NCBI GenBank assembly: GCA_020072805.1
Contig: JAIQGC010000024.1
Location: 1-47,568 of the forward strand
Source: Terriglobia bacterium
GTDB lineage: Bacteria > Acidobacteriota > Terriglobia > Acidiferrales > UBA7541
Direction of reading: 5' to 3'
DNA: 47,568 nt
Shown: piece after piece, positions 1 through 47,568 of the stretch
Position numbering within the stretch: the first letter of the stretch is position 1
How the letters are laid out: each line of letters starts with the position of its first letter
Position numbers and translations under genes: made by a program
Notes under the pieces: model-generated
What the model saw: only the letters and a program-made list of their open reading frames with translations
Told to the model about the DNA's origin: nothing
The model's database searches: none

Positions 1-73
1 GCATGGCCAGGGCAATCTCATGCCACGAGGTGCGGTCGATGGAGACCGAACGGAAAAGTCCGCGTACCTGAGC

Positions 74-571
74 TCATTGGCTGTCCATCTGCCCATCGGC
101 CAGTTCACTATAGGAATAGAGCCGGGCCTTGGGCAGTGTGCCCTTCCCCAGCACACGCAACTTCTGCTCGCGGATGACCGGAGCAAACTTCCCGGGTCCG
201 GTGATGCCTTCGATTTCCACCAGCTCGCCAAGGTGGTGCGGGAAAAGATGCGATTGGTTGCCCTCGACGTAGACGCCGGCGGTGGAATCCTGGACGAAGA
301 AATCAGGCGAGGGCACGTCTCCGGTAACGACCCCGCGCACCCGCACGGGATATCCGCGCGCGGCTTGCTCCGGGCTCAATTTCCTCACCTGATCCGCCTG
401 CGTCAAGATCGCGAGCGGCTTCGGCGCATCCTGCGCATACCCCGCGCTTCCCGACGCACCTAGCAGGAGAAGGAATTGTGAGATCCAACACAGGGCGGCC
501 GTCCGCGAGCAAAAATGCGGCCTTCTCCAGAATGGCTGCTTTTCCGCGAATCGAAATGGCGAAACTTTCAT
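74..571 (-). CDS. Truncated N-terminal (signal peptide + OB-fold) part of a sensor-type protein
   Basis: A 165-aa product with a long, basic N-terminus and a hydrophobic segment (about residues 26-46, ending near AGYAQ) that looks like a signal peptide or signal anchor. An OB-fold-like module follows (about 55-150), with the pattern QVRKLSPEQAARGYPVRVRG and then FVQDSTAGVYV. In Acidobacteriota this module typically forms the exported N-terminus of large sensor kinases or diguanylate cyclases; that is family knowledge. The frame stops at TGA (74-76), but codons beyond it stay in frame to the window edge and read as plausible family sequence (AQVRGLFRSVSIDRTSWHEI). The stop therefore looks like a TGG-to-TGA change in a longer gene that leaves the window. 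The identity of the missing output domain is unknown. Confidence 0.6.
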   Translation of the reverse strand: MKVSPFRFAEKQPFWRRPHFCSRTAALCWISQFLLLLGASGSAGYAQDAPKPLAILTQADQVRKLSPEQAARGYPVRVRGVVTGDVPSPDFFVQDSTAGVYVEGNQSHLFPHHLGELVEIEGITGPGKFAPVIREQKLRVLGKGTLPKARLYSYSELADGQMDSQ

Positions 572-723
572 TTTGGATGCACCGCCGGATTGCGGCGCTC
601 TGTTGCAAGGTTAGCTGAAAAACAGGTCCGGGGAAACGCCAAAATCGTGCTGGAAATTTCCGGCGCCATTGCAGTTTCAATTTTTTACATGTACTGTGCT
701 TCCTCTCCGGAACAGGAGGCGCA

Positions 724-870
724 ATGGCCAGAGAGCGTTCGCGACGCGAATTCCTGAAAACTTCGGGCGGGGGGATCGCTGCCCTCGCGGTTACGCAGAC
801 CTTGCCGGCGCTCCCTCCCGCGGCGGAGGCGGACGAAACCGGTCCGCCCCCGGGCGACCTGGCGATTTGA
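724..870 (+). CDS. Twin-arginine signal peptide leader of a GH30 enzyme, cut off by TGA
   Basis: A 48-codon frame beginning at ATG 724, five bases after a strong AGGAGG. It encodes a twin-arginine leader (SRREFLKTS near residues 6-14), a weakly hydrophobic stretch and an Ala/Pro-rich cleavage region. It ends at TGA 868-870. The codons after the stop are in the same frame and lead directly into the GH30 domain (VTSGKLRF, then ILGFGAAFTDAACF). Leader and enzyme were thus very probably one 481-codon gene (724-2169) coding for a Tat-exported glycosidase. Trp is common just before the TSG motif in this family, so TGA probably replaces TGG. As it stands the leader would be a useless peptide unless the stop is read through or is a sequence error. 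Confidence 0.55.
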   Translation: MARERSRREFLKTSGGGIAALAVTQTLPALPPAAEADETGPPPGDLAI

Positions 871-1062
871 GTAACCAGCGGGAAGCTCCGATTCGCGCCG
901 GGATCTTCGAGCTCCTGGCGGCCGGCCGCCGGCCCGCCGTCCCGCGGGGCGGTTCTTCTGGATCGCGGAAGAAAGTTTCAATCCATCCTGGGCTTCGGCG
1001 CCGCGTTCACCGATGCCGCGTGTTTCACGTTCAGCCGGCTCTCTTCTTCCGCGCGGGAGCGC

Positions 1063-2169
1063 TTGTTTCATGAATTGTTCGACCCGGCGGAGATGGGACT
1101 GAACGTCTGCCGCATCTGCATGGGCGCGAGCGATTACTCCACCGCTCTGTATAGCTACGATGATGGCGATGCGGACCCGGAACTGTCCCGCTTCACCCTG
1201 CAACACGACCGCGCCACCATCCTTCCCGCGCTGCGCGAAGCGCGCCGGGTGAACAAGGATTTATTTCTTTTCGCTTCCCCCTGGAGTCCTCCGGGCTGGA
1301 TGAAGGCCAATGGCTCGATGCTGGGCGGGTCCATGCGCCCGAAATACCTGCCGTCGTACGCCAACTATTTCCTGAAATTCCTGCAAGGCTATGAAGCCGA
1401 AGGCGTCCCGGTGCAGGCGGTTACCGTTCAAAATGAAGTTGATACCGACCAGGATGGCCGCATGCCCGCCTGCATCTGGCCGCAGGAAAGCGAAGCCAAA
1501 TTTGTAAGCGAATATCTGGGGCCGCTCTTGCAGCGCACTGGCCTGCAAACAAAGATCTGGCTGATCGACCATAACTACACCTTGTGGGGCCGTGCCATCG
1601 CGGAATTGGAAATCCCCGGGGTTCTCCCGTATGCCAGCGGCATCGCCTGGCACGGTTATGCCGGCAAGCCGGAATGGATGAGGAGGGTTCACGATGCGTT
1701 TCCAGAGGTGGGAATGCACTGGACTGAAGGCGGCCCGGACTACCCCGCCGAGGACTATTCCACTAATTGGAGTGAATGGAGCAAGACCTTCACTGGCGTG
1801 CTTCGCAACTGGTCGCGATCCATCACCGCCTGGAACTTCGCCCTCGACGAAAAGGGGCGCCCCAATATCGGGCCATTTGATTGCGGGGGAATGCTTACGA
1901 TTCATTCGAAGACCAGGGAAATCTCCCAGAGCGGCCAGTACTGGGCCTTGGCTCATTATTCACGAATGATCCGGCGCGGCGCCCTCCGCTTCGATTCCCA
2001 GGGTGCCGAGGAAGGCTTGTCTCACGCCGCCTTCGAGAATCCCGATGGGCAATGCGTGCTGGTGCTGACCAATTCCGGCGCCGCCAGGAATTTCGAGGTC
2101 CGCATGGGGCGCTGGGCAGCCAGCGTTCTTCTCGATAGAGATTCCGTCAATACCCTGGTCTGGCGCTGA
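1063..2169 (+). CDS. Glycoside hydrolase family 30 (glucosylceramidase-like), severed from its leader
   Basis: A TIM-barrel glycosidase of family GH30, which hydrolyses beta-glucosides or beta-xylosides by a retaining mechanism. Numbering from the TTG at 1063, the acid/base is Glu125 in TVQNEVD and the nucleophile Glu222 in HWTEGGPDY. The substrate-pocket motifs ASPWSPPGWMK (71-81) and IAWHGYAG (194-201) are intact. The C-terminal part (about 300-368) fits the beta-sandwich that flanks GH30 barrels. Homology clearly begins upstream of any start codon: codons 871-1062 encode FQSILGFGAAFTDAACFTFS in the same frame, so the TTG start is only nominal. The true start is probably ATG 724, with an internal TGA at 868. 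All catalytic residues are kept, so the lesion looks recent or is a sequencing error. The sugar symporter downstream suggests a role in glucoside use. Confidence 0.8.
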   Translation: MFHELFDPAEMGLNVCRICMGASDYSTALYSYDDGDADPELSRFTLQHDRATILPALREARRVNKDLFLFASPWSPPGWMKANGSMLGGSMRPKYLPSYANYFLKFLQGYEAEGVPVQAVTVQNEVDTDQDGRMPACIWPQESEAKFVSEYLGPLLQRTGLQTKIWLIDHNYTLWGRAIAELEIPGVLPYASGIAWHGYAGKPEWMRRVHDAFPEVGMHWTEGGPDYPAEDYSTNWSEWSKTFTGVLRNWSRSITAWNFALDEKGRPNIGPFDCGGMLTIHSKTREISQSGQYWALAHYSRMIRRGALRFDSQGAEEGLSHAAFENPDGQCVLVLTNSGAARNFEVRMGRWAASVLLDRDSVNTLVWR

Positions 2170-2396
2170 CACGCACTTCCTGCCGGTAAGATGGGATTGT
2201 GTTTGCGGCCAAGTTGCTGTAGAGTTCGGGCGCGATTGAAGCGTCTTGCAGGCGCGGGAAATTGACAAGTAAAACGATTTAGCTCAATCATTCCGCGCGG
2301 GCAGCGGAAGGCCCCGGACAGACGGGCAAGTTTCCTTCTCCCGGGCCCAGCGGAATCCGGCCGGAACACCGGCCTGTCGAGGAAAAGGAGGTTGTC

Positions 2397-4082
2397 TTGC
2401 TTACAGCTTCGGCACTGGCCGTCACCCACAGAACTCTCGCCCCTGTGGACCTTGCCATCATCGGAATCTATTTCCTCATCATCTTCGGCATCGGCTTCTA
2501 CTTTTCGCGCAAGGAGCGCACCTCGGAAGACTATTTCCTGGCCGGCCGCAACGTCGGCTGGTTCGCGATCGGCGCTTCGCTCTTCGTCTCCAATATTTCC
2601 ACCGAGCATTTCATCGGACTGGCCGGCTCCGGAGCAAGCTCCGGACTGGCCGTCGGACATTTCGAATGGCTGGCCTGCCTGATTCTCCTGATTCTCGGCT
2701 GGGTCTTCGTTCCCTTTTATCTGCGCTCCAATGTTTTCACCATGCCGGAATTTCTCGAGCGCCGATTCAACCGCCATTGCGCCACCTACCTGGCCAGCAT
2801 CTCCATCATCGCCTACATCTTCACCAAGATTTCCGTGCATCTCTACGCCGCCGCCATCGTCCTCGAACGCGTCGCGGGATGGCACCCGCTCACCGCCGCC
2901 ATCATCCTCGTCGTAGCCACCGGCGTATACACCATTGCTGGCGGTCTCGCGGCGGTCATCTATACCGACCTGGTGCAAACCTTGATCCTGATTGCCGGCG
3001 CAGCGATCCTCACGGTAATCGGCCTGGAAAAAGTCGGCGGCTTTGCCGGCTTGCGCGCCGCACTGCCTTCCTCCTACTTCCATATGATCAAACCCGCGGG
3101 AAGCGCCGAGTTTCCCTGGACGGGCATCTTTTTCGGCGCACCCATCCTGGGCATCTGGTATTGGTGCACCGATCAGGTCATCGTGCAGCGCGTTCTCTCC
3201 GCAAAGGACGAGGGTCATGCCAAGGCCGGAACAATCTTCGCCGGCTTCCTCAAGATTTTGCCCGTGTTCATCCTGGTCCTGCCCGGACTGATCGCTTTCG
3301 CGCTCTATCCGTCCCTCTTTGCAATCACCAATGGGCACGTGACCAATGGGGACATCGCCTACCCCACGCTGATCGTCAATCTCCTGCCCGCGGGCCTGGT
3401 GGGCTTGATGATCGCCGCGCTGCTGGCCGCGCTAATGGGCGCGATGAGCTCAGTGTTCAATTCCGCATCCACCATGGTCACGCTGGACTTTTACAAGAAG
3501 CTGCGCCCCGAGGCGACCGAGGTGCAACTGGTCGCTTTTGGCCGCATCGCCACGGGCGCGATGGTGGTTCTTGGCATTCTCTGGGTGCCTTTTATCCACC
3601 TGCTCAGTGCGCAGCTCTACATTTACCTCCAAAGCGTGCAGGCCTATATCAGCCCTCCGATTGCGGCCTGCTTCATCTTTGGGATTCTTTGGCCCCGCCT
3701 GAACGGACAGGGTGCTATCAGCTCGCTCCTTTTCGGCTTCGTGCTGGGAGCGGGGCGCTTTATTTTCGAAGTGCTGGACAAGACCCGCCACTTCACCTCG
3801 CCTCTGGTGCGCTGGACCGTGGACATGAACTTCCTGCACTACGCCATTTTCATGTTTGTTCTGTGCGCGGCCGTGCTCATCGGCGTCAGCCTGCTCTATC
3901 CGCCGCCCTCGCGGGAGAAGATCGCCGGACTGACCTTCGCCACCGTGAGTCAGAAGCTGGAAACCACGGACTTGCGCACGGTTCATCTCGCCAAGGAGAC
4001 CCATCGGGAACACGTTCTGAATATGGCGTTCACCGCGCTGCTCGTCGCGACTGTTCTTGGTCTGTGGTTTTATTTCCGGTAG
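2397..4082 (+). CDS. Sodium:solute symporter (SSS/SLC5 family, SGLT-like)
   Basis: A 561-aa inner-membrane protein with about 14 hydrophobic segments, the usual size for SSS transporters, which couple Na+ entry to uptake of sugars or similar solutes. Motifs seen are EDYFLAGRNVGWFAIGASL after TM1, the NISTEHFIGLAGSG segment in the unwound helix, and WYWCTDQVIVQRVLSAKD, which is typical of the glucose-transporter branch. The start is TTG 2397, five bases after AGGAGG at 2386-2391; TTG 2392 overlaps the ribosome site and is less likely. A perfect TTGACA lies at 2262-2267 in the 227-bp gap after the GH30 gene, but I see no convincing -10 box at the right distance. A sugar substrate is inferred from the motif and the GH30 neighbour. 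Confidence 0.88.
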   Translation: MLTASALAVTHRTLAPVDLAIIGIYFLIIFGIGFYFSRKERTSEDYFLAGRNVGWFAIGASLFVSNISTEHFIGLAGSGASSGLAVGHFEWLACLILLILGWVFVPFYLRSNVFTMPEFLERRFNRHCATYLASISIIAYIFTKISVHLYAAAIVLERVAGWHPLTAAIILVVATGVYTIAGGLAAVIYTDLVQTLILIAGAAILTVIGLEKVGGFAGLRAALPSSYFHMIKPAGSAEFPWTGIFFGAPILGIWYWCTDQVIVQRVLSAKDEGHAKAGTIFAGFLKILPVFILVLPGLIAFALYPSLFAITNGHVTNGDIAYPTLIVNLLPAGLVGLMIAALLAALMGAMSSVFNSASTMVTLDFYKKLRPEATEVQLVAFGRIATGAMVVLGILWVPFIHLLSAQLYIYLQSVQAYISPPIAACFIFGILWPRLNGQGAISSLLFGFVLGAGRFIFEVLDKTRHFTSPLVRWTVDMNFLHYAIFMFVLCAAVLIGVSLLYPPPSREKIAGLTFATVSQKLETTDLRTVHLAKETHREHVLNMAFTALLVATVLGLWFYFR

Positions 4083-4097
4083 GCACGGGCCCGCGCC

Positions 4098-4661
4098 ATG
4101 CAACCAGCAGCGATCTACGCGTTGAAACCGAATGTCACCCAGGAAGAGGCCGTTCGCATTCTTCAGCCGCGCGGTTTGCTCCGCCTGCTGGCTCCCTCGC
4201 AGCGCAATCTTTTGCGGCACGTGGCCGACGTCTACGTGCCCTACCGCCTCTACCAGGCGCGCCTGGAAGGAATGAGCGGAAAGGCGCCCGCGCAGACGCG
4301 CCTGTTTGCCCAGGATGCGGTCCAGGGCACACTCGACCTTTTCGAATTTCCGCGCATCCCCGGCAAAGAAGAGCTTCTCCGCCTAGAGACGCGCAACCTC
4401 CTGGAACCAGGCCTCGAAGAATCCCGCGGGCAGACACTGTTAGCTGAAAAAGTGCTCCGGATCGTATTCCAGCAAGGTTTTTTCCGCGTGCGCGAGCCGA
4501 AGATCGACCTCGAACGCATTCCCCTGGACTTCCACATGCCCTACTGGCTGGGTTTCTATGGCGCCGACGGCGCGCTCAACTGCCGCGTCCTGGACGCCGT
4601 GCGCCGGCGCATGGAAGGCGCCAAGGCGCGGGCGCTCTTCGAACACTGGCTCGCCGCTTGA
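4098..4661 (+). CDS. Unknown cytoplasmic protein (187 aa)
   Basis: This gene starts 15 bases after the symporter stop and is probably cotranscribed with it. The product is soluble, without signal peptide or membrane segment, and rich in Leu, Arg and Glu. Recognisable features are a hydrophobic helix-rich N-terminus (LLRLLAPSQRNLLRHVADVY) and a C-terminal stretch with HMPYWLGFYG. I do not recognise the family. It ends 17 bases before the convergent stop at 4679. It may be a lineage-specific accessory to the transporter, but only position supports that. Confidence 0.6.
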   Translation: MQPAAIYALKPNVTQEEAVRILQPRGLLRLLAPSQRNLLRHVADVYVPYRLYQARLEGMSGKAPAQTRLFAQDAVQGTLDLFEFPRIPGKEELLRLETRNLLEPGLEESRGQTLLAEKVLRIVFQQGFFRVREPKIDLERIPLDFHMPYWLGFYGADGALNCRVLDAVRRRMEGAKARALFEHWLAA

Positions 4662-4678
4662 CTGCAGGATTCCTTCCG

Positions 4679-5431
4679 TCAGTTCAACGGAGCTTCGATT
4701 TGCACGGGCTTGTTCCAGTCCGAATAACTGGTGACCATGCCCCCGCTTCCCATGCTTACGGACACGGGGAGATGCTGCTTCGGGTCAATGCAAACGGTAT
4801 AACGCAGGCCATTGTTGCCGTGTCCTTGCGCGGCGCCCTGCGGCAGCTTCAGGCTTACCAGCCATTGCTGGCAGTTGCCGCTGCTCGTGGCGATGAAGGC
4901 TCCGCGGACGATTTCCGCGCTCTCCAAAACTTTGGCCAGGACGGCGGCGGGGTCTCTGCCTTCGTTCATGACCGCCCACGGAGCAGGCTCGCCGGGATTT
5001 TCTCCGCAAGGCGACCATCCGGACGGTGGAGTGTCCTGCACGGTCCAGGTTCCGTTCTGCTGCTCGACATAGGCCTTGCCTCCGATGCGCACCGCATGAA
5101 AGGCGCGGTCTCCAATCGTTGTGCTAAAGCGTTCGCGATCCGGGCAGGAGACATCCACCACGGTTTCCAGGGGATGCCCGGGATGCAGGCGCAGGAGAGT
5201 CGTCATGCGAAAGCTCTTCACGGTTTTCTTGGCTTCGAGCGTGCGCTGCAATTCGGCCTTGCCCGTCGTCAAGCGCGCGCTCACACCGGCTACCAACTGG
5301 TCCAGGTAAGCAGGAGCGGTAACGCCGCTGCCGGGCACGCCCGCGGAGCGCGAGGAGGAAGCGCCGACCAGCGCGACGGCTCCGGCCGCGAGTAAAATAA
5401 CGACGACGATGATCCAAATGAGTTTCTTCAT
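4679..5431 (-). CDS. Membrane-anchored exported protein, possibly LolA/LppX-like
   Basis: A 250-aa product with one N-terminal hydrophobic helix (residues 3-25) and no lipobox Cys, so it is likely an uncleaved anchor with a periplasmic domain. The rest alternates beta-strand-like stretches (TTLLRLHPGHPLETVVDVSC, KAYVEQQNGTWTVQD, LRYTVCIDPKQHLPVSVS). This resembles lipoprotein-carrier/LppX-type folds, but I cannot confirm that. Four Cys in the exported domain could form disulphides. It lies 42 bases downstream of the 12-haem cytochrome gene on the same strand, so it may be the last gene of the cytochrome operon. Its role there is unknown. Confidence 0.6.
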   Translation of the reverse strand: MKKLIWIIVVVILLAAGAVALVGASSSRSAGVPGSGVTAPAYLDQLVAGVSARLTTGKAELQRTLEAKKTVKSFRMTTLLRLHPGHPLETVVDVSCPDRERFSTTIGDRAFHAVRIGGKAYVEQQNGTWTVQDTPPSGWSPCGENPGEPAPWAVMNEGRDPAAVLAKVLESAEIVRGAFIATSSGNCQQWLVSLKLPQGAAQGHGNNGLRYTVCIDPKQHLPVSVSMGSGGMVTSYSDWNKPVQIEAPLN

Positions 5432-5473
5432 GATGGTCCTTCCTTTTTTTCCGTCTTCCCGTTCGTATTCCCG

Positions 5474-7342
5474 TCAGTAGGACTCATTGCCGTGGTCCTG
5501 GCCATGACAACGCAGAGAACAGGAGCCGTGGCCGGGGCCTGTCCGGGTAAACTGCAAAACTCCCTGGCTGTTGGGAGCGACTATGCTGAGATCGAAATTC
5601 ACTAGCATGGGCGCGGCGGAGGCATGCGGATCATGGCAGGTCGAACACGCCGCCCGCTGTTCGATCACATGCAACTGGTGCTTCCCGAAGCTGCGGTCGG
5701 CCAGCACGCTGTTCTGAACGTCGTGGCACTTATCGCACAGCGCGTAACTGGATAGCGTGTAGGTTACTCCGGAACTCGTGCCGCCCGCCACGGCGGGCGG
5801 GAGCTCCAGCGCACTGTTGCGCTCCAGAATGTGCGGCAGGTTGGAGCCATGCGGCCCGCTGGGGAGATTGCCCGCGATTCCCAGGTTTCGTCCGGTGTCG
5901 CTGTTGTGGCAGTCCGTGCAATAAATCTGGCTGCCGCCGGAGAGCGGCCGGTTGTTCACCGGAGCGCCGCCGGAGGTGACCATCGTCGTCCGCAAGCTGG
6001 GCACTTCCACCACGGATAGATTTCTTGCGCGGGTCACCGGATGAAAGGACGTCCCCATCGTGAATTCCACCCGCGTATTAAAAGCATTCAGGTTTCCGGC
6101 ATCCAACTGGCGCTGGGGATTGCGCCCGTAGCCAGCGCCCGCCGAACCCTTATCAAGGGCTTGCGGCTTGTTGGCGCTGTCACCGTGACACTTAAAACAG
6201 ATTTCATATTCGTTGACCGCTTCCGGCAGGAAGGAATTCCCCGCCGACTGTCCTTTCACGCCCAGCAATGCTCCATTCACCAAAGGAGGCTGCGCCGCGG
6301 CGGCGTTGGTCTTGTGGGCGTTGTGGCAATCCATGCATTCGGCATGGCGGGGCATGCCCACGCTCGTTTCCGGAAGCGGATTGCTTGCCGAATTGGGATC
6401 CTCGGCGGCATCATGCGTTGAGGGGGTGAGCAGGACCGGATGCGTATAGGTCTTGCCCAGAAATTCGGCTTTGAGATTGAGGGTGACGACCGTGCCATCG
6501 TGGCACTGGAAACAGACGTTTTCCTCGAGTTGTTTTACCAGACGCTGCGAAACTTGCGGCGCATGCGGCCGGTGACAACTCTCGCATCCGTTATTGCGCA
6601 CTCCCGTATAGCCGGTGTGCGCGCCCTGGCTCTCCGTATAGCGAAGATCTTCCACGGGATCGGGAGGAAGGTTGTGCACCGAGACGTCCCAGCCGTTCTT
6701 CTGGTGGCAGGTCAGGCAGAGAGCGGACGCCTGATTGGACTTGAGAAGAAATTTTCGCGTGGTCGGGTCGGCATTCTCCCGGTGCGGGTCATGGCAACTG
6801 GTGCACTGCAGTTTGCCGGAGCGGTCCAGGCGAACCGCATCGGACGCCGGGGGAATCAGAAGTTCCGGACTGAGGCGCGGGACAAACCCGAAAGGGTGAT
6901 CATTGGCAAAGGTCTGGTCGCCGGCAAGATTGGAAGCGGAACTGGAAGGCAGCGCGTAGCCATTGCCCTGAACAAACTCGATGCTCCCGTCATTGACCGT
7001 GTCTCCCAGCGCGATGGTCCCATCGTGGCAGCTCAGGCAAAGCTTGGAAACGTCCTGCGGCTGGACCGGGGTAACCGTCGATTGCAGGGTGCTGCTGCTG
7101 TAGCTTGAAAAATCGCGCGTGGAGAGGCGGTGGTTCCACAGGTAGCTGCCCGGCGAAGCGTTATGCGGCGTGTGGCAGAAGACGCAGGCGTCATCAGTGG
7201 AGGTGGAGCGCAACTGGGCCGAAGACACCGCGCGAAAATCGTGTTTGCTGTTGAGGATCGATGTCTTGTTGCCGGTCTGCGCCTGCAGGCAGGGCGCTCC
7301 GCCCAGCAGCAGAAACAGCGCGATGTGTTTTGCGGCGCGCAC
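5474..7342 (-). CDS. Secreted multihaem c-type cytochrome (12 haem motifs)
   Basis: A 622-aa product with a signal peptide (cleavage near LQAQ, residue 22). It has eleven CXXCH haem-binding motifs and a final CSLRCH (CXXXCH), so up to twelve haems. Several occur as the doubled-CXXCH type (CHTPHNASPG, CHDPHREN, CHNAHKTN, CHDPHASA), known from respiratory multihaem proteins. With no membrane anchor it should be periplasmic or, after export, extracellular. The start is GTG directly after the TGA of the upstream NHL gene, so translation is probably coupled. It sits in a cluster with two smaller cytochromes, two NHL propellers and an outer-membrane barrel. That context makes it the likely large, possibly outward-facing haem wire of an electron conduit; this assignment is inference. 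Confidence 0.9.
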   Translation of the reverse strand: MRAAKHIALFLLLGGAPCLQAQTGNKTSILNSKHDFRAVSSAQLRSTSTDDACVFCHTPHNASPGSYLWNHRLSTRDFSSYSSSTLQSTVTPVQPQDVSKLCLSCHDGTIALGDTVNDGSIEFVQGNGYALPSSSASNLAGDQTFANDHPFGFVPRLSPELLIPPASDAVRLDRSGKLQCTSCHDPHRENADPTTRKFLLKSNQASALCLTCHQKNGWDVSVHNLPPDPVEDLRYTESQGAHTGYTGVRNNGCESCHRPHAPQVSQRLVKQLEENVCFQCHDGTVVTLNLKAEFLGKTYTHPVLLTPSTHDAAEDPNSASNPLPETSVGMPRHAECMDCHNAHKTNAAAAQPPLVNGALLGVKGQSAGNSFLPEAVNEYEICFKCHGDSANKPQALDKGSAGAGYGRNPQRQLDAGNLNAFNTRVEFTMGTSFHPVTRARNLSVVEVPSLRTTMVTSGGAPVNNRPLSGGSQIYCTDCHNSDTGRNLGIAGNLPSGPHGSNLPHILERNSALELPPAVAGGTSSGVTYTLSSYALCDKCHDVQNSVLADRSFGKHQLHVIEQRAACSTCHDPHASAAPMLVNFDLSIVAPNSQGVLQFTRTGPGHGSCSLRCHGQDHGNESY

Positions 7343-8404
7343 TCAGCGGCCTCCCGATTCGCCGGCATTGACCCGGAAGATTTCCACGCGGCCGTTCTGC
7401 CCGTCGCCGACATAGATCCTTCCCTCGTTATCCAAAGCGATGCCCGTGGGCAGGAAAAACTGCCCCGGGGCCGAACCGGAATCTCCAAAGGCAAAAAGCA
7501 GCTGCCCGCCGGAGTCGTACACCTGCACCCGGTCGTTTCTTCCCTCCACCACCAGAATGCGCCCCTGGCTGTCCACGGCAATACCCTTGGGCTTGTCGAA
7601 GGCCCCGGAGGCGTCGCCCAGTTGGCCGAAGGCGGAGAGGAACGCGCCGGAAGCATCCAGGTGCTGCACGCGGAAGTTGAGCGAATCCACGATCCAGAGC
7701 GTGCCGTCGGCCGCAACGGTAATATGCGTCGGATAGTTGAACTCCGCCGGGCCTTTCCCCCGCTTGCCGAAGCGGTTGAGCACTTTGCCCTCGGTGCTGA
7801 GAACCACCACGCGCATCGATACGGTATCCACCACGTATAGAACGTCGCTCCGGCGGTCGATGGCCAGGCCCGTGCACCGTTTGAAAATGCTTTCGTACTT
7901 GCCCAGTCCTCCCAGCGTCTTCAGGAACCTGCCGTCCGGGCCAAAGACAAAAATACGCGCGCGTCCGGAGTCGGTGACGTAGATGCGCCCCTGGCTGTCC
8001 AGCGCGACGGCGATGGGAGAAAGGAAAGGATCCGCGGCGGGAGCGCGAAGCTGCTTGTATCGGTGTCCCGCGCCGTCAAAGACGTGCACGACCTGGCCCT
8101 TGGTGTCCGCCACCAGCACGCGCCCGCCGGAGTCCACGGCAATTCCGTGGGGCAGGACCATGCGGCGATGGTCCTCTTCGAGGCCCAGCACCTTTTTCAG
8201 AAAACGTTTCAAGCCGGACGGCCGGCTCCGTATGTCCGCGGGACTGCGCAGCGCGCCCAGGTAATCCACGGCCCCCAGGGAGAGCGGCGCAGTCGGCGGC
8301 GGAGCGGTGGTGGAAGAAGAGGCGGAAAGAGCCAGGGCCAGCGCGAGCACAACCGCCGCGGCGGCTACGGCTGCGGGCAGTGCGAATTTTGTTTTGCGGC
8401 TCAT
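7343..8404 (-). CDS. NHL-repeat beta-propeller protein (first of two)
   Basis: A 353-aa product from ATG 8404, with an N-terminal hydrophobic signal/anchor (about 8-30) and then about six NHL repeats. Each carries the pattern P-x-G-I-A-V-D-x-x-G-x-I/L-x-V-x-D (GIAVDSGGRVLVADT, AVALDSQGRIYVTDS, GIAVDSQGRILVVEG, GIALDNEGRIYVGDG). NHL propellers bind proteins or other ligands. In exported form they often accompany multihaem cytochromes and barrels in metal-respiring bacteria. An in-frame ATG at 8431 overlaps the barrel's TGA by one base and is an alternative start giving nine more residues. The stop abuts the GTG of the 12-haem gene. The role (docking, stabilising or sensing) is inferred only from context. 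Confidence 0.85.
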   Translation of the reverse strand: MSRKTKFALPAAVAAAAVVLALALALSASSSTTAPPPTAPLSLGAVDYLGALRSPADIRSRPSGLKRFLKKVLGLEEDHRRMVLPHGIAVDSGGRVLVADTKGQVVHVFDGAGHRYKQLRAPAADPFLSPIAVALDSQGRIYVTDSGRARIFVFGPDGRFLKTLGGLGKYESIFKRCTGLAIDRRSDVLYVVDTVSMRVVVLSTEGKVLNRFGKRGKGPAEFNYPTHITVAADGTLWIVDSLNFRVQHLDASGAFLSAFGQLGDASGAFDKPKGIAVDSQGRILVVEGRNDRVQVYDSGGQLLFAFGDSGSAPGQFFLPTGIALDNEGRIYVGDGQNGRVEIFRVNAGESGGR

Positions 8405-8430
8405 GCTCGTTTCCGCCTGTCCCTTTCCCA

Positions 8431-10311
8431 TCAGAAAATCTTGAAATCCCTCCCAAAACGCAGGTACCACATCGCCAGACGATTGCCCGCCGGGCTTGCG
8501 CTCACGACCACATCGTTTAGATTTCGCGAGTAGCCCCCTTCCAGCGAAAATTTCCCCAGGCGGTAGCGCGCGCTGGCCTGCAGATAGTCGTAGGTCTGGT
8601 CCGAAGCAACCAGCTGCGTATCTTCCGTGCGCCAGGCAAAAAAGACGTCCAGCCGGCGTCCCAGCCTTCCGATGGCGCTCAAACTCTGGCTGCGGGTGGT
8701 GCGGTTGAGCAGCGGGGTGGCCAGCAGCTGGCTGATGGGCAAAGGAATCACCAGGAACTGGCGGTCAATCAGGCCCAGCGGAAAGAGCGCGCCGGCGCCA
8801 TCCAAAAAAGATCTGGTGAACGTAAGAGTGAACAGGCGCTGCTCGGCTTGGGCGGAGTAAGTCACGATCTTACTGCGCGTGTTTCCGCTGAGGTTCAGCA
8901 AGTCCACCAGGGAATATTCGGCGCTGCCCCGCAGCCGGAAGTATTTTACGCGGTGGGTCTCCGCCTCCGCCCCCACCCGCTTGGAAGCAGTATACCCCCC
9001 GATCTGCTCCACCAGATTGAGCCGGATATCCTGAGCCGACGCCGTGAGCCGCACGGTGCGCGCGTCGCCCCAGCCGATTCGCCCGATGAAGCTGTTGGAC
9101 CAGGAATTGGGCGAACGCTCCAGCGTCGTGCCGGACACTTGAAAGCGCCCCGTGTAACTTCCCTGCAGGTCCAATCCGCGCCAGCGGCGCTCGCCGGAGA
9201 CGCTCGAGGCGGTCTCCGTGAAGGACGTGCGGCTCTCAAGTACTCCCGCGGCCGGAGTCGAGCGCACGGACCGGACCTCCTGCCCCAGGCGCAGCCCTCG
9301 GAAGGGGCGGTAGCCCAATTGCCCGCTGAGCGCGTTCGCCGTGCTGGAAACCAGCGAGAGCACCTGGATGGGTCCCCCTCCGGGGACTACCGTGTTGTCG
9401 AACGCCGTGCCCTCGAATCCCACTCGAGTAAACGCATAGCCGGTATCCAGCGAAAGCCGCGGGGTAAGCTGCACGCTGAAGTTCACGTTGTTGGTGAACT
9501 CATTGTTGTCGCTCGTGCCGTCTCCCCCCAGATGATCCTGCCGCCAGACTTCGCGGTTATCGAACTGCAAGCGCGCCTTGTTCTCCCAGAAAGTGCGATT
9601 CAGATTGAAGCCCGCGGCACGCGTGGAATTTTCAAACGGGCCGTTCAGGCTGATCTGCGACGCGCCCATCGAATTGCCCTGGCCGGCGGAAAAATGTCCC
9701 GCCCAGTGCCAGTCCTTCCAGAAATCGGAGATGCCCAGGTTGAAAGCCTTCTCCTTGTAAGTGCGATCGGCAAACGAGATGGGCACATGCACCGTGCTGC
9801 CATATTCCTGGAATGAAGCGTTGATCTGCGGCAGGCTGGGGAACAGCACTTGCCACTGCACATCGAGCCGGGAATTGTCATCGGTCTGGTCCAGGCCGAG
9901 TCCGCTGACCCCGTGGTTGCTCTTGGTGTAGCTGGCCCGCAGCGGCACGTGGCTCTTCGGCAGAAAAACGCCGCTCAGCGCCATGTTGATGCCGCCCGTG
10001 CTCAGGTCCCCGCGCTCGGAGGTATTGGCGCCTTTTTGAAAATCGAAGCCGGCATTGAGGTGCAGGAATCTGGGATCGAGCAGAAAACCGTCGCTATTCA
10101 GCCGAAAATCACCCACCGGAAAAAGTTGGCCGGTCTCCGTCTCCTGCCCCACGATGCTCTGCGTGGTATGAGTGATGCTGATCCCGGCAAATCCGGTGAC
10201 ATGCCAGCGCGGAGGCTCATAGCCGGAATACTGCGCGTGCCCCGGAGCGCCCGCCAGCAGCGCCAGTGCCGTGCCCAGCAGGAGCGTCCGAATTGGCTTG
10301 GCGCTGATCAT
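8431..10311 (-). CDS. Outer-membrane beta-barrel protein of the cytochrome cluster
   Basis: A 626-aa product. The chosen start, ATG 10311, gives a clean signal peptide (cleavage near GHAQ, residue 26); the frame is open further upstream but looks non-coding. The mature part consists of many alternating-polarity strands with aromatic girdles, for example HWAGHFSAGQGNS, RLSLDTGYAFTRVGF and FSLEGGYSRNLNDVVV. It ends in a C-terminal Phe (GRDFKIF), as expected of outer-membrane barrels. It has no CXXCH and no MtrB-type N-terminal CXXC. Length and context match the porin partner of porin-cytochrome conduits, which embeds a haem chain across the outer membrane. Strand number cannot be set by eye. 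Confidence 0.82.
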   Translation of the reverse strand: MISAKPIRTLLLGTALALLAGAPGHAQYSGYEPPRWHVTGFAGISITHTTQSIVGQETETGQLFPVGDFRLNSDGFLLDPRFLHLNAGFDFQKGANTSERGDLSTGGINMALSGVFLPKSHVPLRASYTKSNHGVSGLGLDQTDDNSRLDVQWQVLFPSLPQINASFQEYGSTVHVPISFADRTYKEKAFNLGISDFWKDWHWAGHFSAGQGNSMGASQISLNGPFENSTRAAGFNLNRTFWENKARLQFDNREVWRQDHLGGDGTSDNNEFTNNVNFSVQLTPRLSLDTGYAFTRVGFEGTAFDNTVVPGGGPIQVLSLVSSTANALSGQLGYRPFRGLRLGQEVRSVRSTPAAGVLESRTSFTETASSVSGERRWRGLDLQGSYTGRFQVSGTTLERSPNSWSNSFIGRIGWGDARTVRLTASAQDIRLNLVEQIGGYTASKRVGAEAETHRVKYFRLRGSAEYSLVDLLNLSGNTRSKIVTYSAQAEQRLFTLTFTRSFLDGAGALFPLGLIDRQFLVIPLPISQLLATPLLNRTTRSQSLSAIGRLGRRLDVFFAWRTEDTQLVASDQTYDYLQASARYRLGKFSLEGGYSRNLNDVVVSASPAGNRLAMWYLRFGRDFKIF

Positions 10312-10363
10312 TGAAAAATGGGAAGGGGGTAGCGGGTTAAGTGCTCCCCCCTTCCGCTTGCTC

Positions 10364-11056
10364 CTACAAGTGGCAGTACACGCACGACGTCCCAGTGAGA
10401 GTCTGGGCCGGGGTGCTGGGGAACGTCCGGAAAAACAGATGAGCTCCCGAGCTGGGGCCCGCATGAGGATCGTGGCAGGTGGCGCACTGCATTCTTCCCT
10501 GGAACAGCGGCACGTTGCCGTTGCCGTCAACCGAGAACTGGTCGGCGGCTGGCTGAATGCCGATGGCTGCTGCCGTGGTGGCGTCCGGGTAAACGAAATT
10601 GACCGGGTGCTGCTTGGTCAAGTCCCTGACCGTGGTGTCGTCGGGCATGAAAAGCGTGCCCTGCGGCAAAGGTTGGAAGTTAGCGGCCGCTTGCCCCTCG
10701 TACCAGGAGTTGATGGCCACTGTGCCGTCATGGCAGCTCAGGCACAGGTTGCTCACCACCAACTGGCCGCCCAGGTCAGTCGGAGTGGAACGCATGCTAT
10801 CGCTGGTGTAAACGCCATAGCTGGCAACGCTCGACAGCGTGTGGTTCCACAGCAAATAGCCGGGACCCACCGGGGCGCTGCCAAACTTATGGGCAACGTG
10901 ACAAAAATTACAGAGTGTGTAACTGGCGCCGCCCAATTGCGTCTTGAAATCATGGGCAGAGCCGAACACGGCCGATTTGGGGGCCCGGGCGGCGAATGTG
11001 CTCGTTGCCACACACAGCGCCAGAACCAGCAAAGCGGCCTTTAAGACGAATTTCAT
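10364..11056 (-). CDS. Secreted tetrahaem c-type cytochrome
   Basis: A 230-aa product with a signal peptide (cleavage near TFAA, residue 23) and four haem motifs: CNFCH, CLSCH, CATCH and CVYCH. The last ends one residue before the C-terminus. Several are of the doubled-CXXCH type (CHVAHKFG, CHDPHAGP). The start is well set by AGGAGG upstream of ATG 11056. The N-terminal half is laid out like the first part of the 12-haem protein (phrases such as LLWNHTLSS and LCLSCHDGTVAI recur there), so the two are probably paralogous. It lies between the barrel and an NHL gene, and could be the haem unit that sits inside or beside the barrel. Confidence 0.9.
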   Translation of the reverse strand: MKFVLKAALLVLALCVATSTFAARAPKSAVFGSAHDFKTQLGGASYTLCNFCHVAHKFGSAPVGPGYLLWNHTLSSVASYGVYTSDSMRSTPTDLGGQLVVSNLCLSCHDGTVAINSWYEGQAAANFQPLPQGTLFMPDDTTVRDLTKQHPVNFVYPDATTAAAIGIQPAADQFSVDGNGNVPLFQGRMQCATCHDPHAGPSSGAHLFFRTFPSTPAQTLTGTSCVYCHL

Positions 11057-11085
11057 ACATCCTCCTCAACAACAGGTTTGTTCTC

Positions 11086-11110
11086 CGCGGCGGCAAAAAG
11101 CGCCGCCGCG
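11086..11110. other. GC-rich intercistronic hairpin
   Basis: CGCGGCGGC pairs with GCCGCCGCG around AAAAAGC, between the second NHL gene and the tetrahaem gene. No T run follows on the minus strand, so it is not a standard terminator; it may adjust expression or stability of the downstream cytochrome message. Confidence 0.5.
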
Positions 11111-11145
11111 TTCTCCGTTCGGCTCATCGCCGGAACAGAAACTCG

Positions 11146-12210
11146 TTAGTCCCCCCCGCCCAGAAACTGAAAGATCTGCAGGCGATGATTCAATTGATCG
11201 CTGACGTAGACCTTTTGGCTGGCGTCGATATAAATCCCCAAGGGGAGATTGAATGCTCCAGGGACGTTGCCGAACTGCCCCACCCACATCAGCAGCACGC
11301 CCTTGGGGCTGAAAATCTGAACATTATTGAAGGCGGCGTCCACCACCCAGTAGTTGCCTTCCTTGTCGATGGCCACGCCTTTGGGGCGGGTGAATTCCCC
11401 CGGGCGGTCGCCGCGCGTGCCGAAACGCCGCACAAACTTGAATTCGGAAGTGAACACCTGCACGGAGCAGCTGCCCGTATCGGTCACCGCAAAACCGCCG
11501 TCCGGCCCCACGGCAATTCCCACAGGAAAATTAAACTCGCCGTTTTTTTCGCCGCGCTTGCCCACCGTGTTCTTCCATTGCAGCGTGTCCAGATCGAACA
11601 CCAGCACCTGGTGCAGGTGCGAATCCACCACGAAGAGGCGCCGGCGGGCTTCGTCCAGGGCCATGAACGTGGGATTCTTGATTCCTTCCTTGCCGCCCAG
11701 CGTGGCCAGCAGGCTGCCATTGGAATCGAACTTCAAAATCATGTGCTGGAGCGGGTCGGAGACGAAAATATTGTCCTTGGCGTCCACCACCACGCCCAGC
11801 GGCGTCTGCAGAATAATGCCGCGGTCTCCTTGCAGGCGGATGACCTTCTTCTGGGCCTGGTCAATGAGGAATACCGCGGAGCGCTGCGTGGAAGCGAAGA
11901 TGATCCGCCCGTGCGAATCGGTGGCAATGCCCGCGGGCTTCTCGAAATATTCGGTGGCGTTGGGGTCCGCATTGCCCACCAGTTTATCCACCCAGGATTT
12001 CTTCTTTCTCGGCTCGACGTCGAAATTGTTCGTTAACTGCTGCAGAAACTTGACCCGCGGCCTGTCCGGGGGCAGGGGCCAGATCAGTTGCGCGGTGTCC
12101 GCTTTGGGTGGTTGCTCCTTTTCCTTGCCCGCCCCTGCCGCGAATAGGGGCAGGGCCAAAGCCAGCATCGCCAGGTGCACAAGGCGGAACGATTTTCTGT
12201 TCTGTTTCAT
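11146..12210 (-). CDS. NHL-repeat beta-propeller protein (second of two)
   Basis: A 354-aa product with a signal peptide (cleavage near AAGA, residue 27) and about six NHL blades (GIATDSHGRIIFAST, GVVVDAKDNIFVSDP, GIAVGPDGGFAVTDT, GVAIDKEGNYWVVDA, GIYIDASQKVYVSDQ). The mature N-terminus carries IWPLPPDRPRVKFL, a motif often seen at the start of exported propellers in cytochrome clusters. It begins 12 bases after the 7-haem gene and is followed by an 89-base gap containing a hairpin. Overall architecture equals that of the other NHL protein in the operon, but sequence similarity is low, so they probably have distinct partners. Confidence 0.86.
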   Translation of the reverse strand: MKQNRKSFRLVHLAMLALALPLFAAGAGKEKEQPPKADTAQLIWPLPPDRPRVKFLQQLTNNFDVEPRKKKSWVDKLVGNADPNATEYFEKPAGIATDSHGRIIFASTQRSAVFLIDQAQKKVIRLQGDRGIILQTPLGVVVDAKDNIFVSDPLQHMILKFDSNGSLLATLGGKEGIKNPTFMALDEARRRLFVVDSHLHQVLVFDLDTLQWKNTVGKRGEKNGEFNFPVGIAVGPDGGFAVTDTGSCSVQVFTSEFKFVRRFGTRGDRPGEFTRPKGVAIDKEGNYWVVDAAFNNVQIFSPKGVLLMWVGQFGNVPGAFNLPLGIYIDASQKVYVSDQLNHRLQIFQFLGGGD

Positions 12211-12222
12211 GGCCGTCTCACC

Positions 12223-13035
12223 TCACGGATTCTTCTCTGGGGGCCTGGGCGGCCGTTGCGGCCCGGCCGGCGCCTGCTTGGTACGCATCTTTTCTTCGTT
12301 CTGGCGCTGCAATTCCAGCGCGTCCGCCCGTTTCTGCGCTTCCGCCATGCTGGCTTCGTCGCGGGCCAGATGGCAGGCATCGCATACGTCCATCTGCTTG
12401 CCTTGGTATTCCGCCATGCGGATCAGCTTTTCGCGCTCGGCGCCGTGGTTTTCATGGCAGGTCAGGCAGGACATTTTTTCGCCCGGCTGCAGGGGATTCG
12501 GGGCGTCCGCGACCTTGTGCGCGCCCATGGGGTGCCCAAACTTCAGCGTGGGATCCAGATCGATCTTGGGAATCTCTTGAAACTCGCTCTCGGATAATTC
12601 ATGCGCGGTCTTGAACAGGGCCACCTTGCCGCTGATTGGCCGGTTGCGGTGGCACTCCAGGCAGAGCTGGTTGCCCGCGGCGCGCAGTTGCTTGTCATTG
12701 TCGCTCGCGTGCGCATCGTGGCACAGGAGGCAGCCGCCCTTCTCGTAGGGTCCGTGCAGTGTTGCTTGCTTCGATTTTTCGTGGCAGGTGAAGCAGAGTT
12801 CCTCGGGCGGCGCGGTCAGGCGGATCGTGGTGGAATCGTTCTTAGTCTCCACGTTGTGACATGTGGTACAACCCAGCGAAATGGCTGTGTGCACATGCTT
12901 GCCCTGCTGTTTTTCGGCGTGACATTCGACGCATTGCGCGGTGTCCGCATTGGCGGGTAATGGTACTGGGTGCTCCACGGACTGCTGCGCATTTGCAAAA
13001 ATAACGACCGCAAAATAGATAAGAACTAGGTGCAT
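12223..13035 (-). CDS. Secreted heptahaem c-type cytochrome
   Basis: A 270-aa product with a short signal peptide (cleavage near FANAQ, residue 16) and seven CXXCH motifs: CVECH, CTTCH, CFTCH, CLLCH, CLECH, CLTCH and CDACH. The C-terminal 45 residues form a charged helix (ARDEASMAEAQKRADALELQ) followed by a Pro-rich tail, which might contact another subunit. It is the first gene of the minus-strand cytochrome cluster. The spacing of haem motifs resembles NapC/NrfH-like and decahaem periplasmic carriers, but it has no membrane anchor. I infer a periplasmic carrier that feeds the conduit encoded downstream. Confidence 0.9.
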   Translation of the reverse strand: MHLVLIYFAVVIFANAQQSVEHPVPLPANADTAQCVECHAEKQQGKHVHTAISLGCTTCHNVETKNDSTTIRLTAPPEELCFTCHEKSKQATLHGPYEKGGCLLCHDAHASDNDKQLRAAGNQLCLECHRNRPISGKVALFKTAHELSESEFQEIPKIDLDPTLKFGHPMGAHKVADAPNPLQPGEKMSCLTCHENHGAEREKLIRMAEYQGKQMDVCDACHLARDEASMAEAQKRADALELQRQNEEKMRTKQAPAGPQRPPRPPEKNP

Positions 13036-13163
13036 TGAGAGAGCCCGTACTCTCTAATTAAGCAATTCGCGTTCCGCAATGAACCAAACAATCGAATTGA
13101 ACTAGTGCGGTGAAAAGGAAGCATTTATTCAGTTCTGCAAAATTCTCAGGGGTAAGGGCATCC

Positions 13164-13193
13164 AGAAAAGTGCGCGATTTGGCGCACTTTTCT
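13164..13193. promoter_or_regulatory. Perfect 12-bp inverted repeat before the cytochrome operon
   Basis: AGAAAAGTGCGC and its exact complement flank a 6-base loop in the 262-bp gap between the TPR gene and the 7-haem gene. It could be a terminator for the TPR message or a regulator site. The half-site AGAAAAGTGC also occurs upstream of the TPR gene at 14051-14060 (minus strand). Confidence 0.55.
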
Positions 13194-13297
13194 AAATAAA
13201 TTTCGCAGCTCATTGAATGAAATGGAGATAGGCGTATGCGCAAATCGAAAAGTGAATTATGTAAAAACTTATGCGGATTGCTTTCCGTTGAGGAAGT

Positions 13298-13990
13298 TTA
13301 TTTCAATTTGTCTTCTGCCTGGACAATCAGGTCCACAATGCTCTGTCTGCGCGGAAAAGAGGGATTCGTCTCCAGCAACTTCTTCCAGGCGGCGATAGCC
13401 CCTTTGTAGTCCTTCAAGCCCTCCATGCGCACAATACCCAGGTTCATCAGCGTCGGCGCGTAATTCGGCCGGACGGCCAAAACCTTGGCGTACTCCGCCA
13501 GGGCCTTATCCGCCGAGCCGAGAAACCACTTCGCCGTGCCTAGATCGGTGCGCAAATCGGGATTCTGGGGATCCATTTCGCTGGCCCGCCGGTAATATTC
13601 CACCGCTTCCTTGAATTGTTTGTGATCATAGTAGAGATTGCCGAGCTGCGTCAGCGCTTTCACATCCTTGGGATTGGCCTTCACCGCCGCCACCAGCGGC
13701 GCGGCCATGGATTGCAGCACTTCCGGAGAAACCTGCTGCGCTCCTCCGCCGGCGGCGGGAGTCTCAGGCGGCATGGCCGGAGCGCTTGCCGCGAGCAGCG
13801 GTGCGGAAGACTCCCCGCGCGTCAATGCCCCCACTCCGATTCCGCCAATGAACGAAGCCAGCGCTAGGAGAACGACTCCCCGCGTGGTCCATCGGCTCTC
13901 CGGCGATTTTCCCGGTGATAACTCTGTTCGCGGCGAAGTAGATGATTTCGGCACGGAATCCTGCCTCATGTTTGAAGTGCACAACTTCAA
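13298..13990 (-). CDS. Membrane-anchored TPR protein
   Basis: A 230-aa product with a cytoplasmic basic N-terminus, one transmembrane helix (about 37-57, rich in Gly) and an Ala/Pro-rich linker. Three or more tetratricopeptide repeats follow (KALTQLGNLYYDHKQFKEAV, LRTDLGTAKWFLGSADKALA, PTLMNLGIVRMEGLKDYKGA). TPRs mediate protein-protein contacts. The layout resembles CcmH/NrfG-type helpers of cytochrome c maturation, which fits its place upstream of three multihaem genes. That function is inference. ATG 13969 is an alternative start. The 262 bases between it and the cytochrome genes contain a strong hairpin, so the two may be separate transcripts. Confidence 0.75.
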   Translation of the reverse strand: MKLCTSNMRQDSVPKSSTSPRTELSPGKSPESRWTTRGVVLLALASFIGGIGVGALTRGESSAPLLAASAPAMPPETPAAGGGAQQVSPEVLQSMAAPLVAAVKANPKDVKALTQLGNLYYDHKQFKEAVEYYRRASEMDPQNPDLRTDLGTAKWFLGSADKALAEYAKVLAVRPNYAPTLMNLGIVRMEGLKDYKGAIAAWKKLLETNPSFPRRQSIVDLIVQAEDKLK

Positions 13991-14293
13991 AAATTCAATG
14001 AAGTCCCATGAAGGAGTTAGGCAACATGATTGCCAAAACCCAAAAAACCTGCACTTTTCTTTTTTACCGAAGAATCAGCGAGTTACGCCGGCAATCGGGG
14101 AAGGCCACATCCCGCCAGCTGCAATCCCCGCCGCGATTCTGTGGAATGTTTCCCCATCCGAGCGGCATTTGCCCCAGTGCACCGAATCGCGCTTCCTCGC
14201 GCTCTTGCACAAATTGGGTTTGAAGTAGCGGGAGTTTTTCTCGAAGGACCGGTCGGAACAGAACGCACTACAATTCACCGTCAAACGCGGCTA
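13991..14293. other. Intergenic region (303 bp), no gene seen
   Basis: Between the TPR gene and the RRM operon end. It contains one AGAAAAGTGC element on the minus strand (14051-14060), near where a TPR promoter would lie. Short open frames here have no coding character. Confidence 0.5.
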
Positions 14294-14617
14294 CTAGTCC
14301 TCTTGCGGTTTGCGCGCCCACGGAACCTGCCCGCGCTTGGGCGCGCGGGCCTCGCGATACGTATCCAGTTCCGTGCCCGTTATCTCGAATTGTGTTTCTG
14401 GAGGATGATTCGCGAATGCGGCCAACTCCACGTGTAGCCGCACCGCGCAGATTCCCGGCGCATCCTGATAGCTAGCGCGGTGCGAGACAAAAGCTTCGTT
14501 GGCGATATTCAGCAGGAATTCGCGGTCCTCGCCCGCTTCACGCACTTTGAATCTGTACTCGCGCACCAGCGCCTTCGCCTCGAATCCCACGTACTGCACA
14601 ATCGGTTCCGTGCTCAT
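14294..14617 (-). CDS. Unknown small protein (107 aa) of the RRM operon
   Basis: A soluble 107-aa product whose ATG overlaps the stop of the preceding gene by four bases (ATGA), so translation is coupled. It contains a predicted mixed alpha/beta core (VGFEAKALVREYRFKVREAG, FLLNIANEAFVSHRASYQ, VRLHVELAAF) and a basic C-terminal tail. I do not recognise a named family. Co-translation with a small SH3-like protein and an RNA-binding RRM protein suggests a role in RNA or nucleic-acid handling. Confidence 0.65.
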   Translation of the reverse strand: MSTEPIVQYVGFEAKALVREYRFKVREAGEDREFLLNIANEAFVSHRASYQDAPGICAVRLHVELAAFANHPPETQFEITGTELDTYREARAPKRGQVPWARKPQED

Positions 14618-14862
14618 TTCGCTCCCGGCACAAATACAGGAGACTTCGCCGCGGGCGCCGTCTCAACAGCCTTCGCCCGCTTGGCCCTCCGGCGCTTCGG
14701 AGGGAGACCCTCCGCCGCTTCCACCACCATCAGGCTGGTGACGAACTTCTTGATCCCATGCTCGTCGAAATCAATGATCGTCCGGCTCGGATTCGATTCG
14801 GTCACGATTCCGCAACCATACTGAAAATGCCGGATGTACTCCCCTGCCGCGCGAGCCTGCAC
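14614..14862 (-). CDS. Small protein with SH3/Tudor-like core (82 aa)
   Basis: This frame starts at GTG 14862, a few bases after AGGAGG. The core, YGCGIVTESNPSRTIIDFDE and HGIKKFVTSL, resembles short SH3/Tudor-like domains (DUF3553-like, also found at the C-terminus of UvrD-type helicases) that bind protein or nucleic acid. A Lys/Arg/Ala-rich tail (PPKRRRAKRAKAVE) could contact nucleic acid. It lies between the RRM gene (52 bases upstream) and the 107-aa gene, which it overlaps by four bases. The family assignment is by pattern only. Confidence 0.65.
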   Translation of the reverse strand: MQARAAGEYIRHFQYGCGIVTESNPSRTIIDFDEHGIKKFVTSLMVVEAAEGLPPKRRRAKRAKAVETAPAAKSPVFVPGAK

Positions 14863-14914
14863 AAGCCCTCCTGGTCAACAAACAAATCCAATGCCCGCCA
14901 TTCCGCCCCGCGGA

Positions 14915-15205
14915 CTAATTCCGCCCGTTGGCCGTTCGGCAGCCGTTCCCGGGCGTCCCCTGCGGTCGCGCCTCATTGACCTGCAGCGCTTTGCCTTTCA
15001 GGTCCAGCCCGTGCAGTTCCCCGACGGCCCGCTCGGCGTCTTCCCGGGATTCCATCTCCACGAACCCGAATCCGCGTGAGCGCCCGCCTTCCCGGTCGCA
15101 AATCACCCGCGCCGAGGTCACCGCAAATCCCTTGTCGCTAAATAGCTGCTGCAGCCCGTCATTGGTCACTTCCGAGGAGAGGTTCCCGACATATAATTTC
15201 GTCAT
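14915..15205 (-). CDS. RRM-type RNA-binding protein
   Basis: A 96-aa single-domain RNA recognition motif protein of the type common in cyanobacteria and other bacteria. RNP2 is LYVGNL (residues 4-9) and RNP1 is RGFGFVEM (about 43-50), with the aromatic residues for base stacking present. A flexible tail follows. Start ATG 15205 begins the domain directly; the longer open frame upstream adds unstructured Gly/Arg-rich residues and is probably not translated. It is first in a three-gene minus-strand operon. On the minus strand a perfect TTGACA overlaps the -35 region of the divergent promoter at 15332. Likely role: RNA chaperone or post-transcriptional regulator. Confidence 0.88.
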   Translation of the reverse strand: MTKLYVGNLSSEVTNDGLQQLFSDKGFAVTSARVICDREGGRSRGFGFVEMESREDAERAVGELHGLDLKGKALQVNEARPQGTPGNGCRTANGRN

Positions 15206-15331
15206 TCGCCGGCCCCCGCCCCCGAACCGCCCGCGGATCGTTCCCGGCGCATTCGACTTTCTGGAGCGAAAGACACCACGGCTTGGTACCGGCAGTTTCC
15301 CATATGTCCACAATGCGCCACTTTACCTGAC

Positions 15332-15360
15332 TTGTCAATCTTTTACTTCTGCGCTATACT
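15332..15360 (+). promoter_or_regulatory. Sigma-70 promoter for the HTH-rpoD genes
   Basis: A -35 box TTGTCA (15332-15337) and a -10 box TATACT (15355-15360) are separated by exactly 17 bases, 35 bases before the GTG start of the HTH gene. The complementary strand reads a perfect TTGACA over the same -35 position, so a divergent promoter for the RRM operon may overlap it. This is one of the clearest promoters in the window. Confidence 0.65.
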
Positions 15361-15395
15361 TTACTTTACTTGTTCAGTGAAGTCAGGGAGCGCGC

Positions 15396-16334
15396 GTGGA
15401 CGTTCGTCTGGTGATCAAACAGCGGCTCGAAGAACTGGGCCTCGAACAGCGCGGCCTCGCCGCCGCCGCCCGCGTCACCGAGTCCTACATCTCCCAGCTC
15501 CTTACCCGCAAAAAGGCCCCTCCCGCCGCCGGCCGCACCGCCCTCTACGAACGCATGAACGCCTTCCTCCGCCTCCCCAGGGGAAAACTTTCCTCCATCG
15601 CCGAGGCCCAGCGCCGGGAGGAATTGAAAAAATCTCTCGCCGGCACGCCCGCGGCCCTCTTTCCGGAAGTTCGCGAACTGCTCATCCGCAAATGCAATCC
15701 GGTAAGGCAGGCGCAGCTTCGCTCCAGTTTCGAAAAGCAGTCCTTCGGCGAATTCGAGCGCTTCGTCACCCGTACTCTTCTGCAGGCGGCCCAGCGTGCC
15801 GCCAGGGACCGTATGAAGAACGGCCGCCGCCCGCACGGCCGCGCAGCCCTCCTCGATTTTCTTCATACCAGCGTCTTCAACGTTTCTCCGGAACATTGCT
15901 CCTCCTTTCTGGCTCCCCTGATCGATTCCTGGGATATCGACCTGAATTCTTTTGCATTGGAAATCGCCCTGAACCGCCGCCCCGCTCCGCCGCAGTTCCT
16001 CCATTTTCAGTTTGTGGAAATGGAGTCCGGCCTGTCTCGCAATGAAGAGCCGGGTTTTCGGGAATTTATCAGCGATGCTTCGATGAGCAGCGACGCCTCC
16101 CCGGAAGAAATCGTCTTCCTGAAAAGCCTGAAGTTCAAGCAGCACCGCCCCAGCCCGCTTTACTACTACCGCGAATTGCAGAGCCTTCGCGACCCCCTTC
16201 ATTTCCCCGAGGCCGCCCCCGCGCCTTCCCCCAATCACCGCCACAAAGGCGGCGCGGGAAAACAGTTGCAGCCGGTTTCCGGAAAAAGGCCGGGCTCGCC
16301 ATCGCTGCGGGCCCGGCGGGTCGCCCGCCGCTGA
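15396..16334 (+). CDS. HTH (XRE-like) protein upstream of the sigma factor
   Basis: A 312-aa product starting at GTG 15396 after GGGAG. Residues 4-55 form a helix-turn-helix of the XRE/lambda-repressor kind ([20 protein letters not shown], then [14 protein letters not shown]), with a DNA-binding recognition helix. The remainder is helical, with no sensor domain that I recognise, and ends in a very basic Arg-rich tail ([12 protein letters not shown]) that could bind nucleic acid. It precedes the sigma factor by 61 bases on the same strand and probably shares its promoter. It may regulate itself or modulate sigma expression; no function is shown by sequence. Confidence 0.75.
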
Positions 16335-16395
16335 TGCCACATCGGGCCAGTATCCGCCGCTCTATTTTAGCGGTGCAGGAACAAGGGAGAATCAT

Positions 16396-18114
<1,719 letters not shown>

Positions 18115-18138
18115 GGATTCCCGGCGATCCGCTTCCCA

Positions 18139-19803
18139 TTACACGCCCCGGCGAAAATTCTCGATCAAGTGTTCACACGTCCGCAGCGCAAACGCCAGGA
18201 TGCTGATTGTCGTTGTCTTGTCCGTGGAGTTCAGAAATACGCTGGCATCGCACACATAGAGATTGGACACATCGTGCGTCTGGCCAAAACGGTTGGTCAC
18301 CGCGCTCTTTGCATCGTTGCACATCCGGCACGTTCCGGTTTCATGCAGGCTCCAGCCGGGGATGAAGGGTTCATTCGCCGCTCCCTCATACACACCCCCG
18401 GCGGACCGGATAATCTCCGCGCATACATCCTTTGAATGCTCCCACATCTTCAGAACATTTTCGTCCCATTGGAAATGAATGCGCGCAACGGGAATTCCAT
18501 AAACGTCCTTCACTTCAGGATCAAGGTCCACGTAGTTGGTGTCCGACCGCAGCGTGGGCGCCTGAATCGTGAAATTCACGGGCGTGGGATACCGCCGCCG
18601 GACTTCGCGCTTGTACCCTGCCCCAAATCCCTCCGCCTGAACCGCGCACCACGGATATTCCGTGCAGCCGCCCCCGGGGTACACGGAATACCCGCGAATA
18701 AATTTTTCCTCCCGCGGGTTCTTCAGGTTCTGCCAGCGCGGCATCCACACCACCGTAATGTCACCAACGCTGTCTGGAAAACTCGGCTGTCCCCGCAATT
18801 GCGGCAAATGGCCGCGCGCGGACTCTCCATAGAGATGGTCGCAGAGGTTCCGCCCCAGCTGGCCGCTCGAATTCGCAATCCCGTCCGGCCAATGACTCGA
18901 TTTCGAATTGAGCATGATGCGCGCGGATTCGATGCAGGATGCGGCCACGACGACGGCCCGGCCGTACACCTCGACTTCCTGTTTCGTTTTGCGGTCAATG
19001 TACGCCACACCCTTGGCCATCCCGTTCTCATCCACGAGGATGTTTCTTGCCAGCGCGTCCGTGCGCAGTTCCAGATTCTTCGTCGCCTCCGCCTTCGGCA
19101 GAAACCTCCAGGGCGTGGAGAAAAACGACCCGGTATCGCATCCAAATGTGCACGCCCCGCAGAAGTGACACCGCGGATGTCCCCCAAGATCTTCCGTGAG
19201 CTGCGCGATGCGGTCCGGCAGGAACGGCACACCGGCCTTTTCCGCGCCCTTCTGCAGGATGTGATCCAGGCAGCGAAGGTTAAACGGCGGCAGGTACTCG
19301 CCGTCGGGGTTGCTGGGCCTGTTCTGGACCGTACTGGCCACGCCGATCATCCGCTCCACGCGGCTGTAATAGGGGGCCATCTCCTCATACGTCACCGGCC
19401 AGTCCACGTCGTACCCATCGAGCGACGCCGCATGAAAATCAATATCGCCGAACCGCGCCGAAGATCTCCCCCAGAAATTCGTCTTTCCGCCCACCGCGAA
19501 ACATCTCGGCCACATCCAATCTGTCCCCGGAGCCGTGGTGTAACCGATTTCGTGTTCCCAAATGTCTTGCCCCCATTCGGAATCCACGAACCCGGGATAT
19601 CCCGTTCGCTCGCCGGGATCGCCGAACCCGCGGAACTTCATCTCCCAGGGCATGCGGTGATTGCGGAAGTCCTTCCGCGGATCGAGCCTTCGTCCGGCAT
19701 TCAGGGCGCAAACCTTAAGTCCTGCTTCGCACAGCGTCTTGATCGCCATGCCGCCGCCAGCCCCGGTTCCAATCACGATCACGTCATAGAGTTGTTTCGG
19801 CAT
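18139..19803 (-). CDS. GMC-family FAD oxidoreductase (large subunit, sugar dehydrogenase type)
   Basis: A 554-aa flavoprotein of the glucose-methanol-choline family, related to the large subunit of membrane gluconate and glucoside-3-dehydrogenases. The FAD-binding GTGAGGG motif is at residues 12-18, and GGKTNFWGRSSARF marks the second GMC signature region. A Cys cluster, CHFCGACTFGCD (about 207-218), is usual in this subgroup. The C-terminal active-site region has a His in SLHETGTCRM and an Asn in SVFLNSTDKT. It has no signal peptide. The small Tat-bearing subunit, six bases upstream, would carry it through the membrane folded. The Gfo/Idh/MocA and DUF1080 genes next door suggest oxidation of glycosides at C3. 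Confidence 0.9.
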   Translation of the reverse strand: MPKQLYDVIVIGTGAGGGMAIKTLCEAGLKVCALNAGRRLDPRKDFRNHRMPWEMKFRGFGDPGERTGYPGFVDSEWGQDIWEHEIGYTTAPGTDWMWPRCFAVGGKTNFWGRSSARFGDIDFHAASLDGYDVDWPVTYEEMAPYYSRVERMIGVASTVQNRPSNPDGEYLPPFNLRCLDHILQKGAEKAGVPFLPDRIAQLTEDLGGHPRCHFCGACTFGCDTGSFFSTPWRFLPKAEATKNLELRTDALARNILVDENGMAKGVAYIDRKTKQEVEVYGRAVVVAASCIESARIMLNSKSSHWPDGIANSSGQLGRNLCDHLYGESARGHLPQLRGQPSFPDSVGDITVVWMPRWQNLKNPREEKFIRGYSVYPGGGCTEYPWCAVQAEGFGAGYKREVRRRYPTPVNFTIQAPTLRSDTNYVDLDPEVKDVYGIPVARIHFQWDENVLKMWEHSKDVCAEIIRSAGGVYEGAANEPFIPGWSLHETGTCRMCNDAKSAVTNRFGQTHDVSNLYVCDASVFLNSTDKTTTISILAFALRTCEHLIENFRRGV

Positions 19804-19809
19804 GACTGT

Positions 19810-20424
19810 TCACCATTTTGGAGGCGGAAGATGCCTGTGTTCCGGATCGCCCGCATGCGGACAAGCCGGGGATTCCGCATAGAACTTCAGCGCGGGATTG
19901 TCCAAATCCCTATACCCAATTTCACTGCTATAGAAGCCCATGGCCGTCAATTCCTTGATGCTGCTGAAAAAATCCCGCCCTTCTTCCTCCCCTTCCCGGT
20001 GCCTGGACTTGTACGCGAGCGGCTCAAGTATGTCCGCTTGCTGTGCTTCGGATAGTTCCAAAAACGCGCGCCCCTTTAGTCGCTGCGCATGGACATTCAG
20101 CCACGTCATCCCGGTACGGAATTTGTATTGCCTTGCCCGGTCATGTGCCACCATGAAATCCACAAATTCAGCCACGCCGGCCTCGCGCGCTCCCGGCCCG
20201 TCATCGCTCGGAATAATCATCTCCGTCAGGCGCTCGACCAGCGCGTACTCCTGCGCGGTGCAGAATTGCGCTGTGTATTTCGCCGGCTTGATCTGCTGTG
20301 CGCCTGCCGCTGCCGGGTGGGCGCAGGCAAATACCCACTTCGTGAACCCCGGATAGTGCGAGGCGACCGCTGCCATCGCCATGATGCGCAAGATTTCGCG
20401 GCGCTGAAGATCCTGTCCTGCCAT
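19810..20424 (-). CDS. Gluconate 2-dehydrogenase subunit 3-like protein (Tat hitchhiker subunit)
   Basis: A 204-aa small subunit that accompanies GMC dehydrogenases. A twin-arginine motif, QRREILRIMAM, lies at residues 7-17 and is followed by a weakly hydrophobic segment. The mature domain has the family pattern LVERLTEMIIPSDDGPGARE and GVAEFVDFMV. Known members help export and stabilise the flavoprotein, and in lactose-3-dehydrogenase-like complexes they pair with a cytochrome. The gene is directly upstream of the GMC gene (six-base gap), so both are one operon. The 244 bases to the divergent Gfo/Idh/MocA gene would hold promoters for both directions. Confidence 0.88.
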   Translation of the reverse strand: MAGQDLQRREILRIMAMAAVASHYPGFTKWVFACAHPAAAGAQQIKPAKYTAQFCTAQEYALVERLTEMIIPSDDGPGAREAGVAEFVDFMVAHDRARQYKFRTGMTWLNVHAQRLKGRAFLELSEAQQADILEPLAYKSRHREGEEEGRDFFSSIKELTAMGFYSSEIGYRDLDNPALKFYAESPACPHAGDPEHRHLPPPKW

Positions 20425-20537
20425 TCCTCACCCCGGCATCGGACTCTTCCGATGAATTAGCCGGGCCGATTTTCTCCGAAAGGCCGGAACTGCGCAAGCG
20501 AATAGCTCATTGCTCACGGAGAGCGCACTGAGGAAAC

Positions 20538-20566
20538 TTGACAAGCCCCGCGACAGAGCGTAAAAG
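20538..20566 (+). promoter_or_regulatory. Sigma-70 promoter for the Gfo/Idh/MocA-DUF1080 operon
   Basis: A perfect -35 TTGACA (20538-20543) and a -10-like TAAAAG (20561-20566) with a 17-base spacer, about 100 bases upstream of ATG 20669. The predicted transcription start, near 20573, falls inside an 18-bp palindrome that could be an operator. Confidence 0.5.
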
Positions 20567-20571
20567 AAGGG

Positions 20572-20589
20572 CGCAAGATTTTGCTTGCG
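20572..20589. promoter_or_regulatory. Palindromic operator candidate at the predicted transcription start
   Basis: CGCAAGATTTTGCTTGCG has perfect 6-bp inverted arms around a 6-bp centre and overlaps the inferred start of transcription of the promoter at 20538-20566. A dimeric repressor bound here would block initiation. It resembles sites of LacI- or GntR-type sugar regulators only in its symmetry; no regulator gene is next to it. Confidence 0.4.
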
Positions 20590-20668
20590 GAAGCCAATTG
20601 CAAAGTTTCAATTCAGCTTGCGCGCAGGAAGCGCTGACACCTTTATCAGCGCCAGAGGGAACGCATTT

Positions 20669-22021
20669 ATGCCAAAGTCCGATTTCTCCCGCCGTGAATT
20701 CCTGCAGGCCAGCGCCGGAGCGCTGAGCGTGTCTCTAGCCCCCGGCGCCATCCTCCGGGATCCCGATCCTTCCCTCGCATCGCCTCGGTCCGTGCCGCCC
20801 AGCGACCGGGTCCGCTTCGGAATTGTGGGCGTTGGCATGGAAGGCACCGGGCTGCTGACCACTGCCGTCCAGCTTCCCGGAGTCGAGTGCGTTGCCGCTT
20901 GCGATCTCTACGATGGCCGCCACGAACTGGCCAGGGAGATTGCCGGAAAATCCATTCGCACCACGCGCCGTTACAAGGAATTGCTCGACGACAAAGCGAT
21001 CGATGCCATCCTCATTGCCGTTCCCGACCATTGGCACAAACAGGTCCTGGTGGACGCCGTCGCCGCCGGCAAGGATGTCTACTGCGAAAAACCCATGTCG
21101 CACAGCCCCGCGGACGGCGTGGAAATGGTCGCGGCCGCAAAAAAAACGGACCGCATCGTGCAAATCGGCGCGCAGCGCACAAGTTCCGTTCTCTGCGCGA
21201 AGGCCAAGGAACTCTACGACAGCGGAGCCATCGGTGAACTCAGCCTGGTCGAGGCCACCTACGGCCGCAACGATCCCACCGGGGCTTGGCAATACCCGCC
21301 CCCGGCGGATTTGTCCCCGGACAATCTCGATTGGGACACCTGGCTGGGCAGCGCCCCTAAGAAACCTTTTGACCCCTATCTCTTCGCGCGCTGGCGTTGC
21401 TGGAAGGAATACGGAACGGGCGTCGCCGGCGACTTGCTCGTTCACTTGATCAGCGGAATGCAATTCGTTCTCGGAATCAATGAAGCGCCCAAACGCGCCT
21501 CCGCCTTCGGCGGCATTTTTCGCTGGAAGGACGGGCGCAATACTCCCGACGTGCATCCGGTTCTCTTTGAATACGCCAACGTCCCGGTGTATATGCGCCT
21601 GACGCTGGGAACCGAAAGTCCCGAAGTAACACGCTTCATGGGTTCGAAAGGCATCATCGAACTTTCCGAGTTTGCCCTCAGCTACACTCCGCAACCCGGA
21701 ATTGATCTGGCGCCAAGCTATTACTGTTATGGGCTTCCCAGCCGCCTCAAGGATGCCTATTTCAAGCAGTGGCATGCGGACCACGACCCCAAGCCCGGCG
21801 AAGAGCCCGCTCCGCAGACCGTGAGCTATCGCGGGAACGATTATGACGATCTGCGGCCGCATCTCTGGAAATTTTTTCAGTCCGTCAAGTCGCGCAAGCC
21901 GGTCGTCCAGGACGTTGTGTTCGGTCACCACGCCGCCCTCGGCTGTCATATGGCCAATGAGTCTTACTACCGAAAGTCCCCCGTTTACTGGGACCCGGCT
22001 TCGCAGACCATCAAATCCTAG
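20669..22021 (+). CDS. Tat-exported Gfo/Idh/MocA-family oxidoreductase
   Basis: A 450-aa NAD(P)-type sugar oxidoreductase. ATG 20669, preceded by AGAGGG, gives a good Tat leader (SRREFLQAS, about residues 6-14). The Rossmann domain begins VRFGIVGVGMEGTG (about 49-62), and the family Glu-Lys-Pro dyad is in DVYCEKPMSH. The C-terminal alpha/beta domain has GVAGDLLVHLISGMQF. Such exported members are abundant in Acidobacteriota, Planctomycetota and Verrucomicrobiota and often sit beside DUF1080 hydrolases. Several act on 3-keto sugars or on glycosides with a tightly bound cofactor. The DUF1080 gene follows after 37 bases, so they form an operon. The exact substrate is unknown. Confidence 0.9.
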   Translation: MPKSDFSRREFLQASAGALSVSLAPGAILRDPDPSLASPRSVPPSDRVRFGIVGVGMEGTGLLTTAVQLPGVECVAACDLYDGRHELAREIAGKSIRTTRRYKELLDDKAIDAILIAVPDHWHKQVLVDAVAAGKDVYCEKPMSHSPADGVEMVAAAKKTDRIVQIGAQRTSSVLCAKAKELYDSGAIGELSLVEATYGRNDPTGAWQYPPPADLSPDNLDWDTWLGSAPKKPFDPYLFARWRCWKEYGTGVAGDLLVHLISGMQFVLGINEAPKRASAFGGIFRWKDGRNTPDVHPVLFEYANVPVYMRLTLGTESPEVTRFMGSKGIIELSEFALSYTPQPGIDLAPSYYCYGLPSRLKDAYFKQWHADHDPKPGEEPAPQTVSYRGNDYDDLRPHLWKFFQSVKSRKPVVQDVVFGHHAALGCHMANESYYRKSPVYWDPASQTIKS

Positions 22022-22058
22022 CCGCCGCCTGGCGCCAGCCGGAAGGGATGCAAACATT

Positions 22059-23045
22059 ATGAACAGGAAGAAGACCGCTTTCGCTCTCCTCATGGCCATC
22101 CTATTCCTTTCCGCCGCTGCAGTTTCCCGCGGACGGACATCCCCCTCCGGCAGCTCCGCGCCGGCAGAGGAATCCGCCAAACCCTTTCTGGGGCGCTGGG
22201 ATTTGACGCTCAAGGCCCCCGAGCGCGAATATCCCTCCTGGCTGGAGTTGCGCGAGGAAGAAGGACAGTTGAAGGCCCAGATGGTCGGCCGTTGGGGCAA
22301 CGCACGTCCGCTTCCCAAAGTGGAAATCGCCCATGGCCGCTTCACTTTCGTTTCTCCCAAAGAAGAAGAAGGACGCTCCGACGATATGGTCTTCCAGGGA
22401 ACTCTTTCCGGACAAATCCTGTCGGGAACTACCACCGGGCCGGACGGAGCCATCTGGCAATGGACCGGCCAGAAAGCGCCGGCCCTCAAGAGAACAACCG
22501 CCCCAGACTGGGGAGAGCCAACTTCACTGTTCGACGGAAAAAGTCTTTCCGGATGGAAGATGGACAAGCCCGGAGCATCGGTGTGGAAGGTCGAAAACGG
22601 CAACTTGCTGTCCCCGGGGAATGGTCCCGAACTGATCCATGATTCCCCATTCGAGGATTTCAAACTGCATGTCGAATTCAAATGCGATGCGGATTCCAAT
22701 AGCGGCGTCTATTTGCGCGGCCGCTACGAAGTCCAGGTGGAAACAGACTCCCTCGACGAGCCACCCAGCCACCACATGGGCGCCGTCTACGGTTTCCTGG
22801 CCGCTTCACCGGAACTTCCCCGCAGACCCGGAGAATGGCAGACCTACGATATCACCCTGGTCGGGCGCTGGATCACTGTTGTCCAAAACGGCCGGACGAT
22901 TATTGATAACAAGGAAATCCCTGGTATTACCGGCGGCGCCCTGGACAGTCACGAAGAACTGCCCGGACCTATCTACCTCCAAGGGAGCGAAAAAGGGCAT
23001 GTAGCTTTTCGCAACATCGTGATCACCCCCGCGAAGAACAACTGA
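22059..23045 (+). CDS. DUF1080 (3-keto-glycoside hydrolase-like) exported protein
   Basis: A 328-aa product from ATG 22059, after GGAAGGGA, with a signal peptide (hydrophobic 6-22). An N-terminal beta domain of about 100 residues (FLGRWDLTLKAPE, then MVFQGTLSG) precedes a DUF1080 jelly roll starting at SLFDGKSLSGWKM. That domain includes FKCDADSNSGVYLRG, typical of the family, and ends with IYLQGSEKGHVAFRNIVI. DUF1080 enzymes are known to cleave 3-keto-glucosides and 3-keto-disaccharides by an elimination-type route. Together with the GMC dehydrogenase and Gfo/Idh/MocA genes beside it, this suggests oxidise-then-cleave breakdown of glycosides in the periplasm. Confidence 0.9.
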   Translation: MNRKKTAFALLMAILFLSAAAVSRGRTSPSGSSAPAEESAKPFLGRWDLTLKAPEREYPSWLELREEEGQLKAQMVGRWGNARPLPKVEIAHGRFTFVSPKEEEGRSDDMVFQGTLSGQILSGTTTGPDGAIWQWTGQKAPALKRTTAPDWGEPTSLFDGKSLSGWKMDKPGASVWKVENGNLLSPGNGPELIHDSPFEDFKLHVEFKCDADSNSGVYLRGRYEVQVETDSLDEPPSHHMGAVYGFLAASPELPRRPGEWQTYDITLVGRWITVVQNGRTIIDNKEIPGITGGALDSHEELPGPIYLQGSEKGHVAFRNIVITPAKNN

Positions 23046-23157
23046 AAACCAACCGCCCCCGAGTACCGCACAAAGTCCCAGCGTGCGGCGCCGATCTTCT
23101 GCCGGATTTCCTCTTATTCGGCGGGCATTCCCCCGCGCAGTCCCCGCGCGCCTGCTT

Positions 23158-23733
23158 CTACAGCCTCGTCCGGATCACAATCAGCAGATACACCCACAGC
23201 CCGCCCATGAAATGCCAGTAAATCGTCACGGCCTCGAACAGGGACCCGCTCACCACCCGCGCCTTCCCCGCCAGCCGCGCCACCACATACGCGAGCGCCA
23301 CGATTCCTCCCACCAGATGCAGCCCATGAATCCCCGTCAGCACATAAAAAAAAGAACTGCTCGGGTTGCTCGCCAGAAATACTCCCCGCCCCGCCAGTTG
23401 CCACCACGCAAACGCCTGCCCCAGCACGAACAGCATTCCCAGGCTCAGCGTCGCCTGCAGCCAGCGCAATCCGCTCTCTGGCGCCTCCCCGGGCTTTCGC
23501 CTCGCCATCTCCAGCGTCAGGCTGCTCAGGAGAATCACCACCGTATTGAAATAGACCATCCCCGGCAGTTGCACATGCTGCCAGTCCGGATCCGATCCCT
23601 GCCGCACGATGATCGCGCTGGTCAGCGCCGCAAACGCCATGACGATCGCCGCAATCCCCAGCCAGATTCCCGCCCGCGCCGCCTGCGTCGCTTCCGCCTT
23701 CTTCGCCGCCTCGCTCTTTTCGTCCCCGATCAT
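23158..23733 (-). CDS. Haem-copper oxidase subunit III-like membrane protein
   Basis: A 191-aa protein from ATG 23733, with an acidic cytoplasmic N-terminus and five hydrophobic segments, as in short subunit III of cytochrome c/quinol oxidases. Signature stretches are LPGMVYFNTVVILLSS, FFYVLTGIHGLHLVGGIVAL and the C-terminal TIYWHFMGGLWVYLLIVI. The in-frame extension upstream is Arg-rich and unlikely to be translated. No subunit I or II gene is near, so it is an orphan subunit III, perhaps serving an oxidase encoded elsewhere or a divergent one. The Cys-rich CXXCH protein 214 bases upstream on the same strand may be linked. Confidence 0.85.
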   Translation of the reverse strand: MIGDEKSEAAKKAEATQAARAGIWLGIAAIVMAFAALTSAIIVRQGSDPDWQHVQLPGMVYFNTVVILLSSLTLEMARRKPGEAPESGLRWLQATLSLGMLFVLGQAFAWWQLAGRGVFLASNPSSSFFYVLTGIHGLHLVGGIVALAYVVARLAGKARVVSGSLFEAVTIYWHFMGGLWVYLLIVIRTRL

Positions 23734-23947
23734 CGTTCCGCCTCGCTTCCCCGCGCCGCCACGCCGGCTCGTCCGCGCCCACAAGAATAACGCGTTTTCG
23801 CGCGAATCGGCGCAAATCCGCGCAAGAATCCGCCGCACCTCCTCAATATTTCATTGTTGGGAATTGTAAACCTGCTGATCCGTGCTTCGCCGGAGTTCCG
23901 CGGACTGCCCGCGCCGTCCGCCCGCGCCCCAAACCGGTCCCGCCCGC

Positions 23948-24559
23948 TTACATCGGCAGTGTCTGCTTCTTCGCCCGCGCCTGCGGCAGAATTTCCCCCA
24001 TCGCCCCTCTCTGCCACGGGCGGTCCACCACCAGCTCCGGATGCTCGCGCCGGAACGTTTCCGCAATGTGGCAGTTCCAGCACACCGGCCAGGAAGTCGC
24101 AAACGCTTCCGGCAATTTCTCCGCCGGCAGTTCACTCCACAAGCGCGTCTTGCGATCCGCTCCCAGCAGCGCCGGGGGATGATCGTGCCACTGCAATTCG
24201 CCGAACGGCGCTTTGCAGAATACACAACATTCCCCCTTGTAAAATTTCCCCACCGTGTTCTTCACCAGGCACCCTTCCGGATCCGCCTGCACCTGGCTCA
24301 GGCATTCCTGACCGCAGTCCTGCCGCTCTGGCCACCGCGTGCAGTCCTTCAAGTGAATCTTCGCCCCGCCCCACAGCGCCTTGCGCGCCGCATCCGCCGC
24401 GTCCACCTCGACCGCAACCGTCTGCTTCGTTTCCGGGCAGCTAACCAGCCTCTTTCCCCGGTAGCCCAGCCACGAGCGCACAAATTGAACCCATTCGTAT
24501 CCGAGATAGCCAAGGACTAAAGCGAGGGCTGCTATAAGCAGAGAATTCATGGAAGCCAT
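23948..24559 (-). CDS. Membrane-anchored Cys-rich protein with one CXXCH
   Basis: A 203-aa product with one N-terminal transmembrane helix (about 5-22) and a Cys-rich domain. Motifs are VSCPETKQTVAVEVD, then CTRWPERQDCGQECLSQ, CLVKN, GECCVFCK and finally CWNCH, a single CXXCH. The spaced Cys pairs suggest a metal- or disulphide-holding fold, and the CXXCH could bind one haem c if the domain faces the periplasm. Start ATG 24559 is six bases after GGGAGG. I know similar proteins only as hypothetical in acidobacterial genomes. Its neighbour encodes an oxidase subunit III, so an electron-transfer or oxidase-assembly role is possible. Confidence 0.7.
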   Translation of the reverse strand: MASMNSLLIAALALVLGYLGYEWVQFVRSWLGYRGKRLVSCPETKQTVAVEVDAADAARKALWGGAKIHLKDCTRWPERQDCGQECLSQVQADPEGCLVKNTVGKFYKGECCVFCKAPFGELQWHDHPPALLGADRKTRLWSELPAEKLPEAFATSWPVCWNCHIAETFRREHPELVVDRPWQRGAMGEILPQARAKKQTLPM

Positions 24560-24705
24560 GGAAACCTCCCGTGTCCCGATTCACCCGAATCCAGGACCTA
24601 GGCCTAACTAGATGAATGCAGAATACTACCCCTTCTTCTCTTCTTCAACGCGTATCTTTTTGCTTCCTCCCAACAGTACCTCCCTGCCCCTCGCCACCAT
24701 CGCGT

Positions 24706-24739
24706 GCAAAAAAAGAGGCGCGCCCCTCGGCGCGCCTCT
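24706..24739 (-). terminator. Rho-independent terminator after the aminotransferase gene
   Basis: A perfect 10-bp stem (AGAGGCGCGC at 24714-24723, pairing with 24730-24739) with a six-base loop. On the minus strand it is followed directly by a run of seven T. It lies 29 bases past the aminotransferase stop, a classic intrinsic terminator. The opposite strand also has a T run, but it starts seven bases after the stem. Confidence 0.85.
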
Positions 24740-24767
24740 CGAACAGTTTTTTTCTTTCCTCCCTCGC

Positions 24768-26123
24768 TCAGGAGGTCAGCTCCCGCGCCGCCTCCGCAAA
24801 GATCTTGGTGTGCAGATCCACGTCGGCTTCGCTCGTCGCCGGGCACATCAGCGCCATATTATGAAACGGCGTCAGCAGCACCCCGCGGTTGAGCGCATGC
24901 AAATGCAGAAAGCGCTCCAGTTCGAAATCCCCCGCCGCCGCCGACTCTCCACCGTTGCGCGGCGCCGGATTGCAGAACGTGTACTCCGCCCGGCATCCCA
25001 GCTGCTGAATATTCCACGGCAGCCCCCTCGCCGCAATCTCCTTGGCTACGCCGTCGTTAAACCGCTTGGCCAGCGGAATCATCTTCTTGTATGCATCCGC
25101 CGTCAGCACTTTCTCGAGCGTCACCCTCATCGCCGCCAGCGAAAGCGCGTTGCCCGCCAGCGTTCCCCCGATCCCGCCTACGTCGCAATCCTCCAGATTG
25201 ATCCGCGCCGCAATCCGCCGCGCCACGTCCTCCGAGCACCCGTACGTGCCCCCGGGAATTCCGCTCCCGATCGGCTTGCCCATCACGAACAGGTCCGGCT
25301 CAAGATTCCATTCCTTCGTGCACCCGCCCGGCCCCGCGCAGATCGTGTGCGTTTCGTCGGCAATCAGCAGTGACCCGTACTTGCGGATCAGTTCCCGCGC
25401 CGCTTTCCAATAGCCATTGACCGGCAGAATGATCCCCACGTTGGTCATGGCCGGCTCCGCCAGCACGCAGGCTACGTCGTGATGCTTCAGCGCATCCTCC
25501 AGCGCCCCCAGATCATTGAACTCCACCACCCGCGTCGTCTCCGCCGGATTCACCGCCGGCCCCAGATTCCCCCGCCGCGGCCCCACCACGCCATCCTTTA
25601 GAGAAACAACCGTCTCGTCCACCGTCCCGTGATAACAATAATGAAACACCAGAATCTTCGACCGCTGCGTGATCTCCCGGCAAATCCGAATCGCAAACCG
25701 GTTCGCGTCCGTGGCCGTCAGCGTGAACTGCCAGTACGGCAGCCCGAACCGCCGTTTCAGCTCTTCGCCGACCCACACCGCATCCTCCGTCGGCAGCATG
25801 AACGTAATTCCCTCGCGCAGCCTCTTGCAAATCGCCTCCGCCACCACTTCCGGCGAATGCCCGGTCATCGCTCCCGTGTCGCCCAGGCACAAATCCACGT
25901 ACTCGCGCCCGTCCACGCAGGTAAAGTGCGCCCCCTTGGCCGTCTTCACAAATACCGGAAACGCACCCGCCCACTTCTTCATCCAGTTCATCGGCACGCC
26001 GCCCAGCAGTGACCCCTGCGCCCGGTTGTAGAGTTCCGCCGACCGCGGATGCTCGGCGATAAATCTCTTTTCTTCGCGCTCGTGCAATTTCTTCAGCTTC
26101 TCGTGATCGATTTTCGCCGCCAT
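24768..26123 (-). CDS. PLP-dependent class III aminotransferase (GSA aminomutase-like)
   Basis: A 451-aa fold-type I PLP enzyme of the glutamate-1-semialdehyde aminomutase/omega-transaminase group. Visible motifs are VDLCLGDTGAMTGHSP near 75-90, FHYCYHGTVDETV with the ring-stacking aromatic, LIADETHTICAGPGG with the Asp that holds the PLP nitrogen, and VMGKPIGSGIPGG with the Schiff-base Lys. A true hemL is usually about 430 aa and has GTEA in the pocket. Here the corresponding stretch reads TATDANRF, so an amino-acid or amine transaminase is more likely than haem synthesis. It ends with a strong terminator. The two FAD oxidoreductases upstream on the same strand may belong to the same amine pathway. 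Confidence 0.85.
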   Translation of the reverse strand: MAAKIDHEKLKKLHEREEKRFIAEHPRSAELYNRAQGSLLGGVPMNWMKKWAGAFPVFVKTAKGAHFTCVDGREYVDLCLGDTGAMTGHSPEVVAEAICKRLREGITFMLPTEDAVWVGEELKRRFGLPYWQFTLTATDANRFAIRICREITQRSKILVFHYCYHGTVDETVVSLKDGVVGPRRGNLGPAVNPAETTRVVEFNDLGALEDALKHHDVACVLAEPAMTNVGIILPVNGYWKAARELIRKYGSLLIADETHTICAGPGGCTKEWNLEPDLFVMGKPIGSGIPGGTYGCSEDVARRIAARINLEDCDVGGIGGTLAGNALSLAAMRVTLEKVLTADAYKKMIPLAKRFNDGVAKEIAARGLPWNIQQLGCRAEYTFCNPAPRNGGESAAAGDFELERFLHLHALNRGVLLTPFHNMALMCPATSEADVDLHTKIFAEAARELTS

Positions 26124-26223
26124 ATTCTCCGCCGTCGTTTAGGTTGATATCCCTCGGGACCGGCAACCGCCGCATCCTCCGGACCGCGATCCAGTCTGCT
26201 GAAATAGTCCCCTTTGACAGGGG

Positions 26224-26243
26224 GTCGGAGCTTCAGCTCCGAC
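26224..26243. repeat. GTCGGAGCT palindrome in intergenic DNA
   Basis: A perfect 9-bp inverted repeat (GTCGGAGCT / AGCTCCGAC) around TC lies between the aminotransferase and FAD oxidoreductase genes. It is followed by ATCGGGCTTTAGCCCCTGA. It belongs in style to the GGCTTCAGCC palindromes seen at 34.6-35.6 kb and is probably a dispersed repeat rather than an operator. Confidence 0.5.
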
Positions 26244-26327
26244 AGTAACCCTTTGCCCTCAATCGGGCTTTAGCCCCTGAGGAATTGCATTTCCCCTATT
26301 TCTGCAACCTGCTGGGAAATGCTGGAA

Positions 26328-27917
26328 CTACCGCAGGTCGCGCGCGATTTCCCGCGCCGCATTGGCCCCGGAGGCTCCCGTGAGTCCGTTGCCCGGATGC
26401 GTCCCCGAGCCGCACAGATAAAGCCCGCGGATGGGTGTGCGGTAACGCGCCCAGTCCAACACCGGACGCATCGTGAAAATCTGATCGAGCGCAATCTCCC
26501 CGTGATAAATGTGTCCGCCCGTAAGCCCGTAGGTGGTCTGCAAGTCCAGCGGCGTGATAATCTGCGCGCCTTCCACCAATCCGGAAATTCCCGGCGCGTA
26601 ACTCTCCAGCGTCGCCAGAACCGCCTTACCCAGCGCCGCCCGCTGCTCTTCCCACCCGCCCTGCTTCAGCTTGAACGGCGCGAACTGCACATACGCGGAA
26701 AGCACATGCTTCCCCGCCGGCGCCAGCGTCGCGTCGCTCAGCGTCGGCAGCGTCACGTCCAGCCACGGATGCGCCGAAAACTCTCCGTACTTCGAAGCGT
26801 CGAACGCTTTTTCCAGATAATCGATCTCCGGCCCGATATGAATCCGCCCGGAAAGCGCCTGCGCCGCGTTTTCCGCGCCGGCCAGCGCCGTAAACTTCGG
26901 CAGCCCGCCCAGCGCCAGATTCACCTTCGCCACCGTCCCTGCCGCCCGCAAATTCTTGATCCGCACGATGAACGACGGATCCAGTTGCGCCGGATCCACC
27001 AATTCGAAAAATGTCCGCTTGGGGTCCGCTCCGGAAACCACCGCGCCGCAGACAATCTCCTCACCGCTCGCCAGCGTCACTCCGGTTACCGCTCCGTCTT
27101 TCGTCAAAATCCGCGCCACTTCCGCGCCCGTGCGAATCTCCGCGCCCGCCTTGCGCGCCGCATTCGCCAGCGCGGCCGTAAAAGCTCCCAGTCCCCCGCG
27201 CGGAAACGACGCCGAACCCACCGGGTGCGCATCCGCCGCCGCCCGCATCAGCAGCACCGCCGTCGATCCCGCCGACCACGGCCCCAGCGCCGCCCCGAAA
27301 ATTCCCCGCGCCGCGATCGTCGCGCGCAGCAATTCCGTTTCGAAAAACTCCGCCACGAAATCCGCCGCCGCCATCGGCGCCCACCGCAGCAAATCAAATA
27401 TCCGCCTCTTGCCCATCCCGCGGATCCCGTGCCCCACCTTCAGCAAATTCCACAAATCCTCGGGCGAAGGATGATCAATCGCCGGCGGCGTCAGCTGCGT
27501 AATTTGCTCGAAGATCCCCGCGATCTCCCCCAGCGCCGCCGCAAACACCGGATATTTCGCCGCGTCCGCCGCCGAATGCCGCGCAATCGATGCCGCCGTC
27601 TTCCCGTGGTCATTATGGAAAAGCAGGCTGCGCCCGTCCGGCGCCGGCGCAAACACCCGCGGGTCCGGATGAATCATCTCGCAGCCGAATTTTCCGAGCT
27701 GCATTTCCCGCGCAATGTCCTCGCGCAGTGGTCCCACCGAGTGCGCCAGCGTCGAAACTCGAAACCCCGGATGAAACTCCTCGGTCACCGCCGCCCCGCC
27801 CGCCACGCCCCGCCGCTCCAGCACTAGAGGCTGAAATCCGCTCTTCGCCAGGTAATACGCGGCCACCAGGGCGTTGTGCCCTCCACCCACCAGGACGATC
27901 TTTTTTGCGCCGCTCAT
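26328..27917 (-). CDS. FAD-dependent oxidoreductase, phytoene desaturase/PYROXD2-like (copy 2)
   Basis: A 529-aa flavoprotein of the COG1233 group. ATG 27917 starts just before the dinucleotide-binding motif KKIVLVGGGHNALVAAYYLA. The second family motif, VLERRGVAGGAAVTEEF, is intact, as is the C-terminal FAD site GLYLCGSGTHPGNGLTGASG. The substrate domain in the middle resembles amine oxidase/desaturase folds. It begins two bases after the stop of a paralogous gene (27920-29515), so the two are coupled. Family members act on carotenoids, amines or unknown substrates. No carotenoid genes are near, and an aminotransferase lies downstream, so an amine-type substrate is my guess. Confidence 0.85.
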   Translation of the reverse strand: MSGAKKIVLVGGGHNALVAAYYLAKSGFQPLVLERRGVAGGAAVTEEFHPGFRVSTLAHSVGPLREDIAREMQLGKFGCEMIHPDPRVFAPAPDGRSLLFHNDHGKTAASIARHSAADAAKYPVFAAALGEIAGIFEQITQLTPPAIDHPSPEDLWNLLKVGHGIRGMGKRRIFDLLRWAPMAAADFVAEFFETELLRATIAARGIFGAALGPWSAGSTAVLLMRAAADAHPVGSASFPRGGLGAFTAALANAARKAGAEIRTGAEVARILTKDGAVTGVTLASGEEIVCGAVVSGADPKRTFFELVDPAQLDPSFIVRIKNLRAAGTVAKVNLALGGLPKFTALAGAENAAQALSGRIHIGPEIDYLEKAFDASKYGEFSAHPWLDVTLPTLSDATLAPAGKHVLSAYVQFAPFKLKQGGWEEQRAALGKAVLATLESYAPGISGLVEGAQIITPLDLQTTYGLTGGHIYHGEIALDQIFTMRPVLDWARYRTPIRGLYLCGSGTHPGNGLTGASGANAAREIARDLR

Positions 27918-27919
27918 GC

Positions 27920-29515
27920 TCAGCTCACCCTCTTCCAGTCGCGCAAAATCACCTGGCTCGCAATCCGCCCCGGCGCGCCCATGATCCCCCCGCCCGGATG
28001 CGTCGCCGATCCGCACATATAGAGGTTGTCAATCGGCGTGCGGTAGTACGCCCAGCCCGGCGCCGGCCGCAGGAAGAAAAGCTGCTCCAGCGAAAGCTCG
28101 CCCTGAAAAATATTCCCCTGCGTCAGCCCGAACTCCCGCTCCAGATCCAGCGGCGTCAGCACTTGCCGTCCTCGAATAATGCTCTTGATGTTGGGCGCGT
28201 GCTCGGCGATCGTATCCACCACCGTGTCCCCGAACTTTTCCCGCTGGTCGTCCCACGTCCCTTCGCCAGCCGCCAGCTTGTACGGCGCGTACTGCACGAA
28301 GCACGACAGCACGTGCTTCCCCGGCGGCGCCACCGACGGATCCGTCAGGCTCGGAATCACCATGTCAATGTACGGCCGCCGCGAATATCGCCCGTATTTC
28401 GCGTCGTCGTACGCCCGCTCCATGTATTCCATCCCCGGCGATATCGAAATCGCCCCGCGCAGGTGCGGCCCCGGTCCCGGCATGCACTTGAAGTCCGGCA
28501 GCGCATCCAGCGCCATGTTCACCTTGCCCGAAGAGCCCCGGAACTTGTACCGCCGCACATCCTCCAGGAAATCGCCCGGCAGCTCATTCGGCTCCAGGAA
28601 CTTTTCGAACGTCAGATGCGGGTCCACGCTCGAAGACACCAGCGCCGCCGAAATCTCTTCCCCGCTCTGCAGCGCCACCCCGCACGAACGCCCGTTCTTC
28701 ACGATAATTTTGGCCACCGGCGCATTCGTGCGTATTTCCACCCCGGCTTCCCGCGCCGCCGCCGCGATCGCCAGCGAAATCGCCCCCGTCCCTCCGCGGC
28801 TGAATCCCCACGACCGGAACGCCCCGTCAATCTCCCCCATATAATGATGCAGCAGCACGTACGCCGTTCCCGGCGAGCGGATTCCCAGAAACGTCCCGAT
28901 GATCCCCGAAGCCGACATCGTGGCCTTGAGCACGTCCGTCTCGAACCACTGGTCCAGAAAATCCGCGGCGCTCATGGTCATCAGCTGGATCAGCGTGTAG
29001 CGCTCGTCCGAGGAAAGCTGCTGCAACCGCCGCCCCAGAAAATACAGCTTGCGCAGGTCCCGCGGATTCAGCGACGTCGGGTCCGGCGGAATCATCGACA
29101 GAATGGGCTTCACGAACCGGCACATCGGCGTCATCATCTTGCTGAATTCGTCGTAGGCCTCCGCGTCCATCCGCGAATGCCGCCGGATCTCCCTCTGCGT
29201 CTTGGCGTGGTCGTTCACCCGCCACAGATGGTCCCCGTTGGGCATCGGCGAAAACGTCCCGTCCAGCGGCAGAATTTCCAGCCCGTGCCGCGGCAGATCC
29301 AGCTCGCGTATGATTTCAGGACGAAGGAGGGAAACGACGTAGGAACACTCCGAAAACTGGAACCCGGGGAAAATCTCTTCAGTCACCGCGGAGCCGCCCA
29401 GCACCCCGCGCCGTTCCAGAACAAGGACCTTCTTCCCCGCCTTGGCCAGATACGCGGCATTCACCAATCCATTGTGCCCGCCGCCGATTACCACCACATC
29501 GTAGCTCTGGCCCAT
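27920..29515 (-). CDS. FAD-dependent oxidoreductase, phytoene desaturase/PYROXD2-like (copy 1)
   Basis: A 531-aa paralogue of the next gene downstream, with the same layout. The Rossmann motif is YDVVVIGGGHNGLVNAAYLA, then VLERRGVLGGSAVTEE, and the C-terminal FAD contact is LYMCGSATHPGGGIMGAPG. ATG 29515 follows GGGGTTCGC; a TTG eight codons earlier is open but lies in a T-rich stretch and is less likely. The tandem pair could form a heterodimer or act on successive intermediates. The 412 bases to the divergent BNR gene probably contain its promoter, though I found no clear boxes. Confidence 0.85.
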   Translation of the reverse strand: MGQSYDVVVIGGGHNGLVNAAYLAKAGKKVLVLERRGVLGGSAVTEEIFPGFQFSECSYVVSLLRPEIIRELDLPRHGLEILPLDGTFSPMPNGDHLWRVNDHAKTQREIRRHSRMDAEAYDEFSKMMTPMCRFVKPILSMIPPDPTSLNPRDLRKLYFLGRRLQQLSSDERYTLIQLMTMSAADFLDQWFETDVLKATMSASGIIGTFLGIRSPGTAYVLLHHYMGEIDGAFRSWGFSRGGTGAISLAIAAAAREAGVEIRTNAPVAKIIVKNGRSCGVALQSGEEISAALVSSSVDPHLTFEKFLEPNELPGDFLEDVRRYKFRGSSGKVNMALDALPDFKCMPGPGPHLRGAISISPGMEYMERAYDDAKYGRYSRRPYIDMVIPSLTDPSVAPPGKHVLSCFVQYAPYKLAAGEGTWDDQREKFGDTVVDTIAEHAPNIKSIIRGRQVLTPLDLEREFGLTQGNIFQGELSLEQLFFLRPAPGWAYYRTPIDNLYMCGSATHPGGGIMGAPGRIASQVILRDWKRVS

Positions 29516-29927
29516 GCGAACCCCGCTATAAAAAAACAATCTTCCGCTTCACCGAACCGCCATTCTACTGTTCCTCGCCATCCCGCACAAGCCCGCGGAG
29601 TTCCTTTCCTGAGCCCCCCTTCCCCCGTGCGACTCGATCTATCGCCTGCGCCTGGGCATATCCTGCTTCCAGCCTCCCCGCATTTCGCGCCCCGTCATAT
29701 TGTTACTTGTCTTTTAGAAGCCTTATGTGCACACTTGATTTCGTTCAACCCGCGGCCGAAGGCCCTGCTACGCCGCCCTGTCGGGAGGAAAAATTATGCC
29801 CCGTGAAAATCTCCTGCAAGCCGTAATTCCTCTTCCCGCCAAACCGCCACAATAGCCGCCGAACCTCCGGCGGTTCTGATCCCCACGCTGAATGAGCGCA
29901 TTTCCCCAATGAAGAAAGGAGCAAGGA
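29516..29927. other. Divergent intergenic region (412 bp), no gene seen
   Basis: This lies between the minus-strand FAD oxidoreductase and the plus-strand BNR gene. It holds no convincing coding frame. It contains a phrase, GTCATATTGTTACTTGTC (29695-29712), that recurs with one extra base at about 39.22 kb, so part of it is repeat-derived. A ribosome site AAGGAGCAAGGA precedes ATG 29928. Confidence 0.5.
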
Positions 29928-31115
29928 ATGAGCAAAGTACGAGTACTGGTTGGCACGCGCAAGGGCGCGTTCGTCCTGACATCGGACGGCAAGCGCGAAC
30001 GCTGGGATGTCAGCGGCCCGCACTTTGCTGGCTGGGAGGTGTACCACGTCAAGGGCTCTCCGCTCGATCCGAACCGCTTGTACGCATCGCAGACCAGCGG
30101 TTGGTTCGGCCAGGTCATTCAGCGCTCCGATGATGGTGGCAAGACCTGGATGCAGCCGGGGACGCCGCCGGGCGAACCGGTCACCACACCGGACGGAATG
30201 CCCAAGGGCGAGAGCAACAAGTTTCTCTATGACACCTCCGCGGAAACCGGCAAACCCCTTGGCACTCATCAGTTCTACGACGGCACCCAGCATCCCTGGG
30301 AGTTCAAGCGCGTCTGGCATCTCGAACCTTCCCTCACCGATCCCGAAACCGTTTATGCCGGGGTTGAAGACGCGGCCTTATTCCGTTCGACCGACGCCGG
30401 GAAAACCTGGCAGGAGCTCTCCGGCCTGCGTGGCCACAGCTCCGGGCCCCGCTGGCAGCCGGGAGCCGGCGGGATGGGCTTGCACACAATTCTTCTGGAT
30501 CGCAGCGAACCGCGCCGGATTTACGTCGCCATCTCCGCCGCGGGCGCCTTCCGCAGCGACGACGCCGGCCAGACCTGGCGGCCGATCAATCGCGGCCTGC
30601 GCTCCCAGTACATCCCCGACCCCAATGCCGAGGTCGGCCACTGCGTTCACCGCATCGCCATGCACCCCTCTCGCCCGGATGTCCTGTTCATGCAGAAGCA
30701 CTGGGACGTCATGCGCAGCGACAACGCCGGGGAGTCGTGGCACGAAGTCAGCGGAAACTTGCCGACGGACTTCGGGTTCGTCATCGATGTTCACGCCCAC
30801 GAGCCGGAGACCATTTACGTCGTTCCCATCAAGAGCGACTCCGAGCACTTTCCTCCCGATGGAAAACTGCGCGTCTACCGCAGCCGCACGGGCGGAAATG
30901 AGTGGGAGGCCCTCACCAAAGGTCTCCCGCAACGCGACTGCTACGTCAACGTATTGCGCGAGGCCATGGCCGTTGACTCCCTCGATCAATGCGGCGTCTA
31001 TTTCGGCACCACCGGCGGGCAGGTATACGCTTCCGCCGATGCGGGAGACAATTGGGCGCCTATCGTAAGGGATCTTCCGGCCGTGCTTTCCGTCGAAGTC
31101 CAGACGCTGCCATGA
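29928..31115 (+). CDS. BNR/Asp-box beta-propeller protein (sialidase-like fold)
   Basis: A 395-aa cytoplasmic protein without signal peptide. It carries five Asp-box motifs (SDDGGKTW at 67-74, then [24 protein letters not shown] and SADAGDNW), which mark BNR-type propellers of sialidases and the sortilin-like group. The catalytic Arg triad, Asp and Tyr of real sialidases are not evident, so enzymatic sialidase activity is doubtful. Its stop overlaps the start of a MoaD/ThiS-like gene by four bases, an unusual and probably functional pairing. Such pairs recur in acidobacterial and actinobacterial genomes as far as I recall. What the propeller does with a sulphur carrier is unknown. Confidence 0.85.
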
Positions 31116-31408
31116 TCCGCGTCCTGCTGCCCTACCATCTGCGAGCGCTGGCGCGCGTTGGGGGCGAGGTCACTCTCGATGTTCAGGGACCGCCCACCCT
31201 GCGTTCCGTCCTCGATGCTCTCGAGGCCCGCTATCCCATGCTGCGCGGCACTATCCGCGACCACCTCACACAGCAGCGCCGCCCTTTCTTGCGCCTCTTC
31301 GCCTGCGAACAGGATCTCTCCCATGAGCCCCCGGACGCCCCCCTGCCCGGCGCAGTCGCTTCGGGAGCGGAGCCCATTCTCATCGTTGGGGCCATTGCCG
31401 GCGGCTAG
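31112..31408 (+). CDS. MoaD/ThiS-family ubiquitin-like sulphur carrier
   Basis: A 98-aa beta-grasp protein. The N-terminus VRIL-type strand ([13 protein letters not shown]), the central [17 protein letters not shown] helix and the C-terminal di-glycine (VGAIAGG) match MoaD/ThiS carriers. In those, the terminal Gly is adenylated by an E1-like enzyme and then thiolated. ATG 31112 overlaps the TGA of the BNR gene as ATGA, so translation is coupled. No molybdopterin or thiamine genes are near, so this looks like a dedicated carrier for an unknown process shared with the propeller. Confidence 0.85.
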
Positions 31409-31717
31409 CCCGCATTTCTCGCCTAAAAAACTCCCGCCGACCTCTGTAGCCGCCCTCTTCAGTCGCAAGACTCCGGGCAGCAGCCGGAGAGGGCGGGCCT
31501 TTCCATCCCAACCGCGCAAAACGACCCGTCCTCCTGAGAAATGCGCGCTAGGGATCACCACCCGTAACACTAGTGAGCGCCGGCAAAACACAATCGGGCC
31601 AATCTTCATCACTCCCGCTGGCCTCCCCGTCCCCTCCCGCTATATAATCTCCCCGTTCAACCGCCCTCCACTCGGCGCTTGTTCGCTCCACATCCTTCGC
31701 ACCCCGGAGACTCTCTC
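31409..31717. other. Intergenic region (309 bp) with a dispersed repeat, no gene seen
   Basis: No credible coding frame. Most of the first half is the 54-bp palindromic repeat at 31444-31497. The remainder holds a C-rich stretch and the short leader of the CocE-type hydrolase, whose start is preceded by CCCGGAGA. Confidence 0.6.
31444..31497. repeat. 54-bp dispersed palindromic repeat, copy 1
   Basis: Identical over 54 bases to 35181-35234. It begins CTGTAGCCGCCCTCTTCAGT and ends GGAGAGGGCGGG. The ends pair (CCGCCCTCT with GGAGAGGGCGG), so transcripts could fold into a long hairpin. Flanks differ between copies, so this is a mobile or replicated short element rather than a duplicated region. 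Confidence 0.85.
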
Positions 31718-33685
31718 ATGAATCCATTCCGCCGCCTTCGCTCTTTGCTTCTCTTCGCCCCGCTGCTCCTGGCCCTCTCCTCCCCCGCGCAAACTCCTCC
31801 GCCCCCGCAGTACCCCGCCCTCCCCAGCGAAACCCCCGACAAATTCACTCCCGTCACCGACTCCTTCGATTACGTCAAGCGCGACGTCATGATCCCCATG
31901 CGCGACGGCGTCAAGCTCCACACCGTCATCCTCCTCCCCAAAGGCGCGCACTCCGCTCCCATCCTCCTCACTCGCACTCCCTACAACGCCACCGATCTCA
32001 CCTCCCATTCCGACTCCTCCCACCTCGGCCCCATCCTCCAGGGCTACGACAACGCCGTCGAAGTCATCGTCGAAGGCGGCTACATCCGCGTCGTTCAGGA
32101 CATCCGCGGCAAATACGCCTCCGAAGGCGATTACGTCATGACCCGCCCGCTCCACGGCCCGCTCAACCCCACTCCCGTTGACCATTCCACCGACACCTAC
32201 GACACCATCGACTGGCTCGTCAAAAATATTCCCGAATCCAACGGCAAGGTCGGCATCCTGGGCATCTCCTACGACGGTTTCCTCCCCCTCATGGCCCTCG
32301 TCAATCCCCACCCCGCTCTCAAAGTCGCCGTCCCCATGAACTCCATGGTCGACGGCTGGATGGGCGACGACTGGTTCCACAACGGCGCTTTCCGCCAGCA
32401 AAATCTGCCCTACGTCTACGAACAGGAAGCCACCCGCAAGAACGACGAAAAGTGGTGGACCTCCCACTTCGACGACTACGACATGTATATGCAGGCCGGC
32501 TCCGCCGGTGAACTCGCCCGCCGCCGCGGCCTCGAACAGGTCGGCTTCTGGCGCAAAATTCTTGAGCACCCCTCCTACGACTCCTTCTGGCAGCAGCAGG
32601 CCATGGACAAAATCCTCGCCGCGCAGCCCCTCAAAGTTCCCGTCATGATGGTCCACGGCCTCTGGGACCAGGAAGACATCTACGGCCCCACCGCCGTCTA
32701 CAAAGCCATCAAACCCAAGGACACCGCCAACAACATGGTCTATCTCGTCATCGGCCCCTGGTATCACGGCCAGGAAATCGGCGACGGCAGCTCCCTCGGC
32801 GCCATCAAATTCAATAGCGACACCGGCCTCTATTTCCGCCGCGAAATTCTCCGCCCCTTCCTCGACCAATATCTGAAAGACGGCGCGCCCAAAGCCGACA
32901 TCGCTCCCGTCACCGCTTTCGAAACCGGCACGAACACCTGGCGCCGCCTCCCATCCTGGCCCGCCGGATGCTCCTCCGGCTGCACCGTAAAATCCACTCC
33001 GCTTTATCTCGCCGCCGGCCTCAAGGCAAGCTTCTCCGCTCCCAAGCCCGCCGACACTCCCTTCGACGAATATATTTCCGACCCGGCAAAACCCGTGCCC
33101 TTCCGCGCTCGCCCCACCCGCCCCGTCGGCTATGACGAAGTCAAAGGCCTCACCTGGCCCCGTTGGCTCGTGGACGACCAGCGCGAAGCCTCCGGCCGCC
33201 CCGACGTCATCTCCTTCGTCACCGACTCGCTCACCGCACCCGTAAAAATCAGCGGCCAGCCCATCGCCAATCTCATCGCCTCCACCAGCGGCACCGATTC
33301 CGATTGGGTCGTCAAGCTCATCGACCTCTATCCCGACGAAGTCGCCGCTCAGCCCGAAATGGGCGGCTATCAACTCATGATCTCCGCCGACATCTTCCGC
33401 GGCCGCTACCGCGAAAGCCTCGAATTCCCCAAGCCCCTCGAAGCCGATAAGCCCCTCGCCTATCGCTTCGCCCTTCCCAACGCCAACCACGTTTTCCTTC
33501 CCGGCCATCGCATCATGGTCCAAATCCAATCCACCTGGTTCCCCCTCTACGACCGCAACCCCCAAACCTTCGTCAAATCCATCTTCTGGGCCCAGCCCAG
33601 CGACTACAAAAAAGCCACTCAGCGCATCTACCACTCCCCCACCAACCCCAGCTCCATCAATCTCCCCCTGGTCACCACCCCTTAA
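31718..33685 (+). CDS. CocE/NonD-family alpha/beta hydrolase (acyl esterase/peptidase S15-like)
   Basis: A 655-aa exported enzyme with a signal peptide (hydrophobic 8-22, cleavage near SPAQ). The alpha/beta-hydrolase domain has the nucleophile elbow GISYDGF with Ser184, the acid-bearing strand VHGLWDQED and the His in GPWYHGQEIG. The C-terminal jelly-roll domain (about 480-655; PVKISGQPIANLIASTSGTD) is typical of X-Pro dipeptidyl peptidase and alpha-amino-acid ester hydrolases. ATG 31718 gives the signal peptide; a longer open frame adds 13 residues only. Codon use is very rich in C at third positions, like other genes of this region. The substrate could be an amino-acid ester, a beta-lactam-like amide or a peptide. 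Confidence 0.92.
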   Translation: MNPFRRLRSLLLFAPLLLALSSPAQTPPPPQYPALPSETPDKFTPVTDSFDYVKRDVMIPMRDGVKLHTVILLPKGAHSAPILLTRTPYNATDLTSHSDSSHLGPILQGYDNAVEVIVEGGYIRVVQDIRGKYASEGDYVMTRPLHGPLNPTPVDHSTDTYDTIDWLVKNIPESNGKVGILGISYDGFLPLMALVNPHPALKVAVPMNSMVDGWMGDDWFHNGAFRQQNLPYVYEQEATRKNDEKWWTSHFDDYDMYMQAGSAGELARRRGLEQVGFWRKILEHPSYDSFWQQQAMDKILAAQPLKVPVMMVHGLWDQEDIYGPTAVYKAIKPKDTANNMVYLVIGPWYHGQEIGDGSSLGAIKFNSDTGLYFRREILRPFLDQYLKDGAPKADIAPVTAFETGTNTWRRLPSWPAGCSSGCTVKSTPLYLAAGLKASFSAPKPADTPFDEYISDPAKPVPFRARPTRPVGYDEVKGLTWPRWLVDDQREASGRPDVISFVTDSLTAPVKISGQPIANLIASTSGTDSDWVVKLIDLYPDEVAAQPEMGGYQLMISADIFRGRYRESLEFPKPLEADKPLAYRFALPNANHVFLPGHRIMVQIQSTWFPLYDRNPQTFVKSIFWAQPSDYKKATQRIYHSPTNPSSINLPLVTTP

Positions 33686-33987
33686 ACCACATTTCGCACG
33701 TAGGGGCCGGGCTTGCCCGGCCCGCTCCCGCACCAACACGCATGCCCCCACTATGCCCCGGACAACACTCGGCCCCGCCAACCCATGCAAACACACCCAT
33801 GCGCACACGCTACCCGCTGTCATCCTGAGGCCCCGATGCTTTTTATCGGGGCCGATCGAAGATTCCGGCTCCTGCCGGAAAGGATCTCAACTGTAAATGT
33901 CAGCTAAAACGACGCCAGGTCCAGGCATCGCATTCCGCGTTTCGAATTTCGCCTCTTAACTTTTAACTTTCAACTCTTAACTGTCCT
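33686..33987. other. Intergenic region (302 bp) with palindromes, no gene seen
   Basis: Repeat-type DNA. It contains GGGGCCGGGCTTGCCCGGCC near 33702-33722, a 9-bp stem at 33829-33853 (GGCCCCGAT / ATCGGGGCC) followed by GATCGAAGATTCCGG, and low-complexity AACTTTTAAC-like runs at 33957-33983. No coding frame is convincing. Confidence 0.6.
33829..33853. repeat. ATCGGGGCC inverted repeat
   Basis: A perfect 9-bp inverted repeat with a T-rich loop, in the spacer after the CocE gene. It could act as a terminator in either direction but lacks a clean U tract. Similar TCGGG-centred palindromes recur through 34.9-39.3 kb. Confidence 0.5.
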
Positions 33988-34548
33988 TCATCCCCTCGGC
34001 CACAACCACCCAAACACCCCCGCCGTCAGCATCCCATACACCAATCCATCCATCGCCTCCTTCAATGTCACTCCCCACGGCTGCCCCCTCCAGATCCCGT
34101 TGCTCACCTGCCCCACTCCATACGCCAAAAACGCCGCCATCCCCGCCACGCGAAACACCACCAGGTACGCCGCCCCGGCCCCCAGCGCCGTCCCCGTCAG
34201 ATACGCCACAAAAAATCCCACAACCAAACAATACCCAAACCACATCCCCAAATACTTCCCCATCACCGTCGGCCCGCTCGGTATCACCGTCATCATCCCC
34301 ACCGGCCCCATTTTATATTTCTCGACCATCTCCGGCGACTTCATCTCCTCATGCGTCCGGAACGGAAACAGATACTGCCCCGGCTTCAACCCCGCCTCCC
34401 GCATCGCCTCCAAAATCTTCTCTTCCTCCGGCATCCTCCCGTAATCCTTCCGGTGATACGGCAAAATCATGTGCATCACCGCACTCGCCACAAACACCAC
34501 CGCCGCCGCTACTACCACCGCCAACCACAACGCCGTAACGGAAACCAT
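33988..34548 (-). CDS. Unknown multi-pass membrane protein (186 aa)
   Basis: ATG 34548 is preceded by a strong AAGGAGG. The product has about four membrane segments: one at the N-terminus (TALWLAVVVAAAVVFVAS) and three from about residue 100 (YCLVVGFFVAYLTGTALG, YLVVFRVAGMAAFLAYGVG, LVYGMLTAGVFGWLW). A polar loop between TM1 and TM2 carries HRKDYGRMPEEEKILEAM and a conserved-looking LFPFRTHEEMKSPE. I do not recognise a named family, though similar proteins are common as hypotheticals in Acidobacteriota. It is isolated between repeat-rich spacers. Confidence 0.7.
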   Translation of the reverse strand: MVSVTALWLAVVVAAAVVFVASAVMHMILPYHRKDYGRMPEEEKILEAMREAGLKPGQYLFPFRTHEEMKSPEMVEKYKMGPVGMMTVIPSGPTVMGKYLGMWFGYCLVVGFFVAYLTGTALGAGAAYLVVFRVAGMAAFLAYGVGQVSNGIWRGQPWGVTLKEAMDGLVYGMLTAGVFGWLWPRG

Positions 34549-34620
34549 ACCTATCCTCCTTAAAAAAACGCCAACTCCAGCCCGCATTCCCCCCGACCCT
34601 ACTCCCGCCCCCTCCCCCTC

Positions 34621-34650
34621 TGTAGAGGCCGGGCTTCAGCCCGGCTCTTT
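34621..34650. repeat. 30-bp REP-like palindrome, copy A
   Basis: TGTAGAGGCCGGGCTTCAGC followed by CCGGCTCTTT. The arms GAGCCGGGCT / AGCCCGGC pair. It recurs at 34847-34876 with one change (TTGAG for TTCAG) and at 35546-35575. Confidence 0.8.
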
Positions 34651-34844
34651 TTTCCCCGTGCCTTTTCCTCACCATCTGGCATTTACCCCGCCCCCAATTT
34701 CCTATTTCGCCCCCCCGGAAACCCCGCGCCTCACCATCCCATTGTTGTAGCCGGGTGCCCCATGTGCCGGGTCTGCACGTGGGGCTTTTCTCTTTCCCCA
34801 GTTCTATCTCCCTCCATCCCCGCCCTCTCGCTCTTTCCCTAGCT

Positions 34845-34935
34845 CTTGTAGAGGCCGGGCTTGAGCCCGGCTCTTTGTTTTTGTCGTGCCTTTTCCGCGG
34901 TTATGTAGCGCCACCCGGCATATATCCCGACCCGG
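34845..34935. repeat. Composite repeat unit of about 90 bp, copy B
   Basis: Contains the second 30-bp palindrome (34847-34876), a TTTGTTTTT run, TCGTGCCTTTTCCGCG and TATGTAGCGCCA. The same order of blocks, with about nine differences, occurs at 35544-35634. This shows that a composite of about 90 bases was copied as a unit. Confidence 0.75.
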
Positions 34936-35180
34936 TCCCGATTTGATCGGGAACCCGGTCGGGAGGGTGGCATCTTGCCTTTTCCTTGGCCTGGCATCTT
35001 GCTTTCGCCTTTCAACCGACAACTGCCTGCCGCCAACTGCTAACTTCCCACTTCCCCTATTTCCTCCGCGCCTTCTGCGCCTCTGCGTTTCCCTCCCCGC
35101 CATCTTGCCTTTTCCTCGCCCTGCTTTTGCTCCGCCGCCCGAAACTCATTCCCCGTCGAATTTCACGCTCCCTCGCCCGC

Positions 35181-35234
35181 CTGTAGCCGCCCTCTTCAGT
35201 CGCAAGACTCCGGGCAGCAGCCGGAGAGGGCGGG
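35181..35234. repeat. 54-bp dispersed palindromic repeat, copy 2
   Basis: Identical base for base to 31444-31497, 3.7 kb away, with unrelated flanks. See that copy for structure. Confidence 0.85.
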
Positions 35235-35302
35235 TCTTTCTGCCTGCGCCAGCGCAAACCTATCCCTCCCCATCAAAAATCCGGCCCCCCATGTGAGAAT
35301 CC

Positions 35303-35512
35303 ATGAAATGCCCCATCGGCAAAACCGCCGTCCCCCTCGAACGCGGTAAAATGACCCTGGTCTTCAAAGGCGTTCCCGCCGATGTCTGCCACAACTGCGG
35401 CGAAGCCTGCGTCAGCGCCGAACTCTCTCGTCTCCTCTTCGACCGCGCAGAAACCGCCTCCCTCTCCGGCGTCCAACTCGACGTCCGCGAATTCCTCCCC
35501 ACCCCGGCCTGA
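35303..35512 (+). CDS. Orphan YgiT-type (MqsA-like) zinc-finger protein with a broken first Cys pair
   Basis: A 69-aa product resembling the N-terminal zinc domain of YgiT/MqsA antitoxins (pattern TLVFKGVPADVCHNCGE and, near the end, GVQLDVREFLPTP). The family normally has two CXXC pairs that hold Zn. Here the second (CHNC, about 29-32) is intact, but the first reads CPIG, lacking its second Cys. There is no toxin-like gene (MqsR or DUF4258) within 700 bases on either side and no HTH domain. It is therefore a solitary, perhaps decaying antitoxin fragment surrounded by repeats. Confidence 0.65.
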   Translation: MKCPIGKTAVPLERGKMTLVFKGVPADVCHNCGEACVSAELSRLLFDRAETASLSGVQLDVREFLPTPA

Positions 35513-36078
35513 TCAACTGTTCCTCTCGCTCTCTTCCCCCGATCTTGTAGAGGCCGGGCTTCAGCCCGGCTCTTTGTTTTTTTCGTGCCTTTTCCGCGCT
35601 TATGTAGCGCCAGCTGGCATTTATCCCGACTTGGTCGGGAAGCTGGCATCTTGCTTTCGCCTTTCAATTCTTAACTTTTCAACTGCGAACTGCCAACTTC
35701 CGCCTTTGTCCCGACTCGGTCGGGAACTTGATCGAGAACCCGGCATCTTGCCCTTTCAGCGCCCGTTCTGCGCCATCTGGCATTCATCTCGCCATGGTCA
35801 CGCCCGCTCTTCCCCTTGCCTGTCATCCGCGCAGCTTGCGTCCCGGACGTCTCTGCGGGACCGACCGTAGCGGAGGGATCTCTCTTCTCCCCTGCACCCC
35901 CTCCCCCCTCTTCACTCCGCGCCCTCTGCTCCTCTGCGTTTCCCTCCCCGCCATCTTGCCCTTTCTCTCCCCATGCTTTTACACCACCGCACTCCTGCAG
36001 CCGCTCTTCTTCAGAGTGTACCGTCACCTGTGAGCAATCCAAAGAATGGCGCGATGAAGGTGTGGGATGCTTTGGGAT
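35513..36078. other. Repeat-rich intergenic region (566 bp), no gene seen
   Basis: C-rich mosaic of dispersed blocks: the 30-bp palindrome (copy C), the TATGTAGCGCC block with TCCCGACTTGGTCGGGA, AACTTTTCAACTGCGAACTG-like low-complexity runs, and a CTCTGCGTTTCCCTCCCCGC block that also appears near 35.08 kb. No credible reading frame. Confidence 0.7.
35544..35654. repeat. Composite repeat unit, copy C
   Basis: Begins with the third 30-bp palindrome (35546-35575). It continues through TATGTAGCGCCAGCTGGCAT and the palindrome TCCCGACTTGGTCGGGA (35624-35640). The second half (about 35600-35654) recurs nearly identically at 38866-38919 without the first half, so the blocks are separable. Confidence 0.75.
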
Positions 36079-37002
36079 TCATTCTTTCTGGGCAGTAAGT
36101 TTTTCGTGGACAGCATCAGCCTCAGCAAGACGGCTACGCAGGTCGCCGATTCTTTCTAACAGCAGCTTCGTTTCAGGAATTCTGAAAAAATACCTCTCCA
36201 GATAAGGTTGAGTCGCCTCAAGCACCAAAATTGCTATCGGTCCCAGCAAACGCGCGTCAACCCACGAAAACTTAGGCTGGGGAATGAAAACGTCATTCTT
36301 CGAATCGCGTTCTAAATGGTTCATATATAGGTCAACCCAGGTCCCGTGGACACCGTGTGAGGGTATTCGCTGCATTGCTACATACCGCTCCTCCTTGTTC
36401 AAAGCCTTGAGGCGCTCCCTAAGCCCCCCTCCCCAATCCCCGTACTTCCGATTTACTTCCTCGATTTTCACGCCCGACGCTTCACAGACATCATTGATTG
36501 ATTCCAACATTCTCTGCTCTATCGGCCACACCTCGCCCCCGCGTGCCACGACATTGGCCTGGATACTGTCGTACAGTTCCCTTTCTGGCCCTAAGCTGAA
36601 TTTGACGAACTGATCGTAGTACCTCTCATCTTTTGTGGTTACGAGAAACTCGAGGTTAATCACGGACTCCATAATCGAGCGATTCAGCGCGCCAACGACT
36701 TCGGCGCGATTACGCTTAGCGCTGAGCTCTACGACAACAAGCATGAATTTCGCAATTCTAATCATCAGACCAGCGCAAATCGCCTGGTTTCTAGGCCAAC
36801 CGCCTTTTACCGATGCCACGTCATCTAGTAGATGTGCCCCTAGATTCACAACGCTAAGTGCCTCTTTATAAAGTTCAAACGCCACTTCGTTAATCTTCTC
36901 AACGTCCGTCTCTCCAGCGATTCCCGTGATTTCGACACGGGGACTCACCATTTCCTCTAGAGCTTCGGCGCTGCCCTCAGTAATTTGCCTTGGATCCGTC
37001 AT
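36079..37002 (-). CDS. Unknown helical protein (307 aa), DUF5677-like
   Basis: A soluble, largely helical product. Stretches such as NQAICAGLMIRIAKFMLVVV and NRSIMESVINLEFLVTTKDE, with a later YYDQFVKFSLGPERELYDSI, look like the DUF5677/HEPN-like proteins often found in mobile or defence islands; the assignment is by pattern only. Base composition is lower in GC (about 50%) than flanking genes, and codon use is less C-biased, which suggests transfer. The next gene (37082-37738) lies 79 bases upstream on the same strand and has similar composition. No catalytic motif is clear. Confidence 0.7.
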   Translation of the reverse strand: MTDPRQITEGSAEALEEMVSPRVEITGIAGETDVEKINEVAFELYKEALSVVNLGAHLLDDVASVKGGWPRNQAICAGLMIRIAKFMLVVVELSAKRNRAEVVGALNRSIMESVINLEFLVTTKDERYYDQFVKFSLGPERELYDSIQANVVARGGEVWPIEQRMLESINDVCEASGVKIEEVNRKYGDWGGGLRERLKALNKEERYVAMQRIPSHGVHGTWVDLYMNHLERDSKNDVFIPQPKFSWVDARLLGPIAILVLEATQPYLERYFFRIPETKLLLERIGDLRSRLAEADAVHEKLTAQKE

Positions 37003-37081
37003 TGAGCCTCACGTTCTCGCAACCTAGACACGTCGCCCATCATTCAGATTTCCGAGATTGGCGCACGAATCCGACTGCACG

Positions 37082-37738
37082 CTATAACAGCTTTTGTTCC
37101 TCCTTACCCTTACCTACGAACACCTTGTCTGCTTTGCCCGACACCCTGAGCAAGTGAGCAGCGATCTTCACGTTCGCTACAACATCAGCCGGGCGGTTAT
37201 GAATCGTGCTAAGCATCTTCCATATGTCGCTTTGCTTCTCTCCTAGCATTCTTCGATAAAGCATAATTCTAAAGAGGCCAAAATCCACCTCGGCGCGCGC
37301 TAATAACATCTTTGCGTTTATTATCTTGTCCAAGCCGAACGAGATCATTCGTACCGAGATGGGATTGCCATGCGTAAGAGCATGCAGGCAGTCGAGGAAC
37401 GGTTCGTTTATTCCTGGCAATACGGCCACGAGATGCGAGACCCTGCCCTGGCCGAGTGCCTCGCTAATCATCTCATCCATAGTCGCTATTCCAGGACTGC
37501 CAGGACTCTCAAACGTGAGTTTCATCGCTTCTTTAAGCTTCTCTGTGTTGGCCCAACACAGGAACCATATCCCGCGCCGCGTGTACTCGATAAAGCTGCG
37601 GAGCGAGATGGCGAAATGGAACATGTTCTTCTCGTGCTGCTGCTTCAATCCTTCAAAGATCCACTCGGTCGCATTCAGGTATTGAAGAGCAATGAACAGC
37701 CGGAGCTGGTCTTTATCCAACGACACGGTGTCGCGCAT
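37082..37738 (-). CDS. Unknown helical protein (218 aa), partner of the DUF5677-like gene
   Basis: A soluble helical product (LRLFIALQYLNATEWIFEGL, then FHFAISLRSFIEYTRRGIWF) of a type often annotated as hypothetical in accessory islands. The R-x4-YTRRGIWFLCW segment resembles HEPN-like helices but lacks a clear RX4-6H motif. Its lower GC and its orientation match the 307-aa gene downstream, so they probably form a transferred two-gene unit. I cannot assign a function. Confidence 0.65.
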   Translation of the reverse strand: MRDTVSLDKDQLRLFIALQYLNATEWIFEGLKQQHEKNMFHFAISLRSFIEYTRRGIWFLCWANTEKLKEAMKLTFESPGSPGIATMDEMISEALGQGRVSHLVAVLPGINEPFLDCLHALTHGNPISVRMISFGLDKIINAKMLLARAEVDFGLFRIMLYRRMLGEKQSDIWKMLSTIHNRPADVVANVKIAAHLLRVSGKADKVFVGKGKEEQKLL

Positions 37739-38327
37739 TCCTTCCTCCGCCTAAGCAACTCGGAACATTTTGTCATAAGAAGCGCTACACGTTGGAGCAC
37801 CGTTTCATGCTCTCTCACATTGTGGCCAGATCGTCGCCAACTCGGAAATGTCCCCCGCGTCGGGAACCCCTCACCCCACAGCAAACCACCACCCGGCTGC
37901 CGTTCCTGCACGTAAAGGTTTAAAGTCAACCCAATCCCCACTTCACCCCAACAGGCTGCTGAAAAATTCCATTCTTGTCATTCCGAGGAGCCGCAGGCGA
38001 CGAGGAATCTGCTTTTCTCCTTGTTTTTCAGCCATAAGCAGACCCCTCGCCGCGCCCGCGATGACAGCAAGAAGCCTTTTTCAGCAACCTTTCAAACCAC
38101 CCGCATTCCGCCATCCCCACCAAGCCCATTCGTCGAAATCCCCCCGCCATCTCAGAATGATACACACTAACTAACACATTTCCATGTTGACATTAAGTAA
38201 AGTCCATGCTACCCTTCCTTGTGACATCGCGCCCCCAGCGGCCCCCCGCCGCCATCCCATCCCCTCTTTCGCACTCATCACCCCCTTACCTCACCACCTC
38301 GTTACCCCCATTTCCAGGAGCAACCCA
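37739..38327. other. Intergenic region (589 bp) with a MITE-like element, no gene seen
   Basis: Upstream of the low-GC pair and of the 164-aa gene. It holds the element with terminal inverted repeats at 37953-38090, plus a short AT-richer stretch (38155-38210) that may contain a promoter. Reading frames here are short and lack coding character. Confidence 0.6.
37953..38090. repeat. MITE-like element with 14-bp terminal inverted repeats
   Basis: The ends AGGCTGCTGAAAAA (37953-37966) and TTTTTCAGCAACCT (38077-38090) are inverted repeats with one mismatch. The 110-bp interior contains CATTCCGAGGAGCCGCAGGC and GACGAGGAATCTGC, a sequence type widespread in acidobacterial intergenic DNA. It has no coding capacity. 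Size and ends fit a small non-autonomous element, but I see no clear target-site duplication. Confidence 0.65.
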
Positions 38328-38822
38328 ATGAAAACAAAGCCCCTTGCACCCGACAACAGTCGGGACCATGCCAAAAACCGCCCCGCAGCCGCCCAGCCAT
38401 CCCGCTGCCTCTTCCCCTTCTCCGACGGCCGCCAATGCTCCATGCTCCGCCACGACTCCCACCCCTCCCTCTGCCTCTTCCACGCCCGTCAGGAGCAGCA
38501 GCTCCTCGACTCCCCCGCCATCGCCGCCGAACTCGCCGGGCTCTCCGGCCCTGCCCCGGACAGCAGTCGGGGCCAATTCCTCACCTCCACCGACATCTCC
38601 CGCGTCCTCGGAAAACTCTTCCAACTCCTCGCCCAGGATCGCATCTCCCGCCCCAAAGCCGCCACCCTCGCCTACATCACCCAACTTCTCCTCCACAACC
38701 AGCACTCCGTCCAGCACGAATTCCAGCAAACCCTCGGCTACAATGCCTGGGAAAACGCCCGCCACCACAGCCTCACCTCCCAATCCGCTTGTCCGCTTCC
38801 CCCCATCCCCATCAATCCCTGA
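38328..38822 (+). CDS. Small Cys/His-motif protein (164 aa) with inserted palindromes
   Basis: ATG 38328 follows AGGAG by eight bases. The core, CLFPFSDGRQCSMLRHDSHP followed by CLFHARQEQQLL, has a C-x9-C-x12-C-x2-H arrangement that probably binds a metal. A helical region (DISRVLGKLFQLLAQDRISR) and a Pro-rich tail follow. I recall many similar acidobacterial hypotheticals but no function. Two palindromes of the same type as the intergenic repeats lie inside the frame (CCCGACAACAGTCGGGAC near 38349 and CCCCGGACAGCAGTCGGGGC near 38555). They add about six residues each without breaking the frame. Confidence 0.7.
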   Translation: MKTKPLAPDNSRDHAKNRPAAAQPSRCLFPFSDGRQCSMLRHDSHPSLCLFHARQEQQLLDSPAIAAELAGLSGPAPDSSRGQFLTSTDISRVLGKLFQLLAQDRISRPKAATLAYITQLLLHNQHSVQHEFQQTLGYNAWENARHHSLTSQSACPLPPIPINP

Positions 38823-38865
38823 TCCCATGCCCGCCCTCTCTTCCCGCGCTTTTCCCCTCCGCGCT

Positions 38866-38919
38866 CATGTAGCGCCAGCTGGCATTTATCCCGACTTGGT
38901 CGGGAAGCTGGCATCTTGC
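38866..38919. repeat. Second-half composite repeat, third location
   Basis: ATGTAGCGCCAGCTGGCATT followed by TATCCCGACTTGGTCGGGA and AGCTGGCATCTTGCT, nearly identical to about 35602-35654. It lacks the 30-bp GGCTTCAGCC palindrome that precedes the copy at 35.5 kb. Confidence 0.75.
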
Positions 38920-39101
38920 TCTTCCTCTCCGGTGGCACAGCCATTCCTGGCTGTGCGCTCTCGCCACCCCCGTCCCGACTCCGTCGGGAGCATGGCATCC
39001 TCCCACCTCCACCCAACTCTCCCTTTCTCCTCGCGTGCACGCACCTCCCCGCCGGGAGCTGCTCTCTCCACTGTCAACTGCCCACTGATAACTGCTAACT
39101 T

Positions 39102-39216
39102 CTTTATAATCTGCACTTCCAAAAAAAACGCCCGCAACCCCTTTATCATCTGCACTTCCAAAACAAAGAACTTAAAACCCCGCAGAATCAGCACTTACAA
39201 AAAAACCAGGGGGGTA
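39102..39216. repeat. Three-unit degenerate tandem repeat, period about 39-40 bp
   Basis: Units begin near 39102, 39141 and 39181. Each contains a phrase like ATCTGCACTTCCAAAA (TAATCTGCACTTCC, TCATCTGCACTTCC, GAATCAGCACTTAC) followed by an A-run and a C-rich end. The third is the most diverged and leads into GGGGGGTAGGAGTC. Confidence 0.65.
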
Positions 39217-39505
39217 GGAGTCATATTGTTAACTTGTCCCGATAAAATCGGGACCAGATACCCGACAAAGGGTATCTGTCCTGCCTGCTCCGACCTTGTC
39301 GGAGAGCGACCAACGGGAGCCGAAGGATCTCTCTCGGTCACCCAACCTTTCTATCTCGGGGCTTGCCCACTCCCCGCTCCCACGCCTCATTACATCTTTA
39401 CTTCGCTACCTCATTACCTCCTTCTGCCCCTCCACCCAATTGACGCCCACCCACGCCCATGCTAATTTTCACATCATCATCTCGTTCCACTCCCAGGAGG
39501 CCCCC

Positions 39506-40705
39506 GTGCCCGTCGGAACCGCATTCCACGAAAGAACTCTCGCCCTCTGCGAAAGCCTCAACTACCGCGAATGGTCCGGCTATTACACCGTCAGCGTCTA
39601 CGAGATGCACCACGAGCACGAATACAACGCCATCCGCAACTCCGCGGCCCTCATTGATATCTCCCCGCTCTTCAAATACCGCGTCAGCGGCCGCGACGCC
39701 ACCCGCTTCGTCAACCGCGTCATCACCCGCGACATTCGCAAAGTCGCCGTCGGCCAGGTTATCTATTGCTGCTGGTGCGATCCCGATGGCAAAGTCATCG
39801 ACGACGGCACCATCACCCGCATCGCCGAAAACGAATACCGCTGGACCGCCGCCGACCCCAGCCTGCGCTGGCTCCGCCAGAACGCTCTCGGCCTCGACGT
39901 CGCCATCGAAGACGTCTCCGAAACCGTCGCCTCCCTGGCCCTGCAAGGCCCAACCTCCGGCCGCCTGCTCATGGCCGCCGCCGAAGCCGATATCGCCAAC
40001 CTCAAATATTTCCGCATGACCCAGGGCAAAATCGCCGGCGTTCCCGTGGACATCTCCCGCACCGGCTACACCGGTGACCTCGGCTTCGAGATCTGGATGC
40101 CCTGGAAGGACGCCGTAAAAGTCTGGGACGAACTGGTAGCCAAAGGCAAAGCCTTCGACATTCACCCTGCGGGAATGCTCGCTCTCGATATCGCCCGCAT
40201 CGAAGCCGGCCTGATCATGATCGAAGTGGACTACACCTCCAGCAAGAAAGCCCTCATCGATTCGCAGAAATATTCCCCCGCGGAACTCAGCTTCGCCAAA
40301 ATGGTGGATCTGAAAAAGGACAACTTCGTGGGCCGCGAAGCCCTCCTGCGCGAAGAAGTCACCGGAGCGCCCCGCGCGCTGGTCGGACTGGAAATCGACT
40401 GGACCGACGTGGAAGAACGCTACGAAAAACTAGGCCTGGCCCCGCAAGTGCCCTCGACCGCCTCGCGCACTGCCGTTCCTGTCTACCGCAACGGCAAGCA
40501 GGCCGGCAAAGCCACTTCTACCACCTGGTCGCCCACGCTCAAGAAAATGATCGCCCTCGCCAGCGTGGACCACGCCCATTCCAACCCCGGCACGATCCTG
40601 GAAATGGAACTCACCGTCGAAGCCGTCCGTCACTCTGTCGCCGCCAAAATCGTTCCGCTCCCCTTCTTCAACCCTAAGCGCAAAACGGCGGTGCCCATCA
40701 CGTAA
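39506..40705 (+). CDS. GcvT-like aminomethyltransferase family protein
   Basis: A 399-aa tetrahydrofolate-dependent enzyme of the glycine cleavage T-protein family. The start is GTG 39506, five bases after AGGAGG; upstream codons in this frame lack coding character. Recognisable parts are HHEHEYNAIRNSAALIDISP near 28-47, the folate-binding ISRTGYTGDLGFEIW, MLALDIARIEAGLIMIEVDY and the C-terminal barrel NNFVGREALL-type segment (DNFVGREALLREE). No gcvH or gcvP genes are near, so it may be a stand-alone demethylase or transferase (DmdA or sarcosine type) rather than part of glycine cleavage. A short sequence like its C-terminus reappears at 43395-43442. Confidence 0.88.
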   Translation: MPVGTAFHERTLALCESLNYREWSGYYTVSVYEMHHEHEYNAIRNSAALIDISPLFKYRVSGRDATRFVNRVITRDIRKVAVGQVIYCCWCDPDGKVIDDGTITRIAENEYRWTAADPSLRWLRQNALGLDVAIEDVSETVASLALQGPTSGRLLMAAAEADIANLKYFRMTQGKIAGVPVDISRTGYTGDLGFEIWMPWKDAVKVWDELVAKGKAFDIHPAGMLALDIARIEAGLIMIEVDYTSSKKALIDSQKYSPAELSFAKMVDLKKDNFVGREALLREEVTGAPRALVGLEIDWTDVEERYEKLGLAPQVPSTASRTAVPVYRNGKQAGKATSTTWSPTLKKMIALASVDHAHSNPGTILEMELTVEAVRHSVAAKIVPLPFFNPKRKTAVPIT

Positions 40706-40747
40706 AATAATGCCTATGAAACCAGACAAAAGCGCCCACTGTTGCAG

Positions 40748-40763
40748 TGTGATACGAATCACA
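40748..40763. promoter_or_regulatory. CRP/FNR-type binding site upstream of the sortase operon
   Basis: TGTGATACGAATCACA matches the Escherichia coli CRP consensus TGTGA-N6-TCACA in all ten conserved positions. Its centre (40755.5) is about 40 bases before the likely transcription start near 40796, the position of a class II activator site. No regulator gene is encoded in the window. Confidence 0.6.
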
Positions 40764-40783
40764 GATTTATACATTGCAAAAAA

Positions 40784-40789
40784 TATACA
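40784..40789 (+). promoter_or_regulatory. -10 box of the sortase operon promoter
   Basis: TATACA lies 20 bases after the CRP/FNR-like palindrome. The region 17 bases upstream (ACAGAT) is a poor -35 box, as expected for an activator-dependent promoter. Start of transcription is inferred near 40796. Confidence 0.45.
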
Positions 40790-40799
40790 CTTCCTCTGT

Positions 40800-40892
40800 A
40801 AAGACCGGACCTCGCAACGAGGGCTCGTGGCATCGGAGTGCCCCTATCGAGTGCCCCGCTAACTACCCAATGGTTGATACGGTCCGGCCTTT
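40800..40892 (+). ncRNA. Possible structured leader RNA of the sortase operon
   Basis: The ends AAAGACCGGACC (40800-40811) and GGTCCGGCCTTT (40881-40892) pair over 11 of 12 positions and close a loop of about 70 bases. Inside, CCTCG-CAA-CGAGG (40810-40822) forms a small stem-loop, and GGCATCGGAGTGCC can form another. The closing helix ends right before the ribosome site GAGGAG (40893-40898), so folding could control translation. It does not match any riboswitch consensus I can recall. Confidence 0.45.
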
Positions 40893-40907
40893 GAGGAGAA
40901 TTTAAAA

Positions 40908-41579
40908 ATGCGTTTCCTGAAGACTGTATCCATCGCAATTGCTTTTTCTCTGCTTGTCGGCATGTTTTTCGTCTCCGCCCGCGCGGACCAATGGAACAAG
41001 AAAACCATCCTTACTTTCAACCAGCCAATTGAAGTCCCCGGTAAAGTACTTCCCGCGGGGACTTACATGTTTAAACTCTTCGACTCCGCTTCCTACCGGC
41101 ATATCGTGCAAATCTGGAACGAAGACGGAACACAATTAATTACGACCGTCCTCGCGATTCCCAATTACCGGCTGGAACCGACTGGCGAGAACGTAATGAA
41201 GTTCGGTGAGATGCCCGGCGAAGCACCAAGCACGCTGCGGGCCTGGTTTTATCCGGGCGACAACTTTGGACAGGAATTTGTCTATCCGAAGCCCAGAGCT
41301 ATCGAATTGGCCGCGGCCTCGAAGGTAATCGTGCCGGCAGAAACCGTAATCCCCAGTGAAAAGACTTTGACCACGGTACCGCTCATCGCAATTACGCCGG
41401 AAAAGAAGGAAGAACCGGTTACCGAAGCGATTCAGACTCTGCCGCTGACCGCACGGGCAACCAGCACAGCAAAAGAACTACCAACGACCGGCAGTCCGAT
41501 TCCACTGATCGGATTGCTGGGCATACTCCTCGTCGGAGCAGGTTTCGGACTGAAACTGCTGGCCAAACAATTTTCATAA
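40908..41579 (+). CDS. Secreted LPXTG-type protein, probable sortase substrate
   Basis: A 223-aa product with a signal peptide (about 1-26, cleavage near ARADQ). A beta-rich domain follows (about 27-135; TFNQPIEVPGKVLPAGTYMF, then LRAWFYPGDNFGQEFVYPKP), a type common among secreted acidobacterial proteins. Next comes a Thr/Pro/Glu-rich linker (140-190). The C-terminus is a textbook cell-wall sorting signal: LPTTG (191-195), a hydrophobic stretch (197-215) and a basic end (KLLAKQFS). A sortase gene lies in the same operon. What the protein is joined to in a diderm cell is unknown. Start ATG 40908 follows GAGGAG by nine bases. Confidence 0.88.
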   Translation: MRFLKTVSIAIAFSLLVGMFFVSARADQWNKKTILTFNQPIEVPGKVLPAGTYMFKLFDSASYRHIVQIWNEDGTQLITTVLAIPNYRLEPTGENVMKFGEMPGEAPSTLRAWFYPGDNFGQEFVYPKPRAIELAAASKVIVPAETVIPSEKTLTTVPLIAITPEKKEEPVTEAIQTLPLTARATSTAKELPTTGSPIPLIGLLGILLVGAGFGLKLLAKQFS

Positions 41580-41595
41580 AGTGAAGCAGGCCATT

Positions 41596-41639
41596 CGGGC
41601 CGCGCCCCTGGCGTTTTTTTCATGCCGCGGCGCGGCCCG
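41596..41639 (+). promoter_or_regulatory. Intercistronic hairpin between substrate and VWFA/sortase genes
   Basis: A perfect 11-bp GC-rich inverted repeat (CGGGCCGCGCC at 41596-41606 and GGCGCGGCCCG at 41629-41639) with a 22-base loop that includes seven T. It ends one base before the GGAGG ribosome site (41641-41645) of the VWFA gene. It could protect the upstream message from 3' decay, reduce translation of the enzymes, or cause partial termination. Confidence 0.6.
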
Positions 41640-41653
41640 CGGAGGTCCCTCGC

Positions 41654-42631
41654 ATGAATCTTCGCCACGGACAACTCTCCGGGATCTATCTTCCGCCTGC
41701 GCTTCTGATTCTTTTCCTCGCCTTCGCCGCGCTGCGGATTGCGCATGCGTTCCCGGTTTTGCGGATTTCGCAGCAGGCGACAATTACTGTCCGCACGAAT
41801 CTTGTCGTGCTTCCCGTTAGTGTGACGGATTCGAAAGGCGAATTTGTTTCCGGGCTGAAGGCGGAGAATTTTCATGTTCTAGAAAGCGGCAGGCCGCAGA
41901 GAATCATCCTATTCGCGGACGAAGATATTCCGGTGACCGTGGGCTTGCTCGTGGACCACAGCCGCAGCATGGGTCCGAAGCTGTCTGACGTGAGCACAGC
42001 CGTATCCACATTTGCGCATTCCAGCAACCCCGAGGACGAGATGTTCGTCGTGGATTTCAGCGACGCGGTGAGCATCGAATCGTTCGACGGAAAGGCATTT
42101 ACGAGCGACCGCAAAGCCCTGGAAAGAGCCGTCTCGGCAGTATCGGCGCGGGGACGGACGGCATTGTATGACGCGGTGGCTGCAGGATTGAAGCACCTGG
42201 AACTGGGCAAGCATGAAAAGAAGGCGCTCATTCTGGTAAGCGATGGCGGCGACAATGCCAGCCATCTTGGATACAAGGACGTATTAACGCAGGCGCGGCA
42301 AGCGCGCGCGGTGATTTATTCGATCGCCTTGGCGGGGGACTCTCTGGAAGAAGAGAACCCGCGGGCCCTGGAAAAGCTGTGCAAAGAGAGCGGCGGGATC
42401 GCGTTTTCTCCACGCGCCGGGCAGAACATTTCCGGGATCGCCAAAGAAATAGCCCGTGATCTTCGCGAACAATACACGCTGGGCTATGCGCCCGAAATGG
42501 GAATCAAAGGCGAGTCCTTTCGAAAGGTCACGGTCCGAGTGACTGCTCCGGGTCGCGGCAAGGTCCGGGTGCGAACGCGGGCCGGCTATTCCCTGGCGCA
42601 GGAAAATTCGCCGCCGCGCCAATCCAATTGA
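41654..42631 (+). CDS. VWFA-domain secreted protein of the sortase operon
   Basis: A 325-aa product with a signal peptide (hydrophobic 12-32). A short beta domain (TNLVVLPVSVTDSKGEFVSG, the usual start of the acidobacterial VWFA family) precedes a von Willebrand A domain with the metal-site motif DHSRS (about 100-104), the Thr in ARGRTALYDA and the Asp in LVSDGGDN. The domain binds a divalent ion and usually another protein. The gene has its own ribosome site and precedes the sortase by eight bases. In proteobacterial dedicated sortase systems a VWA protein is itself the LPXTG substrate. Here it lacks a sorting signal, and the LPTTG motif is on the small secreted protein. Confidence 0.88.
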   Translation: MNLRHGQLSGIYLPPALLILFLAFAALRIAHAFPVLRISQQATITVRTNLVVLPVSVTDSKGEFVSGLKAENFHVLESGRPQRIILFADEDIPVTVGLLVDHSRSMGPKLSDVSTAVSTFAHSSNPEDEMFVVDFSDAVSIESFDGKAFTSDRKALERAVSAVSARGRTALYDAVAAGLKHLELGKHEKKALILVSDGGDNASHLGYKDVLTQARQARAVIYSIALAGDSLEEENPRALEKLCKESGGIAFSPRAGQNISGIAKEIARDLREQYTLGYAPEMGIKGESFRKVTVRVTAPGRGKVRVRTRAGYSLAQENSPPRQSN

Positions 42632-42639
42632 GGCCGTCA

Positions 42640-43248
42640 ATGAACACGGTCAAAAGCAGGCCGGAGGGGACGCGCAGATTATTTTTCAACGGTCTTTGCT
42701 GGATATCCTCTTGTTTTCTTTTGGCGGGAATTCTCGCCTCGAGTTATGCCGGTTATGTTCTCGTGGACGGGCAAGTTTTTCAGGCGATGGCGCTGCGCAA
42801 ATTCGCTCATCGCGCACCGCTCGCAGAACCGCACCTACAAACGCCAGGCGAGATTGTCGGGCAACTGGAAATACCGAGCGTGGAACTTCGGGTTGTGGTC
42901 ATTCACGGAGATTCGCCCGAGGTCTTGCGGCGAGGGGCGGGACACCTGCCTGATTCACCGCTGCCAGGGGAATGGGGCAACGTGGCAGTCGCAGGCCATC
43001 GCGACACTTTTTTTCGGCCGCTGCGCCAGATTCGAATTGGGGATGTCATCACCCTCGAGACCAACAGCGGGTTGTATCGATATCGAGTGGAATCAACCGG
43101 CGTCGTGCCACCGGGGAACGTAGAGGTCCTGCGGTCCTCGAATCGGCGCGAACTGACTCTGATCACTTGCTTCCCGTTTGATTATATCGGCCCGGCGCCA
43201 GACCGCTTCATCGTTCGGGCGGTTGAAGTTGAAGCGTCGCCGGAATGA
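42640..43248 (+). CDS. Sortase (class D-like transpeptidase)
   Basis: A 202-aa membrane-anchored Cys transpeptidase that cuts LPXTG between Thr and Gly and joins the substrate to an amine. It has one N-terminal helix (about 18-42) and an exported sortase barrel. The catalytic triad is visible: His120 in AVAGHRDTFF, Cys177 in TLITCFPF and Arg189 in APDRFIV. The N-terminal family pattern GQLEIPSVELRVVV is also present. ATG 42640 is chosen, with TGAGG six bases upstream; a TTG at 42628 overlaps the VWFA stop. Its most obvious substrate is the LPTTG protein two genes upstream. This is a rare setting, since sortases are mostly Gram-positive enzymes. Confidence 0.92.
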   Translation: MNTVKSRPEGTRRLFFNGLCWISSCFLLAGILASSYAGYVLVDGQVFQAMALRKFAHRAPLAEPHLQTPGEIVGQLEIPSVELRVVVIHGDSPEVLRRGAGHLPDSPLPGEWGNVAVAGHRDTFFRPLRQIRIGDVITLETNSGLYRYRVESTGVVPPGNVEVLRSSNRRELTLITCFPFDYIGPAPDRFIVRAVEVEASPE

Positions 43249-43283
43249 GGCACGGAGAACTTACGGGCGGGAGATTGGGACCA

Positions 43284-43418
43284 GGGGGCGAGGCGATTGT
43301 ATTTCTTGAGGACGGCGCGGAGTTTAGCGTGGAGGAGGGCAATGACTCGCTGGTTTTCAATGCCCGTAATCGTCTCCGTCACAATCATGCCACTCCCTTC
43401 TTCAATCCGGGCAAACAA
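43284..43418 (-). pseudogene. Remnant of a P1-family peptidase C-terminus
   Basis: On the minus strand these codons read TETITGIENQRVIALLHAKL and RAVLKKYNRLAP, nearly the same as the C-terminus of the intact peptidase at 44256-45467 (AETMTGIENHRVIALPHDKL). DNA identity is high over about 100 bases. The stop of the intact gene (TAG) is TGG here, so the frame runs on towards 43182. Only about 35-45 codons remain, with no start or catalytic part. Confidence 0.8.
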
Positions 43419-43442
43419 AGAATGGCAGTGCCGGTCGTGTAA
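43395..43442 (+). pseudogene. Possible remnant of a GcvT-like C-terminus
   Basis: In the plus frame ending at TAA 43440-43442 the codons read PFFNPGKQRMAVPVV. The GcvT-like protein at 39506-40705 ends PFFNPKRKTAVPIT, so the two tails share PFFNP and AVP with one codon inserted. The match is short but sits exactly at a stop codon. It abuts the peptidase remnant, as if a divergent gene pair had lost everything between its two 3' ends. Confidence 0.45.
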
Positions 43443-43454
43443 TAAGGAACCGTC

Positions 43455-44099
43455 TCAATGTGGGGAGTGCATTGCGTATTGAAGGACCAGAAAGCAAAGA
43501 TTGATCCCGGCAGAAATTAAAAAAGCCTGCAAGCGGCCGATGCCATCAACCTCCTCAAAGACAAGCATCAACACTGCAGTCCAGGCGATCGCCGCGGCCA
43601 GCATACCTACCACAGGAAGGAGAATCAACACGTTCACAAACCAGCCCAGCAGCAAAGGCCGCATAACGCCCAGGAGAGTTCCCCTGCCGTCAAAGAACCA
43701 TTTGGCGATGAGATGGCACAATCCAAGCTGAATGAAAGTAAGGATGCCCATAATCATTAATCCGACGATTATGCCCACCACCACACCAATGATCATCGCA
43801 GGCCCGGGAACATGCCTGGAGCTGAGTATTTGCAGCGTTTGCGGAACGGCTGTAACCAGCAACACACCCAAGGCAGCGACAGCCCACAGGAATATGCTGT
43901 AAAAGGTGGCATTGCGGTCGCGCGAGGCGCGCCGAATGGAAACATCATCCCAACGCGCGATGTTGAATGCCAATCGCAGATAATAGAGCGGCGCGAAATC
44001 GTCAGGGAAGGGCGCGGCTTCTTCCTGCGTCATGGAGGGAGCCACACCCGCACAGCTGTGTGCAAGACCGTATTCCTGGCCGCAGACGTTGCAGATCAT
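43455..44099 (-). CDS. Yip1-like membrane protein with an N-terminal zinc-ribbon
   Basis: A 214-aa product. The N-terminus has CNVCGQEYGLAHSC, a short zinc-ribbon-like motif facing the cytoplasm. About five membrane helices follow from residue 65 (SIFLWAVAALGVLLVTAVPQ, MIIGVVVGIIVGLMIMGIL, LGWFVNVLILLPVVGML and two more). The layout matches bacterial Yip1/DUF-type membrane proteins of unknown role. It ends 13 bases after the remnant region and is 156 bases from the peptidase gene upstream, so it is probably independent. Confidence 0.75.
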   Translation of the reverse strand: MICNVCGQEYGLAHSCAGVAPSMTQEEAAPFPDDFAPLYYLRLAFNIARWDDVSIRRASRDRNATFYSIFLWAVAALGVLLVTAVPQTLQILSSRHVPGPAMIIGVVVGIIVGLMIMGILTFIQLGLCHLIAKWFFDGRGTLLGVMRPLLLGWFVNVLILLPVVGMLAAAIAWTAVLMLVFEEVDGIGRLQAFLISAGINLCFLVLQYAMHSPH

Positions 44100-44255
44100 C
44101 GTGAGTTTCCTCTTACGTTATCTATTGGGTGGAAACATACACCTGGCCACCGCCAAAAGCAACCGCCTGGACGGAACTTACCGGCAGGGATGGCAAGCGA
44201 GCACAACGATGGAGGGCGGCTCCCGACTGCTGTACGCAGAAGCCGTGCCCTGCCC

Positions 44256-45467
44256 CTAGGGGGCGAGGCGATTGTATTTCTTGAGGACGGCGCGGAGTTT
44301 GTCGTGGGGCAAGGCAATGACGCGATGGTTCTCGATGCCTGTCATCGTCTCCGCCGCGACCATGGCGTTGACGACGGACTCCTCGACGGCCTCGACCGTG
44401 GCCTGAAATACGGGATCCATGCGGTCGTTCGGCAGCATGGTAAGAGTGGCCAGCCCCTCGGAGTTCACCGCGCCGGGATTGGCCGTCGAAAAAGCGATAA
44501 AAATGTCGCCGGAACCATTGCCGGAGATGCTTCCGTTGCGCCCCAGCCCCAGCGAAACGCGCCGCGCCAAACGCTTGAGTTGGTGCGAGAGCAGCGGCGC
44601 ATCCGTGGCGATAATCACGATGATCGAGCCACGGTCCAGTTCGTCAAAATGGCCGGAAGCGTAGGCGGGATCTTCAGGAATCTCCTTGCCGACTGGCACG
44701 CCGGCGATGCGCAGATTGGGCCGCACGCCGTAGTTGCATTGCACCAGAACGCCAACGGTGTAGCCGCCGTCCTTCGCGGAGAGTTTTCGCGATGAAGTGC
44801 CGATGCCGCCCTTGAATTCGTTGCATACCATGCCTGTGCCACCGCCGACATTGCCTTCGGCCACCGGGCCGGAGCTGGCGGAATCGATGGCGCGAAAAAC
44901 GTGCTCGGGCTTCACGTGGAAGCCGTTTATGTCGTTGAGCCAGCCGTCCCAGGTTTCAGCGACAACAGGAAGCGACCACCAATAGCCGGTGGGATCGGGC
45001 TGGCCGTGGGTGACGCGCCACTGGATGACGGCGTCGCGGACGACGCCGACGCTGTGAGTGTTGGTGATCATCACCGGGCCTTCGAGGAAGCCGGACTCCT
45101 CGACCCAGGCCGTTCCGGTCATTTCCCCGTTGCCATTCTGCGAAAACCACCCGGCAAAGACGGGGCTCATCATCGTGTCCTTGCCGCGCGGCAGTACCGC
45201 CGTGACGCCCGTGCGCACGGGCCCCTTGCCGACAACCAACTTCCCTTCCCCGGAGATGAGTGTGACGTGGCCGACGGTGACGCCGGCGACGTCGGTGATG
45301 GCGTTGAGCGGGCCTGGGGCGCCGTCAAAGGGAACGCCCAGCTCCCGCGCCCGCGGTTTATGGGGGGAGTCCTGCGCGGCGGCGGCAAGCGGCAGTGCCG
45401 CGGCGAAAATAATTGCGAGAGTGCTGCGGTTACGGTTTTTCTTTTGGCTTTTCGTTTTTGGGTGCAT
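44256..45467 (-). CDS. P1-family aminopeptidase (DmpA/BapA-like), exported
   Basis: A 403-aa N-terminal-nucleophile peptidase of the DmpA/beta-peptidyl aminopeptidase family. The precursor cleaves itself into two chains at a Gly-Ser bond. I place this at Gly280-Ser281 in DRGSIIVIIATDAPL, with support from GNGSGDIFIAFSTANPG further on. A basic N-terminus and signal peptide (cleavage near AAAQ, residue 32) indicate export. The start, ATG 45467, lies 38 bases inside the M28 peptidase gene upstream, so the two are co-translated. Family enzymes release D-Ala, beta-amino acids or N-terminal residues. A decayed copy of its C-terminus occurs at 43284-43418. Confidence 0.9.
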   Translation of the reverse strand: MHPKTKSQKKNRNRSTLAIIFAAALPLAAAAQDSPHKPRARELGVPFDGAPGPLNAITDVAGVTVGHVTLISGEGKLVVGKGPVRTGVTAVLPRGKDTMMSPVFAGWFSQNGNGEMTGTAWVEESGFLEGPVMITNTHSVGVVRDAVIQWRVTHGQPDPTGYWWSLPVVAETWDGWLNDINGFHVKPEHVFRAIDSASSGPVAEGNVGGGTGMVCNEFKGGIGTSSRKLSAKDGGYTVGVLVQCNYGVRPNLRIAGVPVGKEIPEDPAYASGHFDELDRGSIIVIIATDAPLLSHQLKRLARRVSLGLGRNGSISGNGSGDIFIAFSTANPGAVNSEGLATLTMLPNDRMDPVFQATVEAVEESVVNAMVAAETMTGIENHRVIALPHDKLRAVLKKYNRLAP

Positions 45468-47568
45468 GGGGAGTTAGCGCCTCCATGGAATCAAGTTCAC
45501 CGGAAATTGGTTTTAGCAGATCGATATTTTTTTGCACGGCTTTTTCGAGGAAGGCGGCTTGTTCCTGGGCGGTTTTCCAGTCGGATTTTTCGGCGGCTTC
45601 GGTGAGGCCGGGAAGTTCGAGGTGCGCATAGGTATAGCGTGCGCCGTAGAGGAGGTGTTTGAACCAGGGGCGGCCGGGAATGCCGGGTTCGTGGAGCCAG
45701 TTGGTTTCGAAAGCGAGGAAGCGCTGATTGATTTCAGGAACGATTTCGGAGTCGAGCGAGCCGTCGGCGAGGGATTTATTGAGAGCGGAATCGACGGAGG
45801 AGCCGACGCGGTCGAGTTCGGCAAGGCGCTCGCGGAGAGGTTTCAGTTCGATTTTTTCGCTGAGGCGGACGCGCTGATCGAGTTCATCGAGGAACTGGCG
45901 GACGGTGCGGGCATGGAATCCGAAATCGAAGGGGAGAATATCGGCATTGGCGAGGCGGAGAGAGAGCAGGCCCCAGATGCGCGTGAGGGCGATGTGATAT
46001 TGATAGCCAGGGTCGCCGATGCGCTCCATCCAGAAGTGGTCGTCGTATTGGGAATGATAGACGCCGTAATCGCCGGAAAAGGTGAGTCCGGCAACGGGAC
46101 GTCCGAGAAAATTGAGAAAGACGGTGTGATCGGAGCCGCTGCCGATGCGGGTATCCACAAGTTCGGAGTCGGCGGGAGGCGCCTCAGATTTTTTGTCGCG
46201 CATTTCCGTAGAGCGCCATGCGTCATAGAGGGAGCGGCCGGAGGGCATGCGCACGTCGCGGGTGGCCTCGACGATCATGGGAGCAAGGGAGCCGACGGCA
46301 TCGGCGTTGAAGGAGAGGCCGAGGTCGCCGGCGGTGGTGGCCGCGCCGGAAACGGATTCGTCGACATTGATGTAGGCGACGAGATTCTTGCGCAGATGCG
46401 CGGCGAACTGTTCGCCCCATTCGGTGGAGCCGGTGAGGCCGTACTCTTCGCCATCCCAACTGCAGAAGACGATGGTGCGGCGAGGACGCTGGCCGCGCTT
46501 TTTGAGTTCGCCAAGGGAGCGGGAGAGTTCCAGCATGGAGGCGGTGCCGCTGGAGGGGTCCACGCCGCCAAAGGCCCAGGCATCGCGGTGATTGCCGACG
46601 ACGACCCACTCGTCGGGAAGTTCGCTGCCGGTGATGCGGCCTTCGACGACGGTGTAGGGCTGGACGCTGGTGTCCATATCCACTTTGACATGCGCTTTGA
46701 CCGCGCCGGTGAGGCGGTACTTGATGGGGAGGGCGCCCTGCCATTCGGGGGGAGCATCGGGTCCGTCCATATTTTCAAGGAGGGGCTTGGCATCGCGCCA
46801 GGAAAGCGGAAGGGCCATGATTTTGGGAAGGGACTGCGCTTCGGCGGGCTTGATGCGCTTGGCGCCGGGGAGAGAGGGCCAGCCCGGGGTAAGCGGGTCG
46901 CCGGGAACGATGAAGTCGTAGGTGATGGCGCCGCGCTGGATATGGCTTTCCGGGCCCCAAGGGCCGTCGGGGAAAACTTTGCCTTTTGTAAAACCGTCTT
47001 CGGCGGGATCGGAATAGATGAGCAGAGCGGCGGCGCCTTCGCGTTCGGCGGTGAGAGCCTTGAAGCCGCGGTAGCTGTAGGGATTGGAATAACGCACGAT
47101 GACGATTTTGCCTTTGACGCTGATGCCGTTCTTGCGGAGGAGGTCGTAGTCTTCGGGATTGCCGCTGTGCGCGTAGACGAGTTCGGCGGTGGCTTCGCCG
47201 GAGGCGGAAAAGCCGAAGTAGGAGCTGGAGACGGCGGGGTTGCGGGTGTCGCGGTCGGCGTCGTAGGCGTCTTCGCGGAGAGTGGCTTTGTAGCGGATGG
47301 GAGCGGTCATTTCGAGCGAGACGGACCGGGGCCGGGAATGGAGCACGTCATAGCGGCGGAGGACGACGTCGTCGAGGCCCTGCTTGCGCCATTCGTCGGC
47401 GATGTAGGTGGCGAGATAGTTGTTGCGCTCGGAGGCGGCGGGGTGGGGTTCGAGGGTGAGTTCGCGGTGCCATTCGCGGGTTTTTTCTGGAGAAGGGATG
47501 GCCTGGAAATCGGTTTCGAATTTGCGTTCGGCGGCGGTGTGCTCGGCGGTGAAACCGAGGATGGGGGC
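45430..47568 (-). CDS. M28-family metallopeptidase (glutamate carboxypeptidase II-like), 5' end outside the window
   Basis: A co-catalytic di-zinc peptidase. The frame is open to the window edge, and codons upstream of the first GTG still encode family sequence (RELTLEPHPAASERNNYLAT), so the gene is partial. It has a protease-associated insert (KGKIVIVRYSNPYSYRGFKA), then zinc ligands in GNHRDAWAFGGVDPSSGTA, CSWDGEEYGLTGS, INVDESVS and YHSQYDDHFW. A helical dimerisation domain follows at the C-terminus, as in PSMA and transferrin-receptor-like proteins. It overlaps the P1 peptidase start by 38 bases. Together they may degrade peptides stepwise in the periplasm. Confidence 0.92.
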   Translation of the reverse strand, partial: APILGFTAEHTAAERKFETDFQAIPSPEKTREWHRELTLEPHPAASERNNYLATYIADEWRKQGLDDVVLRRYDVLHSRPRSVSLEMTAPIRYKATLREDAYDADRDTRNPAVSSSYFGFSASGEATAELVYAHSGNPEDYDLLRKNGISVKGKIVIVRYSNPYSYRGFKALTAEREGAAALLIYSDPAEDGFTKGKVFPDGPWGPESHIQRGAITYDFIVPGDPLTPGWPSLPGAKRIKPAEAQSLPKIMALPLSWRDAKPLLENMDGPDAPPEWQGALPIKYRLTGAVKAHVKVDMDTSVQPYTVVEGRITGSELPDEWVVVGNHRDAWAFGGVDPSSGTASMLELSRSLGELKKRGQRPRRTIVFCSWDGEEYGLTGSTEWGEQFAAHLRKNLVAYINVDESVSGAATTAGDLGLSFNADAVGSLAPMIVEATRDVRMPSGRSLYDAWRSTEMRDKKSEAPPADSELVDTRIGSGSDHTVFLNFLGRPVAGLTFSGDYGVYHSQYDDHFWMERIGDPGYQYHIALTRIWGLLSLRLANADILPFDFGFHARTVRQFLDELDQRVRLSEKIELKPLRERLAELDRVGSSVDSALNKSLADGSLDSEIVPEINQRFLAFETNWLHEPGIPGRPWFKHLLYGARYTYAHLELPGLTEAAEKSDWKTAQEQAAFLEKAVQKNIDLLKPISGELDSMEALTPHAPKNEKPKEKP

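Follow-up and report, generated by a model that had tools for sequence, protein, structure and literature searches.

The genome of an acidobacterial soil bacterium encodes a sortase close to a small protein that carries a C-terminal sorting signal, and the two very likely constitute a cognate enzyme-substrate pair. The genes form a cassette in the window, i.e., the whole stretch of 47,568 nucleotides analysed here. We consider it probable, with moderate confidence, that the cassette is a dedicated system, in which the sortase joins the substrate protein (SUB) to a periplasmic amine, probably of peptidoglycan. Most of what is known about sortases comes from Gram-positive bacteria, and the SUB cassette bears on the question of what these enzymes anchor proteins to in cells with an outer membrane. 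The cassette is a variant of the known sortase-substrate pairing, recurs within the phylum and differs from the pair known in other diderms. A search of the open literature, to which subscription papers and preprints were mostly external, yielded no description of an acidobacterial sortase/SUB pair.

Genes and products of the cassette

According to open reading frame (ORF) calls and translations, the coding part of the cassette spans positions 40908-43248 of the plus strand and comprises the genes for SUB, a VWFA protein and the sortase. An earlier note on this DNA had described three adjacent plus-strand genes for a tailed small protein, a VWFA protein and a sortase with the residues H120, C177 and R189, and this description is accurate. 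The start that it gave, 40748, coincides with the beginning of an upstream CRP-like palindrome, while the coding part begins only at 40908.

SUB (40908-41579, plus strand; 223 amino acids) is characterized by its sequence, its relatives and a structure model whose mean pLDDT of 57 indicates low confidence; the alignments behind the structure predictions were shallow, with 10 and 11 rows. The N-terminus contains a hydrophobic segment, as read by eye, and the model places a signal-peptide-like helix at residues 2-29, followed by a beta domain (approximately 30-127) ending in EFVYPK, a helix (128-137), a low-confidence linker (approximately 144-198) and finally ELPTTGS, a hydrophobic helix and basic residues. 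The C-terminus reads KELPTTGSPIPLIGLLGILLVGAGFGLKLLAKQFS, and the sorting signal (41478-41576, plus strand) consists of LPTTG at 41478-41492, a hydrophobic stretch and a basic end. In its own genome this tail matches the tail profile with an E value of 4.2e-17, the building set of the profile having included the tail itself. Despite motif, hydrophobic stretch and basic end, the LPXTG cell-wall anchor models TIGR01167 and PF00746 are not listed for SUB at E <= 1. With the low-confidence model as query, Foldseek returned no match at E <= 0.001 and VIA-align a best Z score of 4.6 over 45 residues, which does not imply a new fold. DUF2911 (PF11138) was rejected as an identity for SUB, since it scored only 16.1 of the 27 bits required (E 0.01).

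The VWFA protein (41654-42631, plus strand; 325 amino acids) belongs to the TIGR03436 family (acidobact_VWFA; 188.7 bits, cut-off 81.25) and harbours a DxSxS motif (DHSRS) at residue 101. It has a hydrophobic segment at the N-terminus and, as the earlier note had stated, lacks a sorting signal. TIGR03436 has 13 matches in the same genome, 11 of them over the cut-off.

Profile searches of the host genome identify BamA (462.7 bits) and LptD (71.3 bits), and hence the host is a diderm. The genome (99.77% complete, 157 contigs) contains a single sortase (PF04203 match), a single SUB and a single match to the tail profile. A single sortase with a single adjacent tail-bearing protein defines a dedicated system, and the cassette is one in its own genome, to which this one-enzyme/one-target count applies and where tails unlike the profile would escape it. 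The single-copy counts and the outer membrane markers support the proposal of a self-contained sortase-substrate pair in a diderm. A scan for further C-terminal sorting signals, as the note had suggested, examined 50 candidates from this genome, of which only the SUB tail matched the profile at E <= 10. The raw LPXTG pattern at the DNA level is uninformative (276 matches versus 228 in a reversed control, TG form only).

Sortase affiliation and distribution in Acidobacteriota

The sortase (42640-43248, plus strand; 202 amino acids) starts with ATG, and a TTG at 42628 is a possible alternative. An N-terminal helix (approximately residues 9-57), the putative membrane anchor, precedes a catalytic beta-barrel (72-201). 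With 105.3 bits against PF04203 (cut-off 26.6; E 2.4e-30) the protein is a member of the sortase superfamily. H120, C177 and R189 are invariant in a 10-row alignment, and the catalytic His, Cys and Arg are all retained in 127 of 129 profile-aligned sortases, some of which are near-duplicates.

The class D sortases of Bacillota are nearest by profile score, solved sequence and fold. The structure model best matches 4d70 (Sortase D; E 2.4e-14), the closest solved sequence is 2ln7 (E 6.1e-20), and the nearest profiles are NF033746 (126.6 of 165 bits) and NF058671 (134.5 of 140 bits). The window sortase differs from class D in that it stays below both cut-offs, resides in a diderm host and is paired with an LPTTGS tail rather than the LPxTATN type of NF058671; a relative (L085) reaches 142.1 bits on the latter model. 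On the class GN model TIGR03784 the window sortase scores 98.2 bits (cut-off 158.25). Among the GN-type sortases run against this model, L158, L168 and L160 exceed the cut-off and L175 (129.5) does not. In a sortase tree whose bootstrap had not settled, one branch (100/98) unites every one of the 19 GN-type sortases with two proteobacterial GN references and excludes the window sortase, and five Gram-positive references form a separate group of weak support (96/55). The tree left out the near-duplicates L077, L078, L010, L011 and L012 as well as the repeats L224, L225, L226 and L228. In the alignments, class GN is set apart from another kind of acidobacterial sortase; since the search profile derives from the latter, our counts do not show how frequent either kind is.

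Among 396 acidobacteriotal genomes, which are related to one another, 81 have a sortase match, 50 a SUB-profile match and 46 both; at most seven first-look candidates were scored per genome, so that SUB relatives are undercounted. Owing to the relatedness of the genomes, a Fisher value calculated here is not to be taken as a true probability. The SUB profile includes the tail, and four of the 50 genomes (G062, G068, G145 and G318) match by tail and linker alone; without them, 42 of 46 SUB-profile genomes have a sortase match. Two findings would have spoken against the pairing according to the earlier note, namely relatives without the LPTTG tail and a sortase that never co-occurs. Instead, most genomes with a SUB-profile match also have a sortase match, and the SUBs adjacent to a sortase are tailed with one exception (L101), where a tail-less SUB lies directly beside the sortase and the tailed SUB of the same genome on another contig (L180).

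In 109 sortase neighbourhoods the partner is a tailed SUB in 42, another small tailed protein in 30, a VIT/VWA protein (class GN) in 19 and a tail-less SUB in one. No partner was found in 17, some but not all of which are at contig ends. An adjacent small tailed protein is accordingly present in 72 of the 90 non-GN neighbourhoods. The three-gene order envisaged as a unit does not hold: the small tailed protein is frequently not SUB, and the VWFA gene is present in just 18 of the 42 tailed-SUB loci (once in degenerate form), which makes VWFA an optional partner. For these classes L084 and L099 were set to tailed SUB and the VWFA gene of L111 was counted by eye, and L148 was kept in the partnerless class in spite of a tailed overlapping ORF. 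The neighbourhoods include 99 of 107 sortase places from the genome scan; the other eight are six in G000, G233, G337, G094, G163 and G103, four of which are the same contigs as the named loci L008, L011, L012 and L013, and two partial matches in G137. In the named-genome scan (L004-L013) a tailed SUB lies upstream of the sortase in 10 of 10 loci, with or without VWFA in between. L007 is labelled Betaproteobacteria, probably wrongly.

Among ORFs of at least 100 amino acids in the 109 neighbourhoods, the tail criterion selects 81 of 835 adjacent ORFs, many of which are shadow frames, versus 6 of 2315 non-adjacent ones, and three of these six are SUB kin. The usual tail across loci is LPxT[A/G]S, LPxTA being commoner among relatives than LPxTG, and 61 of the 81 sortase-adjacent tails have A or G at position 5 and S at position 6. 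Outside the host genome, sortase and SUB do not in every case form an adjacent or one-to-one pair, as tailed SUBs also occur away from the sortase: L177 and L178 (same genome), L180, L183, L184, the second SUB of L098 and the SUB of L124, which shares a contig with the sortase at a distance of about 6 kb. L183 is cut by a contig end. Within the genus of the host, 18 of 35 other genomes are without a sortase match.

Proposed processing and anchoring of SUB

In the mechanism that we favour, SUB would be exported, with its C-terminal helix keeping it in the inner membrane. The sortase, encoded close by and itself anchored in the membrane, would cleave LPTT^GS after the second Thr, forming an acyl-enzyme on C177, and transfer the new C-terminus of SUB to an amine in the periplasm. 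The most likely amine is that of the diaminopimelate side chain in lipid II or peptidoglycan. As a result, a flexible linker would tether a small beta domain to the wall in the periplasm, which is the simplest reading of where SUB resides. VWFA may serve as a secreted accessory in a subset of lineages. Peptidoglycan is the rather probable acceptor, and a wall context would fit two other tailed partners with regions of a peptidoglycan-binding type, L154 (PG_binding_1, E 2.6e-7) and L144 (SleB model, E 4e-4, far below its cut-off). A like outcome, an envelope protein covalently attached to peptidoglycan, is achieved for Braun's lipoprotein by L,D-transpeptidases (see PMC8263019), yet that enzyme is unrelated, and SUB has a predicted cleavable C-terminal tail and no visible lipid anchor. 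Since the cassette comprises a single enzyme and a single small substrate, and related strains of Edaphobacter and Granulicella are in culture, the anchoring question is directly testable.

Sortases of the classes nearest to the window enzyme transfer their substrates to amines, and proteins tethered to the wall typically have a linker that separates the domain from the tail. Both points weigh against cleavage without wall attachment, which we regard as a minority option with perhaps a one-in-five standing; here, the sortase would free SUB from the membrane by hydrolysis or by transfer to some other molecule of the envelope, for instance a lipid or polysaccharide. The wall is not the surface in a diderm, and tail-less SUB relatives exist, so the domain can work untethered. 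Freed SUB might be periplasmic or exported further, as proposed for exosortase/PEP-CTERM. This system and rhombosortase/GlyGly-CTERM resemble the cassette in the tripartite tails of Gram-negatives, and their enzymes and targets tend to adjoin where there is a single target (PMC3237569), but the enzymes are not homologous to sortase. Far less plausible is a coincidental tail or a chance neighbourhood of unrelated genes: LPXTG-like patterns are common in the genome, as the raw counts indicate, but linkage and tail conservation across many loci contradict this explanation. Nearly as improbable is membership in class GN, the marine proteobacterial sortase target system. The class GN sortase and its TIGR03788 partner are organized alike, in that the genes for a sortase and a single tailed protein adjoin each other in diderms, and occur in Acidobacteriota as well. 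However, score, tree and partner led us to reject the assignment: in class GN the tail, often of the LPQTAT or QGGT type, is on a VIT/VWA protein with a length of about 650-1000 amino acids, whereas in the cassette a small beta protein carries the tail, and a VWA domain, if present, is on the separate tail-less TIGR03436 protein. The architecture thus differs from the known dedicated system, as the earlier note had maintained.

Class C pilus sortases have an N-terminal lid with a motif of the D-P-aromatic type, which bears on an unlikely scenario of a pilin-like SUB. In this case, K128 of EFVYPK would attack the acyl-enzyme of the next subunit, so that a covalent fibre would arise, to which VWFA might be loosely attached as the tip adhesin. 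A Lys is found at this position in 41 of 50 tailed sequences (39 of 48 before L180 and L183 were counted). Among the tail-less sequences 3 of 15 have it, the set excluding L182, which a contig end truncates, but the comparison is biased, as seven of the 15 lack a residue there, leaving 3 of 8, and the tailed set has near-duplicates. Moreover, R, E or Q replaces the Lys in 9 of the 50, and EF[VI]Y also occurs in tail-less relatives, so the segment looks structural. The simple lid motif DP[FWYL], considered as a sequence motif only, is missing in 38 of 41 SUB-type sortases (present in three) and, by reading, in that of the window; VWFA is without a sorting signal, and SUB, the one tailed protein, has a single beta domain. 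The cassette resembles the loci of sortase-assembled pili in its VYPK segment, its small size and a vWFA protein nearby: according to PMC5817068, Gram-positive shaft pilins are linked via a lysine in a YPKN motif, and vWFA domains are found in tip pilins. A broader conjecture, slightly less probable still, is that Acidobacteriota contain an undescribed radiation of class D-like sortases, every one of which is paired with its own small envelope protein, and that the VYPK lysine links proteins of the SUB type into a covalent fibre or sheath. If true, a sortase would here assemble a polymer that lies within a Gram-negative envelope or spans it.

Candidate regulatory elements

The gap between the SUB and VWFA genes (41580-41653, plus strand; 74 nt) folds into a GC-rich hairpin holding a T run (minimum free energy -41.4 kcal/mol). 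This hairpin is a possible attenuator, which would lower the expression of VWFA and sortase relative to SUB. Terminator-like matches lie at 41595 and 41602, the total of six in the region not being above chance (3.9, sd 1.7, in shuffles). The SUB-downstream gaps of L007, L229, L231, L080 and L095 fold below -27, those of L004, L006, L227 and L230 at -12 or weaker, and that of L091 is too short to fold.

A riboswitch in the SUB leader was rejected, since Rfam gave no match at gathering level in the window or at E <= 5 in 40600-41000. The leader fold has a z-score of -1.08 (31 of 200 shuffles equally stable), and its inverted repeat CCGGACC...GGTCCGG is absent from L005-L007 and seen in L004. 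The CRP-like palindrome TGTGA-N6-TCACA (40748-40763), 145-160 nt upstream of the SUB start, is a candidate binding site for a regulator. Its exact form occurs once in the window, where 0.01 are expected, and imperfect versions are located upstream of SUB in L004 and L227.

Gene content of the cassette and its host genome

A three-gene cassette occupies positions 40908-43248 on the plus strand. Its first gene encodes a putative sortase substrate (SUB) of 223 residues, in which a start resembling a signal peptide is followed by a beta domain, a linker and a C-terminal sorting signal or "tail" (ELPTTGSPIPLIGLLGILLVGAGFGLKLLAKQFS). The second gene encodes a VWFA protein (TIGR03436, 188.7 bits; cut-off 81.25), and the third a sortase (PF04203, E 2.4e-30), the His120, Cys177 and Arg189 residues of which are invariant in a ten-row alignment. 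The earlier note had described these three genes, including the tail and the three sortase residues, correctly. The cassette represents a real dedicated sortase-substrate system, which is recurrent in Acidobacteriota and distinct from the known diderm sortase class GN. No description of an acidobacterial SUB-sortase system was found in the open literature searched. On acidobacterial sortases in general, the searched papers gave nothing beyond a table row for Candidatus Solibacter usitatus, "Sortase, 6" (PMC3174227).

The genome of the host, G000 (3.98 Mb in 157 contigs, 99.77% complete), encodes BamA (462.7 bits) and LptD (71.3 bits), and therefore the host has an outer membrane. The term "dedicated system" is used for an enzyme paired with a single target (PMC3237569). 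G000 contains one PF04203 match, one SUB copy plus one weak match (E 0.15), and one tail-profile match (E 4.2e-17), with no second tail match at E <= 10 among 50 candidates. TIGR03436 matches 13 times, 11 of them above cut-off, and thus the VWFA protein is one member of a large family. Beyond the cassette, a 107-nt direct repeat lies at 43283-43389 and 44258-44364 (86% identical), and the stretch 3' of the sortase gene resembles a degraded duplicate of a peptidase gene's 3' end (44256-45467, minus strand).

Relationship to class GN sortases

The sortase system with a VIT/VWA target, which the earlier note gave as the known type, is class GN. Four large proteins partnering low-scoring sortases match the class GN partner model TIGR03788 (503.8, 691.9, 513.1 and 522.4 bits, of which 691.9 alone passes the cut-off of 551.65) and contain VIT and VWA domains. 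Plasmid records of Rhizobium and Novosphingobium annotate the class GN system as such, and in the latter a response regulator adjoins it. The unlike architecture claimed for the window is borne out. Its system is set apart from class GN by its score, by its place in the tree and by its substrate. The window sortase reaches 98.2 bits with the class GN model (cut-off 158.25). In a tree of 127 sortases, a single branch (100/98) unites all 19 GN-type sequences, two proteobacterial GN references and two unassigned rows, and the window sortase groups outside it with those of loci L227 and L004 (100/100).

The nearest NCBIfam models are those of class D (134.5 versus a cut-off of 140, and 126.6 versus 165), the nearest solved sequence is B. 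anthracis SrtD (2ln7, E 6.1e-20), and the nearest fold is Clostridium perfringens Sortase D (4d70, E 2.4e-14; model pLDDT 81). Class D membership is not claimed, since the five Gram-positive reference sortases group on their own with weak support (96/55). SUB-partnered sortases do not form one clade, the tree requiring 15 label changes compared to 39.5 for shuffled labels, and a group of sortases whose partners are other small proteins sits beside GN (97/62, weak).

Recurrence of SUB-sortase pairs in Acidobacteriota

A scan of named genomes yielded 12 loci. In each of L004-L013, all with an intact sortase, a tailed SUB relative lies upstream of the sortase gene; L014 (Streptomyces) holds a different sortase. 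The sortase of L015 (Granulicella sp. L60, 5800-6500) appears broken, and L007 (CAJCHZ010000106.1) is labelled Betaproteobacteria yet holds an acidobacterial cassette, the label probably being wrong. Sortase matches (E <= 1e-6) occur in 81 of 396 acidobacteriotal genomes and SUB-profile matches in 50, 46 of which also have a sortase match. As the SUB profile contains the tail, four genomes (G062, G068, G145, G318) match by tail and linker alone; without these, the sortase is present in 42/46. SUB matches without a sortase are found in G116, G176, G229 and G383. The relatives fetched from SUB-only genomes (L188, L189, L195, L196) all lack a tail; in the G229 fragment L190 no ORF was scored, and G383, where the match is weak, lies outside the fetched set.

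Neighbourhoods were compared at 99 of 107 sortase places (up to about 5 kb each side) plus ten named loci. Automatic classing of these 109 assigned 40 to a tailed SUB (16 with VWFA), 30 to another small tailed protein, 19 to a GN-type partner, one to a tail-less SUB and 19 to no partner. Reading by eye moved L084 and L099 to tailed SUB and added VWFA in L099 and L111, resulting in 42 tailed-SUB loci (18 with VWFA, degenerate in L005) and 17 partnerless ones. A tailed partner thus adjoins 72 of the 90 non-GN sortases. Some of the partnerless loci, but not all, are accounted for. L087, L106, L121 and L125 are on a short contig or reach the end of one, the tail in L135 is a variant (LPLAGT), and L148 has an overlapping tailed ORF. 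In L124 about 6 kb separate the sortase from a tailed SUB, and the tree places L153 and L165 inside the GN branch.

Among ORFs of at least 100 aa, the tail criterion selects 81 of 835 adjacent to a sortase versus 6 of 2315 that are not, three of these six being SUB kin. The 81 adjacent tails, pooled from SUB, other and GN loci, have L (66) or M (14) at position 1, a variable position 3 (commonest K, Q, A, R, H), T (79) at position 4, A (54) or G (27) at position 5 and S (61) at position 6; with its LPTTGS, the window belongs to the minority that has G. In two tailed partners the SUB domain is replaced by PG_binding_1 (L154, 2297-4432; PF01471, E 2.6e-7) or by a weakly SleB-like region (L144, 5146-5766). 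Further tailed partners (L117, L129, L131) carry unassigned small domains, with weak DUF5666/CusF matches under cut-off in L117; the ectodomain thus differs while the tail stays constant.

Outside G000 the system is not always one-to-one, because a tail-less SUB relative lies directly upstream of the sortase in L101 (5149-5760), the opposite strand of L098 encodes a second tailed SUB, and the tailed SUBs of L177, L178, L180, L183 and L184 lie away from any sortase, each genome having one elsewhere. L180 is a tailed SUB from the L101 genome on another contig, and around L177, L178 and L184 no sortase occurs within the roughly 5 kb fetched.

Within the genus set, 25 of 61 genomes, own included, have a sortase match; among other same-genus genomes it is present in 17/35 and absent from 18/35. 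In at least seven of these 35, a tailed SUB adjoins the sortase (G401, G402, G404, G410, G415, G416, G426), with VWFA in between in six and a remnant in G415. At L235 (5019-5645; same-genus G412) the sortase lacks the aligned Arg, the VWFA gene is short and no SUB was found; this is perhaps a decaying cassette. Among the loci compared, matches to the flanking gcvT, P1-type peptidase and M28 peptidase genes are confined to L227 and to the single genome of L004/L225, and hence the surroundings of the cassette differ at the other loci.

Possible anchoring and expression of SUB

An N-terminal helix would anchor the sortase in the membrane with its catalytic domain in the periplasm, and SUB would be exported and held by its C-terminal stop helix, in a geometry normal for cleavage of a Thr-Gly or Thr-Ala bond. 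The nearest periplasmic amine acceptor would be lipid II or peptidoglycan. Because of this proximity, and since the L154 and L144 partners carry a peptidoglycan-binding-type region, we favour SUB as a wall-tethered periplasmic protein. The SUB structure model is too weak to name the beta-domain fold.

It is improbable that SUB is instead a pilus-like subunit joined via the Lys of EFVYPK at the end of the beta domain, by analogy to Gram-positive shaft pilins linked via a YPKN lysine (PMC5817068). This Lys is kept in 39/48 sequences labelled tailed (41/50 with L180 and L183 recognised as tailed) and in 3/15 tail-less ones; however, seven of the latter end before the Lys column, leaving 3/8 among those that reach it, and near-duplicates are present among the tailed sequences. 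Furthermore, EF[VI]Y also occurs in tail-less relatives, the Lys is missing from nine tailed SUB sequences, 38 of 41 SUB-type sortases show no simple lid motif, and the VWFA protein has no tail.

Upstream of SUB, an exact CRP-like palindrome (TGTGA-N6-TCACA, 40748-40763) is the only one in the window, where 0.01 are expected by chance; a chance origin is unlikely, and imperfect versions occur in L004 and L227. Terminator-like sites in the region (six versus a shuffled expectation of 3.9) are not above chance. Between SUB and VWFA, the window and five of the ten relatives compared have a strong hairpin that includes a T run, which could hold the sortase at a lower level than SUB.
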